DNA of 64,000 nucleotides, taken from Alphaproteobacteria bacterium (GTDB lineage Bacteria > Pseudomonadota > Alphaproteobacteria > Rhizobiales > Rhizobiaceae). Below, one piece after another: positions 1-64,000 of this stretch. The position numbers and the translations under genes were made by a program. The number at the start of each line of letters is the position of its first letter. Position 1 is the first letter of the stretch. The notes under the pieces were generated by a model. It did not search any database, was not told the DNA's origin, and saw only the letters and a list, made by a program, of their open reading frames with translations. The stretch spans positions 868,001-932,000 of the forward strand of contig JANSYK010000003.1 of assembly GCA_024742485.1 (NCBI GenBank), read 5' to 3'.

Positions 1-1
1 G

Positions 2-994
2 GGCCACTCGCAGCCTCCGGTCGTCGCGAGCATTGTTCGACATCTGATGGAGACGGGTGGTCCAGAGGATCAGGAGAGGGCGAAATTGCTTTTTCCCAGG
101 ATTTTTGCCTGGCACAATTGGTTTCACGCCAAGCGTGATCCGGACGGTAAGGGTGTGGTCGGCATCGTCCATCCTTGGGAATCGGGCCGCGATAACTGCC
201 CGGATTGGGACATAGGCCTCAACCGAATAGAGGTGCCGGCCGATCTGGAGAGATACGAGCGCCGCGACACGGACAGCGTCGATCCCGCCGAACGGCCGAC
301 ATCGTCTGAATATGACCGATATCTCACAATCCTGAAATTCGGGCGCGAATGCCAATGGGATCAGGAGAAGATCGCCAGAGTCGGTCCGTTTTTCATGGCG
401 GACCCTGGCATACAGTTCATTCTGCTGCGCGCCGACCGGGATTTGAGCCATCTTGCCGAGCTGTTCGGGTTTGTCGAGCAGCGGGAGCAAATCAGACGGT
501 GGATCGAGCGATCAGTTCAAGGTTGCGAGACCTATTGGAATGAAGCGGCCGGGGCCTATTGTGCCCGTGATTTGAGGACCGGCGAATTCAGCAATGCGAT
601 GACCAATATCTCGATGCTGGCGTTCTATGCCGGCGCCGGCAGCGCAACGCAACGTATTCGGCTGATCGATCATGCGCGCGACATCCTCGACCAATGCCAA
701 TACGGTTTTCCAAGCTGGGACCCGCGTGATGACAAGTTCGAATCGAAACGCTACTGGCGCGGTCCCGTCTGGGCAATGGCCAATTACATGATCGTGCAAG
801 GGTTGACCGACTGCGGCGAGTTTGCGCTCGCTGAACGGATCAAGACCGACACGCTGAAACTGATCGAAAAATCCGGGTTCTGCGAATATTTCGACCCCAT
901 GACCGGTGACGGTCATGGGGGCACGGATTTCACCTGGACAGCAGCAATCTATCTGGTCTGGTCACGTGCCACGCCATCATCACGGGCCGCCTGA
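2..994 (+). CDS. GH63/MGH1-like glycoside hydrolase, C-terminal part (5' end outside window)
   Basis: The reading frame is open from base 2 with no stop, and the segment before the first in-window ATG (base 47) reads like the family's SQPPVVAS stretch, so the gene begins upstream of the window. The visible ~330 residues form the end of an (alpha/alpha)6-barrel of the mannosylglycerate/glucosylglycerate hydrolase (MGH1-like, GH63) type. Supporting motifs are [20 protein letters not shown]-like text ([14 protein letters not shown]) and the closing [15 protein letters not shown]. Family members release sugars from compatible solutes or short glucosides in the cytosol. Its stop lies 13 bases before an ABC ATPase start, so both are probably in one sugar-uptake operon. 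The exact substrate cannot be told. Confidence 0.8.
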
Positions 995-1007
995 GCGGGA
1001 GAGCGAA

Positions 1008-2069
1008 ATGGGTTCCATCAAGCTAGACAAAGTCGAAAAATGGTTTGGCGATGTTCAGGTTATCAAGGGTGTTGATCTTGAAATCGCCGATGGCGAACTG
1101 GTCATCTTCGTCGGACCCTCGGGGTGCGGAAAATCGACGCTTTTGCGCATGATCTCCGGGCTTGAGGAAACCAGTCGCGGAAAGATCTTCCTCGACGACA
1201 ATGACGTGACGGACCGGCTTCCCTCGGAACGGCAATTGTCCATGGTGTTTCAGTCCTACGCGTTGTATCCGCACATGTCAGTGGGTGAAAACATGGGTTT
1301 CGGGTTGAAAACCGCCGGCGCACCGAAGGCGGAAATTACGAAGAAGGTCAAGGCCGCCGCCGACATCCTCAAATTGAACGAGTATCTGGAGCGTCGCCCG
1401 AAGGCACTGTCCGGCGGCCAGCGGCAGCGCGTCGCCATCGGCAGAGCCATCGTCCGCGAACCCAAGGGCTTCCTGTTCGATGAGCCCCTGTCCAATCTGG
1501 ATGCCGCCCTGCGCGTTGAAATGCGGTTCGAAATCGCCAAGCTGCATCACGACCTGAAGACAACGATGATCTATGTAACGCATGATCAGGTGGAAGCCAT
1601 GACCTTGGCGGACAAGATCGTGGTGCTGAGAGCCGGCGAAATCATGCAGGTTGGTTCGCCGAGAACGCTCTATGAAAAGCCCGACAATCTGTTTGTCGCG
1701 CAATTCATCGGGAGTCCGAAGATGAACGTCTTCAACTGCGTGACCGACGGAGAGAGTTTTCAACTGCCCGGGCAGGGGACCGGTCATTTTGGTCCCCACG
1801 CGACGGGACGCAGCGCCGTCAAGATGGGTATCCGCCCCGAACACATCGCCATTACCGAGCCGGGACAGGGTCATTGTGTTGGAAAGGTTGAAGTCTCGGA
1901 GTACCTGGGATCCGATTTCTTCTTCTATGTGACGTGCGAAAACCTTGGAACGCTCACGGTGAGAGCGCCCGGTTCAACGGTCGACCCCAGAGATCAGACC
2001 GTTGGTTTGAAATTCGAGGAAGACAACATTCATTTCTTCGACAGTCAGGAACTGACCATCCAGGCGTAA
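1008..2069 (+). CDS. ABC transporter ATP-binding protein, MalK/UgpC type
   Basis: ATPase of a carbohydrate ABC importer (CUT1 type). Walker [10 protein letters not shown] is at residues 36-44, the Q-loop [12 protein letters not shown] near 80, signature LSGGQRQR from 134, Walker B FLFDEP with D158/E159, and the H-loop VTHDQ near 190. A C-terminal TOBE/OB regulatory region follows, giving 353 residues, normal for MalK-like proteins. The start at 1008 is chosen because GGGAGAG lies just upstream and [14 protein letters not shown] is the typical N-terminus. A longer in-frame ORF from 906 overlaps the glycosidase gene and is rejected. The partner permeases and binding protein are not in the window and are probably upstream. 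Confidence 0.93.
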
Positions 2070-2097
2070 GGAATTCGCCGTTCCTGACCGTTGAACG

Positions 2098-2871
2098 CTA
2101 CTTTTCAACAAACGCCTTTTCGATCAAGAAGCTGCCGAGATGCGCACGGGTTCCCTCTTCGAAGCCGCGCGTTTCCAGGAACGAACGCGTGTCCTCCAGC
2201 ATGCCCGGTCCACCGCAGAGGATCACCCTGTCCTCGGCCTTGTCGATTTCCGGCAAACCGATGTCCTGGAACAGCTTGCCGTTTTCCATGAGCGCAGTAA
2301 TGCGCCCATTGTGCTGATAGGGTTCGCGCGTAACCGTCGGATAATAGATCAGTTGTTCGCGCACCATCTCACCCAGATATTCATCATCGGGAAGGGTGGT
2401 GGTGATGTAGTCCTGATAGGCCAGGTCCTGGACGAACCTCACACCGTGCACCAGCACGATCTTGTCGAACGCATCATAAATTGCCGGATCCTTGATCAGG
2501 CTGAGGAAAGGGGCGAGTCCCGTTCCCGTACCCAGGAGGTAGAGATGTTTCCCGGGAAGAAGATTGTCGGTGACCAGGGTTCCGGTGGGTTTCTTTCCGA
2601 CAAGGATCGATTGCCCCTGCTTGAGGTGTTGCAGCTTGGAGGTGAGCGGACCGTCAGGAACCTTGATGCTGAAGAATTCGAGCGTCTCCTCATGATTGGC
2701 GCTGGCCATCGAATAGGCACGGAGCAATGGCCGGCCCTCGACCTCGAGCCCAACCATGGTGAACTCGCCGTTGCGGAAGCGAAACCCCGCATCACGGGTC
2801 GTCTTGAAGCTGAACAGGGTATCGTTCCAGTGATGCACGGAAAGGACCGTTTCTTCATTGAAGCTTTTCAT
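2098..2871 (-). CDS. fpr: ferredoxin--NADP reductase
   Basis: FAD flavoprotein moving electrons between NADPH and ferredoxin/flavodoxin in the cytosol. The N-terminal FAD-binding barrel has RAYSMAS at residues 51-57. The NADP domain has GTGTGLAPFLSLI, HGVR and CGGPGML, and the C-terminus FLIEKAFVEK is the extended tail of bacterial class I (subclass IA-like) Fpr. Start at 2871 (MKSFNEETVL) gives 257 residues, the usual length, and GGAGAC lies five bases upstream. The frame stays open 45 codons further up but that text is not Fpr-like. It is convergent with the ABC ATPase gene (28-base gap) and divergent from the SRPBCC gene. Confidence 0.95.
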   Translation of the reverse strand: MKSFNEETVLSVHHWNDTLFSFKTTRDAGFRFRNGEFTMVGLEVEGRPLLRAYSMASANHEETLEFFSIKVPDGPLTSKLQHLKQGQSILVGKKPTGTLVTDNLLPGKHLYLLGTGTGLAPFLSLIKDPAIYDAFDKIVLVHGVRFVQDLAYQDYITTTLPDDEYLGEMVREQLIYYPTVTREPYQHNGRITALMENGKLFQDIGLPEIDKAEDRVILCGGPGMLEDTRSFLETRGFEEGTRAHLGSFLIEKAFVEK

Positions 2872-3144
2872 TTCGTCTCCATTCACCACCGTGTCGTCGG
2901 GTGCAATTTGCACGAGTTGAGAGAACTCCATCCTTTTCAGAGATCCCGCCAGGTTGAAAAGAAAATCATTCCAAGTGCCGGCCAGTGAAGCGGAATATTT
3001 TTGCAAAATGGTCGGCGCGATCGGTGTGGGCGGGCATGACTGGCCAATTCAACCGGGTAAATTGATTACCTGGCGGGTAATTGCTGAAAACTCCGCAGCT
3101 TCTAGGCTGGCAGGCATGGTCCCAACAAACCGAAAGGAATGGCC

Positions 3145-4107
3145 ATGTCCATGCATCAATCCAATGCACGCCCGTTGCGTCTCGCGCTGAGCGCCAACGG
3201 CATCTTTTCACTTCTGACCGGAGCCTCATGTGTGCTGGCCCCAATGGCGATCGTGTCGCTGGTCTTTGCCCATCCGCCAGTTTTATTCGGCATTGCCGCG
3301 CCAACACTCATCACCGAACTCGGGATCGGCTTGCTGGCCTTCGCCGCACTTGTTTTTTGGACCGCCGGCCAGTCGACAGTTCATCGCGGCCGGGCAAAGC
3401 TCATCACCCTGCTTGACATCGGATGGGTTCTGATTTCCGCCATACTGCTCATTGCAGCGCCGGGCCTCTGGACATCTTCTGGTGTGGCAATTGTTATCGT
3501 GGTTGCCGTTATCGTGGCGGCTTTTGCCCTTGAGCAGGCGTTCGGCCTTCATCTTCTTTACCAGGGCAAAAGCGATGTCGACGCAATACGGCGGGGCAAT
3601 CAACTCGCTTTGACAGCAAAAGCGGTCACCCAGGCATCACCCGAACGGGTCTGGCAGGTGATGAGCCATCAGGAGGCCTATGCGGATGTCGCCGACAACA
3701 TTTCCAAGGTTGAGGTCACGAAAGGGTCTGGATCCAGCCTCGAACGTCGCTGCTATGACAATGATGGCAAGTCGTGGAATGAGAGCTGTACGCTGTGGGA
3801 CGAAGGGCGCGCCTTCGCGTTCCGGGTTCACACCGAAGCACCGGATTATCCCTATCCGATCTCCGCACTTTCAGGCGAGTGGTCGCTGTCGCCCGTCCCG
3901 GATGGAACACAAATCCAGATGACCTTTCATGTGACCGCGAAATCCGGCCTTATCAATGCGCTGATGTTCCGGTTGATGGCGGCTCCTTTCTCGGTCATCT
4001 GTGACCGGCTGCTGCAGCGCTGGATAGAGATCATGGAAGGAACCGCCAGGCCGGCACATGATGATCTTGCGCTGCCAGGAAACGGTTCAGCCGCCCAGCC
4101 GGTGTGA
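3145..4107 (+). CDS. membrane-anchored SRPBCC (START-like) family protein
   Basis: About 320 residues. The first ~135 residues hold four hydrophobic segments (LALSANGIFSLLTGASCVLA, then FGIAAPTLITELGIGLLAFAA, LLDIGWVLISAILLIAA, and a Val/Ile/Ala-rich helix). From about residue 150 a soluble polyketide-cyclase-like SRPBCC domain follows (AVTQASPERVWQVMSHQEAYADVADNISKVEV and a final amphipathic RLLQRWIEIMEG helix). Such domains bind lipids or hydrophobic ligands; no function can be assigned. Start 3145 is preferred over 3139 because AAAGGA (3133-3138) would touch the first ATG but sits six bases before the second. Expressed alone and followed by a strong terminator hairpin. Confidence 0.75.
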   Translation: MSMHQSNARPLRLALSANGIFSLLTGASCVLAPMAIVSLVFAHPPVLFGIAAPTLITELGIGLLAFAALVFWTAGQSTVHRGRAKLITLLDIGWVLISAILLIAAPGLWTSSGVAIVIVVAVIVAAFALEQAFGLHLLYQGKSDVDAIRRGNQLALTAKAVTQASPERVWQVMSHQEAYADVADNISKVEVTKGSGSSLERRCYDNDGKSWNESCTLWDEGRAFAFRVHTEAPDYPYPISALSGEWSLSPVPDGTQIQMTFHVTAKSGLINALMFRLMAAPFSVICDRLLQRWIEIMEGTARPAHDDLALPGNGSAAQPV

Positions 4108-4148
4108 CCTGAGTATCACCTGATGTGCGTCGCCAAGACGATGCCTCT

Positions 4149-4173
4149 GAACCGCCCATTTCACGGGCGGTTC
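4149..4173 (+). terminator. intrinsic terminator-like hairpin between convergent genes
   Basis: GAACCGCCC (4149-4157) pairs perfectly with GGGCGGTTC (4165-4173) around a seven-base loop, followed on the + strand by a short T/C run. It lies 42 bases after the SRPBCC stop. Its other side overlaps the last codons and stop of the leftward glycosyltransferase gene, so it may serve both directions. Confidence 0.7.
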
Positions 4174-5447
4174 TTCGCAGCCAACCGTTCGATAAATGAG
4201 ACGGCATTGCCGATCCCGTCCTCTGCCGACACCTTTTTGCCGATGGCGTCTGCAGCTGAATGCATATCCGTGTCATCAACCAGTTGACCGAAGGCCTCGG
4301 TGAGGTTTTCGACGCTCAGTTTTCTTTGCACGATCGGTGCGGGCCCCGCACCGAGTGCTCGAACTGTTTCACCCCAGAACGGCTGATCGGCAATAAATGG
4401 GCAGATCAATGTCGGCCTGCCGGCACGAAGTCCGGCCGCCGTGGTCCCGGCACCGCCATGATGAACTACCGCCGCGACTTTCGGAAACAACCACGCATGG
4501 GGTGCCTGGTCGATCAGATGGACGGATTCCGGTACCTCGTCGGCGTCCAGCCCGCCCCATCCCGATGCAAGAATGCCTCTTTGTCCGCTGCGCTTGAGTG
4601 CTTCAATCACCAGATTGGCCAAGCGTTTGGGATTGCGGCCGGCCATGGAGCCGAAGCCGATGTAAATCGGCGGCGGACCGGCATCGAGAAATGCGACCAG
4701 GTCATCAGGCGGCACCCAGCCTTCATCGCCATCGAGAAACCAGTAACCGGAAACAACCGCCGTATCCGGCCAATCATCCGGTCGTGGCACGACATGGCTG
4801 CTATAGGCGTGCAGGGCCGCAAGAGGATGTCCGTCCTGATCGCGCAGGCAATCCAGATTATGCCGCCGTGCCGGTGTATTCGTGTCCCTTCGCCACTTGC
4901 GGATATACGCGCCACCAAAGATCTTGATCATGCGATGGACGATCCAATAGGTCGCACGATTGTAGCGGCGACCAAGCCCGAGCTTTGGAAACCCCAGGCA
5001 GGGTCGCGTTCCGGTGGGAACGAGCAGGGGAATGGGTGAAGTGAGGATTGCCGGGATCCCGAGCTTTTCGCCAATGGCCGAACCGAGAAACGCCTTGGGA
5101 TGAAAACAAACCAGATCCGGTTGGAGATCACGCGCGACCGCCCAGCTTTCAGCGACGAGTTGATGCTGAATCGGGGCGATCTGTCGCGCCATCCTTATGT
5201 TGGCGGCAATGATCCTCACAATTCCTCGTGTATCTTCCATCAGGGCCTTTCCCTGATCGGAGTCGATGATTTTCAAAATGTCATCGCTGATATGGCCGTA
5301 GGAAAGCCCTTCAGCCTCAACAAAGGGGCGAAACCGGGAGCAGGTTGCGACCGTGACGTGATGCCCGGCCGCCTTCAGTCCTTTACCCAGAGCAACATAG
5401 GGCTGGACATCGCCCCGCGACCCGATGGTCAAAAGCAGAATGTTCAT
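4161..5447 (-). CDS. UGT-type glycosyltransferase (GT1, sterol-glucosyltransferase-like)
   Basis: Nucleotide-sugar-dependent glycosyltransferase of GT-B fold, 428 residues. The N-terminus NILLLTIGSRGDVQPYVALG is the typical glycosyltransferase family 28 opening. The C-terminal donor site contains IYIGFGSMAG (262-271), HHGGAGTTAAGL (329-340) and FIADQPFWGE (351-360), as in sterol 3-beta-glucosyltransferases and antibiotic or carotenoid glucosyltransferases. The acceptor is unknown. The start at 5447 is set by this N-terminus; the 21 extra upstream codons are not family-like, and no clear Shine-Dalgarno is visible. Stands alone, convergent with the SRPBCC gene. Confidence 0.85.
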   Translation of the reverse strand: MNILLLTIGSRGDVQPYVALGKGLKAAGHHVTVATCSRFRPFVEAEGLSYGHISDDILKIIDSDQGKALMEDTRGIVRIIAANIRMARQIAPIQHQLVAESWAVARDLQPDLVCFHPKAFLGSAIGEKLGIPAILTSPIPLLVPTGTRPCLGFPKLGLGRRYNRATYWIVHRMIKIFGGAYIRKWRRDTNTPARRHNLDCLRDQDGHPLAALHAYSSHVVPRPDDWPDTAVVSGYWFLDGDEGWVPPDDLVAFLDAGPPPIYIGFGSMAGRNPKRLANLVIEALKRSGQRGILASGWGGLDADEVPESVHLIDQAPHAWLFPKVAAVVHHGGAGTTAAGLRAGRPTLICPFIADQPFWGETVRALGAGPAPIVQRKLSVENLTEAFGQLVDDTDMHSAADAIGKKVSAEDGIGNAVSFIERLAAKNRP

Positions 5448-5531
5448 GGCGAAAGGTGTGATTGTTTGCCGGACATGCCCGCAGGTATGGATAAAGAGCG
5501 CATGGTTCAAGAGAGCGTATAGGCGGGGTGC

Positions 5532-5559
5532 TTGACAAAGCCGCCGATGCGCTTACATA
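5532..5559 (+). promoter_or_regulatory. possible sigma-70 promoter upstream of the Glyoxalase_8 gene
   Basis: A perfect -35 hexamer TTGACA (5532-5537) is followed after 16 bases by TACATA (5554-5559). Transcription would start near 5566, leaving a leader of about 140 bases before the ATG at 5708. The -10 is only a partial match, so this is a weak call. Confidence 0.35.
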
Positions 5560-5707
5560 CGGCGCCAAGGTTGAGGCACCTGCCGCTCGCGCGCCCATGG
5601 CGTTGGTGAAGTCCTCTGTTGAGCCAATTCACGTCAATTCAGTGGATGCGGACACATGGCAATGCGAGCCCCATAGGACACACGCTCCAAACTGAAAGAG
5701 GTGAAGA

Positions 5708-6142
5708 ATGACTCCCGTTCTCCCATCGATTGAGGCGTTGAAAGATCAGGCGAAACGCCTGCGAACGTCGCTCGAAACATCCGGCCGCAAGATTGGGCAT
5801 TCCCAGGCGCTGGAAACCGTCGCACAACAGCATGGTTTCAGAGACTGGAATACCTTGCGTGCCCGGGCATTTTCCAACAGGCCGAAGGCGCCCGTCAATG
5901 TCGGTGAAACCGTCCGGGGCGAGTATCTCGGCCAACCCTTTACCGGTCGGATACTGGGTGTTGGTGAGCTTGCGGCAGCAGATCGGTACCGGATTACGGT
6001 TCGGTTCGACAAACCGGTAGATGTTGTCACGTTCGACAGCTTTTCCTCCTATCGGCAGCGCGTTCATTGCGTTGTCGATGGAACCGGTACGTCACCGCAA
6101 AAAACATCCAACGGACAGCCGCACATGCGTTTGTCGGTATAA
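5708..6142 (+). CDS. small protein with N-terminal Glyoxalase_8 (glyoxalase-related) domain
   Basis: 144 residues. The first ~60 residues match the glyoxalase-related domain often annotated PF20066: IEALKDQAKRLRTSLETSG, then IGHSQALETVAQQHGFRDWNTLRA. The C-terminal half resembles a small beta-domain (VNVGETVRGEYLGQPFTGRILGV and VTFDSFSSYRQRVHCVVDG). Function unknown; the N-terminal module is commonly found in small alphaproteobacterial proteins, sometimes fused to glyoxalase domains. AAGAGGTGAAG precedes the start. Monocistronic, followed by a UUCG-loop hairpin. Confidence 0.8.
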   Translation: MTPVLPSIEALKDQAKRLRTSLETSGRKIGHSQALETVAQQHGFRDWNTLRARAFSNRPKAPVNVGETVRGEYLGQPFTGRILGVGELAAADRYRITVRFDKPVDVVTFDSFSSYRQRVHCVVDGTGTSPQKTSNGQPHMRLSV

Positions 6143-6149
6143 CGCCTGC

Positions 6150-6167
6150 GGGGAACTTCGGTTCCCC
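6150..6167. terminator. UUCG-tetraloop hairpin between convergent genes
   Basis: GGGGAAC-TTCG-GTTCCCC is a perfect seven-base-pair stem with a stable tetraloop, starting eight bases after the stop at 6142. No T-run follows, so termination is inferred from position and stability. Confidence 0.5.
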
Positions 6168-6199
6168 CAGGTTCCGGCCTGCGCACCCGTTCCAATCGC

Positions 6200-6844
6200 T
6201 TACATATCGAGATCGAAGGTTTCCACAAGCCGGCTGATCTGTGCGGCACTAAGGCTGTTGTGCGCGCGGCCATGAAGAGTAAAGACAAGCCTTGCGGTTT
6301 CCTCCAACTCCTCCATGGCATAGACGGCACTTTCGACTGATCCAGCAGCCACAACCGGTCCGTGATTGGCCAGAATAACCGCCGAGCGTTGGCCGCGAAG
6401 CTCGCGGATGGCATCGCCCATGGCCGCATCGCCAGGCTGAAAATAGGGCAGGATCTTCACCCGGCCGAGCTTCATGATGGAGTAGGGGGTAAGTGCCGGC
6501 AATGCGTCGTCGTGATCGGTTTCCGGCAGCATCGAGAGTGCAACGCTGTGGTGGGAATGCAGGTGCACAACGGCACCGGCGCGTGATCCTCGCGTCTCGT
6601 AAAAGGCCGTGTGGAGAGGCATCTCCTTTGTTGGTTTATCCCCTCCGACAAGGGTGCCCGATGCATCGAAGTGAGACAGAGTTGCGGGATCGAGTCGACC
6701 GAAGCTGGTGCCGGTCGGCGACACCAGCAGACCGCCATCCTCCGTTCGTGCGGAAATGTTGCCGGTGGATCCGTGGGTATAGCCCCGCTCATACAGCGAA
6801 CGCGCCAAATCGCAGATTTCATCCCGCAGCCGGGTCATGGTCAT
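6200..6844 (-). CDS. otnC: 3-oxo-tetronate 4-phosphate decarboxylase (class II aldolase family)
   Basis: Class II aldolase/adducin-family enzyme, 214 residues. OtnC decarboxylates 3-oxo-tetronate 4-phosphate to dihydroxyacetone phosphate in catabolism of four-carbon acid sugars. The family's substrate loop GSTGNISAR is at 25-33, E74 follows in KPTKEMPLH, the zinc ligands are H94 and H96 in VVHLHSHHSVAL, and the third ligand lies in LANHGPVVAA. Start 6844 makes an ATGA overlap with the stop of otnK, the usual sign of translational coupling; the longer frame would run well into otnK. Last gene of the leftward seven-gene operon. Confidence 0.88.
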   Translation of the reverse strand: MTMTRLRDEICDLARSLYERGYTHGSTGNISARTEDGGLLVSPTGTSFGRLDPATLSHFDASGTLVGGDKPTKEMPLHTAFYETRGSRAGAVVHLHSHHSVALSMLPETDHDDALPALTPYSIMKLGRVKILPYFQPGDAAMGDAIRELRGQRSAVILANHGPVVAAGSVESAVYAMEELEETARLVFTLHGRAHNSLSAAQISRLVETFDLDM

Positions 6845-8112
6845 GGCGTTGGTCCTCCGTTTGCCGTCCCGGACATGCTCAATGTCGCCATTGCCCGGGC
6901 AAAAAAGTCGTCCTGACCAAAATTGCCCGATTTCAGTGCAAGGCACAGACCGCTGGACGGATCACGAACCGCAGGCACACCCGGCGCGATTTCGGGGCCG
7001 ATTTCGAGCTGTTCGATGTCCAGGCCTCCGACGACGGCGCCGGACGTTTCGCCGCCGGCCGTGACGATTTTCCGAATCCCGCTGTCAAACAGGGCCTTTG
7101 CGATGTCGACGAAGAAGGTTTCCACGATCGAGGCAACCTTGTCGCGCCCGTATTTGTCCTGTGTCGCAGAGACGACTTGCGGATCGGCTGATGTGTAGAC
7201 AAGGGGCAGGGCCGTTGCATGATCGAGCAGCCAGGCGGTGGCTTGGGATGCGTCAGTCTCACCCTCCACCAGCCTGTCGGCATTGATTTCCAAACCGGGA
7301 TGGTCGGTCAAATGCCGCTGGATCTGTCGCCGGGTTGCCTCCGAACAGGAGCCGCACAGGATCGCTCCCCCGCCGGAAGCACCATGCCAGTCCATCCGCT
7401 TTTCCTGCATTTCACCGGATTCGCGAAAATTGTCGGGAAGTCCAAGCGCTATCCCGGATCCTCCGGTAACCAGTTTCCGATCGGTCGCTGCATGTCCGAT
7501 CTCCAACAGGTCCTGGTCCTGAATGGCATCGATGACAACCATGGCTTTGTCGGGTGATGCAAGCGCTTTTGCGATTGCCGCTTTGCCTTTGGAGACGACA
7601 TCGAACGGGATGTGGTCCACCGGCCATTGGGTCTGTCGTGCAAGCCAGATCCGCAGATCCGACTCCGACATTGGCGTAAGCGGGTGATTGCGCATTCCGC
7701 TGTTGCTCAAGAGGACGTCGCTGACGAAGAGGTGTCCCTGATAGATGGACCGGCCGGTGGCCGGAAAGGCCGGGCAGATGATGACGCGGCTTTCCCCCAG
7801 CCGTTCTGCAAGGGCTTGCGCAACCGGCCCGATATTGCCATCGGGCGTGCTGTCGAAGGTCGAGCAATATTTGAAAACGATCTGGCGGCACCCCTGCGAA
7901 AGCAGCCAATCGGCGGCGGCAAGCGAATCTGCGACAGCCTCCGCCGCCGGGACCGTACGGGATTTCAGCGCAACGACACCAGCCTCTACCGATGGATCGG
8001 CTGCGCCGTGAGGAATGCGACAATACTGGGTGACCGACATGCCGGCGCGCGCCAGCGTGTTGGCGATGTCGCTGGAACCCGTGAAATCATCACCTATGCA
8101 TCCAAGAAGCAC
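6841..8112 (-). CDS. otnK: 3-oxo-tetronate kinase (four-carbon acid sugar kinase)
   Basis: ATP-dependent kinase, 423 residues, with the two-domain four-carbon acid sugar kinase architecture (formerly DUF1537). The N-terminal substrate motif GDDFTGSSDIANTLARAGM occupies residues 7-25. The C-terminal nucleotide domain has CGSCSEAT and IVTAGGETSGAVVGGLDI, and the tail carries VPAVRDPSSGLCLALKSGNFGQDDFF. It phosphorylates 3-oxo-tetronate for OtnC, which overlaps it. Three bases separate its start from the stop of the upstream metallo-hydrolase gene, so all are cotranscribed. Confidence 0.93.
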   Translation of the reverse strand: MLLGCIGDDFTGSSDIANTLARAGMSVTQYCRIPHGAADPSVEAGVVALKSRTVPAAEAVADSLAAADWLLSQGCRQIVFKYCSTFDSTPDGNIGPVAQALAERLGESRVIICPAFPATGRSIYQGHLFVSDVLLSNSGMRNHPLTPMSESDLRIWLARQTQWPVDHIPFDVVSKGKAAIAKALASPDKAMVVIDAIQDQDLLEIGHAATDRKLVTGGSGIALGLPDNFRESGEMQEKRMDWHGASGGGAILCGSCSEATRRQIQRHLTDHPGLEINADRLVEGETDASQATAWLLDHATALPLVYTSADPQVVSATQDKYGRDKVASIVETFFVDIAKALFDSGIRKIVTAGGETSGAVVGGLDIEQLEIGPEIAPGVPAVRDPSSGLCLALKSGNFGQDDFFARAMATLSMSGTANGGPTP

Positions 8113-8115
8113 GGC

Positions 8116-8922
8116 TCAGTCCTCGAAAGGCCGGCTCGGCCCACCATCGAGACGCCAGACAAAGGGGACGTGCTGCCATTGTGGAAAGCGCTCGGTGACG
8201 AGTGGATCATGACCCGGGATGACAAGATCCCGTGTTTCGGCAAGCATCTGAATGGTTTTCCAGCCTTCCAGCATGTGCTCAAGGCTGTCGACGATCGGAA
8301 ATGGCTTCCGGGCGAGGAAATTCTCATAATAGTGTGCGGCATCGGACGCCAGGCACATCCACCCGGCCGCAGTCTTGACCCGCACGGCCTGCATTCCTCT
8401 CGAATGTCCGCCGACGTGGTGGACGGTGACGCCCGGTGCCACCGAACCGTCACCATCGTGGAAAATGACGCGGCCCGAATAGACCTTTTTGACCATCTCG
8501 CAGACATGGTCGGCGGTGTAGGGCATCTGCATTGTCGGGTGACACATGCAAGGCCCTGTCGCAAACGCCATCTCGGCAGATTGCAGATGGAAATTCGCCT
8601 TCGGAAATCGATCCAGTCCTCCGGCGTGATCATAGTGAAGATGGGTGATGATGACCGTGTCAACGGTGTCGGCATCCACACCAAGCGAACGAACCGCCTC
8701 TGCCGGATCCCGCAGGATCGGCCGGTCCCGCCGCTGCGCCTCGCCGGCATCGTAGCCGGTATCGACAACGATTGTCCGGGCCTCGTTCTTCAGCACCCAG
8801 ACGAAATAATCCATGTCGTGCGGACTGGCATGGTCGTCATCCATGATGAAACTGTCCTTGCGGACCCGTTCGTTGCGCTCTGCATATTTGACGGCAAATA
8901 CCTGCCAGATTTCATCCATCAT
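8116..8922 (-). CDS. MBL-fold metallo-hydrolase, N-acyl-homoserine-lactonase (AttM/AiiA-like) family
   Basis: Dinuclear zinc hydrolase, 268 residues. The metal motif HLHYDHAGG has ligands at H94, H96, D98 and H99. Further ligands are expected in HHVGGHSRGMQ, LASDAAHYYENF and VIPGHDPLVTERFPQW. Relatives open lactone rings, including acyl-homoserine lactones. In this operon a sugar-acid lactone is a more economical substrate guess than a signal molecule, but that is inference. Its start overlaps the ABM gene stop (ATGA), and its stop lies three bases before otnK. Confidence 0.85.
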   Translation of the reverse strand: MMDEIWQVFAVKYAERNERVRKDSFIMDDDHASPHDMDYFVWVLKNEARTIVVDTGYDAGEAQRRDRPILRDPAEAVRSLGVDADTVDTVIITHLHYDHAGGLDRFPKANFHLQSAEMAFATGPCMCHPTMQMPYTADHVCEMVKKVYSGRVIFHDGDGSVAPGVTVHHVGGHSRGMQAVRVKTAAGWMCLASDAAHYYENFLARKPFPIVDSLEHMLEGWKTIQMLAETRDLVIPGHDPLVTERFPQWQHVPFVWRLDGGPSRPFED

Positions 8923-9209
8923 TCAACGGTTCCATAGGTCATGACCTGTTTGGATTCGATCATGTCCGCGACAGCGGCATCGAACGCCAGAAAATGATCG
9001 CTTTCCAGGTGATGGCGGAAGGCGTCAGCGTCATCGTAAAGCTCATAGAGAAAGACTTCCAGAGGTCGCGCCGGGTCGGTGCAGACATCAAACTGCTTGC
9101 ATTGGGTTTCGGCGTGCAGTGACGCTTGTGCATTTTCAAGCATCAGCGGCATGAAGCGATCCCAGTCGGCAGAATTGATTTTGAACGTTACGGCCACCGC
9201 GAACATCAT
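8919..9209 (-). CDS. antibiotic biosynthesis monooxygenase (ABM) domain protein
   Basis: 96-residue ferredoxin-like alpha/beta protein of the ABM/quinol monooxygenase family. It has AVTFKINSADWDRFMPLMLENAQASLHAE..CKQFDV, then VFLYELYDDADAFRHHLESDHF, which is the family's E/Y core and HxxSxHF helix. Such dimers oxidise quinols without cofactor or act in sugar metabolism (YgiN/LsrG/RhaM-like). Tandem ATGs at 9209 and 9206 follow AAGGAG; the first overlaps the tctA stop as ATGA. Coupled on both sides, so part of the acid-sugar operon. The reaction is unknown. Confidence 0.8.
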   Translation of the reverse strand: MMFAVAVTFKINSADWDRFMPLMLENAQASLHAETQCKQFDVCTDPARPLEVFLYELYDDADAFRHHLESDHFLAFDAAVADMIESKQVMTYGTVE

Positions 9210-10726
9210 GGAGTCTCCTTGCGTTTCGTCGTCAGCCGTCTGGCAGCCCTTTTGAAGAACGGTATCTGGCTGAGAATGAGGAGGATATTGAGCGTCAGCA
9301 ATATAGCTGCACCAGGCCGGCTGGCAAAGACCGCCAGGTCACCGTCGGATATCAACAAAGACCGGCGAAAGGTCTCGTCGAACAGACCGCCGAGGATGAC
9401 GCCGATGACCAGCGGTGCAATGGGATATTGCATGACGTTCATGGCGTAGGCCACCAGTCCGACGCAGACCATCAGAAACAGATCATTGATGCCACCACCG
9501 ACCGAAAAGGAGCCGATAGTCGTCAGAACGAGAACAACCGGAAGAAAGACCGTCTGCGGGATGCGCAGGATCATGATGAAGACCTTGGCGGTGAACAGAC
9601 CCATCAGGAACATGGTCAGGGATGCCATGACCAGGATCGCCACCACATGGAGGATCAGCGCCGGATCGATGGTTGGTCCCGGAATGACATTGTTTATTTT
9701 CAAGGCACCAAGCAGTGCTGCGGCGGGCGGCGAACCGGGGATGCCCAGTACCAGGAGCGGAATGAGCGCGCCACCAATGGCGGCATTGTTGGCGGCCTCC
9801 GCCGAAATAAGACCATCGACCGATCCCTTGCCGAAATCCTTGCTTTCCTTCGAGGCGGCCTTGCCGACGCCATAGGAGACCCAACCGGCGACATCTTCAC
9901 CGACACCGGGCAGGGCACCCACCCCTGTTCCGATGGCTCCGGATCTGGAAATTCCGGGCAGCCTGCGAAAGACCTCACGAAACCGCGGTACAACCCGCCC
10001 GATCTGCGGCATGTCGCTGACCATCACCGTCGCCCGCATGCCGTCCATGATCTGGGGGATGGCAAAGGCTCCCATGAGCACCGGGACCACCTGGAGCCCT
10101 GAAAGCAGATAGGACCATCCGAAGGTGTACCGATCCTCCGAAAGGATCGGATCGAGGCCGATCATCGCCATGGCGAGGCCGATCAGGCCGGCAATCCAGC
10201 CCTTGATGACCAGATCCTGGCTCATCAACGTACCGGACAGCAGGATGCCGAAAAGCGCCAACAGTGCCTTTTCCGGCGAGGCGATGTTCTTGGACATCAG
10301 CAACAGCGCCCAGACAAAAACCAGCAGGCAGACCGTTCCAAAGAGTGTGCCGATAAACGACGCTGTGGTGGTAATTCCAAGGGCCTCTCCGCCGCGCCCC
10401 TTTTTGGTGAGTGGATAGCCGTCCATGGCGGTTGCCGCAGATGCCGCTGTGCCCGGGATGTTCAACAGAATGCTCGGATAGGATCCGCCATAGATCGCGC
10501 CCACATAGGCGCCGATCAGAGCAATCAGGGAATACTCCAGAGGGAACTTGTTGCCGAAGAAACCGGTGAGAATTGTCACGGCCAGGGTGGCCGTCAAACC
10601 AGGCAGCGCGCCAAAAACAATGCCGAGAAAGACCGCCGGTATCAGGTAGAAATATGTGACGGGATCCATCACCAGCGCGGTCAGAGATCCGCTGAATCCA
10701 GACAGTTGAGCAACCAGAAATTCCAT
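9206..10726 (-). CDS. tctA: tripartite tricarboxylate transporter permease TctA
   Basis: Large integral membrane subunit of a TctABC/TTT carboxylate importer, 506 residues, with about ten hydrophobic segments. Family marks include FLGIVFGALPGLTATLAVTILTGF near the N-terminus, GGSYPSILLNIPGTAASAATAMDGYPL, and GAIGTGVGALPGVGEDVAGWVSYG (the duplicated glycine/proline-rich substrate loops). It works with the periplasmic TctC protein encoded upstream. One base separates it from tctB; ATGA overlap with the ABM gene. Confidence 0.95.
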   Translation of the reverse strand: MEFLVAQLSGFSGSLTALVMDPVTYFYLIPAVFLGIVFGALPGLTATLAVTILTGFFGNKFPLEYSLIALIGAYVGAIYGGSYPSILLNIPGTAASAATAMDGYPLTKKGRGGEALGITTTASFIGTLFGTVCLLVFVWALLLMSKNIASPEKALLALFGILLSGTLMSQDLVIKGWIAGLIGLAMAMIGLDPILSEDRYTFGWSYLLSGLQVVPVLMGAFAIPQIMDGMRATVMVSDMPQIGRVVPRFREVFRRLPGISRSGAIGTGVGALPGVGEDVAGWVSYGVGKAASKESKDFGKGSVDGLISAEAANNAAIGGALIPLLVLGIPGSPPAAALLGALKINNVIPGPTIDPALILHVVAILVMASLTMFLMGLFTAKVFIMILRIPQTVFLPVVLVLTTIGSFSVGGGINDLFLMVCVGLVAYAMNVMQYPIAPLVIGVILGGLFDETFRRSLLISDGDLAVFASRPGAAILLTLNILLILSQIPFFKRAARRLTTKRKETP

Positions 10727-10727
10727 C

Positions 10728-11483
10728 TTAACGGTTGCTCCACAGAGGCTTGATATTGACGTAGTAGTGATACTCGATTTTCGAGAACAGCAGTCCCTGC
10801 CTGTTGGGGACGTTCTGTCGGAAACCGAAGGCCATGGCGATCACCAGCAATGCCGGCACCAATATCGCGATCATCGGAGTCAGACGGGTAATCCGGTCGA
10901 TACGGCCCAACATTCGGCTCCGCACGAACATGAGAATGGTAATCAGAACGAAAGCCACGAGCGTGGCAATGTCATCATCATGGGGCTTGGTCCACTCGGC
11001 CCGCGGAAAATGCATCAACAGCGCATAGGCGGCGGCGCAAATGACGATGATCGTCGCTGTCGCCATGGCGGTCCGGTCACCGGATCGAAATCCCCAGATC
11101 AAGGCCGTGATAACCAGCGCCGAGCAGATGATGAAATCGACCCTCGGCACCAGGCCAAAAATATAGGCGGCGAGGATGGCTGATATGCAGAGCAATCGTG
11201 CGCTCTCGCTGGGTGAGTAGCCGATACCAATTGAACTGAAGGCCTGCCGTGCGCCACCGTCGAAGATGGCGATGGCCAACAGCACCAGCGCCAGAATGAG
11301 CAAGCCCGAAAAAATGCCAAACGGAACCAGCGCCGCGGAATTGTACCAGCGGCCCTGAACACCGGCCGCATTTGCCTGGAAAAAGGGGATCAGGCTGGTC
11401 TGATAAAGAAAAAAGAGGCTGATGGCGATGAGGACGAGCGCCGTCCAGAAATCTCGCGCCCGCATGACCGATTTGTCAACCAA
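10728..11483 (-). CDS. tctB: tripartite tricarboxylate transporter small permease TctB
   Basis: 251-residue small membrane subunit of the tripartite tricarboxylate transporter. It has an N-terminal transmembrane helix (FWTALVLIAISLFFLYQT), a second near LVPFGIFSGLLILALVLLAIAIF, and further hydrophobic helices at 105-170 and near the C-terminus. The length exceeds a minimal TctB (about 150) because of the extra helices and a hydrophilic tail. A TTG start at 11483 is used because GAGGGG lies six bases upstream; the first ATG (11465) has no visible ribosome site. One base from tctA. Confidence 0.85.
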   Translation of the reverse strand: MVDKSVMRARDFWTALVLIAISLFFLYQTSLIPFFQANAAGVQGRWYNSAALVPFGIFSGLLILALVLLAIAIFDGGARQAFSSIGIGYSPSESARLLCISAILAAYIFGLVPRVDFIICSALVITALIWGFRSGDRTAMATATIIVICAAAYALLMHFPRAEWTKPHDDDIATLVAFVLITILMFVRSRMLGRIDRITRLTPMIAILVPALLVIAMAFGFRQNVPNRQGLLFSKIEYHYYVNIKPLWSNR

Positions 11484-11573
11484 TTTTGGCCCCTCGAATG
11501 GATGGGTCGTGACGGCCCGACCGAAAATCGTTCAGTCGGGCCGAGAAGTCAAAGTCTTTGAGCGCTGGATGGA

Positions 11574-12578
11574 TCAGGGTTTCGGGATTGACAGGGTCGA
11601 TGGGTCGACCTTGGCAGCCTTCAGGTCCCACAATGTCCAGGCAAAGGTGCTTTCGAGCTTGTCGAATATTGCTGTTGCTTCAGCACCCGATTGACCGCCA
11701 ATGTCGTAATTGTTGGCTGCAGCCCATTCGGCGACGACATCCGACGCGATGGCCTTGTCGAAAGCGTCGGTCAGCTTTGCCTTCACATCATCAGATGCGG
11801 AGGCGTGCACAGCAAATCCTATGGCCTGCTTCAACGGCAGGTACTTGTCCAATCCGCTATACATCGAGAAGGCAGACTTGATGGTCTTGCCGTCGAACTC
11901 GGCGTCTTCCGGTGTCAGCATTGCAAGCGGCTTCAACTGTCCTCCGGCAATCAAGGGAGCCTGTTCGGCGAGCGATGTGACGACTAGTGCAACTTCGCCG
12001 GCAACGGCTGCTTCCTGACCCGGTGCAGAACCCTTGTAGGGAATAAACTTGAACGTTGCGCCGGTGCCGTTCTCAATGGCCAGCAGGTTCAGATGGTGAA
12101 TGGATCCGGACCCCGATGCCGCTGCTGGAATCGTGCCCGGTGCTGCCTTGGCGGCGACCACCAGCTCCTCAAGCGTATTATAGGGGCTATCGGCTGGAAC
12201 GGAGATCAAATCAGGAGATCCGCCGACGATGAAGGGATGCCAATAGTTGAAGCGCTTGTCCCATCCGCCCTGTACGGCTGCGGTTACATTCGATTCCGAC
12301 AGGCCGACCAACGTATAGCCGTCATCGGGTTGGTTCATGACATAGGTCATGCCGTTTGATCCGGCGACACCGCCGGTCTGGTTGATCACGGAAATGCCGA
12401 CCGGCAGGTGTTTTTCCATCTCGGCCATGATCATGCGGTTGATGCTGTCCGTTCCACCGCCAGCACCCCAGACAACAGCCGTTGTGATGTCACGATATGG
12501 GTATTCCTGGGCGCCGGCACCGGCAGTGGAAATGGCCAGCAGGGCTGCGACTCCGAGCGCAGTCAATGTTCGTTTCAT
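11574..12578 (-). CDS. tctC: tripartite tricarboxylate transporter substrate-binding protein (TctC/Bug family)
   Basis: Periplasmic solute receptor, 334 residues. A signal peptide (KRTLTALGVAALLAISTAGAGA, cleavage near 23) precedes the Bug-type body: VVWGAGGGTDSINRMIMAEME, INQTGGVAGSNGMTYVMNQPDDGYTL, and the AAASGSGSIHHLNLLAIE ligand loop. The family binds carboxylates through these two beta-alpha loops. As first gene of the leftward operon it probably delivers the acid catabolised by OtnK/OtnC. Its promoter must lie in the 147-base divergent control region. Confidence 0.93.
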   Translation of the reverse strand: MKRTLTALGVAALLAISTAGAGAQEYPYRDITTAVVWGAGGGTDSINRMIMAEMEKHLPVGISVINQTGGVAGSNGMTYVMNQPDDGYTLVGLSESNVTAAVQGGWDKRFNYWHPFIVGGSPDLISVPADSPYNTLEELVVAAKAAPGTIPAAASGSGSIHHLNLLAIENGTGATFKFIPYKGSAPGQEAAVAGEVALVVTSLAEQAPLIAGGQLKPLAMLTPEDAEFDGKTIKSAFSMYSGLDKYLPLKQAIGFAVHASASDDVKAKLTDAFDKAIASDVVAEWAAANNYDIGGQSGAEATAIFDKLESTFAWTLWDLKAAKVDPSTLSIPKP

Positions 12579-12623
12579 AGAATCCTCCCAAATGATTCAG
12601 TTCGATAATGATTTTTTTTATGT

Positions 12624-12641
12624 ATGCATTAAATTATGCAT
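12624..12641. promoter_or_regulatory. candidate operator: paired ATGCAT boxes in the divergent control region
   Basis: Between the divergent starts at 12578 and 12726, ATGCAT occurs twice (12624-12629 and 12636-12641) with a 12-base period. Together with flanking bases they make an AT-rich inverted repeat (TGCAT-TAAATT-ATGCA). A related ATGCAC lies at 12665-12670. This is the likely target of the GntR/FCD regulator encoded at 14842, which ends the rightward arm. Binding is inference. Confidence 0.45.
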
Positions 12642-12725
12642 TGTCAACTGTGGCAGCAGTCGTTATGCACAATATCGACAATAGGCAGAACCCGGAGATT
12701 GTGTCCGGTGCGATGGAAAGAATCC

Positions 12726-13820
12726 ATGAAATCCACTTTCGACATAGCTGTGTTTGACGGGGACGGGATTGGCCCGGAAATCATGAAACCCACGATCGAT
12801 CTGCTCGAAAGGGTCGCCCAGCAAAACCAGTTTCAGCTTCGATTTGATGTCGTACCTGCCGGCGCCGGGCACTTTTCCCGCACCGGGGAGTCACTTCCAT
12901 CCCGATCCCTCGACGTGGCCCGCGATGCCGACGCCATTCTGCTATCCGCCATGGGACTTCCGGCAGTGCGCTATCCCGATGGAACGGAGATATCGCCGCA
13001 GATCGAGTTGCGCAAGGAACTGGACCTGTTCGCCGGGGTTCGTCCCGTGACGCTCGCGCCGGGACAGGCAACGCCGCTGAAACTGCCGCCCGACAGACGG
13101 ATTGATTTTGTCCTTGTGCGCGAAAGCACGGAAGGCCTTTTCTGGTCGCAGGGCAAAGGTGAAGTGACACAGGATGAGGCCCGCGAAACGCTGGTCATCA
13201 CCCGCGAAACATCCGAGAAACTGTTTCGGTTTGCTTTCAACCTGGCGCAGCGGCGCAGGCAATCGGGCAGGGGGCGCGGTCACGTGACGTGTGTCGACAA
13301 GGCCAATGTGTTCCGCGCCTTTGCATTTTTCAGGGGGTTGTTCGATGCTGAGGCGGACCGGCACAGCGAATTGACTGCCGATCACGTCTATGTCGATGCG
13401 ATGACCCTGTGGATGGTGCAAAAACCCTGGCTGTTGGATGTTCTGGTGACCGAAAACATGTTTGGCGATATTCTCTCGGATCTGGGTGCCGCCCTTATGG
13501 GTGGGCTTGGAATCGCGCCCTCGGCCGATATCGGCGAGAATCATGCCGTCTTTCAGCCCTGTCATGGATCGGCGCCCGATATCGCCGGTCAGGGCACAGC
13601 AAATCCCATTGCCATGATCCTGTCCGCGGCCATGATGCTTGAATGGCTGGGCCAGACACATGACGCTCCGAAAGTCGAGCAGGCTGGCGAAAGTCTGCGC
13701 CAGGCCGTTGAATCGGCAATGGCAAGCGGCCAGGCGTTGACCCGTGATCTGGGTGGTGAAGCAACGACAGAACAAGCCGGCGCAGCTGTGGCCAAGCTGC
13801 TGGACGGAGTTGCCGCATGA
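12726..13820 (+). CDS. isocitrate/isopropylmalate dehydrogenase family protein (tartrate/malate-type beta-decarboxylating dehydrogenase)
   Basis: 364-residue NAD(P)-dependent enzyme that oxidises a 2-hydroxyacid and often decarboxylates it. Motifs: [10 protein letters not shown] at the N-terminus, [18 protein letters not shown] (substrate loop), VDKANVFR catalytic lysine region, and the metal-binding tail [30 protein letters not shown] followed by [17 protein letters not shown]. It clusters by eye with tartrate dehydrogenase-like and homoisocitrate-like enzymes rather than LeuB. The start MKSTFDIAV at 12726 has GGAAAG upstream. ATGA overlap with the next gene shows coupling. Confidence 0.85.
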
Positions 13821-14839
13821 GTCTGGCTGCGCCGGTCAAGGTCGCTTGCCTGGGTGCCGGATATTTCAGTCGATTTCACTATGACGCCTGGAACCGCCTC
13901 GGCTCTGCGCAACCCGTGGCGGCCATCGATACCGATATCGACAAGGCAAGGGCAACCGGACTTGCGGCATTCGGATCCTTGCGGGTGGCACTGGATGACA
14001 CACAGCCCGACCTGCTGGATATCATTACACCACCACCGACCCACATGGCCGCCATCCGCGAGGCAATTGACAGCGGAATAGGGGCGATCATCTGCCAGAA
14101 ACCCTTCTGCGCAAACCTTGACGAGGCCAGGAAAGCCGTGTCGCTCGCTGAAACCAGCGACACCACGTTGGTCGTTCATGAGAATTTTCGTTTCCAGCCC
14201 TGGTATAGGGCGATCAGAACCGAAGTGGAAAACGGTCGGATCGGAACGCTCCTTCAGATCACGTTCCGTCTGCGAACCGGAGACGGGCAGGGGCCAAGGG
14301 CCTATCTTGACCGGCAACCTTACTTCCAGACCATGCCCAGGCTGCTGATTTACGAAACCGGGATACACTTCATTGACGTTTTTCGCTTCATTGCGGGCGA
14401 TCCGCAAACGGTCTACGGTGACCTGAGAAGACTCAATCCGGCGATTGCCGGCGAAGATGCCGGCTATTTCATACTTGGATATGAGAGTGGACTGCGGGCG
14501 ATGTTTGATGGAAACCGGCTTTTGGATCATTCCGCCGAAAATCACCGGATCACCCTGGGGGAGGCCGTACTGGAGGGAACCGAGGGAACGCTGACACTGT
14601 CGGGCGACGGTGCTGTTCGTCTGCGGGCGTTCGGCGCAACGGATTCGCAAACCGTGCTGGAGGCAAAATCATATCAGGGATTTGGCGGTGATTGTGTTCT
14701 TGCCTTGCAGAAGCATGTGATTGACGGGCTGGTACAGGGCTCGCCGCTGGAAAACCGCGCGTCAGATTACCTGCGCAATCTTGAACTCGAAGAGGCGATA
14801 TACCGGTCTCATGAGAGGTCAGAGCAGGTCCGCGTCTAA
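13817..14839 (+). CDS. Gfo/Idh/MocA family oxidoreductase
   Basis: 340-residue NAD(P)-dependent sugar or sugar-acid dehydrogenase. A Rossmann domain opens with VACLGAGYFSRFHYDAW; the usual EKP active-site triplet appears as QKP in IICQKPFCANLDEARKAV; ENFRFQPWYRAIR and YETGIHFIDVFRFIAG belong to the C-terminal substrate domain. The E-to-Q change is seen directly; its effect is unknown. Overlaps the preceding dehydrogenase by ATGA and is two bases from the GntR gene, so the three form one operon. Confidence 0.88.
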   Translation: MSLAAPVKVACLGAGYFSRFHYDAWNRLGSAQPVAAIDTDIDKARATGLAAFGSLRVALDDTQPDLLDIITPPPTHMAAIREAIDSGIGAIICQKPFCANLDEARKAVSLAETSDTTLVVHENFRFQPWYRAIRTEVENGRIGTLLQITFRLRTGDGQGPRAYLDRQPYFQTMPRLLIYETGIHFIDVFRFIAGDPQTVYGDLRRLNPAIAGEDAGYFILGYESGLRAMFDGNRLLDHSAENHRITLGEAVLEGTEGTLTLSGDGAVRLRAFGATDSQTVLEAKSYQGFGGDCVLALQKHVIDGLVQGSPLENRASDYLRNLELEEAIYRSHERSEQVRV

Positions 14840-14841
14840 CC

Positions 14842-15540
14842 ATGCAGGATCAAAGACTGAAACCCGTGACATCCGAGCCGAAGGCGCAATCCCAAACGCA
14901 GCGGGCAGCGGCGGAACTGCGGCGCATGATCGTGTCGAATGAACTGCCGGCGGGATCCAGTTACCTGGAAACGGAACTGGCGACGATGCTTGACATGTCC
15001 CGCACACCGGTTCGCGAAGCAACGCTCATTCTGGCGGCTCAGGGACTTCTGGAAGTCAGGCCGCGCCGCGGGGTCAGGATATTGTCGATCTCTCCCGACG
15101 ACATGGAGGAGATCTATCAGATCCTGACCGAACTCGAATGCCTCGCGGCAGAGCGTGTGGCGGCATCGGTCGCAAGTGCCAAGGATCTGCAGCCTCTGCG
15201 TGAGGCAGCTGATCGCATGGAGGCCTCTCTGAAACGGGATGACAGGGAGGGGTGGGCTGCTGCGGACGAGGATTTTCACGAACGGCTTGTCGATCTGGCA
15301 GGAAGCGACCGTCTGAAATCAATCATTTCAACCTACAATGATCAGGTTCGGCGCGCGCGGGCGCTGACGCTGTACATTCGACCGGTCCCGACCAAATCCA
15401 ACGAAGATCACCGGGCTCTGATCAAAGCCCTGGAGAAGGGTGACGTTCAACTCGCCAGGAAGCTGCATCGCGAGCATCGGATTTCCGCCAAGACCCTGAT
15501 GATCTCACTACTGCGAAAACATGGATTTCATCAGGTGTGA
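14842..15540 (+). CDS. GntR-family transcriptional regulator, FCD (FadR) subfamily
   Basis: 232 residues. The winged helix-turn-helix (about 22-90) contains LRRMIVSNELPAGSSYLETELATML and MSRTPVREATLILAAQGLLEVRPRRG. The helical FCD effector domain follows, with DFHERLVDLAGSDRL and HRALIKALEKGD supplying the typical metal/carboxylate-binding His and Asp. Probably a carboxylate-responsive repressor of both arms of this divergent locus. Last gene of the rightward operon. Confidence 0.9.
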   Translation: MQDQRLKPVTSEPKAQSQTQRAAAELRRMIVSNELPAGSSYLETELATMLDMSRTPVREATLILAAQGLLEVRPRRGVRILSISPDDMEEIYQILTELECLAAERVAASVASAKDLQPLREAADRMEASLKRDDREGWAAADEDFHERLVDLAGSDRLKSIISTYNDQVRRARALTLYIRPVPTKSNEDHRALIKALEKGDVQLARKLHREHRISAKTLMISLLRKHGFHQV

Positions 15541-15548
15541 AATCCACC

Positions 15549-15563
15549 GGGCGACTTGCGCCC
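15549..15563 (+). terminator. short hairpin after the GntR gene
   Basis: GGGCG-ACTTG-CGCCC followed by TTAAGG begins nine bases after the stop. The stem is only five pairs and the T-run is poor, so it is a weak terminator candidate for the rightward operon. Confidence 0.4.
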
Positions 15564-15689
15564 TTAAGGTCATCGACGTGAATGCGCCTTGATCATTGCC
15601 GAACGGGGCGATGGGTCGACATGTGATTTGTTGGGTGCAATTGATCTAACGCATAGAAAAGCTCTGTGGACTCGAATAATTTCTTTTGG

Positions 15690-15798
15690 GGACGAGGAAC
15701 CGTGACCCTACGGTTGCGATTCCTTTGCGCTCGTGGCCCGCGGCATTGGCCGGTTCCGAGTGGCAAACAATCGCGGGCCATTGAGGAGGGGAGCCTCT
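15690..15798 (+). ncRNA. structured 5' leader of the phosphate transporter gene (candidate cis-regulatory RNA)
   Basis: Three nested or successive hairpins sit directly upstream of the PiT start. AACCGT (15698-15703) pairs with ACGGTT (15710-15715). GGCCCGCG (15735-15742) pairs perfectly with CGCGGGCC (15772-15779). GAGG (15783-15786) can pair with CCTC (15794-15797), which would hide the GAGGAGGGG ribosome site. I recognise no known riboswitch class. The arrangement suggests translational control of phosphate uptake, but function is inference. Confidence 0.4.
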
Positions 15799-17370
15799 AT
15801 GCAAGTGAGAGACTATCTCAAGATCGAAAAAGCCACGAATCTTAGCCGGTCAGAGGTCGGAAGACTGGGCAGTGCCGTCATCTTTGTTGTCATTGTCATG
15901 ATCTATACCGGCAATAAATTCGCCCATATCGAACAATCCTATTTGCTCGTCGCGGCGGCAGTCATCGGCGCCTATATGGCGATCAACATCGGCGCCAATG
16001 ATGTCGCAAACAATGTCGGACCTGCCGTTGGTTCCTTCGCCATCTCACTGACGGGGGCGATCGTCATTGCCGCGATTTTCGAGGCAGCCGGTGCGATCAT
16101 TGCCGGCGGTGAGGTCGTCGGCACGGTCAAGAAGGGGATCATCGATCCTGCAACCATCAACGATCCGAACGTCTTCGTCTGGGTGATGATGGGCGCCTTG
16201 ATGGGCGCGGCAATCTGGCTGAATGCGGCAACGTGGTTGGGCGCGCCGGTGTCCACGACCCACTCGATCGTTGGTGGCGTCATGGGCGCGGGTATAGCTG
16301 CGGCCGGCTGGGATATCGTCAATTGGGATTCCATGGGAAAGATCGCGCTGAGTTGGGTGGTCTCTCCCGTCACAGGCGGGATCATCGCGGCGGCTTTCCT
16401 GTTTGCCCTGAAAAGAATGGTCTTCTTCAAGCCCGATCCGGTTACGGCGGCCGAACGCGTGGTACCGGTGATGATTGGGATCATGGCCTGGGCATTTACG
16501 ACTTACCTCTGCCTGAAGGGCTTTGGAAAGATCGTAAAGATCGGTTTTCCGACGGCTCTGATGGTCGGTTTTGTTGTCGCCGCGATCACATGGGTCATCG
16601 TGACCCCGATGATCCGGCGGGCGGCGCCTAATCTGAGTGCCGACCGAGACGGGGTGAATCGCCTGTTCACGCTCCCGCTGATTTTTTCCGCCGCGCTGCT
16701 GAGTTTTGCCCATGGCGCCAACGACGTCGCCAATGCGGTTGGGCCGTTGGCCGGCGTGGTCGATGTGCTGACCGAAGGTGACGGCGGCGCCAAGGTGGCG
16801 ATCCCCATTTGGGTCATGGTCATTGGTGCGTTGGGTATTTCGGTCGGATTGGCTCTTTTTGGGCCAAAACTGATCCGCACCGTTGGCACGGAGATTACCG
16901 AGCTCGACCGGGCACGCGCGTTTTGCATCGCGTTATCGGCCGCGATCACGGTTATCGTCGCGAGCCAGTTGGGCATGCCCATCAGTTCCACCCATGTTGC
17001 GCTCGGAGCCGTGTTTGGCGTCGGGTTCCTGCGCGAGTTTCTGGAGCAGCGCATGAGCCGCGTGGTCGAGAAGGTTCTGGCTACCCACGAGGGCGAGCCG
17101 GATTTCGAGAAGACGGAAGAGGTCTTGCGAACCTTTCAAAATGCGCCGCCGGAGGACAAGAGGCGGCTGTTGGACGAGTTGAAGAAAATGGGCCCCGAGG
17201 CCGTCATTTCGGCAGCACAGCGCAAAGAATTGCGCAAGGCACTGAAGCGGCAGCTTGTCAAACGAACCGCTCTGCTCAAAATCGTGTCGGCCTGGATCAT
17301 TACGGTTCCGGTGTCGGCGCTGCTCGCAGCCATGTTCTATTTCGCGCTGCGAGGCATCATGCTACCGTGA
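15799..17370 (+). CDS. inorganic phosphate transporter, PiT family
   Basis: 523-residue inner-membrane carrier that imports phosphate (with protons or metal-phosphate). The duplicated PiT signature is present in both halves: GANDVANNVGPAVG at residue 65 and GANDVANAVGPLAG at residue 306, each with a matching GAPVSTTHSIVGG or GMPISSTHVALGA element. A central/late cytosolic segment (about 430-500) is charged, and a final transmembrane helix ends at IML. Start 15799 has the strong site GAGGAGGGG; the frame is open further up but runs through the hairpin leader. Seven bases before the Na/Pi gene. Confidence 0.92.
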   Translation: MQVRDYLKIEKATNLSRSEVGRLGSAVIFVVIVMIYTGNKFAHIEQSYLLVAAAVIGAYMAINIGANDVANNVGPAVGSFAISLTGAIVIAAIFEAAGAIIAGGEVVGTVKKGIIDPATINDPNVFVWVMMGALMGAAIWLNAATWLGAPVSTTHSIVGGVMGAGIAAAGWDIVNWDSMGKIALSWVVSPVTGGIIAAAFLFALKRMVFFKPDPVTAAERVVPVMIGIMAWAFTTYLCLKGFGKIVKIGFPTALMVGFVVAAITWVIVTPMIRRAAPNLSADRDGVNRLFTLPLIFSAALLSFAHGANDVANAVGPLAGVVDVLTEGDGGAKVAIPIWVMVIGALGISVGLALFGPKLIRTVGTEITELDRARAFCIALSAAITVIVASQLGMPISSTHVALGAVFGVGFLREFLEQRMSRVVEKVLATHEGEPDFEKTEEVLRTFQNAPPEDKRRLLDELKKMGPEAVISAAQRKELRKALKRQLVKRTALLKIVSAWIITVPVSALLAAMFYFALRGIMLP

Positions 17371-17377
17371 GTCCGCC

Positions 17378-19246
17378 ATGAGAGCATCGATGAAACGTCT
17401 GCTGTTGCCGGTTATCATTGCTGTTCTCCTGTCTGGATTTTGGGCTAGCCCCGAGTTTCAGGAGATCGCCGCGGGTGTGGCGATTTTTCTGTTTGGCATG
17501 CTGATGCTCGAGGACGGGTTCCGGCTGTTCAGCGGCGGTTTCCTTGAGCGGGTTCTGGAGCGCACCACCGGGTCGGTACCGCGGTCACTGCTGTTCGGGA
17601 TCGTGACCACCACCATCATGCAGTCGAGCTCTTTGGTCTCGGTAATCACAATCTCCTTTCTGAGTGCCGGTCTGATCACGCTCCTGGCTGGCGTTGGTAT
17701 TGTCTTCGGCGCCAATATCGGAACGACAACAGGTGCCTGGCTCGTCGCGGGTCTGGGCTTGAAGGTGAACATCTCGGCCTATGCGATGCCGCTTCTGGTG
17801 ATCGGCATCGTGTTGGTGTTCCAGAAATCGAAATATCTGCGCGGCTCGGGTTATGTCCTGGCGGGGCTGGGCTTCCTGTTTCTCGGCATTCACCACATGA
17901 AGGTTGGTTTCGAAACATTCAAGGACGCGTTTGATCTGAGCCGCTATGCCATGACGGGCATTGCTGGTCTGCTGGTCTATACCCTTCTCGGCGCACTGGC
18001 GACGGTCGTCATGCAGTCGAGCCATGCAACGATGGTGCTGGTGATCACGGCCCTGGCTTCTGGCCAGGTGTCCTATGAGAACGCACTGGCCATTGCGATC
18101 GGCGCGAATATCGGAACGACGATCACGGCCATTATCGGATCTCTGACGGCAAATTATCAAGGCAAACGGTTGGCGATGGCCCATCTGGCCTTCAACACGG
18201 CCACGGCCGCCATTGCACTCATTTTCATCAATCAGATGCGCGATGCGGTGGATATAGTCAGCCGGGTCGTTGGTATCGGCAATATGGATTATGCGTTGAA
18301 GCTGGCCGTGTTTCACACGATCTTCAATGTGCTCGGCGTATTGATCATGTTGCCGCTGATGAAGCGTCTGATTGCTCTCATTGAACGTCTCGTCAGCGAG
18401 CCGGAAATTGACCTCAGCCAACCGAAATATCTGTCACAGGCCGTTGAAGAGTTTCCGAACACGATTGAGGTTGCGCTGCAAAAGGAGGTGAAACATCTCT
18501 ACGACAACGCCGTTGAACTGATCACGCATGGGTTGAACATCCATCGAGAGGAATTGTTCAAGGTCAAGGACATAGCCGCCCTGGTGGCAGTGAGCCGCAG
18601 GCCGATCGAATTCGACTTTGACGAACGCTATGAACAGAGAATCAAAATCCTCTATTCGGCGATCGTGGAGTTCACCACACGCGTCGCAAGCCGTCCGCAG
18701 CCGCCCGACGTCATCGCAAGGGTCAATCAATTGCGAGAGGTCTCGGATCGGATCGTGCGCGCGGTCAAGGATATCAAGCACATGCGGCGCAACACGAACC
18801 GGTACACGACGCAGCCCAAGGGCGCCATGTCTGAACTATATGATGGATTGCGCACCGAAATCGCACGGATCCTGGTTGAAGTGAACCGGTTGGACAACGC
18901 CGATCCGGACGAGCGCAGCCATTTGTGGCTCGATGAAGAAAGAACGAACATCGAAAAGGACCACCACAGGAACAACAAGCGGATTGAAGACCTGATTGTA
19001 GATGGCCGAATTACAGCCCAGGCCGCTACCTCATTTCTGAATGACAGCAGCTACGCCTATGACGCCATGCGGGAGTTGATCGAAGCCGCGCGTAATTTCT
19101 ATGTTGAGAAGGATACGGCGATTGCGGAAATCGAGAACATCATTGCGATGGATGAGGACGAACTCGATGGCTTGAAAGCGCATGGCGCTGCAGAGAACAA
19201 GGAAAGCGAAAGCGAAAGGGAAAAGGAACGTCCTGAACGCGTTTGA
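17378..19246 (+). CDS. Na/Pi cotransporter family protein with C-terminal PhoU-like domain
   Basis: 622 residues. Two Na/Pi-cotransporter repeats carry the QSS motifs TTTIMQSSSLVSVITISFL and TVVMQSSHATMVLVITAL, each followed by GANIGTTTGAWL or GANIGTTITAIIG. After about eight membrane helices, a long soluble helical region (about 345-600) resembles PhoU domains found in NptA/YjbB proteins. YjbB-like members export phosphate. Together with PiT this could balance influx and efflux. The start at 17378 avoids a long overlap with PiT. Followed 27 bases later by a small gene. Confidence 0.9.
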   Translation: MRASMKRLLLPVIIAVLLSGFWASPEFQEIAAGVAIFLFGMLMLEDGFRLFSGGFLERVLERTTGSVPRSLLFGIVTTTIMQSSSLVSVITISFLSAGLITLLAGVGIVFGANIGTTTGAWLVAGLGLKVNISAYAMPLLVIGIVLVFQKSKYLRGSGYVLAGLGFLFLGIHHMKVGFETFKDAFDLSRYAMTGIAGLLVYTLLGALATVVMQSSHATMVLVITALASGQVSYENALAIAIGANIGTTITAIIGSLTANYQGKRLAMAHLAFNTATAAIALIFINQMRDAVDIVSRVVGIGNMDYALKLAVFHTIFNVLGVLIMLPLMKRLIALIERLVSEPEIDLSQPKYLSQAVEEFPNTIEVALQKEVKHLYDNAVELITHGLNIHREELFKVKDIAALVAVSRRPIEFDFDERYEQRIKILYSAIVEFTTRVASRPQPPDVIARVNQLREVSDRIVRAVKDIKHMRRNTNRYTTQPKGAMSELYDGLRTEIARILVEVNRLDNADPDERSHLWLDEERTNIEKDHHRNNKRIEDLIVDGRITAQAATSFLNDSSYAYDAMRELIEAARNFYVEKDTAIAEIENIIAMDEDELDGLKAHGAAENKESESEREKERPERV

Positions 19247-19273
19247 GACAGATCCAGTCAGAGGATGATCGTC

Positions 19274-19522
19274 ATGGCTTTGGCCAAGAGTATGGAAAAG
19301 CTGAAAAAGTATTTCGCAAGACTTGAGGCGGGCAAGGTCAAAAAGATCAAGCCGAGTCATGTCGAAAAAGTCATCGTCAAGCTGGCGGCGAAAGAGCGCA
19401 GTCTGCTTGAAGAGATCGAGGCGGCCAGGAAACCGTCAAAGAAACAGCGCCTGCGACAAAAACTCGACACGACGCGGCAGCAAATTGACCGTGCACGCTG
19501 GCTGATGGATGAAATCAGGTAA
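19274..19522 (+). CDS. small lysine-rich helical protein, unknown function
   Basis: 82 residues, rich in Lys/Arg/Glu with heptad-like spacing (KSMEKLKKYFARLEAGKVKKIKPSHVEKVI, then AKERSLLEEIEAARKPSKKQRLRQKL), predicted almost fully helical or coiled coil. No domain recognised. Start 19274 is preferred to the ATG at 19265 because GAGGA (19261-19265) overlaps the latter but is eight bases before the former. Its position behind two phosphate carriers, on the same strand with a short gap, suggests cotranscription and perhaps an accessory role; that is inference. Confidence 0.6.
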   Translation: MALAKSMEKLKKYFARLEAGKVKKIKPSHVEKVIVKLAAKERSLLEEIEAARKPSKKQRLRQKLDTTRQQIDRARWLMDEIR

Positions 19523-19981
19523 GTTTACACTGGAGTTCAAATGATCCAGTGTGTTGTTGGACGACTGCCGAACCTGTGTGTGGGGCAGATTCATGCAGTC
19601 GCCCAAACACGATGCCAGATTATTTGCCGGGTAGGGCAAATCTATGCACCGCATCAGGCGAATCTTCTCGAGGGGGCGTTGTTGATACGAGAAGAGCCAC
19701 CTGATTTTTTCGTCGCGTACGCCAGAGAGACATCGATTCGTCGGAGTGCCGAACGTTTCCGCGACTGGCCTGGTTAACCGGATCTCCGATTCGCCAAGCT
19801 TGAGTGCACAATAGTCGAGTTGAATTCAGAGATCACCGGCACGATTATGCACGGGATTGTCCGGCCGAAGAGGCCGGGTCGCCGGTATGAAGAAGATAGC
19901 GTTGTAGCCACTGGCGCCGCTGAAGCGGCCCTAGCCCCGGCGTTATCGGTCAAATAAATGGACGGAACCTTAGGTCGGAAA
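19523..19981. other. 459-base region without a convincing gene; several hairpins
   Basis: Four strong inverted repeats are seen: ACACTGGA/TCCAGTGT (19527-19552, probably the terminator of the phosphate operon), ATTTGCC/GGCAAAT (19622-19641), TCTTCTCG/CGAGAAGA (19663-19695) and CCGGCC/GGCCGG near 19862-19878. Short frames on both strands lack ribosome sites or family-like text. It separates convergent transcription units and could hold a small RNA. Confidence 0.5.
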
Positions 19982-22135
<2,154 letters not shown>

Positions 22136-22160
22136 ACGTTGTGCTGATTGCCGCAGGTTC

Positions 22161-22703
22161 CTACCGCGAAGCGGAGGCGCTGTGCAGAGTAAGCGCGCCA
22201 ATACCGGCCGCTGCGTTCAGGCCGACACTGCCGCTGACACTGAGTGGAACCAGATTGAGATTGTTCTTCAGATTTCCAGCCAGAACATTGGCGCCGAAGC
22301 CAAGGCCCACGCCAACCGATGCGGATACGCCCACATAGGTTCCGTCAAGCCGACCGCCAGGCACTTGAAAACTCGGCGCGTAAACGGCCCACAGCAGAGT
22401 CTCGCGGGTCTTGAATCCGATATCCGGGCCGACCTTTGTGATCGAGCCATCATAGTATTCGTAGAGCTTTCCGCCGCGCGCATTTTCAAACGTGCAGCTC
22501 AAATCGGTCGAAGAGCCGATAATGTAACCAAAACCGCCCTGGCTCTTGCAGGCCAGCAGGCCGACCTTGGTGAAGTGTTTTTTGGTTGCCGGCTGAGCCG
22601 GTGCGGCATGCCGCGGCGCATCTGCCGCCTGGACAGGCAACAAGGTGGTTAGGGCTGTTGCGGCGGCAATGCCGCCAGCAATCATCAGCGATCTGATTTT
22701 CAT
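22161..22703 (-). CDS. DUF992 domain-containing secreted protein
   Basis: 180 residues with a signal peptide (KIRSLMIAGGIAAATALTTLLPVQAADA, cleavage near 28). The DUF992 body follows: VGLLACKSQGGFGYIIGSSTDLSCTFE, with two cysteines likely forming a disulfide, then the glycine-rich GRLDGTYVGVSASVGVGLGFGANVLAGN and a final ASIGAL-type strand. The family is common in Rhizobiales periplasm or outer membrane, and its function is unknown. AAGGAGAG sits eight bases before the start; the 107 extra upstream codons of the open frame are not signal-like and are rejected. Confidence 0.88.
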   Translation of the reverse strand: MKIRSLMIAGGIAAATALTTLLPVQAADAPRHAAPAQPATKKHFTKVGLLACKSQGGFGYIIGSSTDLSCTFENARGGKLYEYYDGSITKVGPDIGFKTRETLLWAVYAPSFQVPGGRLDGTYVGVSASVGVGLGFGANVLAGNLKNNLNLVPLSVSGSVGLNAAAGIGALTLHSASASR

Positions 22704-23022
22704 GGTTCTCTCCTTGAGGAATTGGGGCTCGCTTGGGAGGCCGCAGCCCGTGCAAACAATGCTCGATGTCATCGCCGCAGAAATACGCCAATATTGTGTC
22801 AGAAATTGAGGAATATCGCCGTCTGGAGAATTAGCCAGGCAATAGTGCAAACTGGTAACGGCCAGGCGCTTCAACGCCGTGTCCCGGACCCATCCTGTGA
22901 CGGATAGCGTGCACGGCTTTGAAAATCGCCTTGATCGTCCATCTGCGCGGCGGATAAGGTTGTCCCTCCTGACACGAAGCGGATGTGATGCCGCTGTCCT
23001 CAGCCAACAAGGAAATCTATCC
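22704..23022. other. 319-base divergent intergenic region
   Basis: Holds the promoters for the leftward DUF992 gene and the rightward glutamate-synthase-like gene. Visible details are a seven-base direct repeat GCCAGGC (near 22833 and 22861) and the small hairpin AGCGG/CCGCT near 22977-22995, which precedes the AAGGAAA ribosome site. No convincing sigma-70 pair was found. Confidence 0.4.
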
Positions 23023-24600
23023 ATGATGCGAACCGTCTTTTACGTGACCTCCGTGGTTGCCTTCCTTGCGGTTGTGCTTCTGGCATCGACCTGGCCCGTA
23101 TTGTGGTGGCTCATGGTGTTGGTGGTTCTCTACGCTCTGGTCGGGATCTACGACATTCACTGGGCTGCACATAATGTTCTCAGAAACTATCCGGTCATCG
23201 GTCATCTTCGCTACGCGATGGAGTTCATCAGTCCGGAAATTCGCCAGTATTTCATCGAGACGAATGAAAGCGGAAAGCCCTATAATCGGTTGCAAAGGGC
23301 TCTTGTTCAGGCCCGTTCCTGGGGCACTGTGGACACGCAACCTTTCGGCACCCAGTTCGATTTGCTGGAAACCGGCTTTACCCGGGGAAGCCATTCGCTG
23401 GCTCCCAAGAAAGTGGACCGGAAGGAGGCGCGGCTGACGGTTGGTGGTCCCGATTGCAAGAAGCCCTATCTTGCTTCGCGGCTGAACATATCCGCCATGA
23501 GTTTCGGCGCCCTCAGTCCAAACGCCATTCATGCATTGAATGCCGGTGCACGGCGTGGCGACTTTGCCCACAACACAGGAGAGGGCGGGTTGAGCCCCTA
23601 CCACCTTGCCGGTGGCGGAGACATCATTTTCCAGATCGGGACCGGATATTTTGGCTGCCGCACACCCGATGGCGGTTTCGATGAGGAAAAATTCGTCAAG
23701 ATCGCCGAGCGTGATGTCGTCAAGATGATTGAAATCAAACTGTCTCAGGGCGCGAAACCGGCCCATGGCGGCGTGCTTCCGGCGGCCAAGGTGGATGAAG
23801 AGATTGCCAGAATACGCGGCGTGCCAAAAAACCGGGACGTCATCTCTCCACCCGCTCACAAAACCTTCGAGACCCCCGAAGGGCTGATCAAGTGGGTGGC
23901 GCGGCTTCGAGAGTTGAGCGATGGAAAACCGATCGGTTTCAAGCTGTGTATAGGCAGTCGTCACGAATTCATGGGCATCGTCAAGGCCATGCTCAAAACC
24001 GGAATAACACCTGACTTCGTGACGGTCGATGGCGCGGAAGGCGGTACGGGAGCAGCACCACCGGAATTCACCAACAAGCTGGGTGTTCCGCTCAATGAAG
24101 GGCTGGCCTTCGTACATTCAAGCCTAATCGGTGCCGGTCTGCGGGACCGGATCCGTGTCATTTCCAGTGCCAAAATCGTGACTGGATTCGATATGGTCGA
24201 AAAAGTCGCTCTGGGAGCCGACATGTGCAACATGGCCCGGCCCATGCTGTTTGCCCTGGGTTGCATTCAGGCCGTGCGCTGTAACACAAACACCTGTCCG
24301 ACCGGCATAGCAACCCAGGACCGACGGCGTGCGCAGGCTGTCGATGTCGAACTGCGCCAGAAGCGCGTGGAACAGTTCCACGAGGCGACAGTTGAGAGCT
24401 TTCTCGACCTAGTCGGCGCGATGGGACTGGACTCTCCGGATAAACTGACGCCGGCACATATTCATCAGCGTGTCGCGGACGAGACAGAACGATCATTTAG
24501 CGCCATAGAAGAATATCTGGAGCCGGGCGAATTACTGTCGGATGATATACGCCCATCCTACCGAAATCACTGGGAGAAGGCCTCGGCAGAGGCTTTTTGA
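23023..24600 (+). CDS. membrane-anchored FMN-binding glutamate synthase family protein
   Basis: 525 residues. Two N-terminal hydrophobic segments (VFYVTSVVAFLAVVLLAS and WWLMVLVVLYALVGIYDI) precede a glutamate-synthase-like FMN barrel: ISAMSFGALSPNAIHALNAGA, NTGEGGLSPYH, FKLCIGSRHEF, DGAEGGTGAAPPEF, and the GltB-type cysteine cluster GCIQAVRCNTNTCPTGIATQ. It lacks the glutaminase and the central domains of GltB, so it cannot be a normal GOGAT. Relatives (YerD-like) have no fixed reaction. AAGGAAA precedes tandem ATGs at 23023 and 23026. Confidence 0.85.
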   Translation: MMRTVFYVTSVVAFLAVVLLASTWPVLWWLMVLVVLYALVGIYDIHWAAHNVLRNYPVIGHLRYAMEFISPEIRQYFIETNESGKPYNRLQRALVQARSWGTVDTQPFGTQFDLLETGFTRGSHSLAPKKVDRKEARLTVGGPDCKKPYLASRLNISAMSFGALSPNAIHALNAGARRGDFAHNTGEGGLSPYHLAGGGDIIFQIGTGYFGCRTPDGGFDEEKFVKIAERDVVKMIEIKLSQGAKPAHGGVLPAAKVDEEIARIRGVPKNRDVISPPAHKTFETPEGLIKWVARLRELSDGKPIGFKLCIGSRHEFMGIVKAMLKTGITPDFVTVDGAEGGTGAAPPEFTNKLGVPLNEGLAFVHSSLIGAGLRDRIRVISSAKIVTGFDMVEKVALGADMCNMARPMLFALGCIQAVRCNTNTCPTGIATQDRRRAQAVDVELRQKRVEQFHEATVESFLDLVGAMGLDSPDKLTPAHIHQRVADETERSFSAIEEYLEPGELLSDDIRPSYRNHWEKASAEAF

Positions 24601-24632
24601 TCTCCCAGGCTCCGTGGAATCGCAGGGAGGCG

Positions 24633-24672
24633 ATGCATTGCCGGATTCGATTATGTTTCAATGCATTGCCGG
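24633..24672. repeat. 12-base direct repeat between convergent genes
   Basis: ATGCATTGCCGG occurs at 24633-24644 and again at 24661-24672, 28 bases apart, in the 131-base gap after the glutamate-synthase-like gene. Purpose unknown; possibly a remnant of a duplication. Confidence 0.5.
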
Positions 24673-24731
24673 CATTGCTTGAATCAAATATTTACTCATA
24701 TTCCGGCCAGGTGACGCGTATATTCGTGCGA

Positions 24732-26021
24732 TCAGGCGTTGCCCGATGTTTCCGACAGGGCTGAAACACGAAACGCCAGGATGGCAGCAGCGGCGTTGAT
24801 CAGCGCAATAATGAGAATTGCCCAGGCCACATGCTGCAAATGTGCGACCGTGGCCAATATCATCGACAGGCCCACACCCAGAATACGCACGATAACCTTG
24901 GATGCTCCGAGGCTAATGACACGATACTGCTTTGGCGCGACATCCATGAAATAGAGAGACCTTGCCGTAGTCACGCCCCTGACGGCAACCGACACGACAA
25001 AGAGGGCCACGGCATGAATATAGGGTGCGCTGACGATCTCCAGAAAATGGTTGGCAAACAAAATGAGACCTGCAGCGGCTGCCATCATTGCGCCGGCTAT
25101 CATCACGGCCCGGGTGGAAAGGTGCCCGACCGATTGCCACAGCGGGCCTGCCACGCAAAGCGCCAGCGCCGTGGAAACCACCAACGCCGTCAGTCCGCGC
25201 GGTGAGCCGTGATGCGACAGCGCGGCCAGGATGGCATAAAAGGGGATCGACATTTCGACGGTCAGGAGAGCGATCCTGACCACCAGATATTTGCGAAACC
25301 AGTGCATTTCGATCAGCAGTTTGAAATTTTCAATGACCTCGCGGATGCGGCTGCCAATTGAAAATCGCGCTGCTGGATTGGCAACGGCCGCCTTGGCTTC
25401 CGGCACGGATGCCGAGAGTTCGCGAACCAGCAGGACCATTGCGCTGGCTGAGAAAAAGAGAACGATACCGATCGACACCATTGCAGCATGCCGTGTGAAG
25501 GGCGGGGAATCGTGAAAATACTGGTGGGACAGCAGTGCAACGGCTGCTGTACCCGCACCGCCGAAGGTCATGACGCTGTAAAAGAGGCGGTCCCGCGAAT
25601 CCGATCGAAGCATGTCACCGTAAAGATCCGTGTTGACGATACTCTGATACTCGCCGGCCAGCCCAACAATCAAGATGGCACCGATAAACGCCAATGTGAC
25701 CATAAGCGATGTTCCAAAGGCCGCGGAGGCAAGGGCAACAAAGAAACACAACGCAACGATGACATCGGTAGCGGCAAGATCCACTTTCTTGCGCAGCCGG
25801 CGTGCGGCAATTGGCGTACCAAATAGAGCTGTCGTCAAACAGGCTGCTTGCCTCAACGTGACCAGCAAACCGGCCAGAATGACAGGCAAGTCAAGTGAAA
25901 TCGCCAGGTAGGAAATGACAACCGATGGGTTGGCCAATGTCCACGCCATGGTGTTGAGGGTGCCCTGTCCCCGCAAGATGGACAGATTACGTTTTTCTTC
26001 ATTTGAACTGTCGTCGTTCAT
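24732..26021 (-). CDS. MFS-type transporter
   Basis: About 429 residues with twelve hydrophobic segments separated by a central charged loop (about 195-225, KAAVANPAARFSIGSRIREVIENF). Features such as LAISLDLPVILAGLLVTLRQAACLTTALFG and IAARRLRKK fit the major facilitator fold. No substrate motif is recognised. The start is uncertain: the hydrophilic MNDDSSNEEKRN at 26021 is used, while ATG 26057 or TTG 26075 in frame are possible. Convergent with the glutamate-synthase-like gene. Confidence 0.75.
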   Translation of the reverse strand: MNDDSSNEEKRNLSILRGQGTLNTMAWTLANPSVVISYLAISLDLPVILAGLLVTLRQAACLTTALFGTPIAARRLRKKVDLAATDVIVALCFFVALASAAFGTSLMVTLAFIGAILIVGLAGEYQSIVNTDLYGDMLRSDSRDRLFYSVMTFGGAGTAAVALLSHQYFHDSPPFTRHAAMVSIGIVLFFSASAMVLLVRELSASVPEAKAAVANPAARFSIGSRIREVIENFKLLIEMHWFRKYLVVRIALLTVEMSIPFYAILAALSHHGSPRGLTALVVSTALALCVAGPLWQSVGHLSTRAVMIAGAMMAAAAGLILFANHFLEIVSAPYIHAVALFVVSVAVRGVTTARSLYFMDVAPKQYRVISLGASKVIVRILGVGLSMILATVAHLQHVAWAILIIALINAAAAILAFRVSALSETSGNA

Positions 26022-26151
26022 CCTCAGGCCACCACACGGAATTGGGGATTCAAACATTGGAATCAAGTCTGCCAAGCAATCTTGATGAACCCGTTAATTT
26101 TGTGGCGATATTTCCATTACCCCTCGACTATGTGGCGATGGGATACGGGAG

Positions 26152-27114
26152 TTAATCCCTTGGCCACGGCGTTTCGGCAACGGGTGTCAGGGGGGATCCG
26201 TTCTGGAACCAGCTGGACAGATTGTCGATTTGCAGTTGTCCCATTGCGTTGCGCGTGTGAACGGACGCCGATCCGAGATGTGGCAACAGCACGACATGCT
26301 CCATCGCAATCAGTTCCTCGGGAACATGCGGTTCATGTTCAAACACGTCCAAGCCGGCAGACAAGATCACCCTGTCTTGAAGAGCTGCGATCAAAGCCGC
26401 TTCGTCGACCACGGAGCCCCTTCCGATATTGATCAGTATCCCATCGCTGCCGAGTGCACTCAAGATCTCAGCATTCACAACGTGCCGGGTGGCAGCGCCA
26501 CCTGGCGCAACGCAAAGCAGGATATCGCTCCACTGAGCCAGCGCCAGCAATGTTGAGTGGTAGGCGTAAGATACGTCCGCCTGCTGAGACCGGTTGTGAT
26601 AGGCAATCTTGAGACCCATTGCCTCGGCGCGCCGGCCGATGGCCTTTCCGATCCGGCCAAGACCGAAGATACCAAGCTTCCGGTTTCGCAATGTACCCGC
26701 CGATAGGGGATATCCCGTTTTCCAGTTTCTGGCCCGAAGCCAGCGTTCGGCTGCTGAAAGTTCGCGTGCCGTCATGATCATCAGACCGATCGCGGTGTCG
26801 GCAACTTCCTCGGTCAGCACATCGGGGGTGTTCGTTACCACGACATGTTGCCTGGCTGCCTCGTTTGCATCGATGCTGTCATAGCCCACGCCGAAATTGG
26901 CAATGATCTCGAGATTGGGAAAACGCCGAATGAAGGAAGCATCGATGGGCGAATGCCCGCCACAGACCAGTCCGCGAATGGATGGCGCGTTCTCACCGAG
27001 CCAGGTGTCCTTGTCCTCGATTTGCCACATGCGGTGTAGCCGGTAGGTTTTGGAAACCGCCGATTGCACGAGAGGGGGCAGAGGATCGGTCATAAGCAAT
27101 TGGATTTCGGACAT
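26152..27114 (-). CDS. D-isomer-specific 2-hydroxyacid dehydrogenase (hydroxypyruvate/glyoxylate reductase-like)
   Basis: 320-residue NAD(P)H oxidoreductase. NAD-binding LGIFGLGRIGKAIGRRAEAMG, the family signatures INIGRGSVVDEAALIAALQDR and LDVFEHEPHVPEEL, and the catalytic LPHLGSASVHTRNAM histidine are all present; the active-site Arg lies in CVAPGGAATRHVVN. The start MSEIQLLMTD at 27114 has AAAGAGCT upstream. Related enzymes interconvert hydroxypyruvate or glyoxylate and the 2-hydroxyacid. It runs on the same strand as the GlxA-type regulator 116 bases upstream. Confidence 0.9.
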   Translation of the reverse strand: MSEIQLLMTDPLPPLVQSAVSKTYRLHRMWQIEDKDTWLGENAPSIRGLVCGGHSPIDASFIRRFPNLEIIANFGVGYDSIDANEAARQHVVVTNTPDVLTEEVADTAIGLMIMTARELSAAERWLRARNWKTGYPLSAGTLRNRKLGIFGLGRIGKAIGRRAEAMGLKIAYHNRSQQADVSYAYHSTLLALAQWSDILLCVAPGGAATRHVVNAEILSALGSDGILINIGRGSVVDEAALIAALQDRVILSAGLDVFEHEPHVPEELIAMEHVVLLPHLGSASVHTRNAMGQLQIDNLSSWFQNGSPLTPVAETPWPRD

Positions 27115-27230
27115 GGGGAGCTCTTTGGAATGGCGGTCAACGCTTTGGGGTGCACACAGAACAGCCCATGGCACAGGAAATCAGGATGCGCAATATCAAG
27201 GAGGCGTTGCGAGCCGGATCACTTTTCGGG

Positions 27231-28196
27231 TTAGTTGCTCCAGCCGATCTGCTGCTGGATACCCTCCGAATTCGGTGAATGTCCAAAATACTCCCGATAG
27301 CTTTTCGAGAAGTTCGAGGTCGAGCCAAACCCGCACGCAACAGAAACCTCGGTGACCGACATGTCCGTCTGCAAAAGCAGATTGCGCGCCTTGTCGAGGC
27401 GGATTTCGGAATAGACCCTGGCAGGCGATTTTCCGACAAAACGGTTGAAGAGGCGCTGGAGCTGTCGCACGGTGATCCCAAGTTCACTCGCAATCTCGGT
27501 CGTTTTCACGCGATCCTCCACATGGCTTTCCATGATGCGGAATGCTCGGACAATCTTGTGGTTGCGCATGCCAAATCGCGCGCTGAATGACAGCCGCTGT
27601 TCCGATACGCCTGAGCGAACCGCGTTATACACCATCTGATCGGCGATCTGACTCGCCAGGTCATGCCCGTGCGCTTCCGAAATCATGTGCAGCATGAGGT
27701 CGGCTGCCGCCGGGCCCCCGGACGCCGAGACGATCGGTTCATCCGATACATAGACGGATCGCCTGAGGCGGATCGCAGGAAATTCTTCCGACAGAATATC
27801 GTGATAGGCCCAGTGGATCGCACAGGATTTTCCGTCCAACAGTCCGGTCTTTGCCAGAACATAGGAAGCCGAGCACACTGCACCAAGCCGAACACCATGG
27901 CGTGACTGTCGCCGCACGTAGTCGACCAGGGCCGGTGTTGTGTGTCGCGGAACATTGGCTCCGGCAACCACAATCAGCTGATCGCCAGGCTCAAGCCGAT
28001 CAAATCCCTGATCGACAAGAATGGTTGTGCCTGTCGAACAGATTTGATCCTGTCCGTTCTCCGACATCAGTGACCACCGATACAGGTTCTGACCCGAAAG
28101 CAGGTTTGCCAATCTGAGTGGCTCAATGGCACAGGAAAATGCCAGATGGGTGTAATCCGGGACCAACAGGAAATGATAGTGTTCCGGCTCGGGCAA
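27231..28196 (-). CDS. GlxA-family transcriptional regulator (DJ-1/PfpI plus AraC HTH)
   Basis: 321 residues. The DJ-1/PfpI-like N-terminal domain (1-185) includes LVPDYTHLAFSCAIEPLRLAN and LGAVCSASYVLAKTGLLDG, the nucleophile-elbow position. The C-terminal AraC-type domain is ITVRQLQRLFNRFVGKSPARVYSEIRLDKA plus VTEVSVACGFGSTSNFSKSYREYFG. Members control catabolism of amines, arginine, betaine or choline derivatives (ArgR, GbdR, CdhR types). Divergent from the GntR/DapA/ALDH operon, so it could regulate that operon as well as the adjacent dehydrogenase. Confidence 0.9.
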   Translation of the reverse strand: MPEPEHYHFLLVPDYTHLAFSCAIEPLRLANLLSGQNLYRWSLMSENGQDQICSTGTTILVDQGFDRLEPGDQLIVVAGANVPRHTTPALVDYVRRQSRHGVRLGAVCSASYVLAKTGLLDGKSCAIHWAYHDILSEEFPAIRLRRSVYVSDEPIVSASGGPAAADLMLHMISEAHGHDLASQIADQMVYNAVRSGVSEQRLSFSARFGMRNHKIVRAFRIMESHVEDRVKTTEIASELGITVRQLQRLFNRFVGKSPARVYSEIRLDKARNLLLQTDMSVTEVSVACGFGSTSNFSKSYREYFGHSPNSEGIQQQIGWSN

Positions 28197-28295
28197 GTCA
28201 GCTCCCCACAGACTGTCGGTGCGGCTTAGTTTCGCTCTCTTCGGTCGCTTGCGTCAAGCATCGTCCGGTATTTTCAAATTCATCATAAAAACAAT

Positions 28296-28305
28296 TTGTA
28301 TTCAA
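28296..28305. promoter_or_regulatory. candidate GntR/FCD operator upstream of the GntR gene
   Basis: TTGTATTCAA matches its own reverse complement at eight of ten positions and resembles the TTGTATACAA core seen at 63073 upstream of another FCD regulator. It sits in an AT-rich stretch 46 bases before the start at 28351. Autoregulation is inferred. Confidence 0.35.
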
Positions 28306-28350
28306 TTATTTTTTTTGCCACAACATATTTTCGAAGCGGCAGGAGAATTC

Positions 28351-29061
28351 ATGAGGAACGACGCCAAGACCCGAAAGAAGAAGCTGTACGACGCTTTACG
28401 GCGTGACATCCTCACGATGGACCGTGTGCCGGGTGCGGATATTGACGAAGTTACCCTGGCGGAAGCATTCGGACTGTCCCGCACACCGTTGCGCGAAGTG
28501 CTGCAGCAATTGGCAGGTGAGGGGTATATCAGCAATCGGGAAAATCGCGGATCGCGTGTAGCAGATCTTTCCCATCAGACTCTGCGAGACTTTTTCCTGA
28601 CGGCCCCGATGATCTATGCAGCGGTCGCCCGGCTGGCGGCCCTAAATGCAAATGCCTTGCAAATTGACGAGCTGAAGCGGACACAATCGGAGTTCAAGTC
28701 AGCTCTGAAGGGCGGAAGTGCACAGGATCGGACTCTTGCAAATACGAGATTTCACGAGATCATCGGCGAAATGGCGCACAGCATCTATCTTATGCCGAGC
28801 CTGCAAAGATTGCTGATTGACCATTCGCGGATCGGGATGACCTTCAACCGTCCGAGAAACGACAAAATGGCCGCCAATCTGGCAATGGCAAGCCAACAGC
28901 ATGATCAACTGATCGACTGCATCGAGGCAGGTGACGAAGATGCCGCCGCCGCGCTGGCTGTCGATCATTGGAACCTTTCGCGCGATCAGATCGAAATGTT
29001 TGTCATGCCGCAGAGCCTGGATACGCATATGGGCGCGGCGATCACCGCCAATTCGGCATGA
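28351..29061 (+). CDS. GntR-family transcriptional regulator, FCD subfamily
   Basis: 236 residues. The winged-helix region is KLYDALRRDILTMDRVPGADIDEVTLAEAFGLSRTPLREVLQQLAGEGYISNRENRGSRV in outline. The FCD effector domain contains NTRFHEIIGEMAHS and QQHDQLIDCIEAGDEDAAAALAVDH. AGGAG precedes the ATG at 28351; the longer frame from 28219 has no such site. Seven bases before the DapA-family gene, so probably the local regulator of a carboxylate or amino-acid catabolic operon. Confidence 0.9.
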   Translation: MRNDAKTRKKKLYDALRRDILTMDRVPGADIDEVTLAEAFGLSRTPLREVLQQLAGEGYISNRENRGSRVADLSHQTLRDFFLTAPMIYAAVARLAALNANALQIDELKRTQSEFKSALKGGSAQDRTLANTRFHEIIGEMAHSIYLMPSLQRLLIDHSRIGMTFNRPRNDKMAANLAMASQQHDQLIDCIEAGDEDAAAALAVDHWNLSRDQIEMFVMPQSLDTHMGAAITANSA

Positions 29062-29068
29062 GGACACC

Positions 29069-29986
29069 ATGAATCCGCTGATGAAATTCGGGGGTGTCTA
29101 TACACCGATCATCACCCCCTACACGGCAAACCTCGAAATTGATTTCGATGCTCTGGCCGCGATCATCGAAGATCTGATCTCGGCGGGTATCCATGGCGTC
29201 ATTTCCGGCGGCTCGACCGGCGAATACTATGCACAGACCATGGATGAAAGGGTTGCCTGTGCGCGTTTCATCCGGGAAAGAACGCGCGGGCGGTTGCCGT
29301 TGATTGTGGGAACGGGTGCGATACGACAGGAAGATTCCTGTGCAATGGCAGCCCATGCGCGCGAAATCGGCGCCGACGCCCTATTGATCGGCAGCCCGCC
29401 ATATGCAGTGCCGACCGAACGGGAAAACGCACTCAATGCGTTGGCCATCGACCGTGCGGCGGACCTTCCCATCATGCTCTATAACTATCCTGGCCGCATG
29501 GGCGTTGAAATGGGCGAGGAGTTTCTCGATCGGGTGGGCCGGTCGCGCAATTTCTGCGCCATCAAGGAAAGTTCCGGCGACATCAACCGGGTCCATCTGC
29601 TGGCCCGCGAATACCCGCATATTCAGCTGGGATGCGGCATGGACGACCAGGCGCTGGAGTTTTTTGCCTGGGGCGCGCGCAGCTGGGTCGCGGGCGGCTC
29701 CAACTTTCTTCCCGAAGAGCACATCGCACTCTACCGCGCCTGTGCTGTTGAGGGTGATTTTCACAAGGGTCGCAGAATCATGAGCGCCTTGATGCCGCTG
29801 ATGAGAGTTCTGGAGCAAGGCGGAAAGTTCATCCAGAACATCAAATATGGTTGCGAGATGAGGGGGCTGCAGGCCGGCCCGCCGCGACCTCCGCTCAAGG
29901 CACTGAACAAGGATGACAAGCGGCAGTTTGAACAGGTGGTCCGGGTATTGAAGACAACGGTGGCACAGATTGAGGCAGAGGACTGA
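29069..29986 (+). CDS. dihydrodipicolinate synthase (DapA/NAL) family lyase or aldolase
   Basis: 305-residue class I Schiff-base TIM barrel. Motif GGSTGEYY (47-54) binds the alpha-ketoacid carboxylate, catalytic Tyr138 lies in LYNYPG, and Schiff-base Lys166 in FCAIKESSGD. Housekeeping DapA is unlikely because the gene is in a catabolic operon with ALDH and an FAD oxidoreductase. Relatives there are deaminases or dehydratases making alpha-ketoglutarate semialdehyde (for example hydroxyproline pathway HypD, 2-keto-3-deoxy sugar-acid dehydratases). The exact reaction is not determined. Three bases before the ALDH start. Confidence 0.85.
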   Translation: MNPLMKFGGVYTPIITPYTANLEIDFDALAAIIEDLISAGIHGVISGGSTGEYYAQTMDERVACARFIRERTRGRLPLIVGTGAIRQEDSCAMAAHAREIGADALLIGSPPYAVPTERENALNALAIDRAADLPIMLYNYPGRMGVEMGEEFLDRVGRSRNFCAIKESSGDINRVHLLAREYPHIQLGCGMDDQALEFFAWGARSWVAGGSNFLPEEHIALYRACAVEGDFHKGRRIMSALMPLMRVLEQGGKFIQNIKYGCEMRGLQAGPPRPPLKALNKDDKRQFEQVVRVLKTTVAQIEAED

Positions 29987-29989
29987 GTG

Positions 29990-31498
29990 ATGAGCGAGCT
30001 CCTGACGAGAGACGAATATGCTGCCATTGCTGCGGCGCTGGACTGCCCCACACAGGCCTTTATCGATGGCGCCTTTCGCCCGGCCAAGTCCGGCGCCACT
30101 TTCGAATCCATCAATCCGGCGACCGGTGATGTTGTTGCCAATGTCGCTGCTTGCGGCGAGGCGGATGTCGATCTGGCGGTTCACAAAGCACGCGAAGCAT
30201 TCGACGATGGCCGGTGGTCCAGGCAGACACCAGGCGAGCGCAAGGATGTGCTTATCCGTCTTTGCAAGTTGATCACACGCAATGCCCGTGAATTGGCCGT
30301 GATGGAGAGCATCGATTCCGGCAAGACGATATTTGATTGCGAGACGGTCGATATCCCCGAAACCATTCACTGTCTCAAATGGCATGCGGAGGCGATCGAC
30401 AAGATTTATGATCAGGTCGCTCCGGCGTCCGACAGTCACATCGCCGTTATTGTCCGCGAGCCCGTCGGAGTCGTTGGTCTTGTGCTGCCCTGGAATTTTC
30501 CGCTGTTGATGCTTGCATGGAAGATTGGTCCGGCGCTTGCGGCGGGCAATTGCGTGGTCGTCAAGCCGGCGGAAGAAACGTCACTGACCGCTTTGCGCAT
30601 TGCCGAACTCGCCCATGAGGCCGGGGTGCCGCGGGGTGTCCTCAACGTCGTCCCGGGCGGCGGCGCAGAAGTTGGCGAGCCCCTTGGGCGGCATGTGGAT
30701 GTCGACATGGTGTCCTTCACCGGGTCGACGGAAACCGGTCGGCGCTTTCTCCATTATGCGGCTGACAGCAATCTGAAGGAGATCGTGCTGGAGATGGGCG
30801 GCAAGAACCCGTGCATCGTCCTCGACGACGCTGAAAATCTTGATCGGGTCGCTGCCCATGTGGTCAATGGCGCCTTCTGGAACATGGGCGAGAATTGCTC
30901 CGCTACTTCGAGATTGATCGTCCATGAAAAGTGCCGGGACGGGTTGCTCAAACGCATAGTGGCCCATGCGCGGGAATGGACCATGGGCGATCCGCTGGAT
31001 CCGGCGAACCGGGTGGGCGCTCTTGTGTCACGCACCCATTTCGACAAAGTGTGTACCTACCTTTCCGACAAGGCCGCAGCCGATCCGGTTCTGGGCGGCA
31101 ACACCGCAGGCCAGGCCTTTGTTGAGCCGACAATTGTCGAACTCGACTCCAATGACGGCAGATTGGCGCGGGAAGAGATATTCGGGCCTGTTTTGTCGAT
31201 GATCACCGTCAAAGGAATCGATGAGGCGGTTTCTACCGCCAATGACACAGGTTATGGCCTCACAGCCTCGATTTTTTCCGCCAATGGCAAAAGGGCGCTG
31301 CGCGCTGCACGGGCACTGCAGGCTGGAACGGTCACCGTAAACTGTTTCGGTGAGGGCGACATCTCCACTCCGTTCGGCGGCTATAAGCAATCGGGATTCG
31401 GCGGACGGGACAATGGTTTGCAGGCCCATGACCAGTACACAAACATCAAGACAATCTGGATCGATCTGAGTGACGATGACGATGAGGCCGTGGATTGA
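29990..31498 (+). CDS. aldehyde dehydrogenase (NAD(P)+)
   Basis: 502 residues, full-length ALDH. Markers: PWNFPLLMLAWKIGPALAAGNCVVVKPAEETSL, FTGSTETGRRF, general base E268 in LEMGGKNP, nucleophile C303 in GENCSATSR, and EEIFGPVLS near the C-terminus. It is close to gamma-glutamyl-aminobutyraldehyde (PuuC)-like or betaine-aldehyde-like enzymes. In this operon it would oxidise the aldehyde produced by the DapA-family or FAD enzyme. GTG at 29987 directly precedes the ATG; GAGG lies upstream. Four-base TTGA overlap with the next gene. Confidence 0.92.
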   Translation: MSELLTRDEYAAIAAALDCPTQAFIDGAFRPAKSGATFESINPATGDVVANVAACGEADVDLAVHKAREAFDDGRWSRQTPGERKDVLIRLCKLITRNARELAVMESIDSGKTIFDCETVDIPETIHCLKWHAEAIDKIYDQVAPASDSHIAVIVREPVGVVGLVLPWNFPLLMLAWKIGPALAAGNCVVVKPAEETSLTALRIAELAHEAGVPRGVLNVVPGGGAEVGEPLGRHVDVDMVSFTGSTETGRRFLHYAADSNLKEIVLEMGGKNPCIVLDDAENLDRVAAHVVNGAFWNMGENCSATSRLIVHEKCRDGLLKRIVAHAREWTMGDPLDPANRVGALVSRTHFDKVCTYLSDKAAADPVLGGNTAGQAFVEPTIVELDSNDGRLAREEIFGPVLSMITVKGIDEAVSTANDTGYGLTASIFSANGKRALRAARALQAGTVTVNCFGEGDISTPFGGYKQSGFGGRDNGLQAHDQYTNIKTIWIDLSDDDDEAVD

Positions 31499-32844
31499 CG
31501 ATTGAATTTCGCGCCACGCACCTGCCGCGGCAGCCAGGTCCGGCGGCATGGAATGCGCTTCTGCCATCGCGACCGGAAACAGAAAAGCTGAATGCAGATA
31601 TCCATGTCGACATCGCTGTGATCGGTGCGGGCTTTGCGGGGCTCTCGGCTGCCCGCCGCCTTGCACAGCTCGACCCATCATCTCGAATTGTGGTGCTGGA
31701 GGCCGGTCGATTGGCCGAAGGCCCGGCAGGACGCAACTCCGGTTTCATGATCGACCTGCCGCATGATTTGTCATCAAGCGACTATGCGGGGCAGGGTGGG
31801 AACGATGACGATGCCGCCCAGATTGCGCTCAACCGGCATGCCATCTCTTTCGCAACGGAAGTTGCTGCTGAAAGCGGCCTGTCGTCGGATGCGTTCGACG
31901 CCTGCGGCAAGGTCAACGGCGCGGCAACTGATGCTGGTCACCAGCACAATCTTGACTACGCGAACCATCTCGATGGGCTGGGCGAAGACAGCACATTGCT
32001 CGACGCACAGTCAATGCAGGATCTGACGGGAACGGATTACTACCGATCCGGTCTTTTCACGCCCGGAACGGTCATGATCCAACCCGCGGCCTACATCCGC
32101 GGCCTCGCACAGGTGCTCGGCAAGAACGTCGAGCTGTATGAACGCAGTGCGGTCAATGCGATCCGACGTGAAGGGAATGGTTGGGTGCTAAGCTGCGGTT
32201 CGGCGCGTGTGAGGGCCCAAAAGATCATTCTGGCGACCAATGGCCACGCCGAGAGTTTCGGTTTCTTCAAACGGCGTTTGATGCACGTCTTCACCTACGC
32301 TTCAATGACGGAACCCCTGGGGCCGGCTCTCGAAGACCGGCTCGGCGGGGCTAAGAAATGGGCAATCACGCCAGCCGATCCCATGGGCTCGACCTTGCGA
32401 CGCATTTCGACAAGTCAAGGCGATCGCATCATCGTGCGGTCGCGCTTTACCTGTAATCCGTCGATGCGTGTCGGCTCCTGGCAGATGAAGTCGGCCGGCC
32501 ATAATCACGATCGCGGATTTGCCGAACGGTTCCCCGTGTTGGCGGGCGTCAAGATGCAGTACAGATGGGCTGGCCAACTCTGCATGAGCTGGAACGGTGT
32601 CTCCGCTTTCGGAGAGATCGAGGATGGTCTGTTTGCAGCCTGCTGCCAAAACGGTCTTGGCGTTGCCAGGGGGACATTATCCGGCATGGCGGCAGCCGAG
32701 TTGGCGATGGGGACAGCCAGTGAGGCCGTCGACCACTTGGTCTGCAGCCCGCCGCCAAAGCAACTGCCTCCGACGCCATTGACCTGGATGGGTGCCAATC
32801 TGTACATGCGCTGGAAAGAGTGGGCCTCCGGTCGCGAGTGCTGA
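31495..32844 (+). CDS. FAD-dependent amine/amino-acid oxidoreductase (DAO family)
   Basis: 449 residues. The Rossmann motif VIGAGFAGLSAARRL is at 43-57, then VVLEAGRLAEGPAGRNSGFM (FAD contact of OrdL/PuuB-type enzymes), and a C-terminal LFAACCQNGLGVARGTLSGMAAAELAMG glycine-rich FAD segment. Likely oxidises an amine or D-/N-alkyl amino acid, producing the imine or aldehyde used by the neighbouring ALDH. A TTG start overlapping the ALDH stop (TTGA) fits the frame; no ATG occurs near the N-terminus. Translational coupling is probable. Confidence 0.85.
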   Translation: MTIEFRATHLPRQPGPAAWNALLPSRPETEKLNADIHVDIAVIGAGFAGLSAARRLAQLDPSSRIVVLEAGRLAEGPAGRNSGFMIDLPHDLSSSDYAGQGGNDDDAAQIALNRHAISFATEVAAESGLSSDAFDACGKVNGAATDAGHQHNLDYANHLDGLGEDSTLLDAQSMQDLTGTDYYRSGLFTPGTVMIQPAAYIRGLAQVLGKNVELYERSAVNAIRREGNGWVLSCGSARVRAQKIILATNGHAESFGFFKRRLMHVFTYASMTEPLGPALEDRLGGAKKWAITPADPMGSTLRRISTSQGDRIIVRSRFTCNPSMRVGSWQMKSAGHNHDRGFAERFPVLAGVKMQYRWAGQLCMSWNGVSAFGEIEDGLFAACCQNGLGVARGTLSGMAAAELAMGTASEAVDHLVCSPPPKQLPPTPLTWMGANLYMRWKEWASGREC

Positions 32845-32967
32845 ATGGGGAAGGGCGAGGTGACCGCTCGTTCCGGGCCGGGGTATCTCCTCGGGCAGCA
32901 CATCCCTTCACAGAGATCGACTGCTTCTGTAACAAACAGGCAAATGCAGATTGAATTTGGAGGCAAT

Positions 32968-33798
32968 GTGGCACTGACAAGGGAAGAAGAGGCCGCCTTT
33001 TCGCGCTTCGAAAAGACAGGATGGGAGCGTGCTGCGCAGGCCTTTCATGATCATTGGGGGCCACTGACCGCGCAATCTTCAGGGGCGCTACTTGATGCCG
33101 CCGGAGTTGGCTCCGGTCACAAGGTTCTCGATGTGGCGACCGGTGCCGGATACGTGGCAGCAGCGGCATCCGACAGGGGTGCGCATGCGATTGGTCTGGA
33201 TTTCTCGTCGTCTCAGGTCGAACTTGCCCGGCAGGTCTATCCGGAGGTGTTGTTTCAGCGCGGCACTGCGGACTCTCTGCCCTTTGATGATGCGACCTTC
33301 GACGCGGTCGTCATGGGATTTGGCATGAACCATCTTCCAGATGCAGAACTGGCGGCCGCTGAAGCCTACAGAGTGCTCAAGCCGGGTGGCTGGTTTGCCT
33401 TCACAGTCTGGGCGCCGCCACGCGACGGCGAGGGGTTTGGCATTGTGCTGTCGGCGATTGAGTCTGGGGGCGCGCCGAATGTCGAACTGCCACCGGCACC
33501 CCCTTATTTCCAGTTTGCAGATGCCGAGATCGTCAACAGGGTTCTGGAAAGTTGCCGATTTGGCGACATCACAACCCGTATTGTGCCTCAGTATTGGCAA
33601 CACACAACGCCGGATCAGTTGTTTGATGCCTTCAACGAGGGCGCAGTCAGGGCAACAGCCATGTTGCGTTCGCAGCCGCCGGACGTTCAGGCAACCATCC
33701 GCATGGCCATCAGGAACGAAGTAATGAAGCTGGGTGTTGATGGCCGTTTCGAAATCCCGATGCCGGCTGCACTGTCATCTGGCCGCAAGGTGAATTGA
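32968..33798 (+). CDS. class I SAM-dependent methyltransferase
   Basis: About 276 residues. SAM motif I VLDVATGAGYVAAAA, acidic VIGLDFSSSQVELARQ (motif II), RGTADSLPFDDATFDAVVMGFGMNHL (motif III/IV) and YRVLKPGGWFAFTVW are all present. The N-terminal LTREEEAAFSRFEKTGWERAAQAFHDHW matches a small-molecule methyltransferase subgroup. A GTG start at 32968 preceded by GGAGG is chosen; ATGs at 32845 and 32944 are in frame but less supported. 123 bases after the FAD gene. Whether it belongs to the same pathway is unclear. Confidence 0.82.
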   Translation: MALTREEEAAFSRFEKTGWERAAQAFHDHWGPLTAQSSGALLDAAGVGSGHKVLDVATGAGYVAAAASDRGAHAIGLDFSSSQVELARQVYPEVLFQRGTADSLPFDDATFDAVVMGFGMNHLPDAELAAAEAYRVLKPGGWFAFTVWAPPRDGEGFGIVLSAIESGGAPNVELPPAPPYFQFADAEIVNRVLESCRFGDITTRIVPQYWQHTTPDQLFDAFNEGAVRATAMLRSQPPDVQATIRMAIRNEVMKLGVDGRFEIPMPAALSSGRKVN

Positions 33799-33828
33799 AC
33801 CGCCGGCATCCGGCTCGCTGGAGTAGTG

Positions 33829-34569
33829 ATGAAACCATTTCTTGTTTTGCAGCTTCGTCCCGAGACACAGGCATCCGATGACGAGTTTGACGCCATTCTC
33901 GACAAGGGTGGCCTCGATCGATCGGAAACAACCCGGATCCGGCTTGATCGGGAAAACATTCCTGATGGAATCCGATTGGAAGACCATGCGGGTATAATTG
34001 TCGGAGGAGGCCCCGGCTGCGTCAGCGACACGGACGACGAAAAGACCGAGACGGAAAAACGGATTGAGGACGCGGTCCTTAACCTCATGCCTGCCATTAC
34101 CGACAGTGATTTTCCTTTCCTGGGGTGTTGCTATGGTATCGGCATTCTCGGGCATCATCTGGGAGCGAATGTCGGCAAGGAACGCTACGGCGAAGAGGTT
34201 GGCGCCGTCGCCTGCCAATTGACCGAAGACGGGAAATCGGACCCGTTGCTGGAGGCATTTCCGGATGAGTTCATGGCCTTTGTCGGCCATAAGGAAGCTT
34301 TGCAGGAATTGCCAGACGGCTGTGCGCACCTGCTTGCGTCTGGACCGTGTCCCTTCCAGATGATCCGCTTCAAAACCAATGTTTACGCAACCCAGTTTCA
34401 TCCGGAGGCGGACAGCCAGGTCTTTGAGTCACGTATCAATATTTACAAGAACAATGGGTATTTCCCACCGGCAAGTGCCGAAACACTCATTGCGTCATGC
34501 CACCAACAGGATGTCCGTGTTCCCGGGCGAATTCTTCAAAATTTCGTCCAGGCCTATCGGCGGTCCTGA
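33829..34569 (+). CDS. class I glutamine amidotransferase (GMP-synthase-like GATase)
   Basis: 246 residues. The nucleophile elbow is LGCCYGIG with Cys101, and the catalytic His/Glu lie in YATQFHPEAD. Stand-alone GATases of this kind hydrolyse glutamine or gamma-glutamyl compounds, as PuuD does for gamma-glutamyl-GABA. With ALDH and an amine-type oxidase upstream, a gamma-glutamylated amine route is conceivable, but no gamma-glutamyl ligase is seen. GGAG precedes the ATG at 33829 (a GTG lies three bases earlier). Convergent with the sulfatase gene. Confidence 0.85.
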   Translation: MKPFLVLQLRPETQASDDEFDAILDKGGLDRSETTRIRLDRENIPDGIRLEDHAGIIVGGGPGCVSDTDDEKTETEKRIEDAVLNLMPAITDSDFPFLGCCYGIGILGHHLGANVGKERYGEEVGAVACQLTEDGKSDPLLEAFPDEFMAFVGHKEALQELPDGCAHLLASGPCPFQMIRFKTNVYATQFHPEADSQVFESRINIYKNNGYFPPASAETLIASCHQQDVRVPGRILQNFVQAYRRS

Positions 34570-34601
34570 GGAAAACGGCCTGCCGCCAACGATCTCTCAC
34601 G

Positions 34602-36191
34602 TCAGTCTCCCCATTTGCCGATCAGGATACCCGAGGCGTCTTCCTTGCCACGCATGGCTTGGACATCCGTATCGGTCATGGTGACACGGTTCTTTCGTTC
34701 GACAAGACGGTCGAGAAGCCGGGCGTGCATGTCAACCCGAACCTGTTCATGTGCCGTGTCCCGACCAAGATCATTGAACTCCAGCGGGTCGTTCTTCAGA
34801 TCGAAGAGCTGCGCCGGAAAACCCTTGAAGTGAATATATTTCCACCGGTCTGTTCGCAGCATGTATCCGCGGGCGTCTGACACGCCGACATTGAGCATTT
34901 CACGTGCGGCGTAAAAGCCATAATCGATTTCGGAAAACACCGCATCGCGCCAATCGTCAACGGCGATGCCGTGAAGAAACCGTTGAAGCGATCTGCCCTC
35001 CAGCCGATGATCAGCCGAAGGCGCGCCTGTCGCTTCCAGAAACGTCGGGACAAGGTCAATCGCCTCGACCAGCGCATTGCAGGCGCTGCCCCGTGTTCCA
35101 TCGGCCTCGGAGCGGGGATCGACGATGATCAATGGCACGCGGACGGAGACCTCGTGGAACAGTTCCTTTTCACCCAGCCAGTGATCGCCCATATAGTCAC
35201 CATGATCAGAGGTGAACACGATCATGGTCTCCTTGTCCTTGCCGGTTTCTTCAAGCCAGGCGAACAGGCGTCCCAAATGATCGTCGATCTGTTTGATCAA
35301 GCCCATATAGGCCGGCAGGATGGTCTCCCTCGCACCCTGATTGGAGAAGGTTTCACTCACTTCCATTCCCATGAATGCCGCGTAGACCGGGTGCGGATCA
35401 TGCCGCTCGGTCTCATCGCGGATAACCGGAAGAAACGAGTCCGGTCCATATGATTCGTGATACGGCCGGGGTGCCATGTAAGGCCAATGTGGCTTGATGT
35501 AGCTCAGATGACATAGCCAGGGCGCGTCGCCCGTTTCATCGATGAACTCCTTCGCGCGCATGGTCATATAGGCGGTTTCGGAATGTTCCTCGTTAACCCG
35601 TGCTGGAAGGTTTGAATTTTTCAGATGCCATCCCGAAAGCAAAGAGCCATCGGGACCATCGGCGGAATTAGCAAAATCATTCCAGGGGTTTTCACTCTCA
35701 TAGCCCTTTTCCCGCAGCCATTCATTATACGCCAGCTTGCCACCCTTTTGGCGAAGAAGGGGTGTCGGATGCAATCCGTCATCACGTTCATAAGGATCAA
35801 AACCAGGCTGGCCGACCCGGATGCCGATTTCGGTGCTGTCGTTGAGGCCGAGCCGCGCCATGCCTTCCCGGTCCGGCACCATGTGCGTTTTGCCCACAAC
35901 GGCCGTCTTGATACCCAGAGGGCGCAGATAGTCGCCAAGCGTCAGTTCACCAATGGGAAGCGGAACACGATTCCAGGTCGATCCATGACTGAACACCGTC
36001 CGTCCCGTGTAGAAGGAGGCTCGGGATGGCCCACAAACGGGGGACTGCACATAGGCCTGGTCAAACCGCACGCCCTTGCTTGCCAACCGGTCGATGTTCG
36101 GCGTTTTGAGATGCGGGTGACCATAGCAGCTCAGATAATCCCACCGAAGCTGATCGGCCATGATGAACAGGATGTTCTTTACGTGTGCCAC
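34602..36191 (-). CDS. cytosolic sulfatase / phosphonate monoester hydrolase-like enzyme
   Basis: 529-residue alkaline-phosphatase superfamily hydrolase. The formylglycine signature CGPSRASFYTG begins at Cys53, so the cysteine needs conversion by a formylglycine-generating enzyme encoded elsewhere. Metal sites: MADQLRWD at the N-terminus, SYIKPHWPY, and VFTSDHGDYMGDHWLGEKELFHE. No signal peptide is present, so it acts inside the cell. In layout it resembles both arylsulfatases and phosphonate monoester hydrolases. The three-base gap from the TRAP permease gene indicates its substrate is imported as an intact sulfate (or phosphonate) ester. Confidence 0.9.
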   Translation of the reverse strand: MAHVKNILFIMADQLRWDYLSCYGHPHLKTPNIDRLASKGVRFDQAYVQSPVCGPSRASFYTGRTVFSHGSTWNRVPLPIGELTLGDYLRPLGIKTAVVGKTHMVPDREGMARLGLNDSTEIGIRVGQPGFDPYERDDGLHPTPLLRQKGGKLAYNEWLREKGYESENPWNDFANSADGPDGSLLSGWHLKNSNLPARVNEEHSETAYMTMRAKEFIDETGDAPWLCHLSYIKPHWPYMAPRPYHESYGPDSFLPVIRDETERHDPHPVYAAFMGMEVSETFSNQGARETILPAYMGLIKQIDDHLGRLFAWLEETGKDKETMIVFTSDHGDYMGDHWLGEKELFHEVSVRVPLIIVDPRSEADGTRGSACNALVEAIDLVPTFLEATGAPSADHRLEGRSLQRFLHGIAVDDWRDAVFSEIDYGFYAAREMLNVGVSDARGYMLRTDRWKYIHFKGFPAQLFDLKNDPLEFNDLGRDTAHEQVRVDMHARLLDRLVERKNRVTMTDTDVQAMRGKEDASGILIGKWGD

Positions 36192-36194
36192 GGT

Positions 36195-37490
36195 CTACCT
36201 CATCAGGTTTGGCAGGAAGGTCGCGATTGGCGGGAAGGCCAGCACCAGGATGAGGCCGACAACAAGCGCAACGATATAGGGCATTACACCCCTGAAAATC
36301 TTCACCAGAGGCACATCTGCCAGAACCGATTTCACGACAAAGACATTCATGCCGATCGGAGGCGTGATCAACCCGATTTCCGAGACCAGCACGACGAGGA
36401 TGCCGAACCAGATCATGTCGACGCCATTGATTGACAGCGCCGGCAGGAAGACAGGCACCAGCAAGACCAGGATCCCGATCGCTTCAAAAACCATGCCCAT
36501 GACAATGGCAATGGCGCAGACAAACAGAACCAATCCCATCGGTGAAAGTGCCCATTCATCAACCAGGTCCAAGAGGTCGTAGGGCAAGCCACTCAGATTG
36601 ATGAACTGGGAGAACACGATCGCCCCCAGCAGCACCATGAAGATTGTGGCGGTCGTTGTGGCGGCGTCAGCCAGACAGTCACGCCACTCGGAAAGACTGC
36701 GCATATGCCCTCTGGCAATGGCGATGATCGCAGCGCCGAATGACCCAATTCCCGCAGCCTCGGTTGCCGTGAAGGCGCCCGAATAAATGCCACCCAGGAC
36801 AACCAAGAAGAGTCCGAGAACCGGCAGTGTGCCTCGGATTGCTGCCTTACGGCGCTGCGGGTCGAGCGGCGGCGAAGCCGGTGCTGCGCTCGGGTCGACC
36901 CGCACAACAATCCCCACCACAATGAGAAACAGTGCAACGAGAAGCAATCCGGGCAATATGCCGGCAATGAAAAGAAGGCCAATGTCCTGTTCGGCGATGA
37001 TGCCGTAGATGACCAAGGGGACCGAGGGCGGGATCATGATACCCAATGTCCCGCCCGCGGCAATGGTGCCGGATGTCAACCGGTTGGAGTAATTGTAGTT
37101 GCGCATGGGCGGCATCGCCACCTTGGCCATTGTGGCAGCCGTTGCGAGGGTCGAACCGCAGACAGCCGAAAAGCCGCCTGCCGCCAGAACTGTGGCCAGG
37201 GCCAGCCCGCCGCGAAATCGACCGAGGGCTGAATAGGCGGCGTCATACAGGTCCTGACTGACCCGCGCATGAACGATCAACACACCCATCAAAATAAAGA
37301 GTGGAATGACTGACAGGTTGTAGTTCATCGAGTCGTGAAACACCTGCTGCCCCACCATGGCCAGCGACGCCTCCCAGCCCCGCTGCATGGCAAAGCCGAA
37401 AAATCCGACGACAAGCGTCGCAAATCCGACTCTGAATCCGATGAAACACATCGTCAGAAGAACAGTAAAACCGATCAGAGCGGAGGCCAT
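36195..37490 (-). CDS. dctM: TRAP transporter large permease (DctM)
   Basis: 431-residue membrane subunit, about twelve transmembrane segments, typical length. Family text includes MNYNLSVIPLFILMGVLIVHARVSQDLYDAAYSALGRFRGGLALATVLAAGGFSAVCGST and IMIPPSVPLVIYGIIAEQDIGLLFIAGILPG in outline, and LITPPIGMNVFVVKSVL near the C-terminus. It drives Na+-coupled uptake together with DctQ and DctP. Its start shares one base with the stop of dctQ, and its stop is three bases before the sulfatase. Confidence 0.95.
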   Translation of the reverse strand: MASALIGFTVLLTMCFIGFRVGFATLVVGFFGFAMQRGWEASLAMVGQQVFHDSMNYNLSVIPLFILMGVLIVHARVSQDLYDAAYSALGRFRGGLALATVLAAGGFSAVCGSTLATAATMAKVAMPPMRNYNYSNRLTSGTIAAGGTLGIMIPPSVPLVIYGIIAEQDIGLLFIAGILPGLLLVALFLIVVGIVVRVDPSAAPASPPLDPQRRKAAIRGTLPVLGLFLVVLGGIYSGAFTATEAAGIGSFGAAIIAIARGHMRSLSEWRDCLADAATTTATIFMVLLGAIVFSQFINLSGLPYDLLDLVDEWALSPMGLVLFVCAIAIVMGMVFEAIGILVLLVPVFLPALSINGVDMIWFGILVVLVSEIGLITPPIGMNVFVVKSVLADVPLVKIFRGVMPYIVALVVGLILVLAFPPIATFLPNLMR

Positions 37491-37987
37491 CAGGTGTCTT
37501 CCAGGTGCGGATCGTCGTCACCGCTTCGGCCGATGAACAGGCCGAGTATCTGGCTGACCACACTCAAGGCCGCGAGAGTTGCCACCGTGCCGATGATCCA
37601 TGCCAGTGGCCACTCAAGAACAACGGTGACGGAGTTCACATGAGCCGCTTCTCTTGCCTGTTCGAACAGAACATAGACAATCAGGCACATGGCGCAGATG
37701 GAAAATCCCTGTATGACGAAGTCGTAGATCCGAGGCGATATGGCTCGGATACGATGGTCCAGCAACTCCACAACGATATGCCGATCCTTGGCATTGGCGA
37801 TGCCCAAACCCAGAAAAATTGTGAAGGCCAACAGGGTGCTGATCATTTCAGCGGCACCGAACACCGGTGCCTTCAGGACATATCTACCGATGACGTCGAC
37901 AAATGTCAGGAACATCATGGCAGCAAGCACAATGCTGGAAAGAATTTCCAGGACTTGAACGATGCGCTTCAGGATACTCGCGGCCAT
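37490..37987 (-). CDS. dctQ: TRAP transporter small permease (DctQ)
   Basis: 165 residues with four transmembrane helices (IVLAAMMFLTFVDVIGRYVL, GAAEMISTLLAFTIFLGLGIA, DFVIQGFSICAMCLIVYVLF, LAWIIGTVATLAALSVVSQI). The motif DVIGRY near residue 32 is typical of DctQ. The tail is acidic and cytosolic. Lies 22 bases after the binding-protein stop and overlaps dctM by one base, giving operon order dctP-dctQ-dctM-sulfatase. Confidence 0.92.
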   Translation of the reverse strand: MAASILKRIVQVLEILSSIVLAAMMFLTFVDVIGRYVLKAPVFGAAEMISTLLAFTIFLGLGIANAKDRHIVVELLDHRIRAISPRIYDFVIQGFSICAMCLIVYVLFEQAREAAHVNSVTVVLEWPLAWIIGTVATLAALSVVSQILGLFIGRSGDDDPHLEDT

Positions 37988-38009
37988 GATGTTCTATCCG
38001 CCGTTGTCG

Positions 38010-39029
38010 TTACTCGGCGAGTTGCGCCTTGTAGAACGCAAGCGCAGCCGTGCCGTCGATCCCGGCTTCGCCTGCCGCTTTCAGCCAACCTTCAGTCACA
38101 AACGCGGACGACTCGACGAGTGCGGCCTCGAAGCCGGGGTCGGCATCGACAACCTCCAGTCCGGCTTCACCGTAACTGGCTTCGGCTCCCGCCGCGGCTT
38201 TGTTCCAGCGTGCACCGAATGCGGCTCCGAGGACATCGGCCGACACCGACATGATGGCTTCCTGGTCCTCAGGCGAAATCTCGGCCCATGTGTCCTTGTT
38301 CACAAAGACGGAGAATGACGTGGAATATACGGCCTTGCTGAACTTGGTCGTCGATTTGGTGTACGGCATCAACTGAAATGTCCGCAGAGCTTGCGGGTCA
38401 AGACCCAGATGTCCGTCGACCACTCCGCGCGAAATGATCTCGTTCGACTTTACGGCAGGTGTCGAAACGACACCGGCGCCGATTTTCTTGGAAATCGCGG
38501 CGAGTGGCCCCGGCAAGGCCCAGATCTTGCGGCCGGCCAATTCGTCAATCGAATTGATCGGTGTGTCGGTCTGACTGAACAACTCACCGGGCGAAATGAC
38601 GAATTGCGACAACAGGTGAACCGTGTCGAATTCGTCCGGAAAATACTCCCGGTTTGTGGCCCACAATGCGCGACTCATTTTTTCGGCATCATGGATGCCG
38701 GTAAATGGCTGCATCGCAACAAGCGGTCCCTTGACGCGGTTTTGAATAAGTCCATTGAACTGCACGGCCACGTCCGCAAGCCCCTTTTCCACGGAGGCCA
38801 ACTGCTCCGGAGGCGGTGCTACCGATTTGGGCGGAATGATCCCGGTGACGCGGCCGTCTGTCACCCGTTCGATCTCGTCCAGCCAGCCGGGAAGGACTTC
38901 GCTACAGGCAAAATGCTTCGCCGGCCAGAAGCAATTGACAACCAGCCGCGTCTTCGCGTGCGCAGCCACGGGGATGAGTGCGAGAGTCACTGCAACGGCA
39001 GTGCCCATGGCAATTCTCTTCGTTTTCAT
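38010..39029 (-). CDS. dctP: TRAP transporter substrate-binding protein (DctP)
   Basis: 339-residue periplasmic receptor. The signal peptide KTKRIAMGTAVAVTLALIPVAAHA ends near residue 25. The family's carboxylate-binding arginine probably lies in the LAGRKIWALPGPLAAISKKIG segment, and FVNKDTWAEISPEDQEAIMSVS is the characteristic late motif. The ligand cannot be read from sequence; the coupled sulfatase suggests a sulfated organic acid. TTGGAGGAAACC precedes the ATG at 39029. Confidence 0.92.
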   Translation of the reverse strand: MKTKRIAMGTAVAVTLALIPVAAHAKTRLVVNCFWPAKHFACSEVLPGWLDEIERVTDGRVTGIIPPKSVAPPPEQLASVEKGLADVAVQFNGLIQNRVKGPLVAMQPFTGIHDAEKMSRALWATNREYFPDEFDTVHLLSQFVISPGELFSQTDTPINSIDELAGRKIWALPGPLAAISKKIGAGVVSTPAVKSNEIISRGVVDGHLGLDPQALRTFQLMPYTKSTTKFSKAVYSTSFSVFVNKDTWAEISPEDQEAIMSVSADVLGAAFGARWNKAAAGAEASYGEAGLEVVDADPGFEAALVESSAFVTEGWLKAAGEAGIDGTAALAFYKAQLAE

Positions 39030-39069
39030 GGTTTCCTCCAAATGAGAGCAGGACATTTCTCCTCCGTCC

Positions 39070-39097
39070 TTGACTCAAATATCGGCGACCATATCAT
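39070..39097 (+). promoter_or_regulatory. candidate sigma-70 promoter for the LysR gene
   Basis: TTGACT (39070-39075) and TATCAT (39092-39097) are 16 bases apart in the 111-base divergent region between dctP and lysR. Transcription would begin near 39104, 37 bases before the start codon. Confidence 0.45.
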
Positions 39098-39140
39098 ATC
39101 AGTCCAATAAAGAATCATCATTGTAGTATGCGATTTAGAT

Positions 39141-40052
39141 ATGTTGATTGATCCACGACATCTGGAGCAACTTGCCGTTATCGTCGATGTCGGCACACTT
39201 CAGCAGGCAGCCACCAAACTGGGCACGTCACAACCGGCCCTCAGCCGGATGATTTCCAATCTTGAAGCGCGTATAGCAACACCGCTTTTTGAACGGACCA
39301 CCCGCCCATTGACCCCTACGGCGCTGGGTCTCGAACTTGCGCAGCAAGGCGACGCCATTCGCACGGCACGCCTTCGCGCCACAGAGATGATTGACCTGGG
39401 CGCAAAGGGTTTTTTCGGTGTGCTGAAGGTCGGCGCGCCGCCATTTCTCTGCAAGAACCTGATGTCGGAAATGATAACCAGTTTCCTGACAGCCCGACCC
39501 AAGATCCGGATCGACCTCATTCCGGATTATCATACGGGGCTGATGGAAAGGCTGTATGTCAATCAGCTGGATGTTGTGGTCGGACCGGGAATTTTCGTCG
39601 AACAGGGCAACACGGAACTGCAGGTCGAGCCTTTGTTCCGCGACAGGAACGTGATTGTCGGTCGGAAGGGGCATCCCCTGGTCAGGCTGGATTCGCCCGA
39701 TGTCGAGGACTTCAAGGATGCCATCTGGGTCGGACACTCGGATCGCAGCATGCTCAGAAATGACATGGAAAATGTGCTCCGGCAGATGGGCATCACATCG
39801 CCCTCGGTCGCCTTCCAAAGCGAATCGGCCGGCGCGGTTCTTGAATTGTTGAAAGAAACCGATTTCCTGACGATCCTTCCCCGATATGCCGTCAGGTCCG
39901 ATCACGGCGACGGCCTTGCCATCGCAAATATGCCCATTTTGAAACAGGAGCGGGAAGTCAGCATGATTACATTGAAAACCCGCACCGAAACGACTTTGAC
40001 ATCAGATTTCAAGGCCCATTTGAGAACTCGGGTCACGCATCGAAATCAATAG
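39141..40052 (+). CDS. LysR-family transcriptional regulator
   Basis: 303 residues. The N-terminal winged helix-turn-helix is LEQLAVIVDVGTLQQAATKLGTSQPALSRMISNLEARIATPLFERTTRPLTPTALG in outline, followed by a two-lobed periplasmic-binding-like effector domain (FFGVLKVGAPPFLCKNLMSEMI, YVNQLDVVVGPG, FLTILPRYAV). Divergent from dctPQM-sulfatase, the standard place for its specific activator. The inducer is probably the imported ester or its hydrolysis product. Confidence 0.92.
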   Translation: MLIDPRHLEQLAVIVDVGTLQQAATKLGTSQPALSRMISNLEARIATPLFERTTRPLTPTALGLELAQQGDAIRTARLRATEMIDLGAKGFFGVLKVGAPPFLCKNLMSEMITSFLTARPKIRIDLIPDYHTGLMERLYVNQLDVVVGPGIFVEQGNTELQVEPLFRDRNVIVGRKGHPLVRLDSPDVEDFKDAIWVGHSDRSMLRNDMENVLRQMGITSPSVAFQSESAGAVLELLKETDFLTILPRYAVRSDHGDGLAIANMPILKQEREVSMITLKTRTETTLTSDFKAHLRTRVTHRNQ

Positions 40053-40178
40053 CCGACAATCAGCTACGGGTGGTTGACTGCTTCGGACCCCGGCGAATGA
40101 TCCACACTGTTGCTGAAGACAGGGTACGGCGATGCTGTTCGGCGTCTCATCAAGGACGTCGATTGACCACTCGACAGG

Positions 40179-40910
40179 TCAGGGAAGGCTGAGTTTTGCC
40201 ATCCGGCCGCCGTCTACCGTGTAGACCTGTCCGGTAATGAACGCCGCATCATCCGAGACCAGAAAAGCAATGAGCGCGGCAACATCTTGCGGCGTCCCGG
40301 TGCGTCCGCTTGGATGGATGGAACTCAGATTGCTGCGAAACGCGTCCGGATCGGCGAAGCTATCTATAAACGCATCATTCAGGTCCGTATCGATCCAGCC
40401 CGGAGCGACCGCATTGCAGCGTACTCCATCCGGCCCGTGATCGATGGCCATGGCCCGGGTCAGTCCATGCAGTCCGGCCTTGGAGGCTCCGTAGGCCGGA
40501 TGGCGCGGATTGGAACCCAATCCCTCGATCGAACCGACATTAACGATGGAGCCGCCTCCCTTTAGATGAGGCATTGCATATTTGGCCAAGAGAAACGGGG
40601 CCGTCAGGTTGACCGCGAGCGTGTGATGCCAGTCATCGACCGACATCTCCTCCACCGTGCCTTCCTTCATGACCCCCGCATTATTGACAAGAATGTCGAT
40701 GGTGCCGGCCTTGCTCACGATCTCGGAAATGACCGCTTCAGGTGCGGCTGGATCGGCAAAATCCGCAATAATGCCCTCGAAGTTCGGGTCCAGCTGGCGC
40801 TGGGCGGTAAAGACTCGCGCACCCTCGGAAGCCAAACGTCCGGCAACAGCGTGACCGATGCCGCTTCGGCCACCGGTGACGAGTGCAGTTCTTTGGTGAA
40901 ATCTGTTCAA
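40179..40910 (-). CDS. SDR-family oxidoreductase (second of a pair)
   Basis: 243-residue classical short-chain dehydrogenase. Cofactor motif VTGGRSGIGHAVA, NNAGVMKEG, catalytic Ser in VNVGSIEG, YGASKAG with Tyr/Lys, and GQVYTVDGG at the end. A TTG start at 40910 overlaps the stop of the upstream SDR gene (TTGA), so translation is coupled; the longer frame up to 40985 would run inside the neighbour. Probably oxidises or reduces an alcohol/ketone in the pathway served by the MttB-like methyltransferase. Substrate unknown. Confidence 0.88.
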   Translation of the reverse strand: MNRFHQRTALVTGGRSGIGHAVAGRLASEGARVFTAQRQLDPNFEGIIADFADPAAPEAVISEIVSKAGTIDILVNNAGVMKEGTVEEMSVDDWHHTLAVNLTAPFLLAKYAMPHLKGGGSIVNVGSIEGLGSNPRHPAYGASKAGLHGLTRAMAIDHGPDGVRCNAVAPGWIDTDLNDAFIDSFADPDAFRSNLSSIHPSGRTGTPQDVAALIAFLVSDDAAFITGQVYTVDGGRMAKLSLP

Positions 40911-41641
40911 TAGACCGGCTTGCCTCCATTGACCTCGACCAGCGCCCCGCACATGTACCGCGCTGCGCTGGATGCGAGAAAACACACGACATCGGCAATG
41001 TCTTCGGGCTGGGCAATGCGCCCGAGCGGAACAGACCGGTCGAGGTCCCTGACCGCCGACGCCGGGTCCAAGCCGCGTGTTTCAAAACCGGTCCGCAGCA
41101 TTGGCGTGTCTACTTCGTTTGGGCAAACAGCGTTGATTCTGATGCCCTGGTGGGCGTGATCACGCCCGGTACATTGCGTCAGCGATGCAAGGGCGGCCTT
41201 CGTCATGCAGTAGACCGCGTGATCGGGACCAGGATATTTGCCCCAGCAAGAGGCAATATTGACGATCGCGCCGCCGCCCGCTGCCGCCATGACGGGAATG
41301 GCGGATCGGCACAGCCGAAAAGGAGCCTCAACATTGACGGCGAGGGACATGCGCAGGTCGTCATCAGTCGCTTCGGTTATGGTGCCGCGTCGCATCAGGC
41401 CCGCATTGTTGACCAGTATATCCAGACCACCCAGGGCCTCCCTGGCATTCTGCACAAGCTGTTCGACAAAACCGGCCTCTGTCAGGTCTCCCTCGAACGC
41501 CATATCGGCCACGATGTCCGATCCCACCCGGTCGCAACCGGCGACAACGGCACCATTGTCCTTCAGAGAGGCGACAATGGCGCGCCCGATGCCACCCGCT
41601 GCACCGGTGACCAGGGCCCGCTTTCCCTCAAATTTCGACAT
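40907..41641 (-). CDS. SDR-family oxidoreductase (first of a pair)
   Basis: 244 residues. VTGAAGGIGRAIV cofactor motif, NNAGLMRRG, catalytic Ser in VNIASCWGKY, YCMTKAALAS with Tyr/Lys, and the terminal CGALVEVNGG. The start MSKFEGKRALVTG at 41641 has a strong GGGAGGCGAG site; the open frame continues 28 codons upstream without one. It lies 61 bases after the mttB-like gene and overlaps the second SDR gene. The two SDR proteins are clearly different, not a recent duplication. Confidence 0.9.
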   Translation of the reverse strand: MSKFEGKRALVTGAAGGIGRAIVASLKDNGAVVAGCDRVGSDIVADMAFEGDLTEAGFVEQLVQNAREALGGLDILVNNAGLMRRGTITEATDDDLRMSLAVNVEAPFRLCRSAIPVMAAAGGGAIVNIASCWGKYPGPDHAVYCMTKAALASLTQCTGRDHAHQGIRINAVCPNEVDTPMLRTGFETRGLDPASAVRDLDRSVPLGRIAQPEDIADVVCFLASSAARYMCGALVEVNGGKPVY

Positions 41642-41702
41642 CTGTCTCGCCTCCCGGAATGTGCGATGCTGGCGGCTTATCAGCAGCACCTGGCCTTCGT
41701 TT

Positions 41703-43241
41703 TCAATACTCCTGATTGAGGGCATCCTCGGCCGGAATTTCCCGTTCGCGACGCGCGATATAGTCCCTCAAGGCCTCGTCCTTTGCCTCGTCGAGCTTGG
41801 GCTCCTCATATTCCGATAGAAGTTTTTTGGCCATCTCGAGCGACCGTTGGGTGATTTCGACGCTGCCCTCGGCCTGCCACTGCTCGACCGAATTGTTGTC
41901 GAAGAGTTTTGGCATGAAATAGGCCCGTTCAAAATTCGCACGGGTGTGTGCATGGCCCAGATAGTGGCCACCAGGTCCGACATCCCTGACCGCCGCAAGT
42001 CCTTCGTCGAAGTCATCCCAATGAATGCCTTCCGCCATGCGGTAGCCCATTGCGCATTGTTCGGCATCGACGATAAATTTTGCGACGGAGCAATGCATGC
42101 CCGCTTCGTTCCAGCCCGCCGAATGCCAGATATAGTTGGCGCCGGCGTGAAGAACGGCAGACAGGGTCGCGGCGCTTTCATAACCGGCCTGTGCATCGAA
42201 GGTCTTCGCACCGCCGAGCGTATTCGATGTTCTCCAGGGGATATCATAAAAGCGGGCCATCTGGCCGATCATGAAATTCATCAGACTGATTTCCGGCGTG
42301 CCGGCCATCGGTGCACCCGATTGCATCGAAACAGTGGACAGGTAGTGTCCGTAAATGGCTGGAGCACCCTTGCGGATCACTTGTGTATAGGCGAGCGCCG
42401 ACAGCGCCTCGGCATTGAGCTGTGCAACGGTCGGCGCGACGGAGGCGGGTGTGTTGGCGCCGCCCAGTACAAAGGGTGAGCAAAGAACCGGCTGGTTGCG
42501 CCGGCAGAACGCCCGCATGGCACCGAGCATCGTCTCGTCCCAGACCAGTGGGGAATTGCCGTTGCAATTGCCAGTCGTTACAGGATGCGTCTCAAGAAAT
42601 TCCTCCCCAAACAGGATAGCGCACATATCCATGACATCTTCGGCATTTTTCGGGCTGGTGGTCATGCCCATGAAGGTCTTGTCGGAATACTTCATCGACG
42701 AATAGGTGATGCGCAGATGGCGATGGGCGACCACATGATCCATCGGTTCGACAATGTGGTGCGCCGACGAGTGGAGAGCAGGGGACATGTGGCTGAGCTT
42801 GTGAAACATCGCCAGGTCTTCGAGCGTCGGCAGTCTGCGCTTGTCTTCCAGATCGCGCAGATAGGGCGCGCCGGTCATGGGAACGAAGATGGAATTCGGC
42901 CCGCCAAGCGGCACATTCTTCTCCGGATTACGGGCGTGATAGGAAAAAGATGACGGAATGGTGCTGATCAATTCACGAACCAGGCCCCGATCGAGATGAA
43001 CACATTCACCCCGGACATCCGCGCCTGCTTTTTGCCAGTCGGCAAGAGCGATCGGATCGCGGAAAACAACGCCGACATCCTCGAGAATATCCATTGAGGC
43101 GTTATCGATGCGCTGGACCTGGTCGGGGTCCATGGGTTCGCATAACGGCAGATTCCGCCGCAAGCCGGGAAGCATGTCAACCTTGGAAACGGTGCGTTCC
43201 GCCCGTCGCGCCGAACGTCCTCCTGCACGTCTATCGGCCAT
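41703..43241 (-). CDS. trimethylamine methyltransferase (MttB) family protein, non-pyrrolysine type
   Basis: 512-residue TIM-barrel corrinoid-dependent methyltransferase-like protein. Recognisable stretches include DVGVVFRDPIALADWQKAGADV, RNPEKNVPLGGPNSIFVPMTGAPYLRDLE, TTGNCNGNSPLVWDETMLGAMRAF and WHSAGWNEAGMHCSVAKFIVDAEQ. There is no in-frame amber codon, so it is the MtgB-like class without pyrrolysine. Known members demethylate quaternary amines such as glycine betaine, transferring methyl to a corrinoid protein; none is encoded nearby. Start 43241 follows GGGGAGC. First gene of the leftward mttB-SDR-SDR operon, divergent from marR. Confidence 0.85.
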   Translation of the reverse strand: MADRRAGGRSARRAERTVSKVDMLPGLRRNLPLCEPMDPDQVQRIDNASMDILEDVGVVFRDPIALADWQKAGADVRGECVHLDRGLVRELISTIPSSFSYHARNPEKNVPLGGPNSIFVPMTGAPYLRDLEDKRRLPTLEDLAMFHKLSHMSPALHSSAHHIVEPMDHVVAHRHLRITYSSMKYSDKTFMGMTTSPKNAEDVMDMCAILFGEEFLETHPVTTGNCNGNSPLVWDETMLGAMRAFCRRNQPVLCSPFVLGGANTPASVAPTVAQLNAEALSALAYTQVIRKGAPAIYGHYLSTVSMQSGAPMAGTPEISLMNFMIGQMARFYDIPWRTSNTLGGAKTFDAQAGYESAATLSAVLHAGANYIWHSAGWNEAGMHCSVAKFIVDAEQCAMGYRMAEGIHWDDFDEGLAAVRDVGPGGHYLGHAHTRANFERAYFMPKLFDNNSVEQWQAEGSVEITQRSLEMAKKLLSEYEEPKLDEAKDEALRDYIARREREIPAEDALNQEY

Positions 43242-43366
43242 GATCAGCTCCCCTTTTGTGCCTAATTCAGTGTTAGCTGCACCGGCCTCGGTGACGACCT
43301 CCTTAGCGACATCCACGGGCAAAAAACGACCAGCTCGTACAGGCGCTCGGGGCTGTGATCACCTAA

Positions 43367-43399
43367 ATAGTTGACCATGTTAACTATCGACGATATGAT
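43367..43399 (+). promoter_or_regulatory. marR promoter with overlapping dyad operator
   Basis: TTGACC (43371-43376) and TATGAT (43394-43399) are exactly 17 bases apart, a near-consensus sigma-70 promoter. A 21-base dyad with arms ATAGTT (43367-43372) and AACTAT (43382-43387) covers the -35 and spacer, and a further half-site CTAACTAT lies at 43408-43415. This layout is typical of MarR autorepression. The same region is upstream of the leftward mttB operon. Confidence 0.65.
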
Positions 43400-43445
43400 T
43401 AACGATGCTAACTATTTTGGCCCGGCTCTGTCTGATGGGAACTAT

Positions 43446-43901
43446 ATGGCCCCGGTAATCGAATACAGTCTCCACAAGAGGCTCGGATACAAGGTTTCGA
43501 GGCTAGCGGGACTGATGGAAGCCCGGCTCGATGCAAAGATTGGCAAACTCGGCATAACCCGCATGATGTGGTGTGTCCTCAGCGGCGCAGGTCTGGAAGG
43601 CGTCAAGACCCCCTCGGAGCTTGCCCGCTATATCGGTATCGCGCGCCCGACCGTTTCACGTCTCCTGAGAGAGATGGAAAGCAAGGCGCTGATCCGCCGG
43701 CTCGGCGCCGAAGGCGACGGACGATGTATCGAAATCCAATTGACCGAGAAAGGAAGGTCGGTGCTGCAGAAGTGCCGCCCGCTCGTCGATGAACTGAACG
43801 AATATTTCGGTGCCAAGCTGACCGCGCACGATCTCGAAACCCTCCTGAAACATCTCGATATGCTCACCGATGGCGAGACGCGGGAACTGACGTCACTCTA
43901 G
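43446..43901 (+). CDS. MarR-family transcriptional regulator
   Basis: 151 residues. The winged helix includes KTPSELARYIGIARPTVSRLLREMESKALIRRLGAEGDGRCIEIQLTEKGRSVLQ, followed by dimerising helices. In-frame starts at 43371, 43377 and 43395 lie inside the promoter elements; the ATG at 43446 is downstream of the expected transcription start (about 43406), has GGGA five bases before it, and gives normal MarR length. Probably represses itself and the dehalogenase gene until a phenolic or aromatic ligand binds. The stop codon TAG is shared with the left boundary of the adjacent inverted-repeat element. Confidence 0.88.
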   Translation: MAPVIEYSLHKRLGYKVSRLAGLMEARLDAKIGKLGITRMMWCVLSGAGLEGVKTPSELARYIGIARPTVSRLLREMESKALIRRLGAEGDGRCIEIQLTEKGRSVLQKCRPLVDELNEYFGAKLTAHDLETLLKHLDMLTDGETRELTSL

Positions 43902-44166
43902 GCTGTGGTGAGCATTTAACCTACGTGCCGGTTTGTCCGGATTTGTTCAGGATCGGTTTAGGAGGAGGAAGGACATGCTGTTGCATATTCAACGCCGAGT
44001 GGGCCGGTCATGGGCAAATCCGGTCAAATCCCTTCGGGACGCGGTAGACTTCGCCCCTGGACTTCGTTGCGAAACGCTTGAAGTGGCCAACACTACTGCG
44101 CCTTTCGCGCCTTGCCATGAACGAAGTGTGCCACGCCGGCGCATGGGTTAAATGCTCACCACAGCC
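43901..44166. mobile_element. 266-bp MITE-like element with perfect terminal inverted repeats, TA duplication in CTAG
   Basis: The left end reads GGCTGTGGTGAGCATTTAAC (43901-43920) and the right end (44147-44166) is its perfect reverse complement. Each end is flanked by TA (43899-43900 and 44167-44168) within an outer C and G, so removal restores CTAG. IS630/Tc1-mariner elements duplicate TA, and IS630 is known to favour CTAG. No transposase gene fits inside, making this a non-autonomous MITE. A nested imperfect inverted repeat (43932-43945 with 44015-44028, 13 of 14) is also present. It lies between marR and the dehalogenase gene. Confidence 0.75.
43975..44151 (+). CDS. possible 58-residue peptide inside the inverted-repeat element
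   Basis: An ATG at 43975 follows the strong site GGAGGAGGAAGGA and reads 58 codons to TAA inside the right terminal repeat. The peptide is Arg-rich with two cysteines (RCETLEV, APCHERSVPRRRMG) and shows no known domain. It could be a leader peptide, an element-encoded peptide or chance. Confidence 0.25.
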   Translation: MLLHIQRRVGRSWANPVKSLRDAVDFAPGLRCETLEVANTTAPFAPCHERSVPRRRMG

Positions 44167-44179
44167 TAGGACACCTGCC

Positions 44180-47100
44180 ATGAAAATGTTTTCCTATAAG
44201 AACCGACCGGTACATATGGGGCCGTTTCCGCTGGAGACGCTGAGCCGGTCAAAGGACCCGGTCGATCTGCAGGCGATCGAGCCCATGACGCCGCTCACCT
44301 GCGACCATCAGCCAGCCGAATCTCTGGCCCACGCCATGGCTCGTTTTCTCGGGATGATGGATACGGTTCGCGACGGCAAAATTGTTCATGGCGAAGCGGA
44401 GATTCCACAGAACCCGGCGCGCCGCGCCGAACATCTGAAAGCCGCCGGATACTACTTCGACGCGTCCATGGTAGGCATTGCGAAGCTGGAAAAGGACCAC
44501 TTCCTGGCCTCTCCGTTCCGCAACCCAATGATCGATGACATCAAGGAAGAATTGGAACGCGGCCAGCCAAAGAGTTTTGCGTCGGGTATCGATGCCATCT
44601 ACGCCGACGTTCTTGAATCGGCGCGCATCAAGCTCGGCCCCGTGGACCATCACACACACGCAATTGTCTTTCTCGTCGAATATGCAAGGGACCCGAAGTC
44701 GGATGAGCCGGGGACCGATTGGTTTCACAACACACAGGCCGACCGGGCGGCATTACTGACATCCAATGTCTCCGCAGTGCTTGCCAGTTACATTCGCATG
44801 CTGGGACACGAGGCGCGATCCCACACGGCCACCACGTCCGACGTCGATCTGAAACGGCTGGGCGTTTCTGCCGGGCTGTGCGGCGTTGAAGAAGTCGACG
44901 GCGCGCAAACACTCGTCAATCCCTATGTCGGCTCGCGTTTTGGTCTGGCGGCGATCACGACAACTCTGGAACTCGAACCGGATCTGCCGCTTGGACCGAA
45001 TGCCGGCCGTTCCGGCTGGCAGTCGCATGGACCATCCTGGTGGCTCGGCAAGGGAACGGCGCGCAGGGCGGCAACCGCGACACCCTATGTTGATCGCGAG
45101 TTTCACATGGGCGCCCATCCATTCGAGACCATCAAGCGCCGCGACACGCCGACAACCATGATCGATGAGGAGCGCGTCCCGCGTTTTCCCAAACGGTCGG
45201 ACTTTTTCGCCCGCGCACTGTTCGGCGATATGGGAAAGAACGTCCAGGAAGCAGCCAAGGGCGGCATGTATGTCATGAAGAGCCCCATTGGTGCCTGCGC
45301 CCGCCGGGCGCTGGGCGCGCTGCTGCTGCTGCAATTCGGGGAAGCGCGCGGCCCGGTATCGCCGAGCACAGCGGATCCGGCCCGAAACGCAAAAAACCTG
45401 AAGGCGGCATCCTATTATCTGTCCGCCGATGCCGTCGGGCTCAGCCGGGTTCCCGAATGGGCCTATTATTCCCATGATGCCGGTGGCAATCCCATGGAAG
45501 CCTATCACACCAATGGCGTGTCTCTGCTTTTGGATCAGGGGCACGAAACCATGGAGGGCGCGAGTGGCGACGACTGGATATCCGTCGCCCAATCGATGCG
45601 CGCCTATCTGCGGTTTTCCCTGCTTGGCGGGGTCATAGGCGAGCAGATCCGGCGCCTGGGATATTCTGCGCGCGTGCATTCGGTGGTCGATGGCGATGTT
45701 CTGCAGCCACCATTGCTGCTGCTGTCGGGTCTGGGCGAAGTCAGCCGCATCGGCGAAGTCATCCTCAATCCGTTCCTCGGTCCGCGTTTGAAGTCGGGTG
45801 TCGTCACCACATCGATGCCGATGGAGCACGACAGGCCCATCGATTTCGGCCTTCAGAACTTTTGCAACAATTGCAACAAATGCGCGCGTGAATGCCCATC
45901 GGGAGCCATAACCGCCGGCCCCAAATTGATGTATAATGGCTATGAAATCTGGAAATCCGACGCCGAGAAATGTGCCCGCTACCGACTGACCAACACCGCC
46001 GGCGGCATGTGCGGGCGCTGCATGAAGACATGCCCCTGGAACCTTGAGGGCCTGTTTACGGACGAGGCGTTCCGCTGGATGGCGATCAATGCGCCGGCGT
46101 CGGCAAAGACGCTGGCGCGGCTGGATGACACGCTCGGGCGGGGCCAGATCAATCCGGTCAAAGCCTGGTGGTGGGACATCGAACTGGACACTGCCCAGGG
46201 ACGATATGTGCAGGCCGAGGCAACAAACCGGCGCGGCCTGTCGCGGGAGTTGGACCTCAAATATGAGGATCAGACGCTGGCGGTCTATCCGGCCGATGTG
46301 ATGCCACCACCGCTGCCGTTCATTCATCCCTTGAACCGGGAAGAGGGGATTGAGCGTTATCGGGCCATGCTGACGCCGGAGGAATATCGCGAGAGAATCG
46401 CAGCAGGCGATGTTGTCGATCTTGCGCCGCAGCCCAAACCGCTGGAGGGGCCGCCGCCTGTCTTTCCGGTGATCGTATCAAAACGCGAGGATCTTGCCGA
46501 TGATGTTGTCCGGTTCGAGTTGACCGCAGAAGATGGCAAGACCCTGCCGCCATTCGAGGCGGGGGCGCATATCGATGTAGTGATCGCACCGGAATATCAG
46601 CGCCAATACTCATTGGCGGGCGACCCTGCCGACCAGAGCAAATATGTGCTGGGTGTCCTGAAGGAAGCCGAGGGGCGTGGTGGATCGCTGCTGATGTATC
46701 GTATCTTCAAGGAAGGGCGCCGGATTTTCGTTTCCGAACCGAGAAACCATTTTCCAGTCGATGAAGAGGCATCATTCAGTGTTTTGATGGCGGGCGGCAT
46801 CGGGGTCACACCTCTGATGACAATGGCGCATCGTCTGCACGCACTGAAAAAGGATTTCGTTTTCCACTACAGCGCTAAATCCGAGGAACAATGCGGCTTT
46901 GCGGAGGAACTGAAGGCCGTGCCGTGGTCCGACAAGGTGTTTTTTCACTACTCGGCGGCGGGCACGCGGGCCAATTTGAGTGAATTGATCCCAACCCATC
47001 GCAAGGGATTCAAACTCTACACCTGTGGCAGCGACCGTTACATGGATGGGGTTTTCGACATGGCTCAGCAGAAGGAATGGCCGGAAGAGAGCCTCTCCAA

Positions 47101-47407
47101 GGAGTATTTTTCGGTGCCAGAGCCCCCGGATTTCGTCAACTACCCGTTCAGTCTTGAACTTGAGAAATCGGGTCGGACGATCCAAGTCTCCGCCGAGGAG
47201 AGTGCGACCGATGCGCTGGAGGCCGTCGGATTGCCGGTCATCGTCAAATGCACCGACGGGCTGTGCGGTGTGTGTGCAGCCAGTTACAGTTCCGGCGAAG
47301 TCGAACACCGAGACTATGTGCTTTCGGCGAAGGAACGGGAATCCAAAATTATCCTGTGTTGCTCGCGGGCCAGTGAACCGGACGGCGTTATCAAGATCGA
47401 TCTGTGA
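44180..47407 (+). CDS. self-sufficient reductive dehalogenase: RdhA with fused phthalate-dioxygenase-reductase module (BhbA-type)
   Basis: 1075 residues, predicted cytosolic. Residues 1-330 and 340-560 are two related modules (VHMGPFPLETL against FHMGAHPFETI; VNPYVGSRFGLAAITTTLE against LNPFLGPRLKSGVVTTSM), as in the B12-binding fold of catabolic RdhA. Two [4Fe-4S] motifs follow: Cys562/565/568/572 and Cys598/611/614/618. From about 765 there is an FMN/NAD(P)H reductase (RQYS at 808-811, GGIGVTP 872-878, YTCGSDRYM) and a C-terminal [2Fe-2S] ferredoxin (Cys1024/1029/1032/1060). No Tat signal or membrane anchor gene, unlike respiratory RdhA. Known relatives (BhbA of Comamonas; NpRdhA of Nitratireductor, which lacks the fusion) remove ortho-halogens from hydroxybenzoates aerobically using cobalamin. 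Start 44180 has AGGA upstream. Confidence 0.92.
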   Translation: MKMFSYKNRPVHMGPFPLETLSRSKDPVDLQAIEPMTPLTCDHQPAESLAHAMARFLGMMDTVRDGKIVHGEAEIPQNPARRAEHLKAAGYYFDASMVGIAKLEKDHFLASPFRNPMIDDIKEELERGQPKSFASGIDAIYADVLESARIKLGPVDHHTHAIVFLVEYARDPKSDEPGTDWFHNTQADRAALLTSNVSAVLASYIRMLGHEARSHTATTSDVDLKRLGVSAGLCGVEEVDGAQTLVNPYVGSRFGLAAITTTLELEPDLPLGPNAGRSGWQSHGPSWWLGKGTARRAATATPYVDREFHMGAHPFETIKRRDTPTTMIDEERVPRFPKRSDFFARALFGDMGKNVQEAAKGGMYVMKSPIGACARRALGALLLLQFGEARGPVSPSTADPARNAKNLKAASYYLSADAVGLSRVPEWAYYSHDAGGNPMEAYHTNGVSLLLDQGHETMEGASGDDWISVAQSMRAYLRFSLLGGVIGEQIRRLGYSARVHSVVDGDVLQPPLLLLSGLGEVSRIGEVILNPFLGPRLKSGVVTTSMPMEHDRPIDFGLQNFCNNCNKCARECPSGAITAGPKLMYNGYEIWKSDAEKCARYRLTNTAGGMCGRCMKTCPWNLEGLFTDEAFRWMAINAPASAKTLARLDDTLGRGQINPVKAWWWDIELDTAQGRYVQAEATNRRGLSRELDLKYEDQTLAVYPADVMPPPLPFIHPLNREEGIERYRAMLTPEEYRERIAAGDVVDLAPQPKPLEGPPPVFPVIVSKREDLADDVVRFELTAEDGKTLPPFEAGAHIDVVIAPEYQRQYSLAGDPADQSKYVLGVLKEAEGRGGSLLMYRIFKEGRRIFVSEPRNHFPVDEEASFSVLMAGGIGVTPLMTMAHRLHALKKDFVFHYSAKSEEQCGFAEELKAVPWSDKVFFHYSAAGTRANLSELIPTHRKGFKLYTCGSDRYMDGVFDMAQQKEWPEESLSKEYFSVPEPPDFVNYPFSLELEKSGRTIQVSAEESATDALEAVGLPVIVKCTDGLCGVCAASYSSGEVEHRDYVLSAKERESKIILCCSRASEPDGVIKIDL

Positions 47408-47444
47408 CCGCCAAACCAGGCCAGGAAATTGCCACTGGCTGATC

Positions 47445-47467
47445 CGAACGTCATTTGCTAACGTTCG
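47445..47467. promoter_or_regulatory. 7-bp inverted repeat before the Anbu operon
   Basis: CGAACGT (47445-47451) is inverted as ACGTTCG (47461-47467) with a nine-base spacer, in the 100-base gap between the dehalogenase stop and the ATP-grasp start. The symmetry and AT-rich spacer suggest a regulator site for the Anbu operon; as a terminator it lacks a T-run. Confidence 0.4.
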
Positions 47468-47507
47468 TATCGAGAGTGTTTGGCGTGCGAGCAGATAAAG
47501 GGTGAAT

Positions 47508-48914
47508 GTGCCGTTTAACGAAATGGAAGACACATCCGGATCGCGGGAACCGTATCGTCGCATCGCGGACTGGATCAACAAAACCGGCACCGAACTCCTG
47601 GGCCAGCGCCGCGAAGAGGCCGAGGCCATTTTTCGCAAAATCGGAATTACCTTTGCCGTTTACGGCGAGGGTGGCGATCCCGAAAGACTGATCCCGTTTG
47701 ATCTGATACCGCGGGCGTTTTCCGGCCAGGAGTGGTCCGTTCTGGACAAGGGAATTCGCCAGCGCGCACGCGCCCTGAATGCGTTTTTGTACGACATCTA
47801 CCACCGCGGTGAAATCATCAAGGCCGGAGTCATTCCAGCCGATCTGGTGTACCGCAATTCGGCCTACCTGCCACAGATGGTCGGCTTCGAACCGCCCGGG
47901 AGGGTTTACAGCCATATCGTCGGCATCGACATCGTCAGAACCGGTCCGGACAGTTTTCAGGTCCTGGAAGACAATTGCCGTACACCATCCGGTGTCAGCT
48001 ATATGCTGGAGAACCGCGAAATCATGGCGCGGATGTTCCCGGAGATCTTTTCCGGCGGTCCGATCAAACCGGTAGACGATTATCCCGACGAATTGCACAG
48101 AACTCTCAAGGAACTGGCACCGGCGGGTTGCACCGGCGAAGCAGCAGTCGTTGTGCTGACGCCCGGCGCCTTCAATTCGGCCTATTACGAACATTCCTTC
48201 CTGGCCGATCTGATGGGCGTGGAACTGGTCGAGCCGCAGGATCTGTTCGTCGAAGACGCCAAGGTCTGGATGCGGACGACACGCGGCCCGACGCAGGTTG
48301 ATGTCATCTACCGGCGCATCGATGATGACTATATCGATCCGTTGACATTTCGGCCGGAGAGCATGCTCGGAATTCCGGGGCTTTTCGATGCTTACCGGGC
48401 AGGGACCGTCAATATCTGTTCCGCACCGGGCGCCGGGGTTGCCGATGACAAGGCCATTTACATCTACGTGCCTGAAATGATCCGCTTTTATCTTGGCGAG
48501 GAACCGGTTCTTGAGAACATTCCGACTTATCAATGTGGCTTGCCGGATGAACGCCAATACGTGCTCGATAATCTGGCGGAACTGGTGGTCAAGGAGGTGC
48601 ACGGTTCCGGTGGCTACGGCATGTTGATCGGACCGAAGAGCAGCAAGGCGGAGATTTCCGCCTATCGCAAACGCATTATCGCCAATCCGGCCGATTTCAT
48701 TGCCCAGCCGACACTCGATCTATCAACCGCCCCAACCCTCGATGGAACCAAGCTGTGCGGGCGCCATGTGGATTTCCGACCGTTTTGCCTTGTTGGGAAG
48801 TCCATTCGACTTGTTCCCGGCGGGTTGACGCGGGTCGCGCTGACCGAGGGGTCGCTGGTGGTCAATTCGAGTCAGGGTGGCGGTGTGAAGGACACATGGG
48901 TTTTGCAGGAGTGA
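47508..48914 (+). CDS. circularly permuted type 2 ATP-grasp protein
   Basis: About 468 residues of the DUF404/DUF407-type family. Characteristic text: FDLIPRAFSGQEWSVLDKGIRQRARALNAFLYDIYH, VLEDNCRTPSGVSYMLENREIM, VYRRIDDDYIDPL, NAPGAGVADDKAIY-like (CSAPGAGVADDKAIYIYVPEMIRFYL), VVKEVHGSGGYGMLIGP. ATP-grasp enzymes ligate carboxylates to amines, and this family is proposed to make a peptide or peptide-like product handled by the linked Anbu protease. A GTG at 47508 after AAAGGG is used; GTG 47502 and ATG 47523 are alternatives. Five bases before the alpha-E gene. Confidence 0.9.
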   Translation: MPFNEMEDTSGSREPYRRIADWINKTGTELLGQRREEAEAIFRKIGITFAVYGEGGDPERLIPFDLIPRAFSGQEWSVLDKGIRQRARALNAFLYDIYHRGEIIKAGVIPADLVYRNSAYLPQMVGFEPPGRVYSHIVGIDIVRTGPDSFQVLEDNCRTPSGVSYMLENREIMARMFPEIFSGGPIKPVDDYPDELHRTLKELAPAGCTGEAAVVVLTPGAFNSAYYEHSFLADLMGVELVEPQDLFVEDAKVWMRTTRGPTQVDVIYRRIDDDYIDPLTFRPESMLGIPGLFDAYRAGTVNICSAPGAGVADDKAIYIYVPEMIRFYLGEEPVLENIPTYQCGLPDERQYVLDNLAELVVKEVHGSGGYGMLIGPKSSKAEISAYRKRIIANPADFIAQPTLDLSTAPTLDGTKLCGRHVDFRPFCLVGKSIRLVPGGLTRVALTEGSLVVNSSQGGGVKDTWVLQE

Positions 48915-48918
48915 CCAC

Positions 48919-49842
48919 ATGCTGAGCCGCGCGGCTGCCAATCTGTTCTGGCTTGGGCGTTACATGGAACGCGCAGAGGCGACCGCACGAATGATATCCA
49001 TGGGGCAGCGTATGGCGATGCTGCCGGGCTCTCCATCACACTCCGAATGGGCGTCGGTGATGCAGGCAACCGGAGCAATCAATGACGGGGACGGTCCGGT
49101 TTCCGAGACGGATATTGTCACGAACCTGGTACTGGATACGACCAGCGCATCCTCCATACAGGCGTGCCTGTCCCGCGCCCGGGAAAACGGCCGGGCGGTC
49201 CGCACGGCCCTGACCCAGGAAATGTGGGAAAGCCTCAACGACGACTGGCGTTATCTGCAAGGCATGGACCCGACCACCGCCCGCCAGCAACTGAGCCGCA
49301 TCCTTGAATGGGTTCGCAACCGGGCCGCGGTTTTCAGGGGTGCCGTCGAGACGGCCATGTTGCGCAAAGACGGATACTACTTTCTCCGGCTCGGAGGAAG
49401 CATTGAGCGGGCCGACATGACGCTGCGCCTGCTGAATGTCAAATACTTCCTCCTGTTGCCGGAAACGGAGGTTGTCGGTGGTGGCCGCGACCATCATCAA
49501 TGGATGACCATGCTGCATGCCGTATCCGGATTACGGGCCTATCATCACGACTATCTTGGCGATTATGCACCCTGGAACATCGCGGATTTCCTGCTTCTCA
49601 ATCAGGCATTTCCCCGGTCCGTCGCTTTCAGCTACACCCAGATCAATGCCTGCCTGGAAAAGCTGGAGAAAAGCCACGGTGGAAGCCATGCCTGTCAGGC
49701 CACGGCGCGCGGTGAATGCAACCTCCTCGAGCGCACGGACATCAATATTATCTTCAATGACGGACTGCACGAATATCTGAATGAGAAGATCGCCAAGACA
49801 GCGCGCATCAGCCGGGAGGTGTCCGATGCCTACTACTTCTAA
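48919..49842 (+). CDS. alpha-E domain-containing protein
   Basis: 307 residues, all-helical alpha-E (DUF403) family. It begins LSRAAANLFWLGRYMERAEATARMI, the family hallmark. It also contains FLRLGGSIERADMTLRLLNVKY and FLLLNQAFPRSVAFSYTQINACLEKL. Its partner is almost always the permuted ATP-grasp protein, with which it probably forms the synthetase. No enzymatic residues are established. Twelve bases from the transglutaminase gene. Confidence 0.93.
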   Translation: MLSRAAANLFWLGRYMERAEATARMISMGQRMAMLPGSPSHSEWASVMQATGAINDGDGPVSETDIVTNLVLDTTSASSIQACLSRARENGRAVRTALTQEMWESLNDDWRYLQGMDPTTARQQLSRILEWVRNRAAVFRGAVETAMLRKDGYYFLRLGGSIERADMTLRLLNVKYFLLLPETEVVGGGRDHHQWMTMLHAVSGLRAYHHDYLGDYAPWNIADFLLLNQAFPRSVAFSYTQINACLEKLEKSHGGSHACQATARGECNLLERTDINIIFNDGLHEYLNEKIAKTARISREVSDAYYF

Positions 49843-49854
49843 GGGTGGCGCGTG

Positions 49855-50664
49855 ATGCGGCTGAATGTGTCCCATCGTTCGACCTACAATTATGAGCCCG
49901 CTGCTGCGCGCGTGTCACTGCGATTGAAGCTGTTCCCGTCAGTGTATGATGGTCAGAACGTCGAAGCCTGGCGCGTGACCGTCAATGGCGATCCGGTGAA
50001 GCCGATCTATGTCTCCGGATATGGCGATGACGTCGCCCTGTGGAACTGCCACGATCCGATTGAAGCCGCTGTGGTGATGGCAGAAGGCACGGTCGTTACG
50101 TCGGACAGGGCCGGGGTCGTGCGCGACCTTCCGCGCAAGCCACCCGCAGCACTGTTTACGCGCAGCACGGATCTCACCTGTCCGAATGAGGCCATCGAAG
50201 GTCTGGCAAAAGAGAGCCAGACCAGCGATCTGCTGGAGACGGTTCACAGTCTTTCTCTTGCCGTCAAGGAGGCGGTGACCTACCGCACTAAGGTAACAAA
50301 CAGCGAAACCACCGCCGCCGAAGCGATGTCGGCCGGAGAGGGCGTGTGTCAGGATCACGCTCATGTCTTCATTTCTGCTTGCCGGACCATCGGCATTCCC
50401 GCGCGCTATGTGACCGGCTATCTGCAGGCGACCGATGACGAAGCAGCACTGCTCGAAACCCATGCCTGGGCGGAGGCGCATATCCGAAATTTCGGCTGGA
50501 TCGGGGTTGATCCGTCCAACGGCATTTCGCCGACAGAACATTACATACGCATTGCCTGTGGGCTGGACGCCGATGATGCGACTCCGATAAAAGGCCATGT
50601 GGTTGGCGGATCTGACATCTCGCTGACTGCGGAAGTTGCGGTGGCCGACAGCCAACAGCAATGA
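49855..50664 (+). CDS. transglutaminase-like protease/transferase of the Anbu cluster
   Basis: 269 residues. The bacterial transglutaminase-like N-terminal beta domain (MRLNVSHRSTYNYEPAAARVSLRLKLFP) precedes a papain-like core with Cys165 (GEGVCQDHAHVFISACR), His203 (THAWAEAHI) and Asp219 (GWIGVDPSNG). Such proteins cleave or transfer amide bonds and accompany ATP-grasp/alpha-E pairs. No signal peptide, so cytosolic. GTG at 49852 precedes the ATG; AAGGG lies nine bases upstream. Confidence 0.92.
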   Translation: MRLNVSHRSTYNYEPAAARVSLRLKLFPSVYDGQNVEAWRVTVNGDPVKPIYVSGYGDDVALWNCHDPIEAAVVMAEGTVVTSDRAGVVRDLPRKPPAALFTRSTDLTCPNEAIEGLAKESQTSDLLETVHSLSLAVKEAVTYRTKVTNSETTAAEAMSAGEGVCQDHAHVFISACRTIGIPARYVTGYLQATDDEAALLETHAWAEAHIRNFGWIGVDPSNGISPTEHYIRIACGLDADDATPIKGHVVGGSDISLTAEVAVADSQQQ

Positions 50665-50696
50665 CCCCAATGACACCGAGTTAAAGGCACTTCAGC

Positions 50697-51431
50697 GTGA
50701 CATATTGCGTTGCAATCAAGCTAGACGCCGGGTTGGTTCTGCTTTCCGATACCAGAACCAATGCCGGGCTGGACAATATCTCCCGCTACGGAAAAATGCA
50801 TTGCTGGGAGGTTCCCGGAGACCGGGCCTTTGCGCTTTTGACGGCTGGAAATCTGTCGATTACGCAGGGCGTCATTACCCGGCTCGAAAAACAGATCGAG
50901 ATGTCTTCGGTCGAGCCGGAAACGGAAACCATCCTCAATGCCGACAGCATGTTCCGCATTGCACAGATCGTCGGCGAAACCATGCGTGATGTTCAGGAGC
51001 GGCACCGCGATGGAATGGAGGCACAGGGTACCAGCTTCAGTTCCACCATCCTCGTGGGCGGCCAACGCAAGGGCGGTTCACTACGGTTGTTTCTGGTCTA
51101 TTCCGCCGGAAACTTCATAGAGGCGACAAAGGACACGCCGTTCTTTCAGATTGGCGAGCACAAATACGGCAAACCCATTCTGGATCGCGTGATCACGTCA
51201 GCCACGCCCCTCGAGAAAGCCAAACTGGCGGCCTGTGTGTCGATGGATTCAACCCTGCGCAGCAATCTTTCGGTTGGAATGCCGCTTGACCTGGCGATCC
51301 TGGAAACCGATCGTTTGCGTTTTTCCGAACGGCGCAGGATCGAACAGGATGATGGTGATTTCAACACCCTGTCGGAAGCCTGGTCCAAGGCACTGAATTC
51401 AGCATTTCACGATCTGCCTCATTTGCTGTGA
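50697..51431 (+). CDS. Anbu, proteasome-type Ntn-hydrolase
   Basis: 244 residues of the ancestral beta-subunit (Anbu) family. After removal of the initiator, Thr2 of (M)TYCVAIKLDAGLVLLSDTRTNAG is the expected N-terminal nucleophile, with the Asp17/Lys33-type residues in LLSDTRTNA and YGKMHCW. SSTILVGGQRKG and YGKPILDRV are family text. Structures of relatives show open-ring or helical assemblies rather than stacked rings. The start is GTG at 50697, which places Thr at position 2. Last gene of the four-gene cluster. Confidence 0.93.
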   Translation: MTYCVAIKLDAGLVLLSDTRTNAGLDNISRYGKMHCWEVPGDRAFALLTAGNLSITQGVITRLEKQIEMSSVEPETETILNADSMFRIAQIVGETMRDVQERHRDGMEAQGTSFSSTILVGGQRKGGSLRLFLVYSAGNFIEATKDTPFFQIGEHKYGKPILDRVITSATPLEKAKLAACVSMDSTLRSNLSVGMPLDLAILETDRLRFSERRRIEQDDGDFNTLSEAWSKALNSAFHDLPHLL

Positions 51432-51475
51432 ACGCTTGGCGCCGTGATGCCCAGAGCATCGAAGGGCACGTCTAC

Positions 51476-52108
51476 TCAAACCAAGAACTTTGAATAGTTC
51501 ACGCCGATGGCAATGAACACGGTTCCGGCGACGCCATTCAACATGCGTTGCATCGGGACGTTGAAATGGACGGCCTTCAGGCTCGACAGGAGCAGGACGA
51601 GGCCGCTGAACCAGATGGTGCTGAATCCCATATGAAGACCAACCAGAGTGAGCGCCAATGGCATGGCGTCGTCGCCGGGCGGGATGAGGTGAGGAAAAAC
51701 GGCGATATAGAAAATCAGAATCTTGGGATTGAGAGCGTTGGTAAAGAACCCGTCAGAAAAGGATATCCACAAGGAGTTCCGATGATTGCCGGAATGCGTC
51801 CGTCCTTCGTCCTTGATCTCGACGATGGCTGCATGAATCGCCTTGAAACCGATCCAGCACAGATAGGCCGCACCCAGAAATTTGACTGATGACAGCAACA
51901 GGTTCGACTTGGCCAGAAGCACAGAGACACCAAATATCGACATGGAGCCGTGAAGGCAAAAGGCGACAATGAACCCCGCTATGCTGGCGAATCCACACGC
52001 CTGTCCTGCAATCGGCACCGTTCGAATGATCAACAGGCCACTCGGACCCGGCGCCATCACCAGGAAACCTATGATTACGGCAAATCCGACTATGTGAGCA
52101 AAGTCCAT
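51476..52108 (-). CDS. LysE/RhtB-family exporter
   Basis: 210 residues, six hydrophobic segments. The N-terminus VGFAVIIGFLVMAPGPSGLLIIRTVPIAGQACG contains the PGP motif of LysE/RhtB exporters, and FTNALNPKILIFYIAVFPHLI is the second family motif. Exports amino acids or derivatives such as homoserine or threonine; specificity unknown. The start at 52108 (MDFAHIVGF) has GGGACC upstream. Convergent with the Anbu operon. Confidence 0.88.
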   Translation of the reverse strand: MDFAHIVGFAVIIGFLVMAPGPSGLLIIRTVPIAGQACGFASIAGFIVAFCLHGSMSIFGVSVLLAKSNLLLSSVKFLGAAYLCWIGFKAIHAAIVEIKDEGRTHSGNHRNSLWISFSDGFFTNALNPKILIFYIAVFPHLIPPGDDAMPLALTLVGLHMGFSTIWFSGLVLLLSSLKAVHFNVPMQRMLNGVAGTVFIAIGVNYSKFLV

Positions 52109-52425
52109 TGAGGTCCCTTGGCGCCAGATACGGTTGCGTCCGGATTGAGGCGCCAAGCCTCATGAATTTTCATTTTTGTGACATCACCCGGATGGGTGAT
52201 GTGAGCCGCGTTGAAATGCGTTTGAGTACACACAAGCCGGGGGCGAGACCTCCCGTCCGGCTTTGTGAGGCACATGATGGGTAGCGGCCTTGCAGGGACC
52301 TGCGATGTCGCCCGCGGCCCCAATGCACAAGAACTGCGGGCGTTTACATTCGCAGCGGACGGCCATGGTGAATGGCGGACATTAGTCCACCTTCGACCAT
52401 GTGCCGTCCGGGGTCCGCCGCCTGG
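52109..52425. other. 317-base region with three strong hairpins, no gene
   Basis: Perfect inverted repeats: TGAGGC/GCCTCA (52146-52162); ACATCACCC-GGAT-GGGTGATGT (52181-52202, nine pairs, four-base loop); and a long stem CACAAGCCGG/CCGGCTTTGTG (52231-52268) enclosing an inner stem. A GC-rich segment with GCAG-GGAC-CTGC follows near 52290. It lies between the end of tpa and the start of the LysE gene, both leftward. None has a T-run in the direction of transcription. A structured leader of the LysE gene or a small RNA is possible. Confidence 0.45.
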
Positions 52426-53808
52426 TCAGACCGTCGCGCGTCCCAGTGCGCCATCGATGGCCTCGACGATCTGGTCAAGGTCATCCTTGCGGCAAATCAG
52501 TGCCGGACTGAGGCAGAGCGTGTTGTTGTAGCCGTCAAGGCTACGGTTGGTTGCGCCGATCAAGACACCCTGCGACAGGCAATCGGCCACGATGGACTGC
52601 ACCAGATTTTCAGCCACCGGCTCCCGCGTCTCGCGATCCCGCACAAGCTCGGCGCCACAGAACAATCCCTTGCCACGCACATCCCCGACAATTGCATGTT
52701 TTTCCTTCAACCCATGCAGCCGGTCCATCAGATAGGCGCCCATCTGTGTCGTGTTGTCGAGCAGGTTTTCGTCTTCGATGATGCGCATGTTTTCAAGCGC
52801 GGCAGCGGGGCCCGCCGCACAACCACCAAAGGTCGAGATATCGCGAAAATAGCTCATGGGATCGGACGGATCACTCTTGAAGTGGTCAAACACCGCTTCA
52901 GTCGTGACCGTGCACGAGATGGCCGCGTAGCCGGAAGCCACGCCCTTGGCCATGGTGACGATATCCGGCTCGATGCCGTAGTGTTGGTAGCCAAACCATT
53001 TTCCGGTCCGCCCCACGCCGCAAACGACTTCGTCAATGTGAAGAAGGATATCGTATTTGCGGCAGATCTCCTGAACCGTTTCCCAATAGCCTTCAGGTGG
53101 CGTAATGACCCCGCCGCCGGCGGTAATCGGCTCCAGAACAATGGCGCCAACCGTATCGGGACCTTCGCGGAGAATGACCTCTTCGATCGCCTGCGCTGCC
53201 CTTGTGCCGTAATCTGCGCATTCGCCATATTGGGACCGGTATTCCAGGCAGTGAGGAACCTCGACGAATCCAGGCGTAAACGGACCATACTGGTCCTTTC
53301 GCTGATTCTGGCCGGTTGAACTCAGGGCCGTAATCGTGGTGCCGTGATAGTCGCGTTCGCGGTAGAGGATCTTGTGCTTCTTGCCACCATATCTGTTGTG
53401 GGCGATTTGCCGCACGATCTTGTAGGCCTTCTCATTGGCTTCGGAGCCCGAGTTCGAAAAATAGACCCGACTCATTCCCGGCATTTTCTCGATCAGCTTT
53501 TTGGCAAAGAGGGCCCCGGGAACGTTTCCGGCCGAATTGGCGAAGTAGTTCAGGCGCACCAGTTGATCGCGCACGGCATCGGCGATGCTTTCGCGTCCGT
53601 AACCGACATTGACGGTCCACACGCCACCGGACACGGCATCCAGATGTTCAACGCCTTTGGCATCCCAAACGCGCATGCCTTTGCCTTCGATAATGACCAG
53701 GGGATCGACGGTCTCATACTTCTTATGCTGGCTCAGATGGTGCCAGACATGAAGGCGATCGCTTTCTACGGCTTCACTGAAGTCGTTTACGCCAGGTGAC
53801 AGGTTCAT
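52426..53808 (-). CDS. tpa: taurine--pyruvate aminotransferase
   Basis: 460-residue class III PLP aminotransferase. It transfers the amino group of taurine to pyruvate, giving sulfoacetaldehyde and alanine. The N-terminus HVWHHLSQHKKYE and LDAVSGGVWTVNVGYGRESIADAVRDQLVRLNYFA match Tpa-type enzymes. FSNSGSEANEKAYKI binds PLP phosphate, LHIDEVVCGVGRTGKWFGY carries the Asp, and TMAKGVASGYAAIS the Schiff-base Lys. The start at 53808 follows GGGAGTTG. No xsc, tauABC or ald gene is adjacent, so taurine breakdown would be completed elsewhere, or the enzyme acts on another omega-amino compound. Confidence 0.82.
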   Translation of the reverse strand: MNLSPGVNDFSEAVESDRLHVWHHLSQHKKYETVDPLVIIEGKGMRVWDAKGVEHLDAVSGGVWTVNVGYGRESIADAVRDQLVRLNYFANSAGNVPGALFAKKLIEKMPGMSRVYFSNSGSEANEKAYKIVRQIAHNRYGGKKHKILYRERDYHGTTITALSSTGQNQRKDQYGPFTPGFVEVPHCLEYRSQYGECADYGTRAAQAIEEVILREGPDTVGAIVLEPITAGGGVITPPEGYWETVQEICRKYDILLHIDEVVCGVGRTGKWFGYQHYGIEPDIVTMAKGVASGYAAISCTVTTEAVFDHFKSDPSDPMSYFRDISTFGGCAAGPAAALENMRIIEDENLLDNTTQMGAYLMDRLHGLKEKHAIVGDVRGKGLFCGAELVRDRETREPVAENLVQSIVADCLSQGVLIGATNRSLDGYNNTLCLSPALICRKDDLDQIVEAIDGALGRATV

Positions 53809-53964
53809 TGCTTCAACTCCCAATGGCGCCGCTGCGCCGTAGCGCCGCAAGCTCGATTTCCAACCTTGATCTCATTTCCGTGGAAAGTCCCATGCATACC
53901 GACATGCAGATAGCCCCAGTTTTAGAGGCTCCATGACGCCAGTTGCAGAAAGGGTGGCACAGGG

Positions 53965-54273
53965 TCAGCCGCGCAGAAACTCGATCTCAATGAACGCACA
54001 TTCGAAATCATTGGCATTGATGACGTCGTGTTCGACGCCGAGTTCGCGAAAATACGGAACACCATTATTGAGCTGCGCGATTGACCTATTGCCGCCGCCA
54101 TTGTCAATTTCGAGCTGCCCATCGAACAACGGTACGACAACATAATCAAAGGCATGTCTGTGCCAGCCGGTATTGTCACCGCGATTGCCGAATTGCCACC
54201 TTGTCACCCGTGTTGTTTCGTTTTCGATAAGCACCGTGCCCTTGGCACGACCGGATCCGGCATCATCACACAT
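53965..54273 (-). CDS. small cupin-domain protein
   Basis: 102 residues forming a single cupin barrel: VTRWQFGNRGDNTGWHRHAFDYVVVPLFDGQLEI with the His-x-His metal motif, then a second motif around VPYFRELGVEHDVINANDFECAFIEIEF. No enzyme function can be read. Leftward, after tpa on the same strand with a 156-base gap, and divergent from the DUF2189 gene. Confidence 0.8.
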   Translation of the reverse strand: MCDDAGSGRAKGTVLIENETTRVTRWQFGNRGDNTGWHRHAFDYVVVPLFDGQLEIDNGGGNRSIAQLNNGVPYFRELGVEHDVINANDFECAFIEIEFLRG

Positions 54274-54461
54274 GGGGCAGCCTTTTTTGGTTGTTGCAGT
54301 AACTTGGGCACCAAGACGATAGCGCAGCGCCGGATTCTGACCAAACAGAATTCAGTCGTGGCCAATGATCTGGATCAATGCATGGATTTCGGGAATACTC
54401 CACTATGCGCAGTGGTCGCAGCGGTGACGCTGCGCTCACGATGTCTGGTTCGGAGGCCGGT

Positions 54462-55256
54462 ATGGCAGGCAATGAAACGGTGATGTCCTCGCATCCGCCA
54501 AAAGTTCCGCAGATCAATGACATTACCTTTCAAGATGTTCGCGCTTCGCTGGGAGCCGGTTTCGCCGATTTCATGCGAGCGCCGATGTTCGGATTGTTTT
54601 TCGGTGGAATTTACTGGCTTGGCGGCCTTGTGATCCTGGCCTCGCTCACCATTCTCGACATGTCATGGATGATCATACCGGTTGCGATCGGCTTCCCGCT
54701 CATCGGTCCTTTTGTGGCGGTCGGACTTTATGAAGTCAGCCGCCGGTTGGCCAATGGCGAACCCCTCGTCTGGAAGGAAATCCTGCTGGTGGTGTTTCAC
54801 CAGCGCGAGCGTCAGCTCAGCTGGATGGCCTTTGTGGTCCTATTCATATTCTGGATGTGGATATATCAGATACGCCTGCTTCTGGCCCTGTTTCTTGGCT
54901 TCCAGAGCTTTTCAACCATCCCGCGCTTCATCGAAGTCATCACGACGACGCCGGAAGGATTGGCCTTCCTTGCTGTCGGTACGGTTGTCGGCGCTGTCCT
55001 GGCTCTGGTGCTCTATTCGGCCACCGCCATCGCGATGCCATTGCTTCTCGAGCGGGAACTGGATTTCATCACGGCCATCATCACCAGCTTCAAAACCGTG
55101 ATCAAAAATCCGGTGCCGATGATCAGCTGGGGCCTCGTCATTGCCGTGCTTGCCATCCTTGCGATGGTGCCGCTTTTCCTCGGCATGCTGATCGTGCTGC
55201 CCATTTTGGGCCATGCAACATGGCACCTCTACAAGCGGGCCATCGAACCGCAATAG
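54462..55256 (+). CDS. DUF2189 family membrane protein
   Basis: About 264 residues, six hydrophobic segments (MFGLFFGGIYWLGGLVILASL, WMIIPVAIGFPLIGPFVAVGLYEVSRRL, LSWMAFVVLFIFWMWIY, GLAFLAVGTVVGAVLALVLY, and a late VPMISWGLVIAVLAILAMVPLFLGMLIVLPILGHATWHLYKR). The last is the DUF2189 signature. Function unknown; frequent in Alphaproteobacteria. Start uncertain: ATG 54462 has GGAGG five to eight bases upstream, while 54378 and 54441 are also in frame. Confidence 0.82.
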   Translation: MAGNETVMSSHPPKVPQINDITFQDVRASLGAGFADFMRAPMFGLFFGGIYWLGGLVILASLTILDMSWMIIPVAIGFPLIGPFVAVGLYEVSRRLANGEPLVWKEILLVVFHQRERQLSWMAFVVLFIFWMWIYQIRLLLALFLGFQSFSTIPRFIEVITTTPEGLAFLAVGTVVGAVLALVLYSATAIAMPLLLERELDFITAIITSFKTVIKNPVPMISWGLVIAVLAILAMVPLFLGMLIVLPILGHATWHLYKRAIEPQ

Positions 55257-55470
55257 CATGACTTACCGGTGCGTTTCGCGCTCGGATTCTCAACACCGAC
55301 AGGACGCGGGCGGGCTCTTGTCCGGTAATCGACCATCGCCGTTGATCTTGAAATTGTCGTAATAATGTGAGAAGTGGGGATCATCGAGTTTCGGCCGGAC
55401 GGCATGGCCCCAGCGCCTGGAAATCAATCAGGCGTCGCCCCCCCTAAATCCAAGATTTCGATATAGATGA

Positions 55471-55486
55471 CAGGCACTTGTGCCTG
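55471..55486. promoter_or_regulatory. 16-bp perfect palindrome in the cold-shock gene leader
   Basis: CAGGCACTTGTGCCTG is a perfect palindrome 31 bases before the csp start and 20 bases before its GAGAGGAAA ribosome site. As RNA it would fold to a six- to seven-pair hairpin. It could be a thermolabile leader element or a protein site. The rest of the 261-base gap (55257-55517) shows no gene and no clear promoter. Confidence 0.5.
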
Positions 55487-55517
55487 AATACCAAAATATT
55501 TCTTGAGAGGAAATACA

Positions 55518-55727
55518 ATGCAAAGTGGAACGGTGAAGTGGTTCAATTCCCAAAAAGGATTTGGCTTCATCCAGCCGGACGATGGCGGATCGGACGTATT
55601 TGTCCACATCAGCGCGGTGGAGCGCGCGGGTCTTCGTCAACTCGACGAAGGTCAGAAAATCTCTTTTGAGGTTGTCGCAGACAAGCGCACCGGCCGTTCG
55701 TCGGCTGACAATCTTCAGGCGGGCTGA
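55518..55727 (+). CDS. cold-shock protein (CspA family)
   Basis: 69-residue single cold-shock domain that binds single-stranded RNA/DNA and melts secondary structure. RNP1 KGFGFIQ and RNP2 VFVHIS are intact in [34 protein letters not shown]. Start 55518 follows GAGAGGAAA; the frame extends five codons upstream but MQSGTVKWF is the standard beginning. Monocistronic. Confidence 0.96.
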
Positions 55728-55871
55728 CCAGCCTGATTTCGGGGCCCGGTGCGACCACGCAACGGGCTCCTCCCCTGGGCGCAAAGGGTACACAATTCCA
55801 GTCCTTATGGACCAGGCCGAATGGCAGAACGCCCGCCCCAGGCAGCAAGAGCCCGACAAACAGTAACAGCT

Positions 55872-56120
55872 CTACTTGCCGGACTTGCGATCCGGTTTCA
55901 CGTTCGTCGACGGCGCCCCGAACTCTTCGATGAAATCCCGAAAGACCGTGTCCAGTTTGTCGGCATCCGCATAGGCGTCGAGATGTTCCAGCAACACAAC
56001 AAGCAGATAGTTGTTGCCGAGGCCCCATTTTTCATTGAGGTCCCGCAGCCGTGAATAGGCGTCTTCCGTCAGCGCGGCGTGAAAGCGCTTAGGAAGAGGC
56101 AGTCGTTTCGGTTTCTTCAT
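55872..56120 (-). CDS. small protein overlapping the sigma factor gene end
   Basis: 82 residues: KKPKRLPLPKRFHAALTEDAYSRLRDLNEKWGLGNNYLL, then VVLLEHLDAYADADKLDTVFRDFIEEFGAP. The segment ALTEDAYSRLRDLNEKWGLGNNYLLVVLLEHL looks like a ribbon-helix-helix or small helical module, but this is a visual guess. Its first 32 bases overlap the 3' end of the sigma gene in another frame. ATGs at 56123 and 56120; GGAG fits the second better. The overlap suggests coexpression with, and perhaps control of, the sigma factor. Confidence 0.6.
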   Translation of the reverse strand: MKKPKRLPLPKRFHAALTEDAYSRLRDLNEKWGLGNNYLLVVLLEHLDAYADADKLDTVFRDFIEEFGAPSTNVKPDRKSGK

Positions 56121-56934
56121 CATCCACTCCACACAGGCTTTCGGCTTTCGTCGATCCCAATCCCTGTTCCTCGATCTCCTTGGTGCGTCGCCAGAAAACA
56201 TCATGCAAGGCGTCCATGGATGTCGACTCACAAGTGCGTATGACGGCGCAGCGATCCGCAAAACTCTGAATGTCAGGAAAGGGGCCGCCTTTCTTGTCCT
56301 CCGGGGCGACCATCTGCAACCCCTTGCACTGGTGGCAGATGCCGGTTTTGGAAACGAGGGCACAAAGACCCTCATATTGCTCCTGCATGGATGCGCGGGC
56401 GGTCGCAAGACGGTGTCGCATGACAGAATCAGACAGACCGAGAGCATTGGAGGTTTCGCGTGCCGACATATCGACAATATCCCGCAGAACCAGCACGGCA
56501 ATTTCATCGGGAGGCAGAGAACGGCCAACGCATGAAAAACAGTAGGATATGTGTTCGCGAACTTCATAGGAAAAGTCGGGTGATGCACATTGGGACACCA
56601 CTTCGCCACTCAGCTCTTCCGATTCTGCACACAGATTCGCATACGCCACCTGCGCTTCGCCGCGCCAGCGCTTCTGGCGACGCAGAAAGTCGATGGCCGC
56701 TCGCGTGGCGATCGCAATCAACCAAGTGGAAAATCTGCTTCCCTGCCGAAATCCTGCCAGACCGTTCCATGCCTTCAGCATGGCGTCCTGAACGATGTCC
56801 TCGGTGTCTTCCGGGTGTCCGACCAGACGTTTGACCACCGCACGGACCTTGGGGCGCAGCGGCCCCGTCAGTTGTTCAAAGGCCCGGTGGTCACCCGACA
56901 CGGCAAGTTTGATCAAATCCCTGTCGCTTTTCAT
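56089..56934 (-). CDS. RNA polymerase ECF sigma factor with C-terminal cysteine-containing extension
   Basis: 281 residues. Sigma region 2 is GDHRAFEQLTGPLRPKVRAVVKRLVGHPEDTEDIVQDAMLKAWNGLAGF..RFSTWLIAIATRAAIDFLRRQ; region 4 is LPPDEIAVLVLRDIVDMSARETSNALGLSDSVMRHRLATARASM. About 70 extra residues follow with CALVSKTGICHQCKGLQMV, a possible Cys-based sensor or metal site replacing an anti-sigma factor. MKSDRDLIKLAVSGD at 56934 overlaps the GST stop as ATGA, so the two are translationally coupled. No classical anti-sigma gene is adjacent. Confidence 0.87.
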   Translation of the reverse strand: MKSDRDLIKLAVSGDHRAFEQLTGPLRPKVRAVVKRLVGHPEDTEDIVQDAMLKAWNGLAGFRQGSRFSTWLIAIATRAAIDFLRRQKRWRGEAQVAYANLCAESEELSGEVVSQCASPDFSYEVREHISYCFSCVGRSLPPDEIAVLVLRDIVDMSARETSNALGLSDSVMRHRLATARASMQEQYEGLCALVSKTGICHQCKGLQMVAPEDKKGGPFPDIQSFADRCAVIRTCESTSMDALHDVFWRRTKEIEEQGLGSTKAESLCGVDDEETETTASS

Positions 56935-57527
56935 GCGGACTGAATTTCCTTGTAAGCCGAGACAATTGCCGGCCGTTGCAGCATTCCGCGATGCCACTGG
57001 GCAATGTGCGGTCGGTCTTCAAGCTGTTTCCCGGCAGCCGGAACGCTACCAAGATATTGGGTGAGCATCGGTTCAAATACAATATCGGCGAGACTGAAGC
57101 GGTCTCCAGCGAGATAGGTTCCTTGTCCTATAAGCGTTGACAGCGCATCCAGACATCGGCCAGCCGGTTCTGTGTCGATGGTGGATGCGTCATCGGCAAA
57201 ACTGGCCTTGACCAGCGCCGGATAGGCATAGTCATTGCAGATTGAAACAATCTGCCACATGCGGGCTTTGTCAATGGGATCGGCCGGTACCAGCACAGCC
57301 GGGTCTCTCAGATCATTGAGATAGCTGAGAATGGCAGCCGTTTCGTATAGACACACCGAACCATGTTGAAGCACCGGCATTTTGCCAAACGGGTGCAAAG
57401 CCAGATGACTGGCCTTGCCAAACTCCAGGGGTGCGAGTTCCCAGTTCAGTCCAAGCTCCTCACAGCTGATCATCGCGCTGCGCACATAGGTGCTGCCGGC
57501 AAAACCAAACAGTTGGATCGTTGTCAT
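56931..57527 (-). CDS. glutathione S-transferase family protein
   Basis: 198 residues. N-terminal thioredoxin-fold domain (IQLFGFAGSTYVRSAMISCEELGLNWELAPLEFG, with Ser/Tyr candidates in AGSTY, and KMPVLQHGSVCLYETAAILSYLND giving the cis-Pro and Glu-Thr glutathione contacts). An all-helical C-terminal domain follows (LAGDRFSLADIVFEPML). Probably detoxifies electrophiles. AAAGGAG lies seven bases before the ATG at 57527. First gene of a GST-sigma-small protein operon, divergent from a peroxiredoxin gene, suggesting an oxidative-stress unit. Confidence 0.9.
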   Translation of the reverse strand: MTTIQLFGFAGSTYVRSAMISCEELGLNWELAPLEFGKASHLALHPFGKMPVLQHGSVCLYETAAILSYLNDLRDPAVLVPADPIDKARMWQIVSICNDYAYPALVKASFADDASTIDTEPAGRCLDALSTLIGQGTYLAGDRFSLADIVFEPMLTQYLGSVPAAGKQLEDRPHIAQWHRGMLQRPAIVSAYKEIQSA

Positions 57528-57809
57528 ATTAATCTCCTTTGTCATGGCTGAAAAATGTTGTCATGTCCTTAGACGGGCAGTCGATTGAATTCCGTCAAGA
57601 ATATGAAAACAAAGGAAAAAATTTGGATGCTCCAAAATCTTTTGCGCGCTCCGAAAATGGCGGGTGATATCGACACGAGCACCAATTTGCCGCGGTCCGG
57701 GCAGTTGATTGTCAGCCGACATTGGTGTTCTATGCGGCATCCGAAAATTTGTTGTAGCGGCGCATCTACACGGCTGAAGTGACCGTGATGCCAGAAGGGA
57801 GAATCCAGC

Positions 57810-58472
57810 ATGTCTAATTTGAGAATTGGCGACGAGGCGCCGGATTTTGAAGCAGAGACCACCCAGGGCAAGATCAATTTCCACGAGTGGCTTGGTGATT
57901 CCTGGGGTGTGCTTTTTTCACATCCAAAAGACTTCACACCGGTCTGCACGACCGAACTTGGATACATGGCGCGGATCAATCCGGAATTTCAGAAGCGCAA
58001 TGTGAAGATAATCGGACTTAGCGTCGACCCGGTAGAAAACCATGCCGACTGGGCTGCCGATATTGAGGAAACACAGGGCTTCATGCCCAACTATCCGATG
58101 ATCGGCGACACCGACCTGAATGTCGCAAAGCTGTATGGCATGCTTCCTGCCGGTGCCGGAGAATCTTTCGAGGGGCGGACAGCGGTGGACAATCAGACCG
58201 TTCGCACGGTTTTTGTCATCGGACCGGACAAGAAAATAAAGCTGTCGATTTCCTACCCGATGAGCACCGGCCGGAATTTCGACGAAATTCTTCGCGTCAT
58301 CGATTCCATGCAATTGACAGCCAAGCACAAGGTGGCGACACCGGTGAACTGGAAGGATGGCGACGACGTCATTATCGTTCCGGCCGTTTCCAATGAAGAA
58401 GCGGAAAAGCAATATCCAGATGGCTGGAAGACGCTGAAACCATATCTGCGGGTGGTTCCGCAACCGAAATAG
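57810..58472 (+). CDS. 1-Cys peroxiredoxin (Prx6 type)
   Basis: 220 residues. The peroxidatic Cys46 sits in SHPKDFTPVCTTELG and is the only cysteine, so there is no resolving Cys. The long C-terminal domain (KHKVATPVNWKDGDDVIIVPAVSNEEAEKQYPDGWKTLKPYLRVV) defines the Prx6 subgroup. It reduces hydrogen peroxide or alkyl hydroperoxides in the cytosol, probably using an external thiol such as glutathione; the neighbouring GST gene is a possible partner. GGGAGA precedes the start. Followed by a clear terminator. Confidence 0.95.
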   Translation: MSNLRIGDEAPDFEAETTQGKINFHEWLGDSWGVLFSHPKDFTPVCTTELGYMARINPEFQKRNVKIIGLSVDPVENHADWAADIEETQGFMPNYPMIGDTDLNVAKLYGMLPAGAGESFEGRTAVDNQTVRTVFVIGPDKKIKLSISYPMSTGRNFDEILRVIDSMQLTAKHKVATPVNWKDGDDVIIVPAVSNEEAEKQYPDGWKTLKPYLRVVPQPK

Positions 58473-58495
58473 GGCCAATGGACCGGACAAACAGG

Positions 58496-58524
58496 AAAGG
58501 GCGGCTCTGGGTCGCCCCTTTTTG
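58496..58524 (+). terminator. intrinsic terminator after the peroxiredoxin gene
   Basis: GGGCG (58499-58503) pairs with CGCCC (58513-58517) and is followed by CTTTTTGTTT. It begins 24 bases after the stop codon, in the textbook form of hairpin plus T-run. Confidence 0.8.
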
Positions 58525-58566
58525 TTTCCGGGCGACGCCGCGATAGAGCGGTCCGATCGCGGATGC

Positions 58567-59790
58567 CTATGATCCTACAAAAAACTGGATGATGACGGCG
58601 TTGGCCAGATCGACAAAAAAGGCCGACACCATCGGCAGCACGATGAAGGCAAGCGGGGCAGGTCCGTAGCGTTTGGTTACCGATGACATGTTGGCAATGG
58701 CCGTCGGAGTTGCCCCCAGAGTGAAGCCCGCAAAACCCGAACTCAGAACCGCGGCCGTGTAGTCCCGTCCCATCAACCGGTAGAACAACAGAACAATAAA
58801 CAGGACCGTTCCAATAACCTGGAAAGCCAAAACACCCAGCAGCGGGCCGCCCAGCCCCTGCAGGGTCCAGAGTTGCATGCTCATGAGAGACATGGCGAGA
58901 AAAATGGACAGGCAATAGTCGGAGATGATCGCCATGGCCCGTGTCCGCGCCGGCCAGGGCATCCTTGGAAAAACCGTCGTGACGATATTCGACATCACGA
59001 TTGCGACCAGAAGGCAGGACACGAACAATGGCAGTTTCAGCCCTCTGGCAGCAATTGCTTCATTGACAATGTAACCCACAATGATCGCGATATTGATCGC
59101 CAACAGCGATCGCATGATGCTGATATGATTGACTTTCGTATCTTCATCGCCTTCCTTCTTGTAGGGTAGTCCCACGATCGGTCCATCGGATGGAGCCCCC
59201 ACCAATCGGTGGCGGTCAATCAGGAATTTTGCAATCGGGCCACCAATCAGGGCCGCACACACCAGTCCGAGTGTCGCTGCGGCAACCCCAATTTCCGCAG
59301 CTGACGTGAAGCCTGTGATCTCCTCGATGGTTGGCCCCCAGGCAATGGCCGTGCCGTGTCCGCCGATGAGGGACGCCGATCCCAGGAGAACGCTCAATTG
59401 CGCTGGCAGATCGAACAACCGGGTGCCCATCAGACCGATCAGATTTTGGAGAACGATGAACGAGAGGGTTATGACCAGCAAAACCAACAGCATTCGGCCG
59501 CCGGCGATGAGATCCTTGATCCGGGCGTTCAGTCCGATGGTTGTAAAGAAGATGACCAGCAGTTCGTCACGGGTCGACAGTTCAAATTCGATTTCAATAT
59601 TCAGCCACGAATAGAGGGCCCAAGTGACAAGAGCGGCGGCAATGCCACCCGATACCGGTTCGGGGATATTGAAATTGCGCAGGAAAGATATGTTCCTGGT
59701 CAAAAAAGCACCAAGGAAAAAGACGATTATCCCGATAGTGATCGCCATGAAATCAGTGACCAGTATCGTCTGCGCACCGTCACTGTTCAA
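58567..59790 (-). CDS. gltS: sodium/glutamate symporter
   Basis: 407 residues, about ten to twelve membrane segments in two inverted repeats. SASLIGGHGTAIAWGPTIEE and SGFAGFTLGATPTAIANMSSVTKRYGPAPLAFIVLPMVSAFFVDLANAVIIQFF are GltS hallmarks, with the paired re-entrant loops. Imports glutamate with sodium. A TTG start at 59790 is used because the N-terminal text before the first helix is plausible; ATG 59748 is an alternative. Convergent with the peroxiredoxin gene. Confidence 0.9.
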   Translation of the reverse strand: MNSDGAQTILVTDFMAITIGIIVFFLGAFLTRNISFLRNFNIPEPVSGGIAAALVTWALYSWLNIEIEFELSTRDELLVIFFTTIGLNARIKDLIAGGRMLLVLLVITLSFIVLQNLIGLMGTRLFDLPAQLSVLLGSASLIGGHGTAIAWGPTIEEITGFTSAAEIGVAAATLGLVCAALIGGPIAKFLIDRHRLVGAPSDGPIVGLPYKKEGDEDTKVNHISIMRSLLAINIAIIVGYIVNEAIAARGLKLPLFVSCLLVAIVMSNIVTTVFPRMPWPARTRAMAIISDYCLSIFLAMSLMSMQLWTLQGLGGPLLGVLAFQVIGTVLFIVLLFYRLMGRDYTAAVLSSGFAGFTLGATPTAIANMSSVTKRYGPAPLAFIVLPMVSAFFVDLANAVIIQFFVGS

Positions 59791-59940
59791 TTCGAATCGT
59801 CCTTGCTCATCGGGTTCGAGGCTTACTCAGGTCGCTTGTGGACACAAGCAGATTAAGCAGTTTGTGACAAGCGAAGAACCAGGGAGCGAACGGCCAATTG
59901 CAGTTGTGCGGAGGCGGCGCAGCGTTTGCTGATCGGCGAC

Positions 59941-61203
59941 TTAGATGCCGTGACCTGGTCCGCCATGGTCAACCTGTACCTGCGTTGCCGAACGACGCAT
60001 CATGACGGCTAGGATTGCAATGGCGGCCAGGCCCAGCAATGCGGCCAGACCGGCCGCAGCAATCGCTGTTGAATATCCGCCGAATTGCCAGAGCGCAGCG
60101 CCAATAAACGGAGCGACCGCGAAGGCCGCCAGATTGGGCACGGCCAAAAGGCCGGAGATGCCACCAAACCCGGTAGTCCCGAGAGATTCGGCCGTGATAA
60201 CCGGTTTCAGAATATAGGTGACGCCGTAGGTCGCGCCTTGGGTGGCGGCAAAGACAAAGGCCAGGAGCGGCGTGGTGCCGGCCAGAAACAGCACTCCAGC
60301 AGCCAGGCTGAGGCCTGCAAAGGCAACAACGCTCAGGGCAACGGCGCTCACCCTGTGGTCAAACCGCATCATGGCCAACCGTCCGGCCACCTGCGCCGGG
60401 CCAATCAGCGAGGCCACCGTGACCGCCATTGCTTCGGTCAGCCCGCGGTCCACGAGGATTGGAATGACGTGATTGAGCAAAATGCCATGATTGAGGGCGA
60501 TCAGCGGAAATGCGATCGCCAGCAGCCAGAATTCGCGGCGACCCATAGCCGCCCGCACCGCCGCGCGGCTGGTCGCACGAGGAGGTGCGTTATGGGCGGT
60601 TTCGCCATTTCTTTGAAGCAGTGACGCCCCAGCGACGAGCAGTGGTACGCCGAGGACTGCCACACCGGTGGCAAAAATGATGACCGCACCGCGCCATCCA
60701 AGTGTGGCCGACAGCCAGGCACCGAGCGGGAAGGCAAGGGCTGAGGCAAAACCGGCACACAGGGTGATGCGGGTGATTGCGGCACGTGCGGACGTTCCCA
60801 TTGTCCGCGTGACGAATGCGAAGCAGGGCTCATAAAGGCAGCCTGCATGCGCAAGTCCGATCAGCGCCCAGACGACCAGAAACATGGTCTGATCTCTCAC
60901 CATTGCCAACAGCGCCAACGCAAACGCGCCAAACAAAGCACTGCCGCCAAGCAGCAGGCGGCCGAAGCCCGCATCGATGATCCGACCGGTAAGGGGAGAC
61001 GCCGACGCCGCAACCAAAAGAGCGATTGTGAACCCAACCGCCAGTTCCGTCTTGCTCCAGCCCAGGGACGTCTCCCAGATCAGAAGGAGGGCGGCAAAGC
61101 TGTAAAACAGGCCGGCCCAGACGATCATCTGGCCGGCAGCGAGGAGCCAGACCGCGAGATGCAATTGGTTGCCGATTGCGGCTGGAACCCGACGTGCGTT
61201 CAT
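59941..61203 (-). CDS. MFS transporter
   Basis: 420 residues with twelve predicted membrane helices. Typical MFS elements: LLIWETSLGWSKTELAVGF, LTGRIIDAGFGRLLLGGSALF (motif A-like after helix 2), LPLGAWLSATLGWRGAVI-type text after helix 5, and GVTYILKPVITAESLGTTGFG late. Looks like the OxlT/MCT-like or metabolite efflux branch. It starts 13 bases after the ArsP-like permease stop, on the same strand, so they are cotranscribed; arsenical efflux (ArsJ/ArsK-like) is one possible role. Start MNARRVPAAIGN is chosen, the ribosome site is weak. Confidence 0.8.
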   Translation of the reverse strand: MNARRVPAAIGNQLHLAVWLLAAGQMIVWAGLFYSFAALLLIWETSLGWSKTELAVGFTIALLVAASASPLTGRIIDAGFGRLLLGGSALFGAFALALLAMVRDQTMFLVVWALIGLAHAGCLYEPCFAFVTRTMGTSARAAITRITLCAGFASALAFPLGAWLSATLGWRGAVIIFATGVAVLGVPLLVAGASLLQRNGETAHNAPPRATSRAAVRAAMGRREFWLLAIAFPLIALNHGILLNHVIPILVDRGLTEAMAVTVASLIGPAQVAGRLAMMRFDHRVSAVALSVVAFAGLSLAAGVLFLAGTTPLLAFVFAATQGATYGVTYILKPVITAESLGTTGFGGISGLLAVPNLAAFAVAPFIGAALWQFGGYSTAIAAAGLAALLGLAAIAILAVMMRRSATQVQVDHGGPGHGI

Positions 61204-61216
61204 GCCGCTTTGTTTA

Positions 61217-62245
61217 TCACAAAAGCTGATAGACCAAACCGGCAAGTACGGCTCCAAAGAAGCCAAGGCCGATATAGGCGGCGAATACGCCGCGGTGAAC
61301 CAGTGACCAGACGGCTGTCATGGCGGGTATGGAACTGACGGCTCCGGCCGTGAGAAACGCCATCGCCGCCCCCTGGGTCATGCCCTGGGAAACCAGGCCG
61401 GCAAGAAGTGGCGGTGCGACATATCCGTTCAAATAGGCGGGCATTCCAATGAGCGCGGCAACGAACACCGGCACAACACCTTGTCCTCCGACCGCAGAGG
61501 CGATCATCGATGCCGGCACATAGGTGACCAGCACCGCTTCGAGCACATAGGCGAGTGCCAACCATTTGATCAAAAACAGTGCATTGTCGGCAAAAGCGGA
61601 TCTGAAGGTGTCCGTGCGTTCGACTTCGGTCCAGAAGCGCCACACCGGCTTGCCATCGAAGGGTGAGGGGCCGCATCCGCATCTGCTGGTAGTTGTCTGT
61701 CGGATCGGATCTGAAAACAGGCCCATGGACAGCAATGATTTGATCGCGAATCCACCGAACAGTCCCAGGGATACCGCGACTACAGCCTTGCCGATCGCAA
61801 ATGGCCACCCCAGGGCGGCGGCCGTGATAAAGAGTGTCGGCGGATCGATGAGCGGAGAGGACAGCCAGAATGCCATCACAGCAGAAAGCGGGGCTCCCAG
61901 TGCAAGAAGACCGGCGATAAACGGGATCACCTCGCACGAGCAGAAGGGCGCCAGCCCGCCGAGCAGGGCAGCAAGAACGACCATGCGGTTCTCGCGTCCA
62001 CGAAACGCCGCTGCCACATAGGCTTCCGCACCGGCAGCCTTGAGCCACGCAATCATGATAACCGCAATGGCGATATAGGGCAGGGTTCCAATAAAGGCGC
62101 GCAATGCGAATTCAACAAATCCAGCGGCCTGTTGCGTGTCGAGCACAAGAACGATCAGCGGAATGACGACGACGATTGTCCAGGGTGTTTTCAACCATGG
62201 TGGCACCAGTCCTGGTGAGCGAAGGGTCGACGAAATATCTGACAC
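61217..62245 (-). CDS. permease of the ArsP_1/COG0701 family
   Basis: About 342 residues, eight or more membrane segments. Signature LGGLAPFCSCEVIPFIAGLLALGAPLSAVMAFWLSSPLIDP is diagnostic of COG0701 permeases, including ArsP, which exports trivalent organoarsenicals and uses membrane cysteines. A second cysteine cluster, RCGCGPSPF, lies in the central loop. A GTG start at 62245 with GAGGTG before it fits best; GTG 62257 is in frame. Preceded by an AT-rich dyad overlapping a promoter, as expected for an ArsR/SmtB-type repressor, though no such gene is in view. Confidence 0.85.
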   Translation of the reverse strand: MSDISSTLRSPGLVPPWLKTPWTIVVVIPLIVLVLDTQQAAGFVEFALRAFIGTLPYIAIAVIMIAWLKAAGAEAYVAAAFRGRENRMVVLAALLGGLAPFCSCEVIPFIAGLLALGAPLSAVMAFWLSSPLIDPPTLFITAAALGWPFAIGKAVVAVSLGLFGGFAIKSLLSMGLFSDPIRQTTTSRCGCGPSPFDGKPVWRFWTEVERTDTFRSAFADNALFLIKWLALAYVLEAVLVTYVPASMIASAVGGQGVVPVFVAALIGMPAYLNGYVAPPLLAGLVSQGMTQGAAMAFLTAGAVSSIPAMTAVWSLVHRGVFAAYIGLGFFGAVLAGLVYQLL

Positions 62246-62302
62246 GATGCACCTCACACCCGGTCCGCCACAGCGGCAGCACAGATAAAGCTAATAAAAC
62301 TA

Positions 62303-62337
62303 TATTTCTAGTTATATAGAAATAGAGCTCTTGTCAA
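62303..62337 (-). promoter_or_regulatory. promoter and ArsR-like dyad upstream of the ArsP-like permease
   Basis: TATTTCTA (62303-62310) and TAGAAATA (62317-62324) are perfect inverted arms around GTTATA. On the minus strand TTGACA (62337-62332) is followed after 15 bases by TATAAC, so the dyad covers the spacer and -10. This is the common layout for metal-responsive ArsR/SmtB repressors; the regulator must be encoded elsewhere. Confidence 0.55.
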
Positions 62338-62357
62338 ACGCGTTGACAGTGTGATGT

Positions 62358-63044
62358 TCATTGGGTGCGCCGTTTATTGGATCGGTCGTAATGCGCCATC
62401 AGATCATTGAATCTTTCGCCCTGTACGGCGATATGGCCCTTCAGTTCGGATTCCACGACCGCGGCATCACCCTTTTCGAGGGCTGCGAGAATGCGTTGGT
62501 GCTCCGCCATGGACTGTTGCATCCGGCCCCGAACGTGCAACTGCATTCTGCGGAAGGGCTGAAGGCGTCTTTGCAATCGGCGCGCTTCTTCCGCCAGAAA
62601 ACCATTGCCGCTGGCTGCGTAAAGCAGGCTGTGAAACTGCTCGTTCTCCCGATAATAGGCATCCGCGTCCCCGGTCTGCAGAGCCTTTTCGCATGCGGTG
62701 GCTGAACCTTTGAGGGCAATAAGGTCCTCATCCGTCAGCCGTCTCGCCGCCAATCGGCCGCACATGCCCTCCAATTCGGCCATGACTTCGAACATCTGGA
62801 CAAGTTCTATGATGCCGGGATGCCGCACATAGGCCCCGCGGCGGGGCCTCAACTCGAGAAGACCGGAGGCTGCCAACATCTGGAGGGCTTCGCGAAGCGG
62901 TGTGCGCGAAACCGAAAAATGTTCCGACAAACGTGTTTCGTCAAGGCGATCACCATCCGAGAACTCACCGGTAATGATCAGATGCTCAAGCGTCTCGCGG
63001 ATGTTGTCAGCGCGGCGTTGAGCCATGGGCGCGTCCCGTTTCAT
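62358..63044 (-). CDS. GntR/FCD transcriptional regulator, MatR-like
   Basis: 228 residues. The winged helix is ETLEHLIITGEFSDGDRLDETRLSEHFSVSRTPLREALQMLAASGLLELRPRRGAYV in outline. The FCD domain has ENEQFHSLLYAASGNGFL and EHQRILAALEKGDAAVVE, supplying ligand His/Asp residues. Divergent from a malonyl-CoA decarboxylase gene, which matches the matR-matA arrangement in rhizobia, so malonate is the likely effector. The ATG at 63044 is used; 63026 is an alternative. The open frame further upstream runs through the operator and is rejected. Confidence 0.85.
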   Translation of the reverse strand: MKRDAPMAQRRADNIRETLEHLIITGEFSDGDRLDETRLSEHFSVSRTPLREALQMLAASGLLELRPRRGAYVRHPGIIELVQMFEVMAELEGMCGRLAARRLTDEDLIALKGSATACEKALQTGDADAYYRENEQFHSLLYAASGNGFLAEEARRLQRRLQPFRRMQLHVRGRMQQSMAEHQRILAALEKGDAAVVESELKGHIAVQGERFNDLMAHYDRSNKRRTQ

Positions 63045-63072
63045 CAGATTATTATATTCAAAAAGAGAATTT

Positions 63073-63082
63073 TTGTATACAA
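63073..63082. promoter_or_regulatory. palindromic operator between matR-like and malonyl-CoA decarboxylase genes
   Basis: TTGTATACAA is a perfect palindrome in the 143-base divergent region, within TTTTGTATACAAGA. From memory, the MatR site of Rhizobium leguminosarum bv. trifolii is TCTTGTA/TACACGA, a close match. It lies 29 bases upstream of the regulator start and 105 bases before the decarboxylase start. Confidence 0.65.
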
Positions 63083-63187
63083 GAGAGTTGGCATCGCATG
63101 CAAAGAGGCAATCGGTGCCTCGATGTCGATGATCGGCAGGCCCAATGCCACTCTCGGGCAAACGATCCGTCAGAAAGGAGCAAAACC

Positions 63188-64000
63188 GTGACACGGTCGC
63201 GTTTTCTATCCGACATTCTCGGAACCATTTTCGAGCGCCGCTATTCAGCGATGGATGCTTCGGACAAACGGCCCATCGAAGAAATGTGTCGAGCGCTCCT
63301 GACAAGTGTCGGGGAGGTCTCCGGTCTGAAGCTTGCTTCCGCCATCCTGAACCGTTTCAGCCAGATGGAAGACGATCAGAAGGAAGCCTTTTTTCGGTAT
63401 CTGACCGAAGAGCTGGATGTTGATCCTGATGCAATTCAGGCCAGTGCCCGCGCTTATGGAGAGTCGCGCGCGACTGAAGATCTTCAGAAATTGACGCGGG
63501 TATCAGAACCGACACGGCAGGAATTGCTGCGGCGGCTCAATCAGGTTCCCGGGGCAACACCCAGATTGGTTGCCATGCGTCTGGACCTGCTCGATATCCT
63601 GGACGAGCACCCCGAATTCGGCCGGACGGATCTGGATTTCATGCACCTGTTTTCATCCTGGTTTAACAGGGGATTTCTTGTGCTTCGCCGAATCGACTGG
63701 GATACGCCGGCCAATATTCTGGAAAAGATCATCCAATATGAGGCTGTTCACGCCATCAATGACTGGGATGATCTGCGTCGGCGAATTGAACCGGAAGATC
63801 GGCATTGTTTTGCCTATTTTCACCCGGTGATGCCGGATGAGCCGCTCATTTTCGTCGAGGTTGCCCTGTCCAAGGGCGTACCCGGATCGGTTCAGGAGGT
63901 TCTTGCGGAGGATCGGGAGGTTCTGTCGGAAACGGAGGCCGACTCGGCCGTCTTCTATTCCATATCCAACTGTCAGCGTGGATTGAGCGGAATTTCGTTT
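63188..64000 (+). CDS. malonyl-CoA decarboxylase (3' end outside window)
   Basis: The open frame from GTG 63188 runs to the window end (271 residues seen). AAAGGAG lies seven bases upstream, supporting the GTG. The N-terminal helical domain (about 1-110) is followed by the start of the catalytic domain: DFMHLFSSWFNRGFLVLRRIDWDTPANILEKIIQYEAVHAINDWDDLRRRI in outline, then CFAYFHPVMPDEPLIFVEVAL and SAVFYSISNCQRGLSGISF, all close to MCD/MatA. Converts malonyl-CoA to acetyl-CoA in malonate use. matB and a malonate carrier are expected just beyond the window. Confidence 0.93.
   Translation, partial: MTRSRFLSDILGTIFERRYSAMDASDKRPIEEMCRALLTSVGEVSGLKLASAILNRFSQMEDDQKEAFFRYLTEELDVDPDAIQASARAYGESRATEDLQKLTRVSEPTRQELLRRLNQVPGATPRLVAMRLDLLDILDEHPEFGRTDLDFMHLFSSWFNRGFLVLRRIDWDTPANILEKIIQYEAVHAINDWDDLRRRIEPEDRHCFAYFHPVMPDEPLIFVEVALSKGVPGSVQEVLAEDREVLSETEADSAVFYSISNCQRGLSGISF

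Follow-up and report, generated by a model that had tools for sequence, protein, structure and literature searches.

The gene at positions 44180-47407 (+ strand) of the window, the 64,000-nucleotide stretch of Rhizobiaceae DNA analysed here, is best read as coding for a cytosolic, self-sufficient catabolic reductive dehalogenase that would pass electrons from NAD(P)H to cobalamin and remove the ortho-halogen of phenols; we put the probability of this reading at about 0.86. By analogy with JtRdhA of Jhaorihella thermophila, purified and assayed in 2023 (PMC10463259), the product very probably takes bromine or iodine off phenol-like molecules as a single, vitamin-B12-dependent protein. The gene adds a member to an already known enzyme class and leaves the picture of that class unchanged.

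Architecture of the protein

The frame, named rdhA here, encodes 1075 residues with a single stop at its end and constitutes one intact gene. The order of its modules and the position of its catalytic and cluster residues are observed directly:

44180..47407, + strand: rdhA, predicted self-sufficient catabolic reductive dehalogenase, 1075 aa (translation, profile and structure-sequence matches, alignment)
44180..45004, + strand: N-terminal degenerate RdhA module (aa 1-275), Tyr replaced by A191 and Lys by G255 (alignment of N- to C-module)
45095..46189, + strand: catalytic RdhA module (about aa 306-670) with S472, Y476, K538 and R602 (NpRdhA match, alignment)
45863..46033, + strand: two [4Fe-4S] motifs, C562-C572 and C598-C618 (Cys positions in alignment)
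46469..47389, + strand: phthalate-dioxygenase-reductase-like module (aa 764-1070; 2pia match)
47249..47359, + strand: [2Fe-2S] ferredoxin motif C1024, C1029, C1032 and C1060 (Pfam Fer2, 1.6e-7)

The initial annotation had described, from the letters and open frames, a single 1075-residue frame that joins RdhA-type modules and two [4Fe-4S] motifs (Cys562-572 and Cys598-618) to an FMN/NAD(P)H reductase and a [2Fe-2S] ferredoxin, with neither Tat signal nor anchor gene, as a fusion of the BhbA type. This description stands throughout. In the profile search that it had proposed beforehand, the protein reaches 186.1 bits with the NCBIfam RDH model TIGR02486 (cut-off 160.35). Among the sequences of solved structures, phmmer matches NpRdhA (4ras) over residues 1-107 and 157-741 (E 8.9e-169), and phthalate dioxygenase reductase (2pia) over residues 766-1070 (E 3.6e-54). 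The four [2Fe-2S] cysteines are unchanged in two alignments, of 15 and 11 rows; the eight cysteines of the [4Fe-4S] motifs (562, 565, 568, 572; 598, 611, 614, 618) lie exactly where they had been placed and occur in 30 of 30 aligned rows. BhbA matches over its full length, with 50.5% identity.

Aligned with each other, the N- and C-modules score 198, against 61 for the best of 200 shuffles. By this comparison the RdhA module is duplicated and its N-terminal copy degenerate. The replacement of Tyr by A191 and of Lys by G255 fits the first module of the known class, described in the available text of PMC10463259 as vestigial and without cobalamin binding. Between the two NpRdhA matches, the 49 residues 108-156 stand opposite 7 in NpRdhA, which makes the window protein longer there by about 42; residues at 108-156 are also present in BhbA, in TM1040 and in two other fusions.

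The start codon at 44180 agrees with that of L009, the closest relative locus, and with the start of NpRdhA. With dN of 0.069 against dS of 1.124 between rdhA and L009 (dN/dS about 0.06, Nei-Gojobori), selection has therefore kept the protein. Inspection by eye found no twin-arginine motif at the N-terminus, and a coding-score scan of flanking ORFs of at least 80 aa found no RdhB-like anchor beside the gene; a respiratory RdhA is rejected on these two grounds. An AlphaFold model built from 15 aligned sequences has a mean pLDDT of 60.7 and a pTM of 0.48, and 403 of the 1075 residues, many of them within the catalytic core, fall below a pLDDT of 50; a model this poor speaks neither for nor against the reading. 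Altogether, assignment to the self-sufficient, cytosolic, BhbA-like enzyme class agrees with every sequence test made.

A MarR partner and a repeat element upstream of rdhA

Three features precede the gene:

43363..43392, + strand: operator-like site upstream of marR, with a TTGAC-N3-GTTAA core and AT-rich flanks (pattern search)
43446..43901, + strand: marR, MarR-family regulator, 151 aa (Pfam MarR_2, 6.7e-10)
43898..44169, no strand assigned: 272-bp repeat element bounded by perfect terminal inverted repeats of 21 bp, each end carrying CTAG (genome copies)

The start of marR at 43446 is taken from the alignment with L009, the mechanical ORF beginning at 43371; the SlyA and HpaR models stay below cut-off on its product. 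A MarR homologue adjoins rdhA in 11 of 19 relative loci, on the same strand and just upstream in ten and divergently in L055; none was found beside rdhA in the other eight (L015-L018, L022, L051, L052 and L054). The operator-like pattern, defined after inspection of nine sequences, is exact in 8 of the 11 loci formed by the window and the ten relatives with a same-strand MarR gene, and has no further occurrence on either strand of 296,145 bases from the same sources. L019 has a near match, judged by eye; L011 and L053 have none by pattern.

The MarR gene is the commonest partner of rdhA among the compared loci, and apart from it no neighbour is widely shared among the 19. The next gene follows rdhA after 94 bases. 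An MttB-family gene lies beside rdhA in the window and in a single relative locus of the 19, L009, which leaves a functional link unsupported. The downstream ATP-grasp, alpha-E and transglutaminase genes follow rdhA in three of the 19 (L009, L010 and L012); all three are close relatives, so shared synteny explains these neighbours, and a link to them is rejected as well. At gathering threshold, the window holds no Rfam RNA such as a cobalamin riboswitch.

In the window marR and rdhA are 278 bases apart because the 272-bp element lies between them; in L009, where the element is absent at this site, the spacing is 11 bases. The genome has five full-length copies, the other four at 87-88%, and several partial ones. 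In three of the five, a long open frame takes its TAG stop from the CTAG at one edge; these frames are marR, one of 212 codons and pobA (396 open codons). For the remaining two the open frames run to 114 and 118 codons. The element between marR and rdhA could have altered the expression of rdhA.

Genome context: growth or detoxification

Profile searches of the genome return CobN (TIGR02257, 1733.7 bits, cut-off 822.05), PobA (682 bits, cut-off 538.7), PcaH, the beta subunit of protocatechuate 3,4-dioxygenase (352.3 bits, cut-off 296.4), five LigB-family matches above cut-off and three COX1-family oxidases. CobN by itself indicates just that corrinoid synthesis is plausible; taken together with PobA, PcaH and the oxidases, it makes plausible an aerobic, corrinoid-making cell that takes 4-hydroxybenzoate through protocatechuate. 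The host is probably an air-breathing bacterium, as had been proposed and as the three oxidases fit, and a facultative life is compatible too. The same proposal had coupled dehalogenation to catabolism. The presence of PobA and PcaH in the genome speaks indirectly for this part of it; against it, these genes, like CobN, lie on contigs other than that of rdhA, so that we infer their link to rdhA, and a scan of the window genes around rdhA turned up none for ring cleavage. Nor was any gene for the breakdown of halogenated aromatics found beside rdhA in the window, unlike on plasmid pBHB and in Nitratireductor OM-1.

The enzyme might serve to detoxify or scavenge natural bromo- and iodophenols and not to support growth on halogenated carbon, a role compatible with the same enzyme and to which we give somewhat less than even odds. 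In the window-clade loci compared, partly from gene lists read by eye, rdhA has no recognised ring-cleavage gene in its vicinity. What recurs beside it is MarR, which as a repressor would suit a response to toxic phenols; relatives of a TRAP permease lie nearby in 3 of the 19 loci. Growth is favoured by PobA and PcaH, and by the report that JtRdhA enables E. coli W to grow on 3-bromo-4-hydroxyphenylacetate (PMC10463259).

Conserved catalytic residues and a varied pocket

The residue count (30 rows) and the tree draw on 28 relatives from the loci L009-L055, 47 in number, among which the same gene sometimes carries two locus ids; L019 and a further 18 relative loci were left out as repeats or near-copies, or because of set size. 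Residues S422, M423, Y426, K488 and R552 of NpRdhA, whose active-site roles are described in PMC7565698, correspond to S472, M473, Y476, K538 and R602 here, and all five are identical. The catalytic Tyr, Lys and Arg are present in all 30 rows, and the equivalents of S422 and M423 are unchanged in the 29 fused rows compared. The Tyr and Lys, whose alignment with NpRdhA the initial annotation had singled out, are thus kept in the catalytic module and lost in the N-terminal module alone, as in the known class.

Other positions differ. From NpRdhA to the window protein, pocket residue K307 changes to A, F310 to Y, P311 to V, A419 to V and N452 to V. At the position of NpRdhA F290 both the window protein (F342) and BhbA have F, and the Roseobacter-type clade has M or L. 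Of ten core positions specific to the window protein's clade, six lie within 595-609, on either side of R602. Judged from these alignments, the pocket varies more on its hydrophobic side than at the catalytic residues. Phenol-binding chemistry should hence match that of NpRdhA, and the fit of the substrate may differ.

It is on these grounds, the residues unlike those of NpRdhA, F342 against M or L and the clade-specific positions around R602, that the enzyme could have shifted to another substrate, such as chlorinated or non-halogenated aromatics, with its catalytic residues retained. We consider this unlikely: Tyr, Lys and Arg do not vary in any of the 30 rows, nor do the S422 and M423 equivalents in the 29 fused ones, and the available text of PMC10463259 reports no turnover by JtRdhA of the chlorinated compounds tested, the chloro analogues being just inhibitors.

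Position in the family

A maximum-likelihood tree, computed for 35 rows on 276 of 429 columns of the catalytic core, places the fused proteins, BhbA and NpRdhA in a single 100/100 group, outside which fall the partial PceA rows, QueG and two single-module RDase-like proteins. The window protein shares this group with BhbA, in line with the kinship proposed for them, and sits in a different clade inside it. Its own clade of 14 rows (100/99) is observed directly and comprises Rhizobiaceae, Phyllobacteriaceae, Pararhodobacter, Rubrivivax and other betaproteobacterial rows. It is separate from an 11-row Roseobacter-type clade (100/97) that includes Ruegeria TM1040; BhbA and Nitratireductor OM-1 also lie apart. 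Given the long outgroup branches (that of QueG very long), the incomplete PceA rows and the weakly supported position of NpRdhA relative to the fusions (89/35), the tree is compatible with a single as well as a repeated origin of the fusion.

The 14-row clade might form a functionally separate set of self-sufficient dehalogenases, its alphaproteobacterial members under MarR-operator control, with a pocket able to turn over compounds that merely inhibit JtRdhA, such as chlorophenols; we regard this as improbable. That the protein is a relative of epoxyqueuosine reductase and no dehalogenase has next to no probability: TIGR00276 gives a weak match at residues 489-622 (32.3 bits, far below the cut-off of 200), the genome has a separate QueG gene of 387 residues (431.2 bits against that cut-off of 200), and this QueG falls outside the fused group on its very long branch. 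The grouping with epoxyqueuosine reductase that the initial annotation had named as counting against its reading is not observed.

The enzyme is not rare, judging from its distribution. Full-length copies occur in all 8 genomes of the genus, own genome included: five have the window type (76-100% identity), one of which, G004, carries an extra copy of 53%, and the other three have solely a 55-56% type. In the family sample, 31 of 297 genomes, among them that of the window and four genus-mates, have a match spanning at least residues 45-1075, possibly an undercount since two candidates were scored per genome. Of 72,556 plasmid records, 8 contain a match over 80% or more of the query length. The literature search found nothing on reductive dehalogenases in Hoeflea.

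Proposed mechanism

The cofactors, the electron path and the preference for bromo- and iodophenols are drawn from JtRdhA and NpRdhA, and homology to these two likewise suggests NADPH as the donor and ortho-halogenated phenols as the substrates. Electrons from NAD(P)H would pass to FMN and on to the [2Fe-2S] centre, all within the C-terminal reductase module, and from there through the two [4Fe-4S] clusters to base-off cobalamin in the second RdhA module. The ortho-halogen of the phenol would bind cobalt in a cobalt-halogen adduct. K538, R602 and S472 would hold the phenol oxygen and Y476 would donate a proton, with release of the halide. As JtRdhA turns over bromo- and iodophenols and is inhibited by the chloro analogues, ortho-bromo- and ortho-iodophenols are the first guess for the window enzyme; its pocket is partly unlike that of NpRdhA, which leaves room for a different substrate. 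A product such as 4-hydroxybenzoate could go onward via PobA and PcaGH, as the gene content of the genome suggests. Binding of a phenolic ligand to MarR would presumably release transcription of marR-rdhA.

For the removal of brominated and iodinated phenols under air, dehalogenases that consist of one protein and tolerate oxygen are practical candidates. The copy in the window marks a supported branch, frequent in the family, for no member of which did our literature search, covering few subscription papers, recognise an assay. The marR-rdhA unit is small and lends itself to expression and a direct comparison with JtRdhA.

Comparison with known systems

Two single-module RDase-like genes are also present in the genome, and one product, L006, has the two Cys motifs of Ros_A3X954 of Roseobacter sp. 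MED193, a tested debrominase. According to the available text of PMC13101508, Ros_A3X954 is an alphaproteobacterial RDase that likewise has no Tat signal; it differs by its single RdhA domain, and its gene is distinct from the window rdhA. The RDase A0A2T7UTL8 of Pararhodobacter aggregans, tested by others, is 72.2% identical to Ros_A3X954 (PMC13101508); we therefore take it to be of the single-module type, distinct from the fused gene of L014.

NpRdhA of Nitratireductor pacificus (4ras, 6zxu) shares 44.5% identity over 573 aligned residues (Np 112-694), the catalytic residues and the double module with the window protein. It is without the fused reductase and without the about 42 residues at window aa 108-156. 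In Nitratireductor OM-1, ring-cleavage genes and pobA lie near rdhA; the genes scanned around the rdhA of the window include none for ring cleavage.

BhbA of Comamonas sp. 7D-2 (plasmid pBHB, L051) resembles the window protein in its full-length architecture, with the 50.5% identity given above, in its catalytic residues and in the F at Np290. It belongs to another clade and differs at pocket positions Np307, 310, 419 and 452. The pBHB cluster includes a protocatechuate 4,5-dioxygenase and a binding protein of the tricarboxylate-transporter type, which is not so at the window locus.

The one-protein RdhA-PDOR architecture was already known, and assayed, in JtRdhA. As far as it is described in the available text of PMC10463259, JtRdhA depends on NADPH, works under air and acts on bromo- and iodophenols. 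By the same description, JtRdhA and related fusions have an insertion relative to NpRdhA, with which the window excess at 108-156 is compared by description only. JtRdhA is, like the window protein, a one-protein RdhA-PDOR fusion with a duplicated module and no Tat signal, and it shares the two [4Fe-4S] motifs and the catalytic Tyr, Lys and Arg.

A 272-bp repeat element that may insert at gene ends

The interval between marR and rdhA is occupied by a miniature repeat element, one of five full-length copies in the genome; another of the five lies beside pobA.

43898-44169 of the window: miniature repeat element, 272 bp, with perfect 21-bp terminal inverted repeats and CTAG at both ends
G000:C44:167666-167938 (locus L083): another of the five copies, adjoining the 3' end of pobA

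In three of the five copies, a long open frame ends at a TAG stop that lies within the element's CTAG; the frames are marR, pobA and one of 212 codons. Since CTAG supplies the stop in these copies, the element may insert at gene ends and leave the genes unbroken. The product of pobA would process 4-hydroxybenzoate, a possible product of the window enzyme; the element's presence next to both rdhA and pobA is probably a coincidence.

Genes upstream of marR-rdhA

41703-43322 (-): MttB-family methyltransferase (PF06253, E 2.7e-217)
34602-39056 (-): sulfatase gene, TRAP transporter and LysR regulator

The MttB-family gene and marR-rdhA point away from each other on either side of the operator-like site, and the MttB-family protein scored below the cut-off of the trimethylamine model. 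The TRAP transporter adjoining the sulfatase gene is complete in its three parts, DctM, DctQ and DctP, and the genes of this region may form a unit that takes up a sulfated organic compound and removes its sulfate.

Related proteins in the genus

Another genome of the genus (G004) carries two full-length self-sufficient RdhA genes (L023 and L030), whose products show 89% and 53% identity to the window protein. The window's own genome encodes two single-module RDase-like proteins.

L005:1045-2442 (G000:C44:128518-129372): 465 residues, TIGR02486 169.9 bits
L006:1012-2349 (G000:C154:1489222-1490016): 445 residues, TIGR02486 168.7 bits

Read by eye, the L005 protein has no evident Tat motif in its sequence, and its alignment keeps the Tyr and places Arg at the Lys position. 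Its best relatives among solved structures are those of respiratory PceA. The L006 protein, which is without a reductase module, contains both Cys motifs, CDICTKCADACP and CAICMRVCP; these are exactly the two reported for the tested debrominase Ros_A3X954 of Roseobacter sp. MED193 (PMC13101508).
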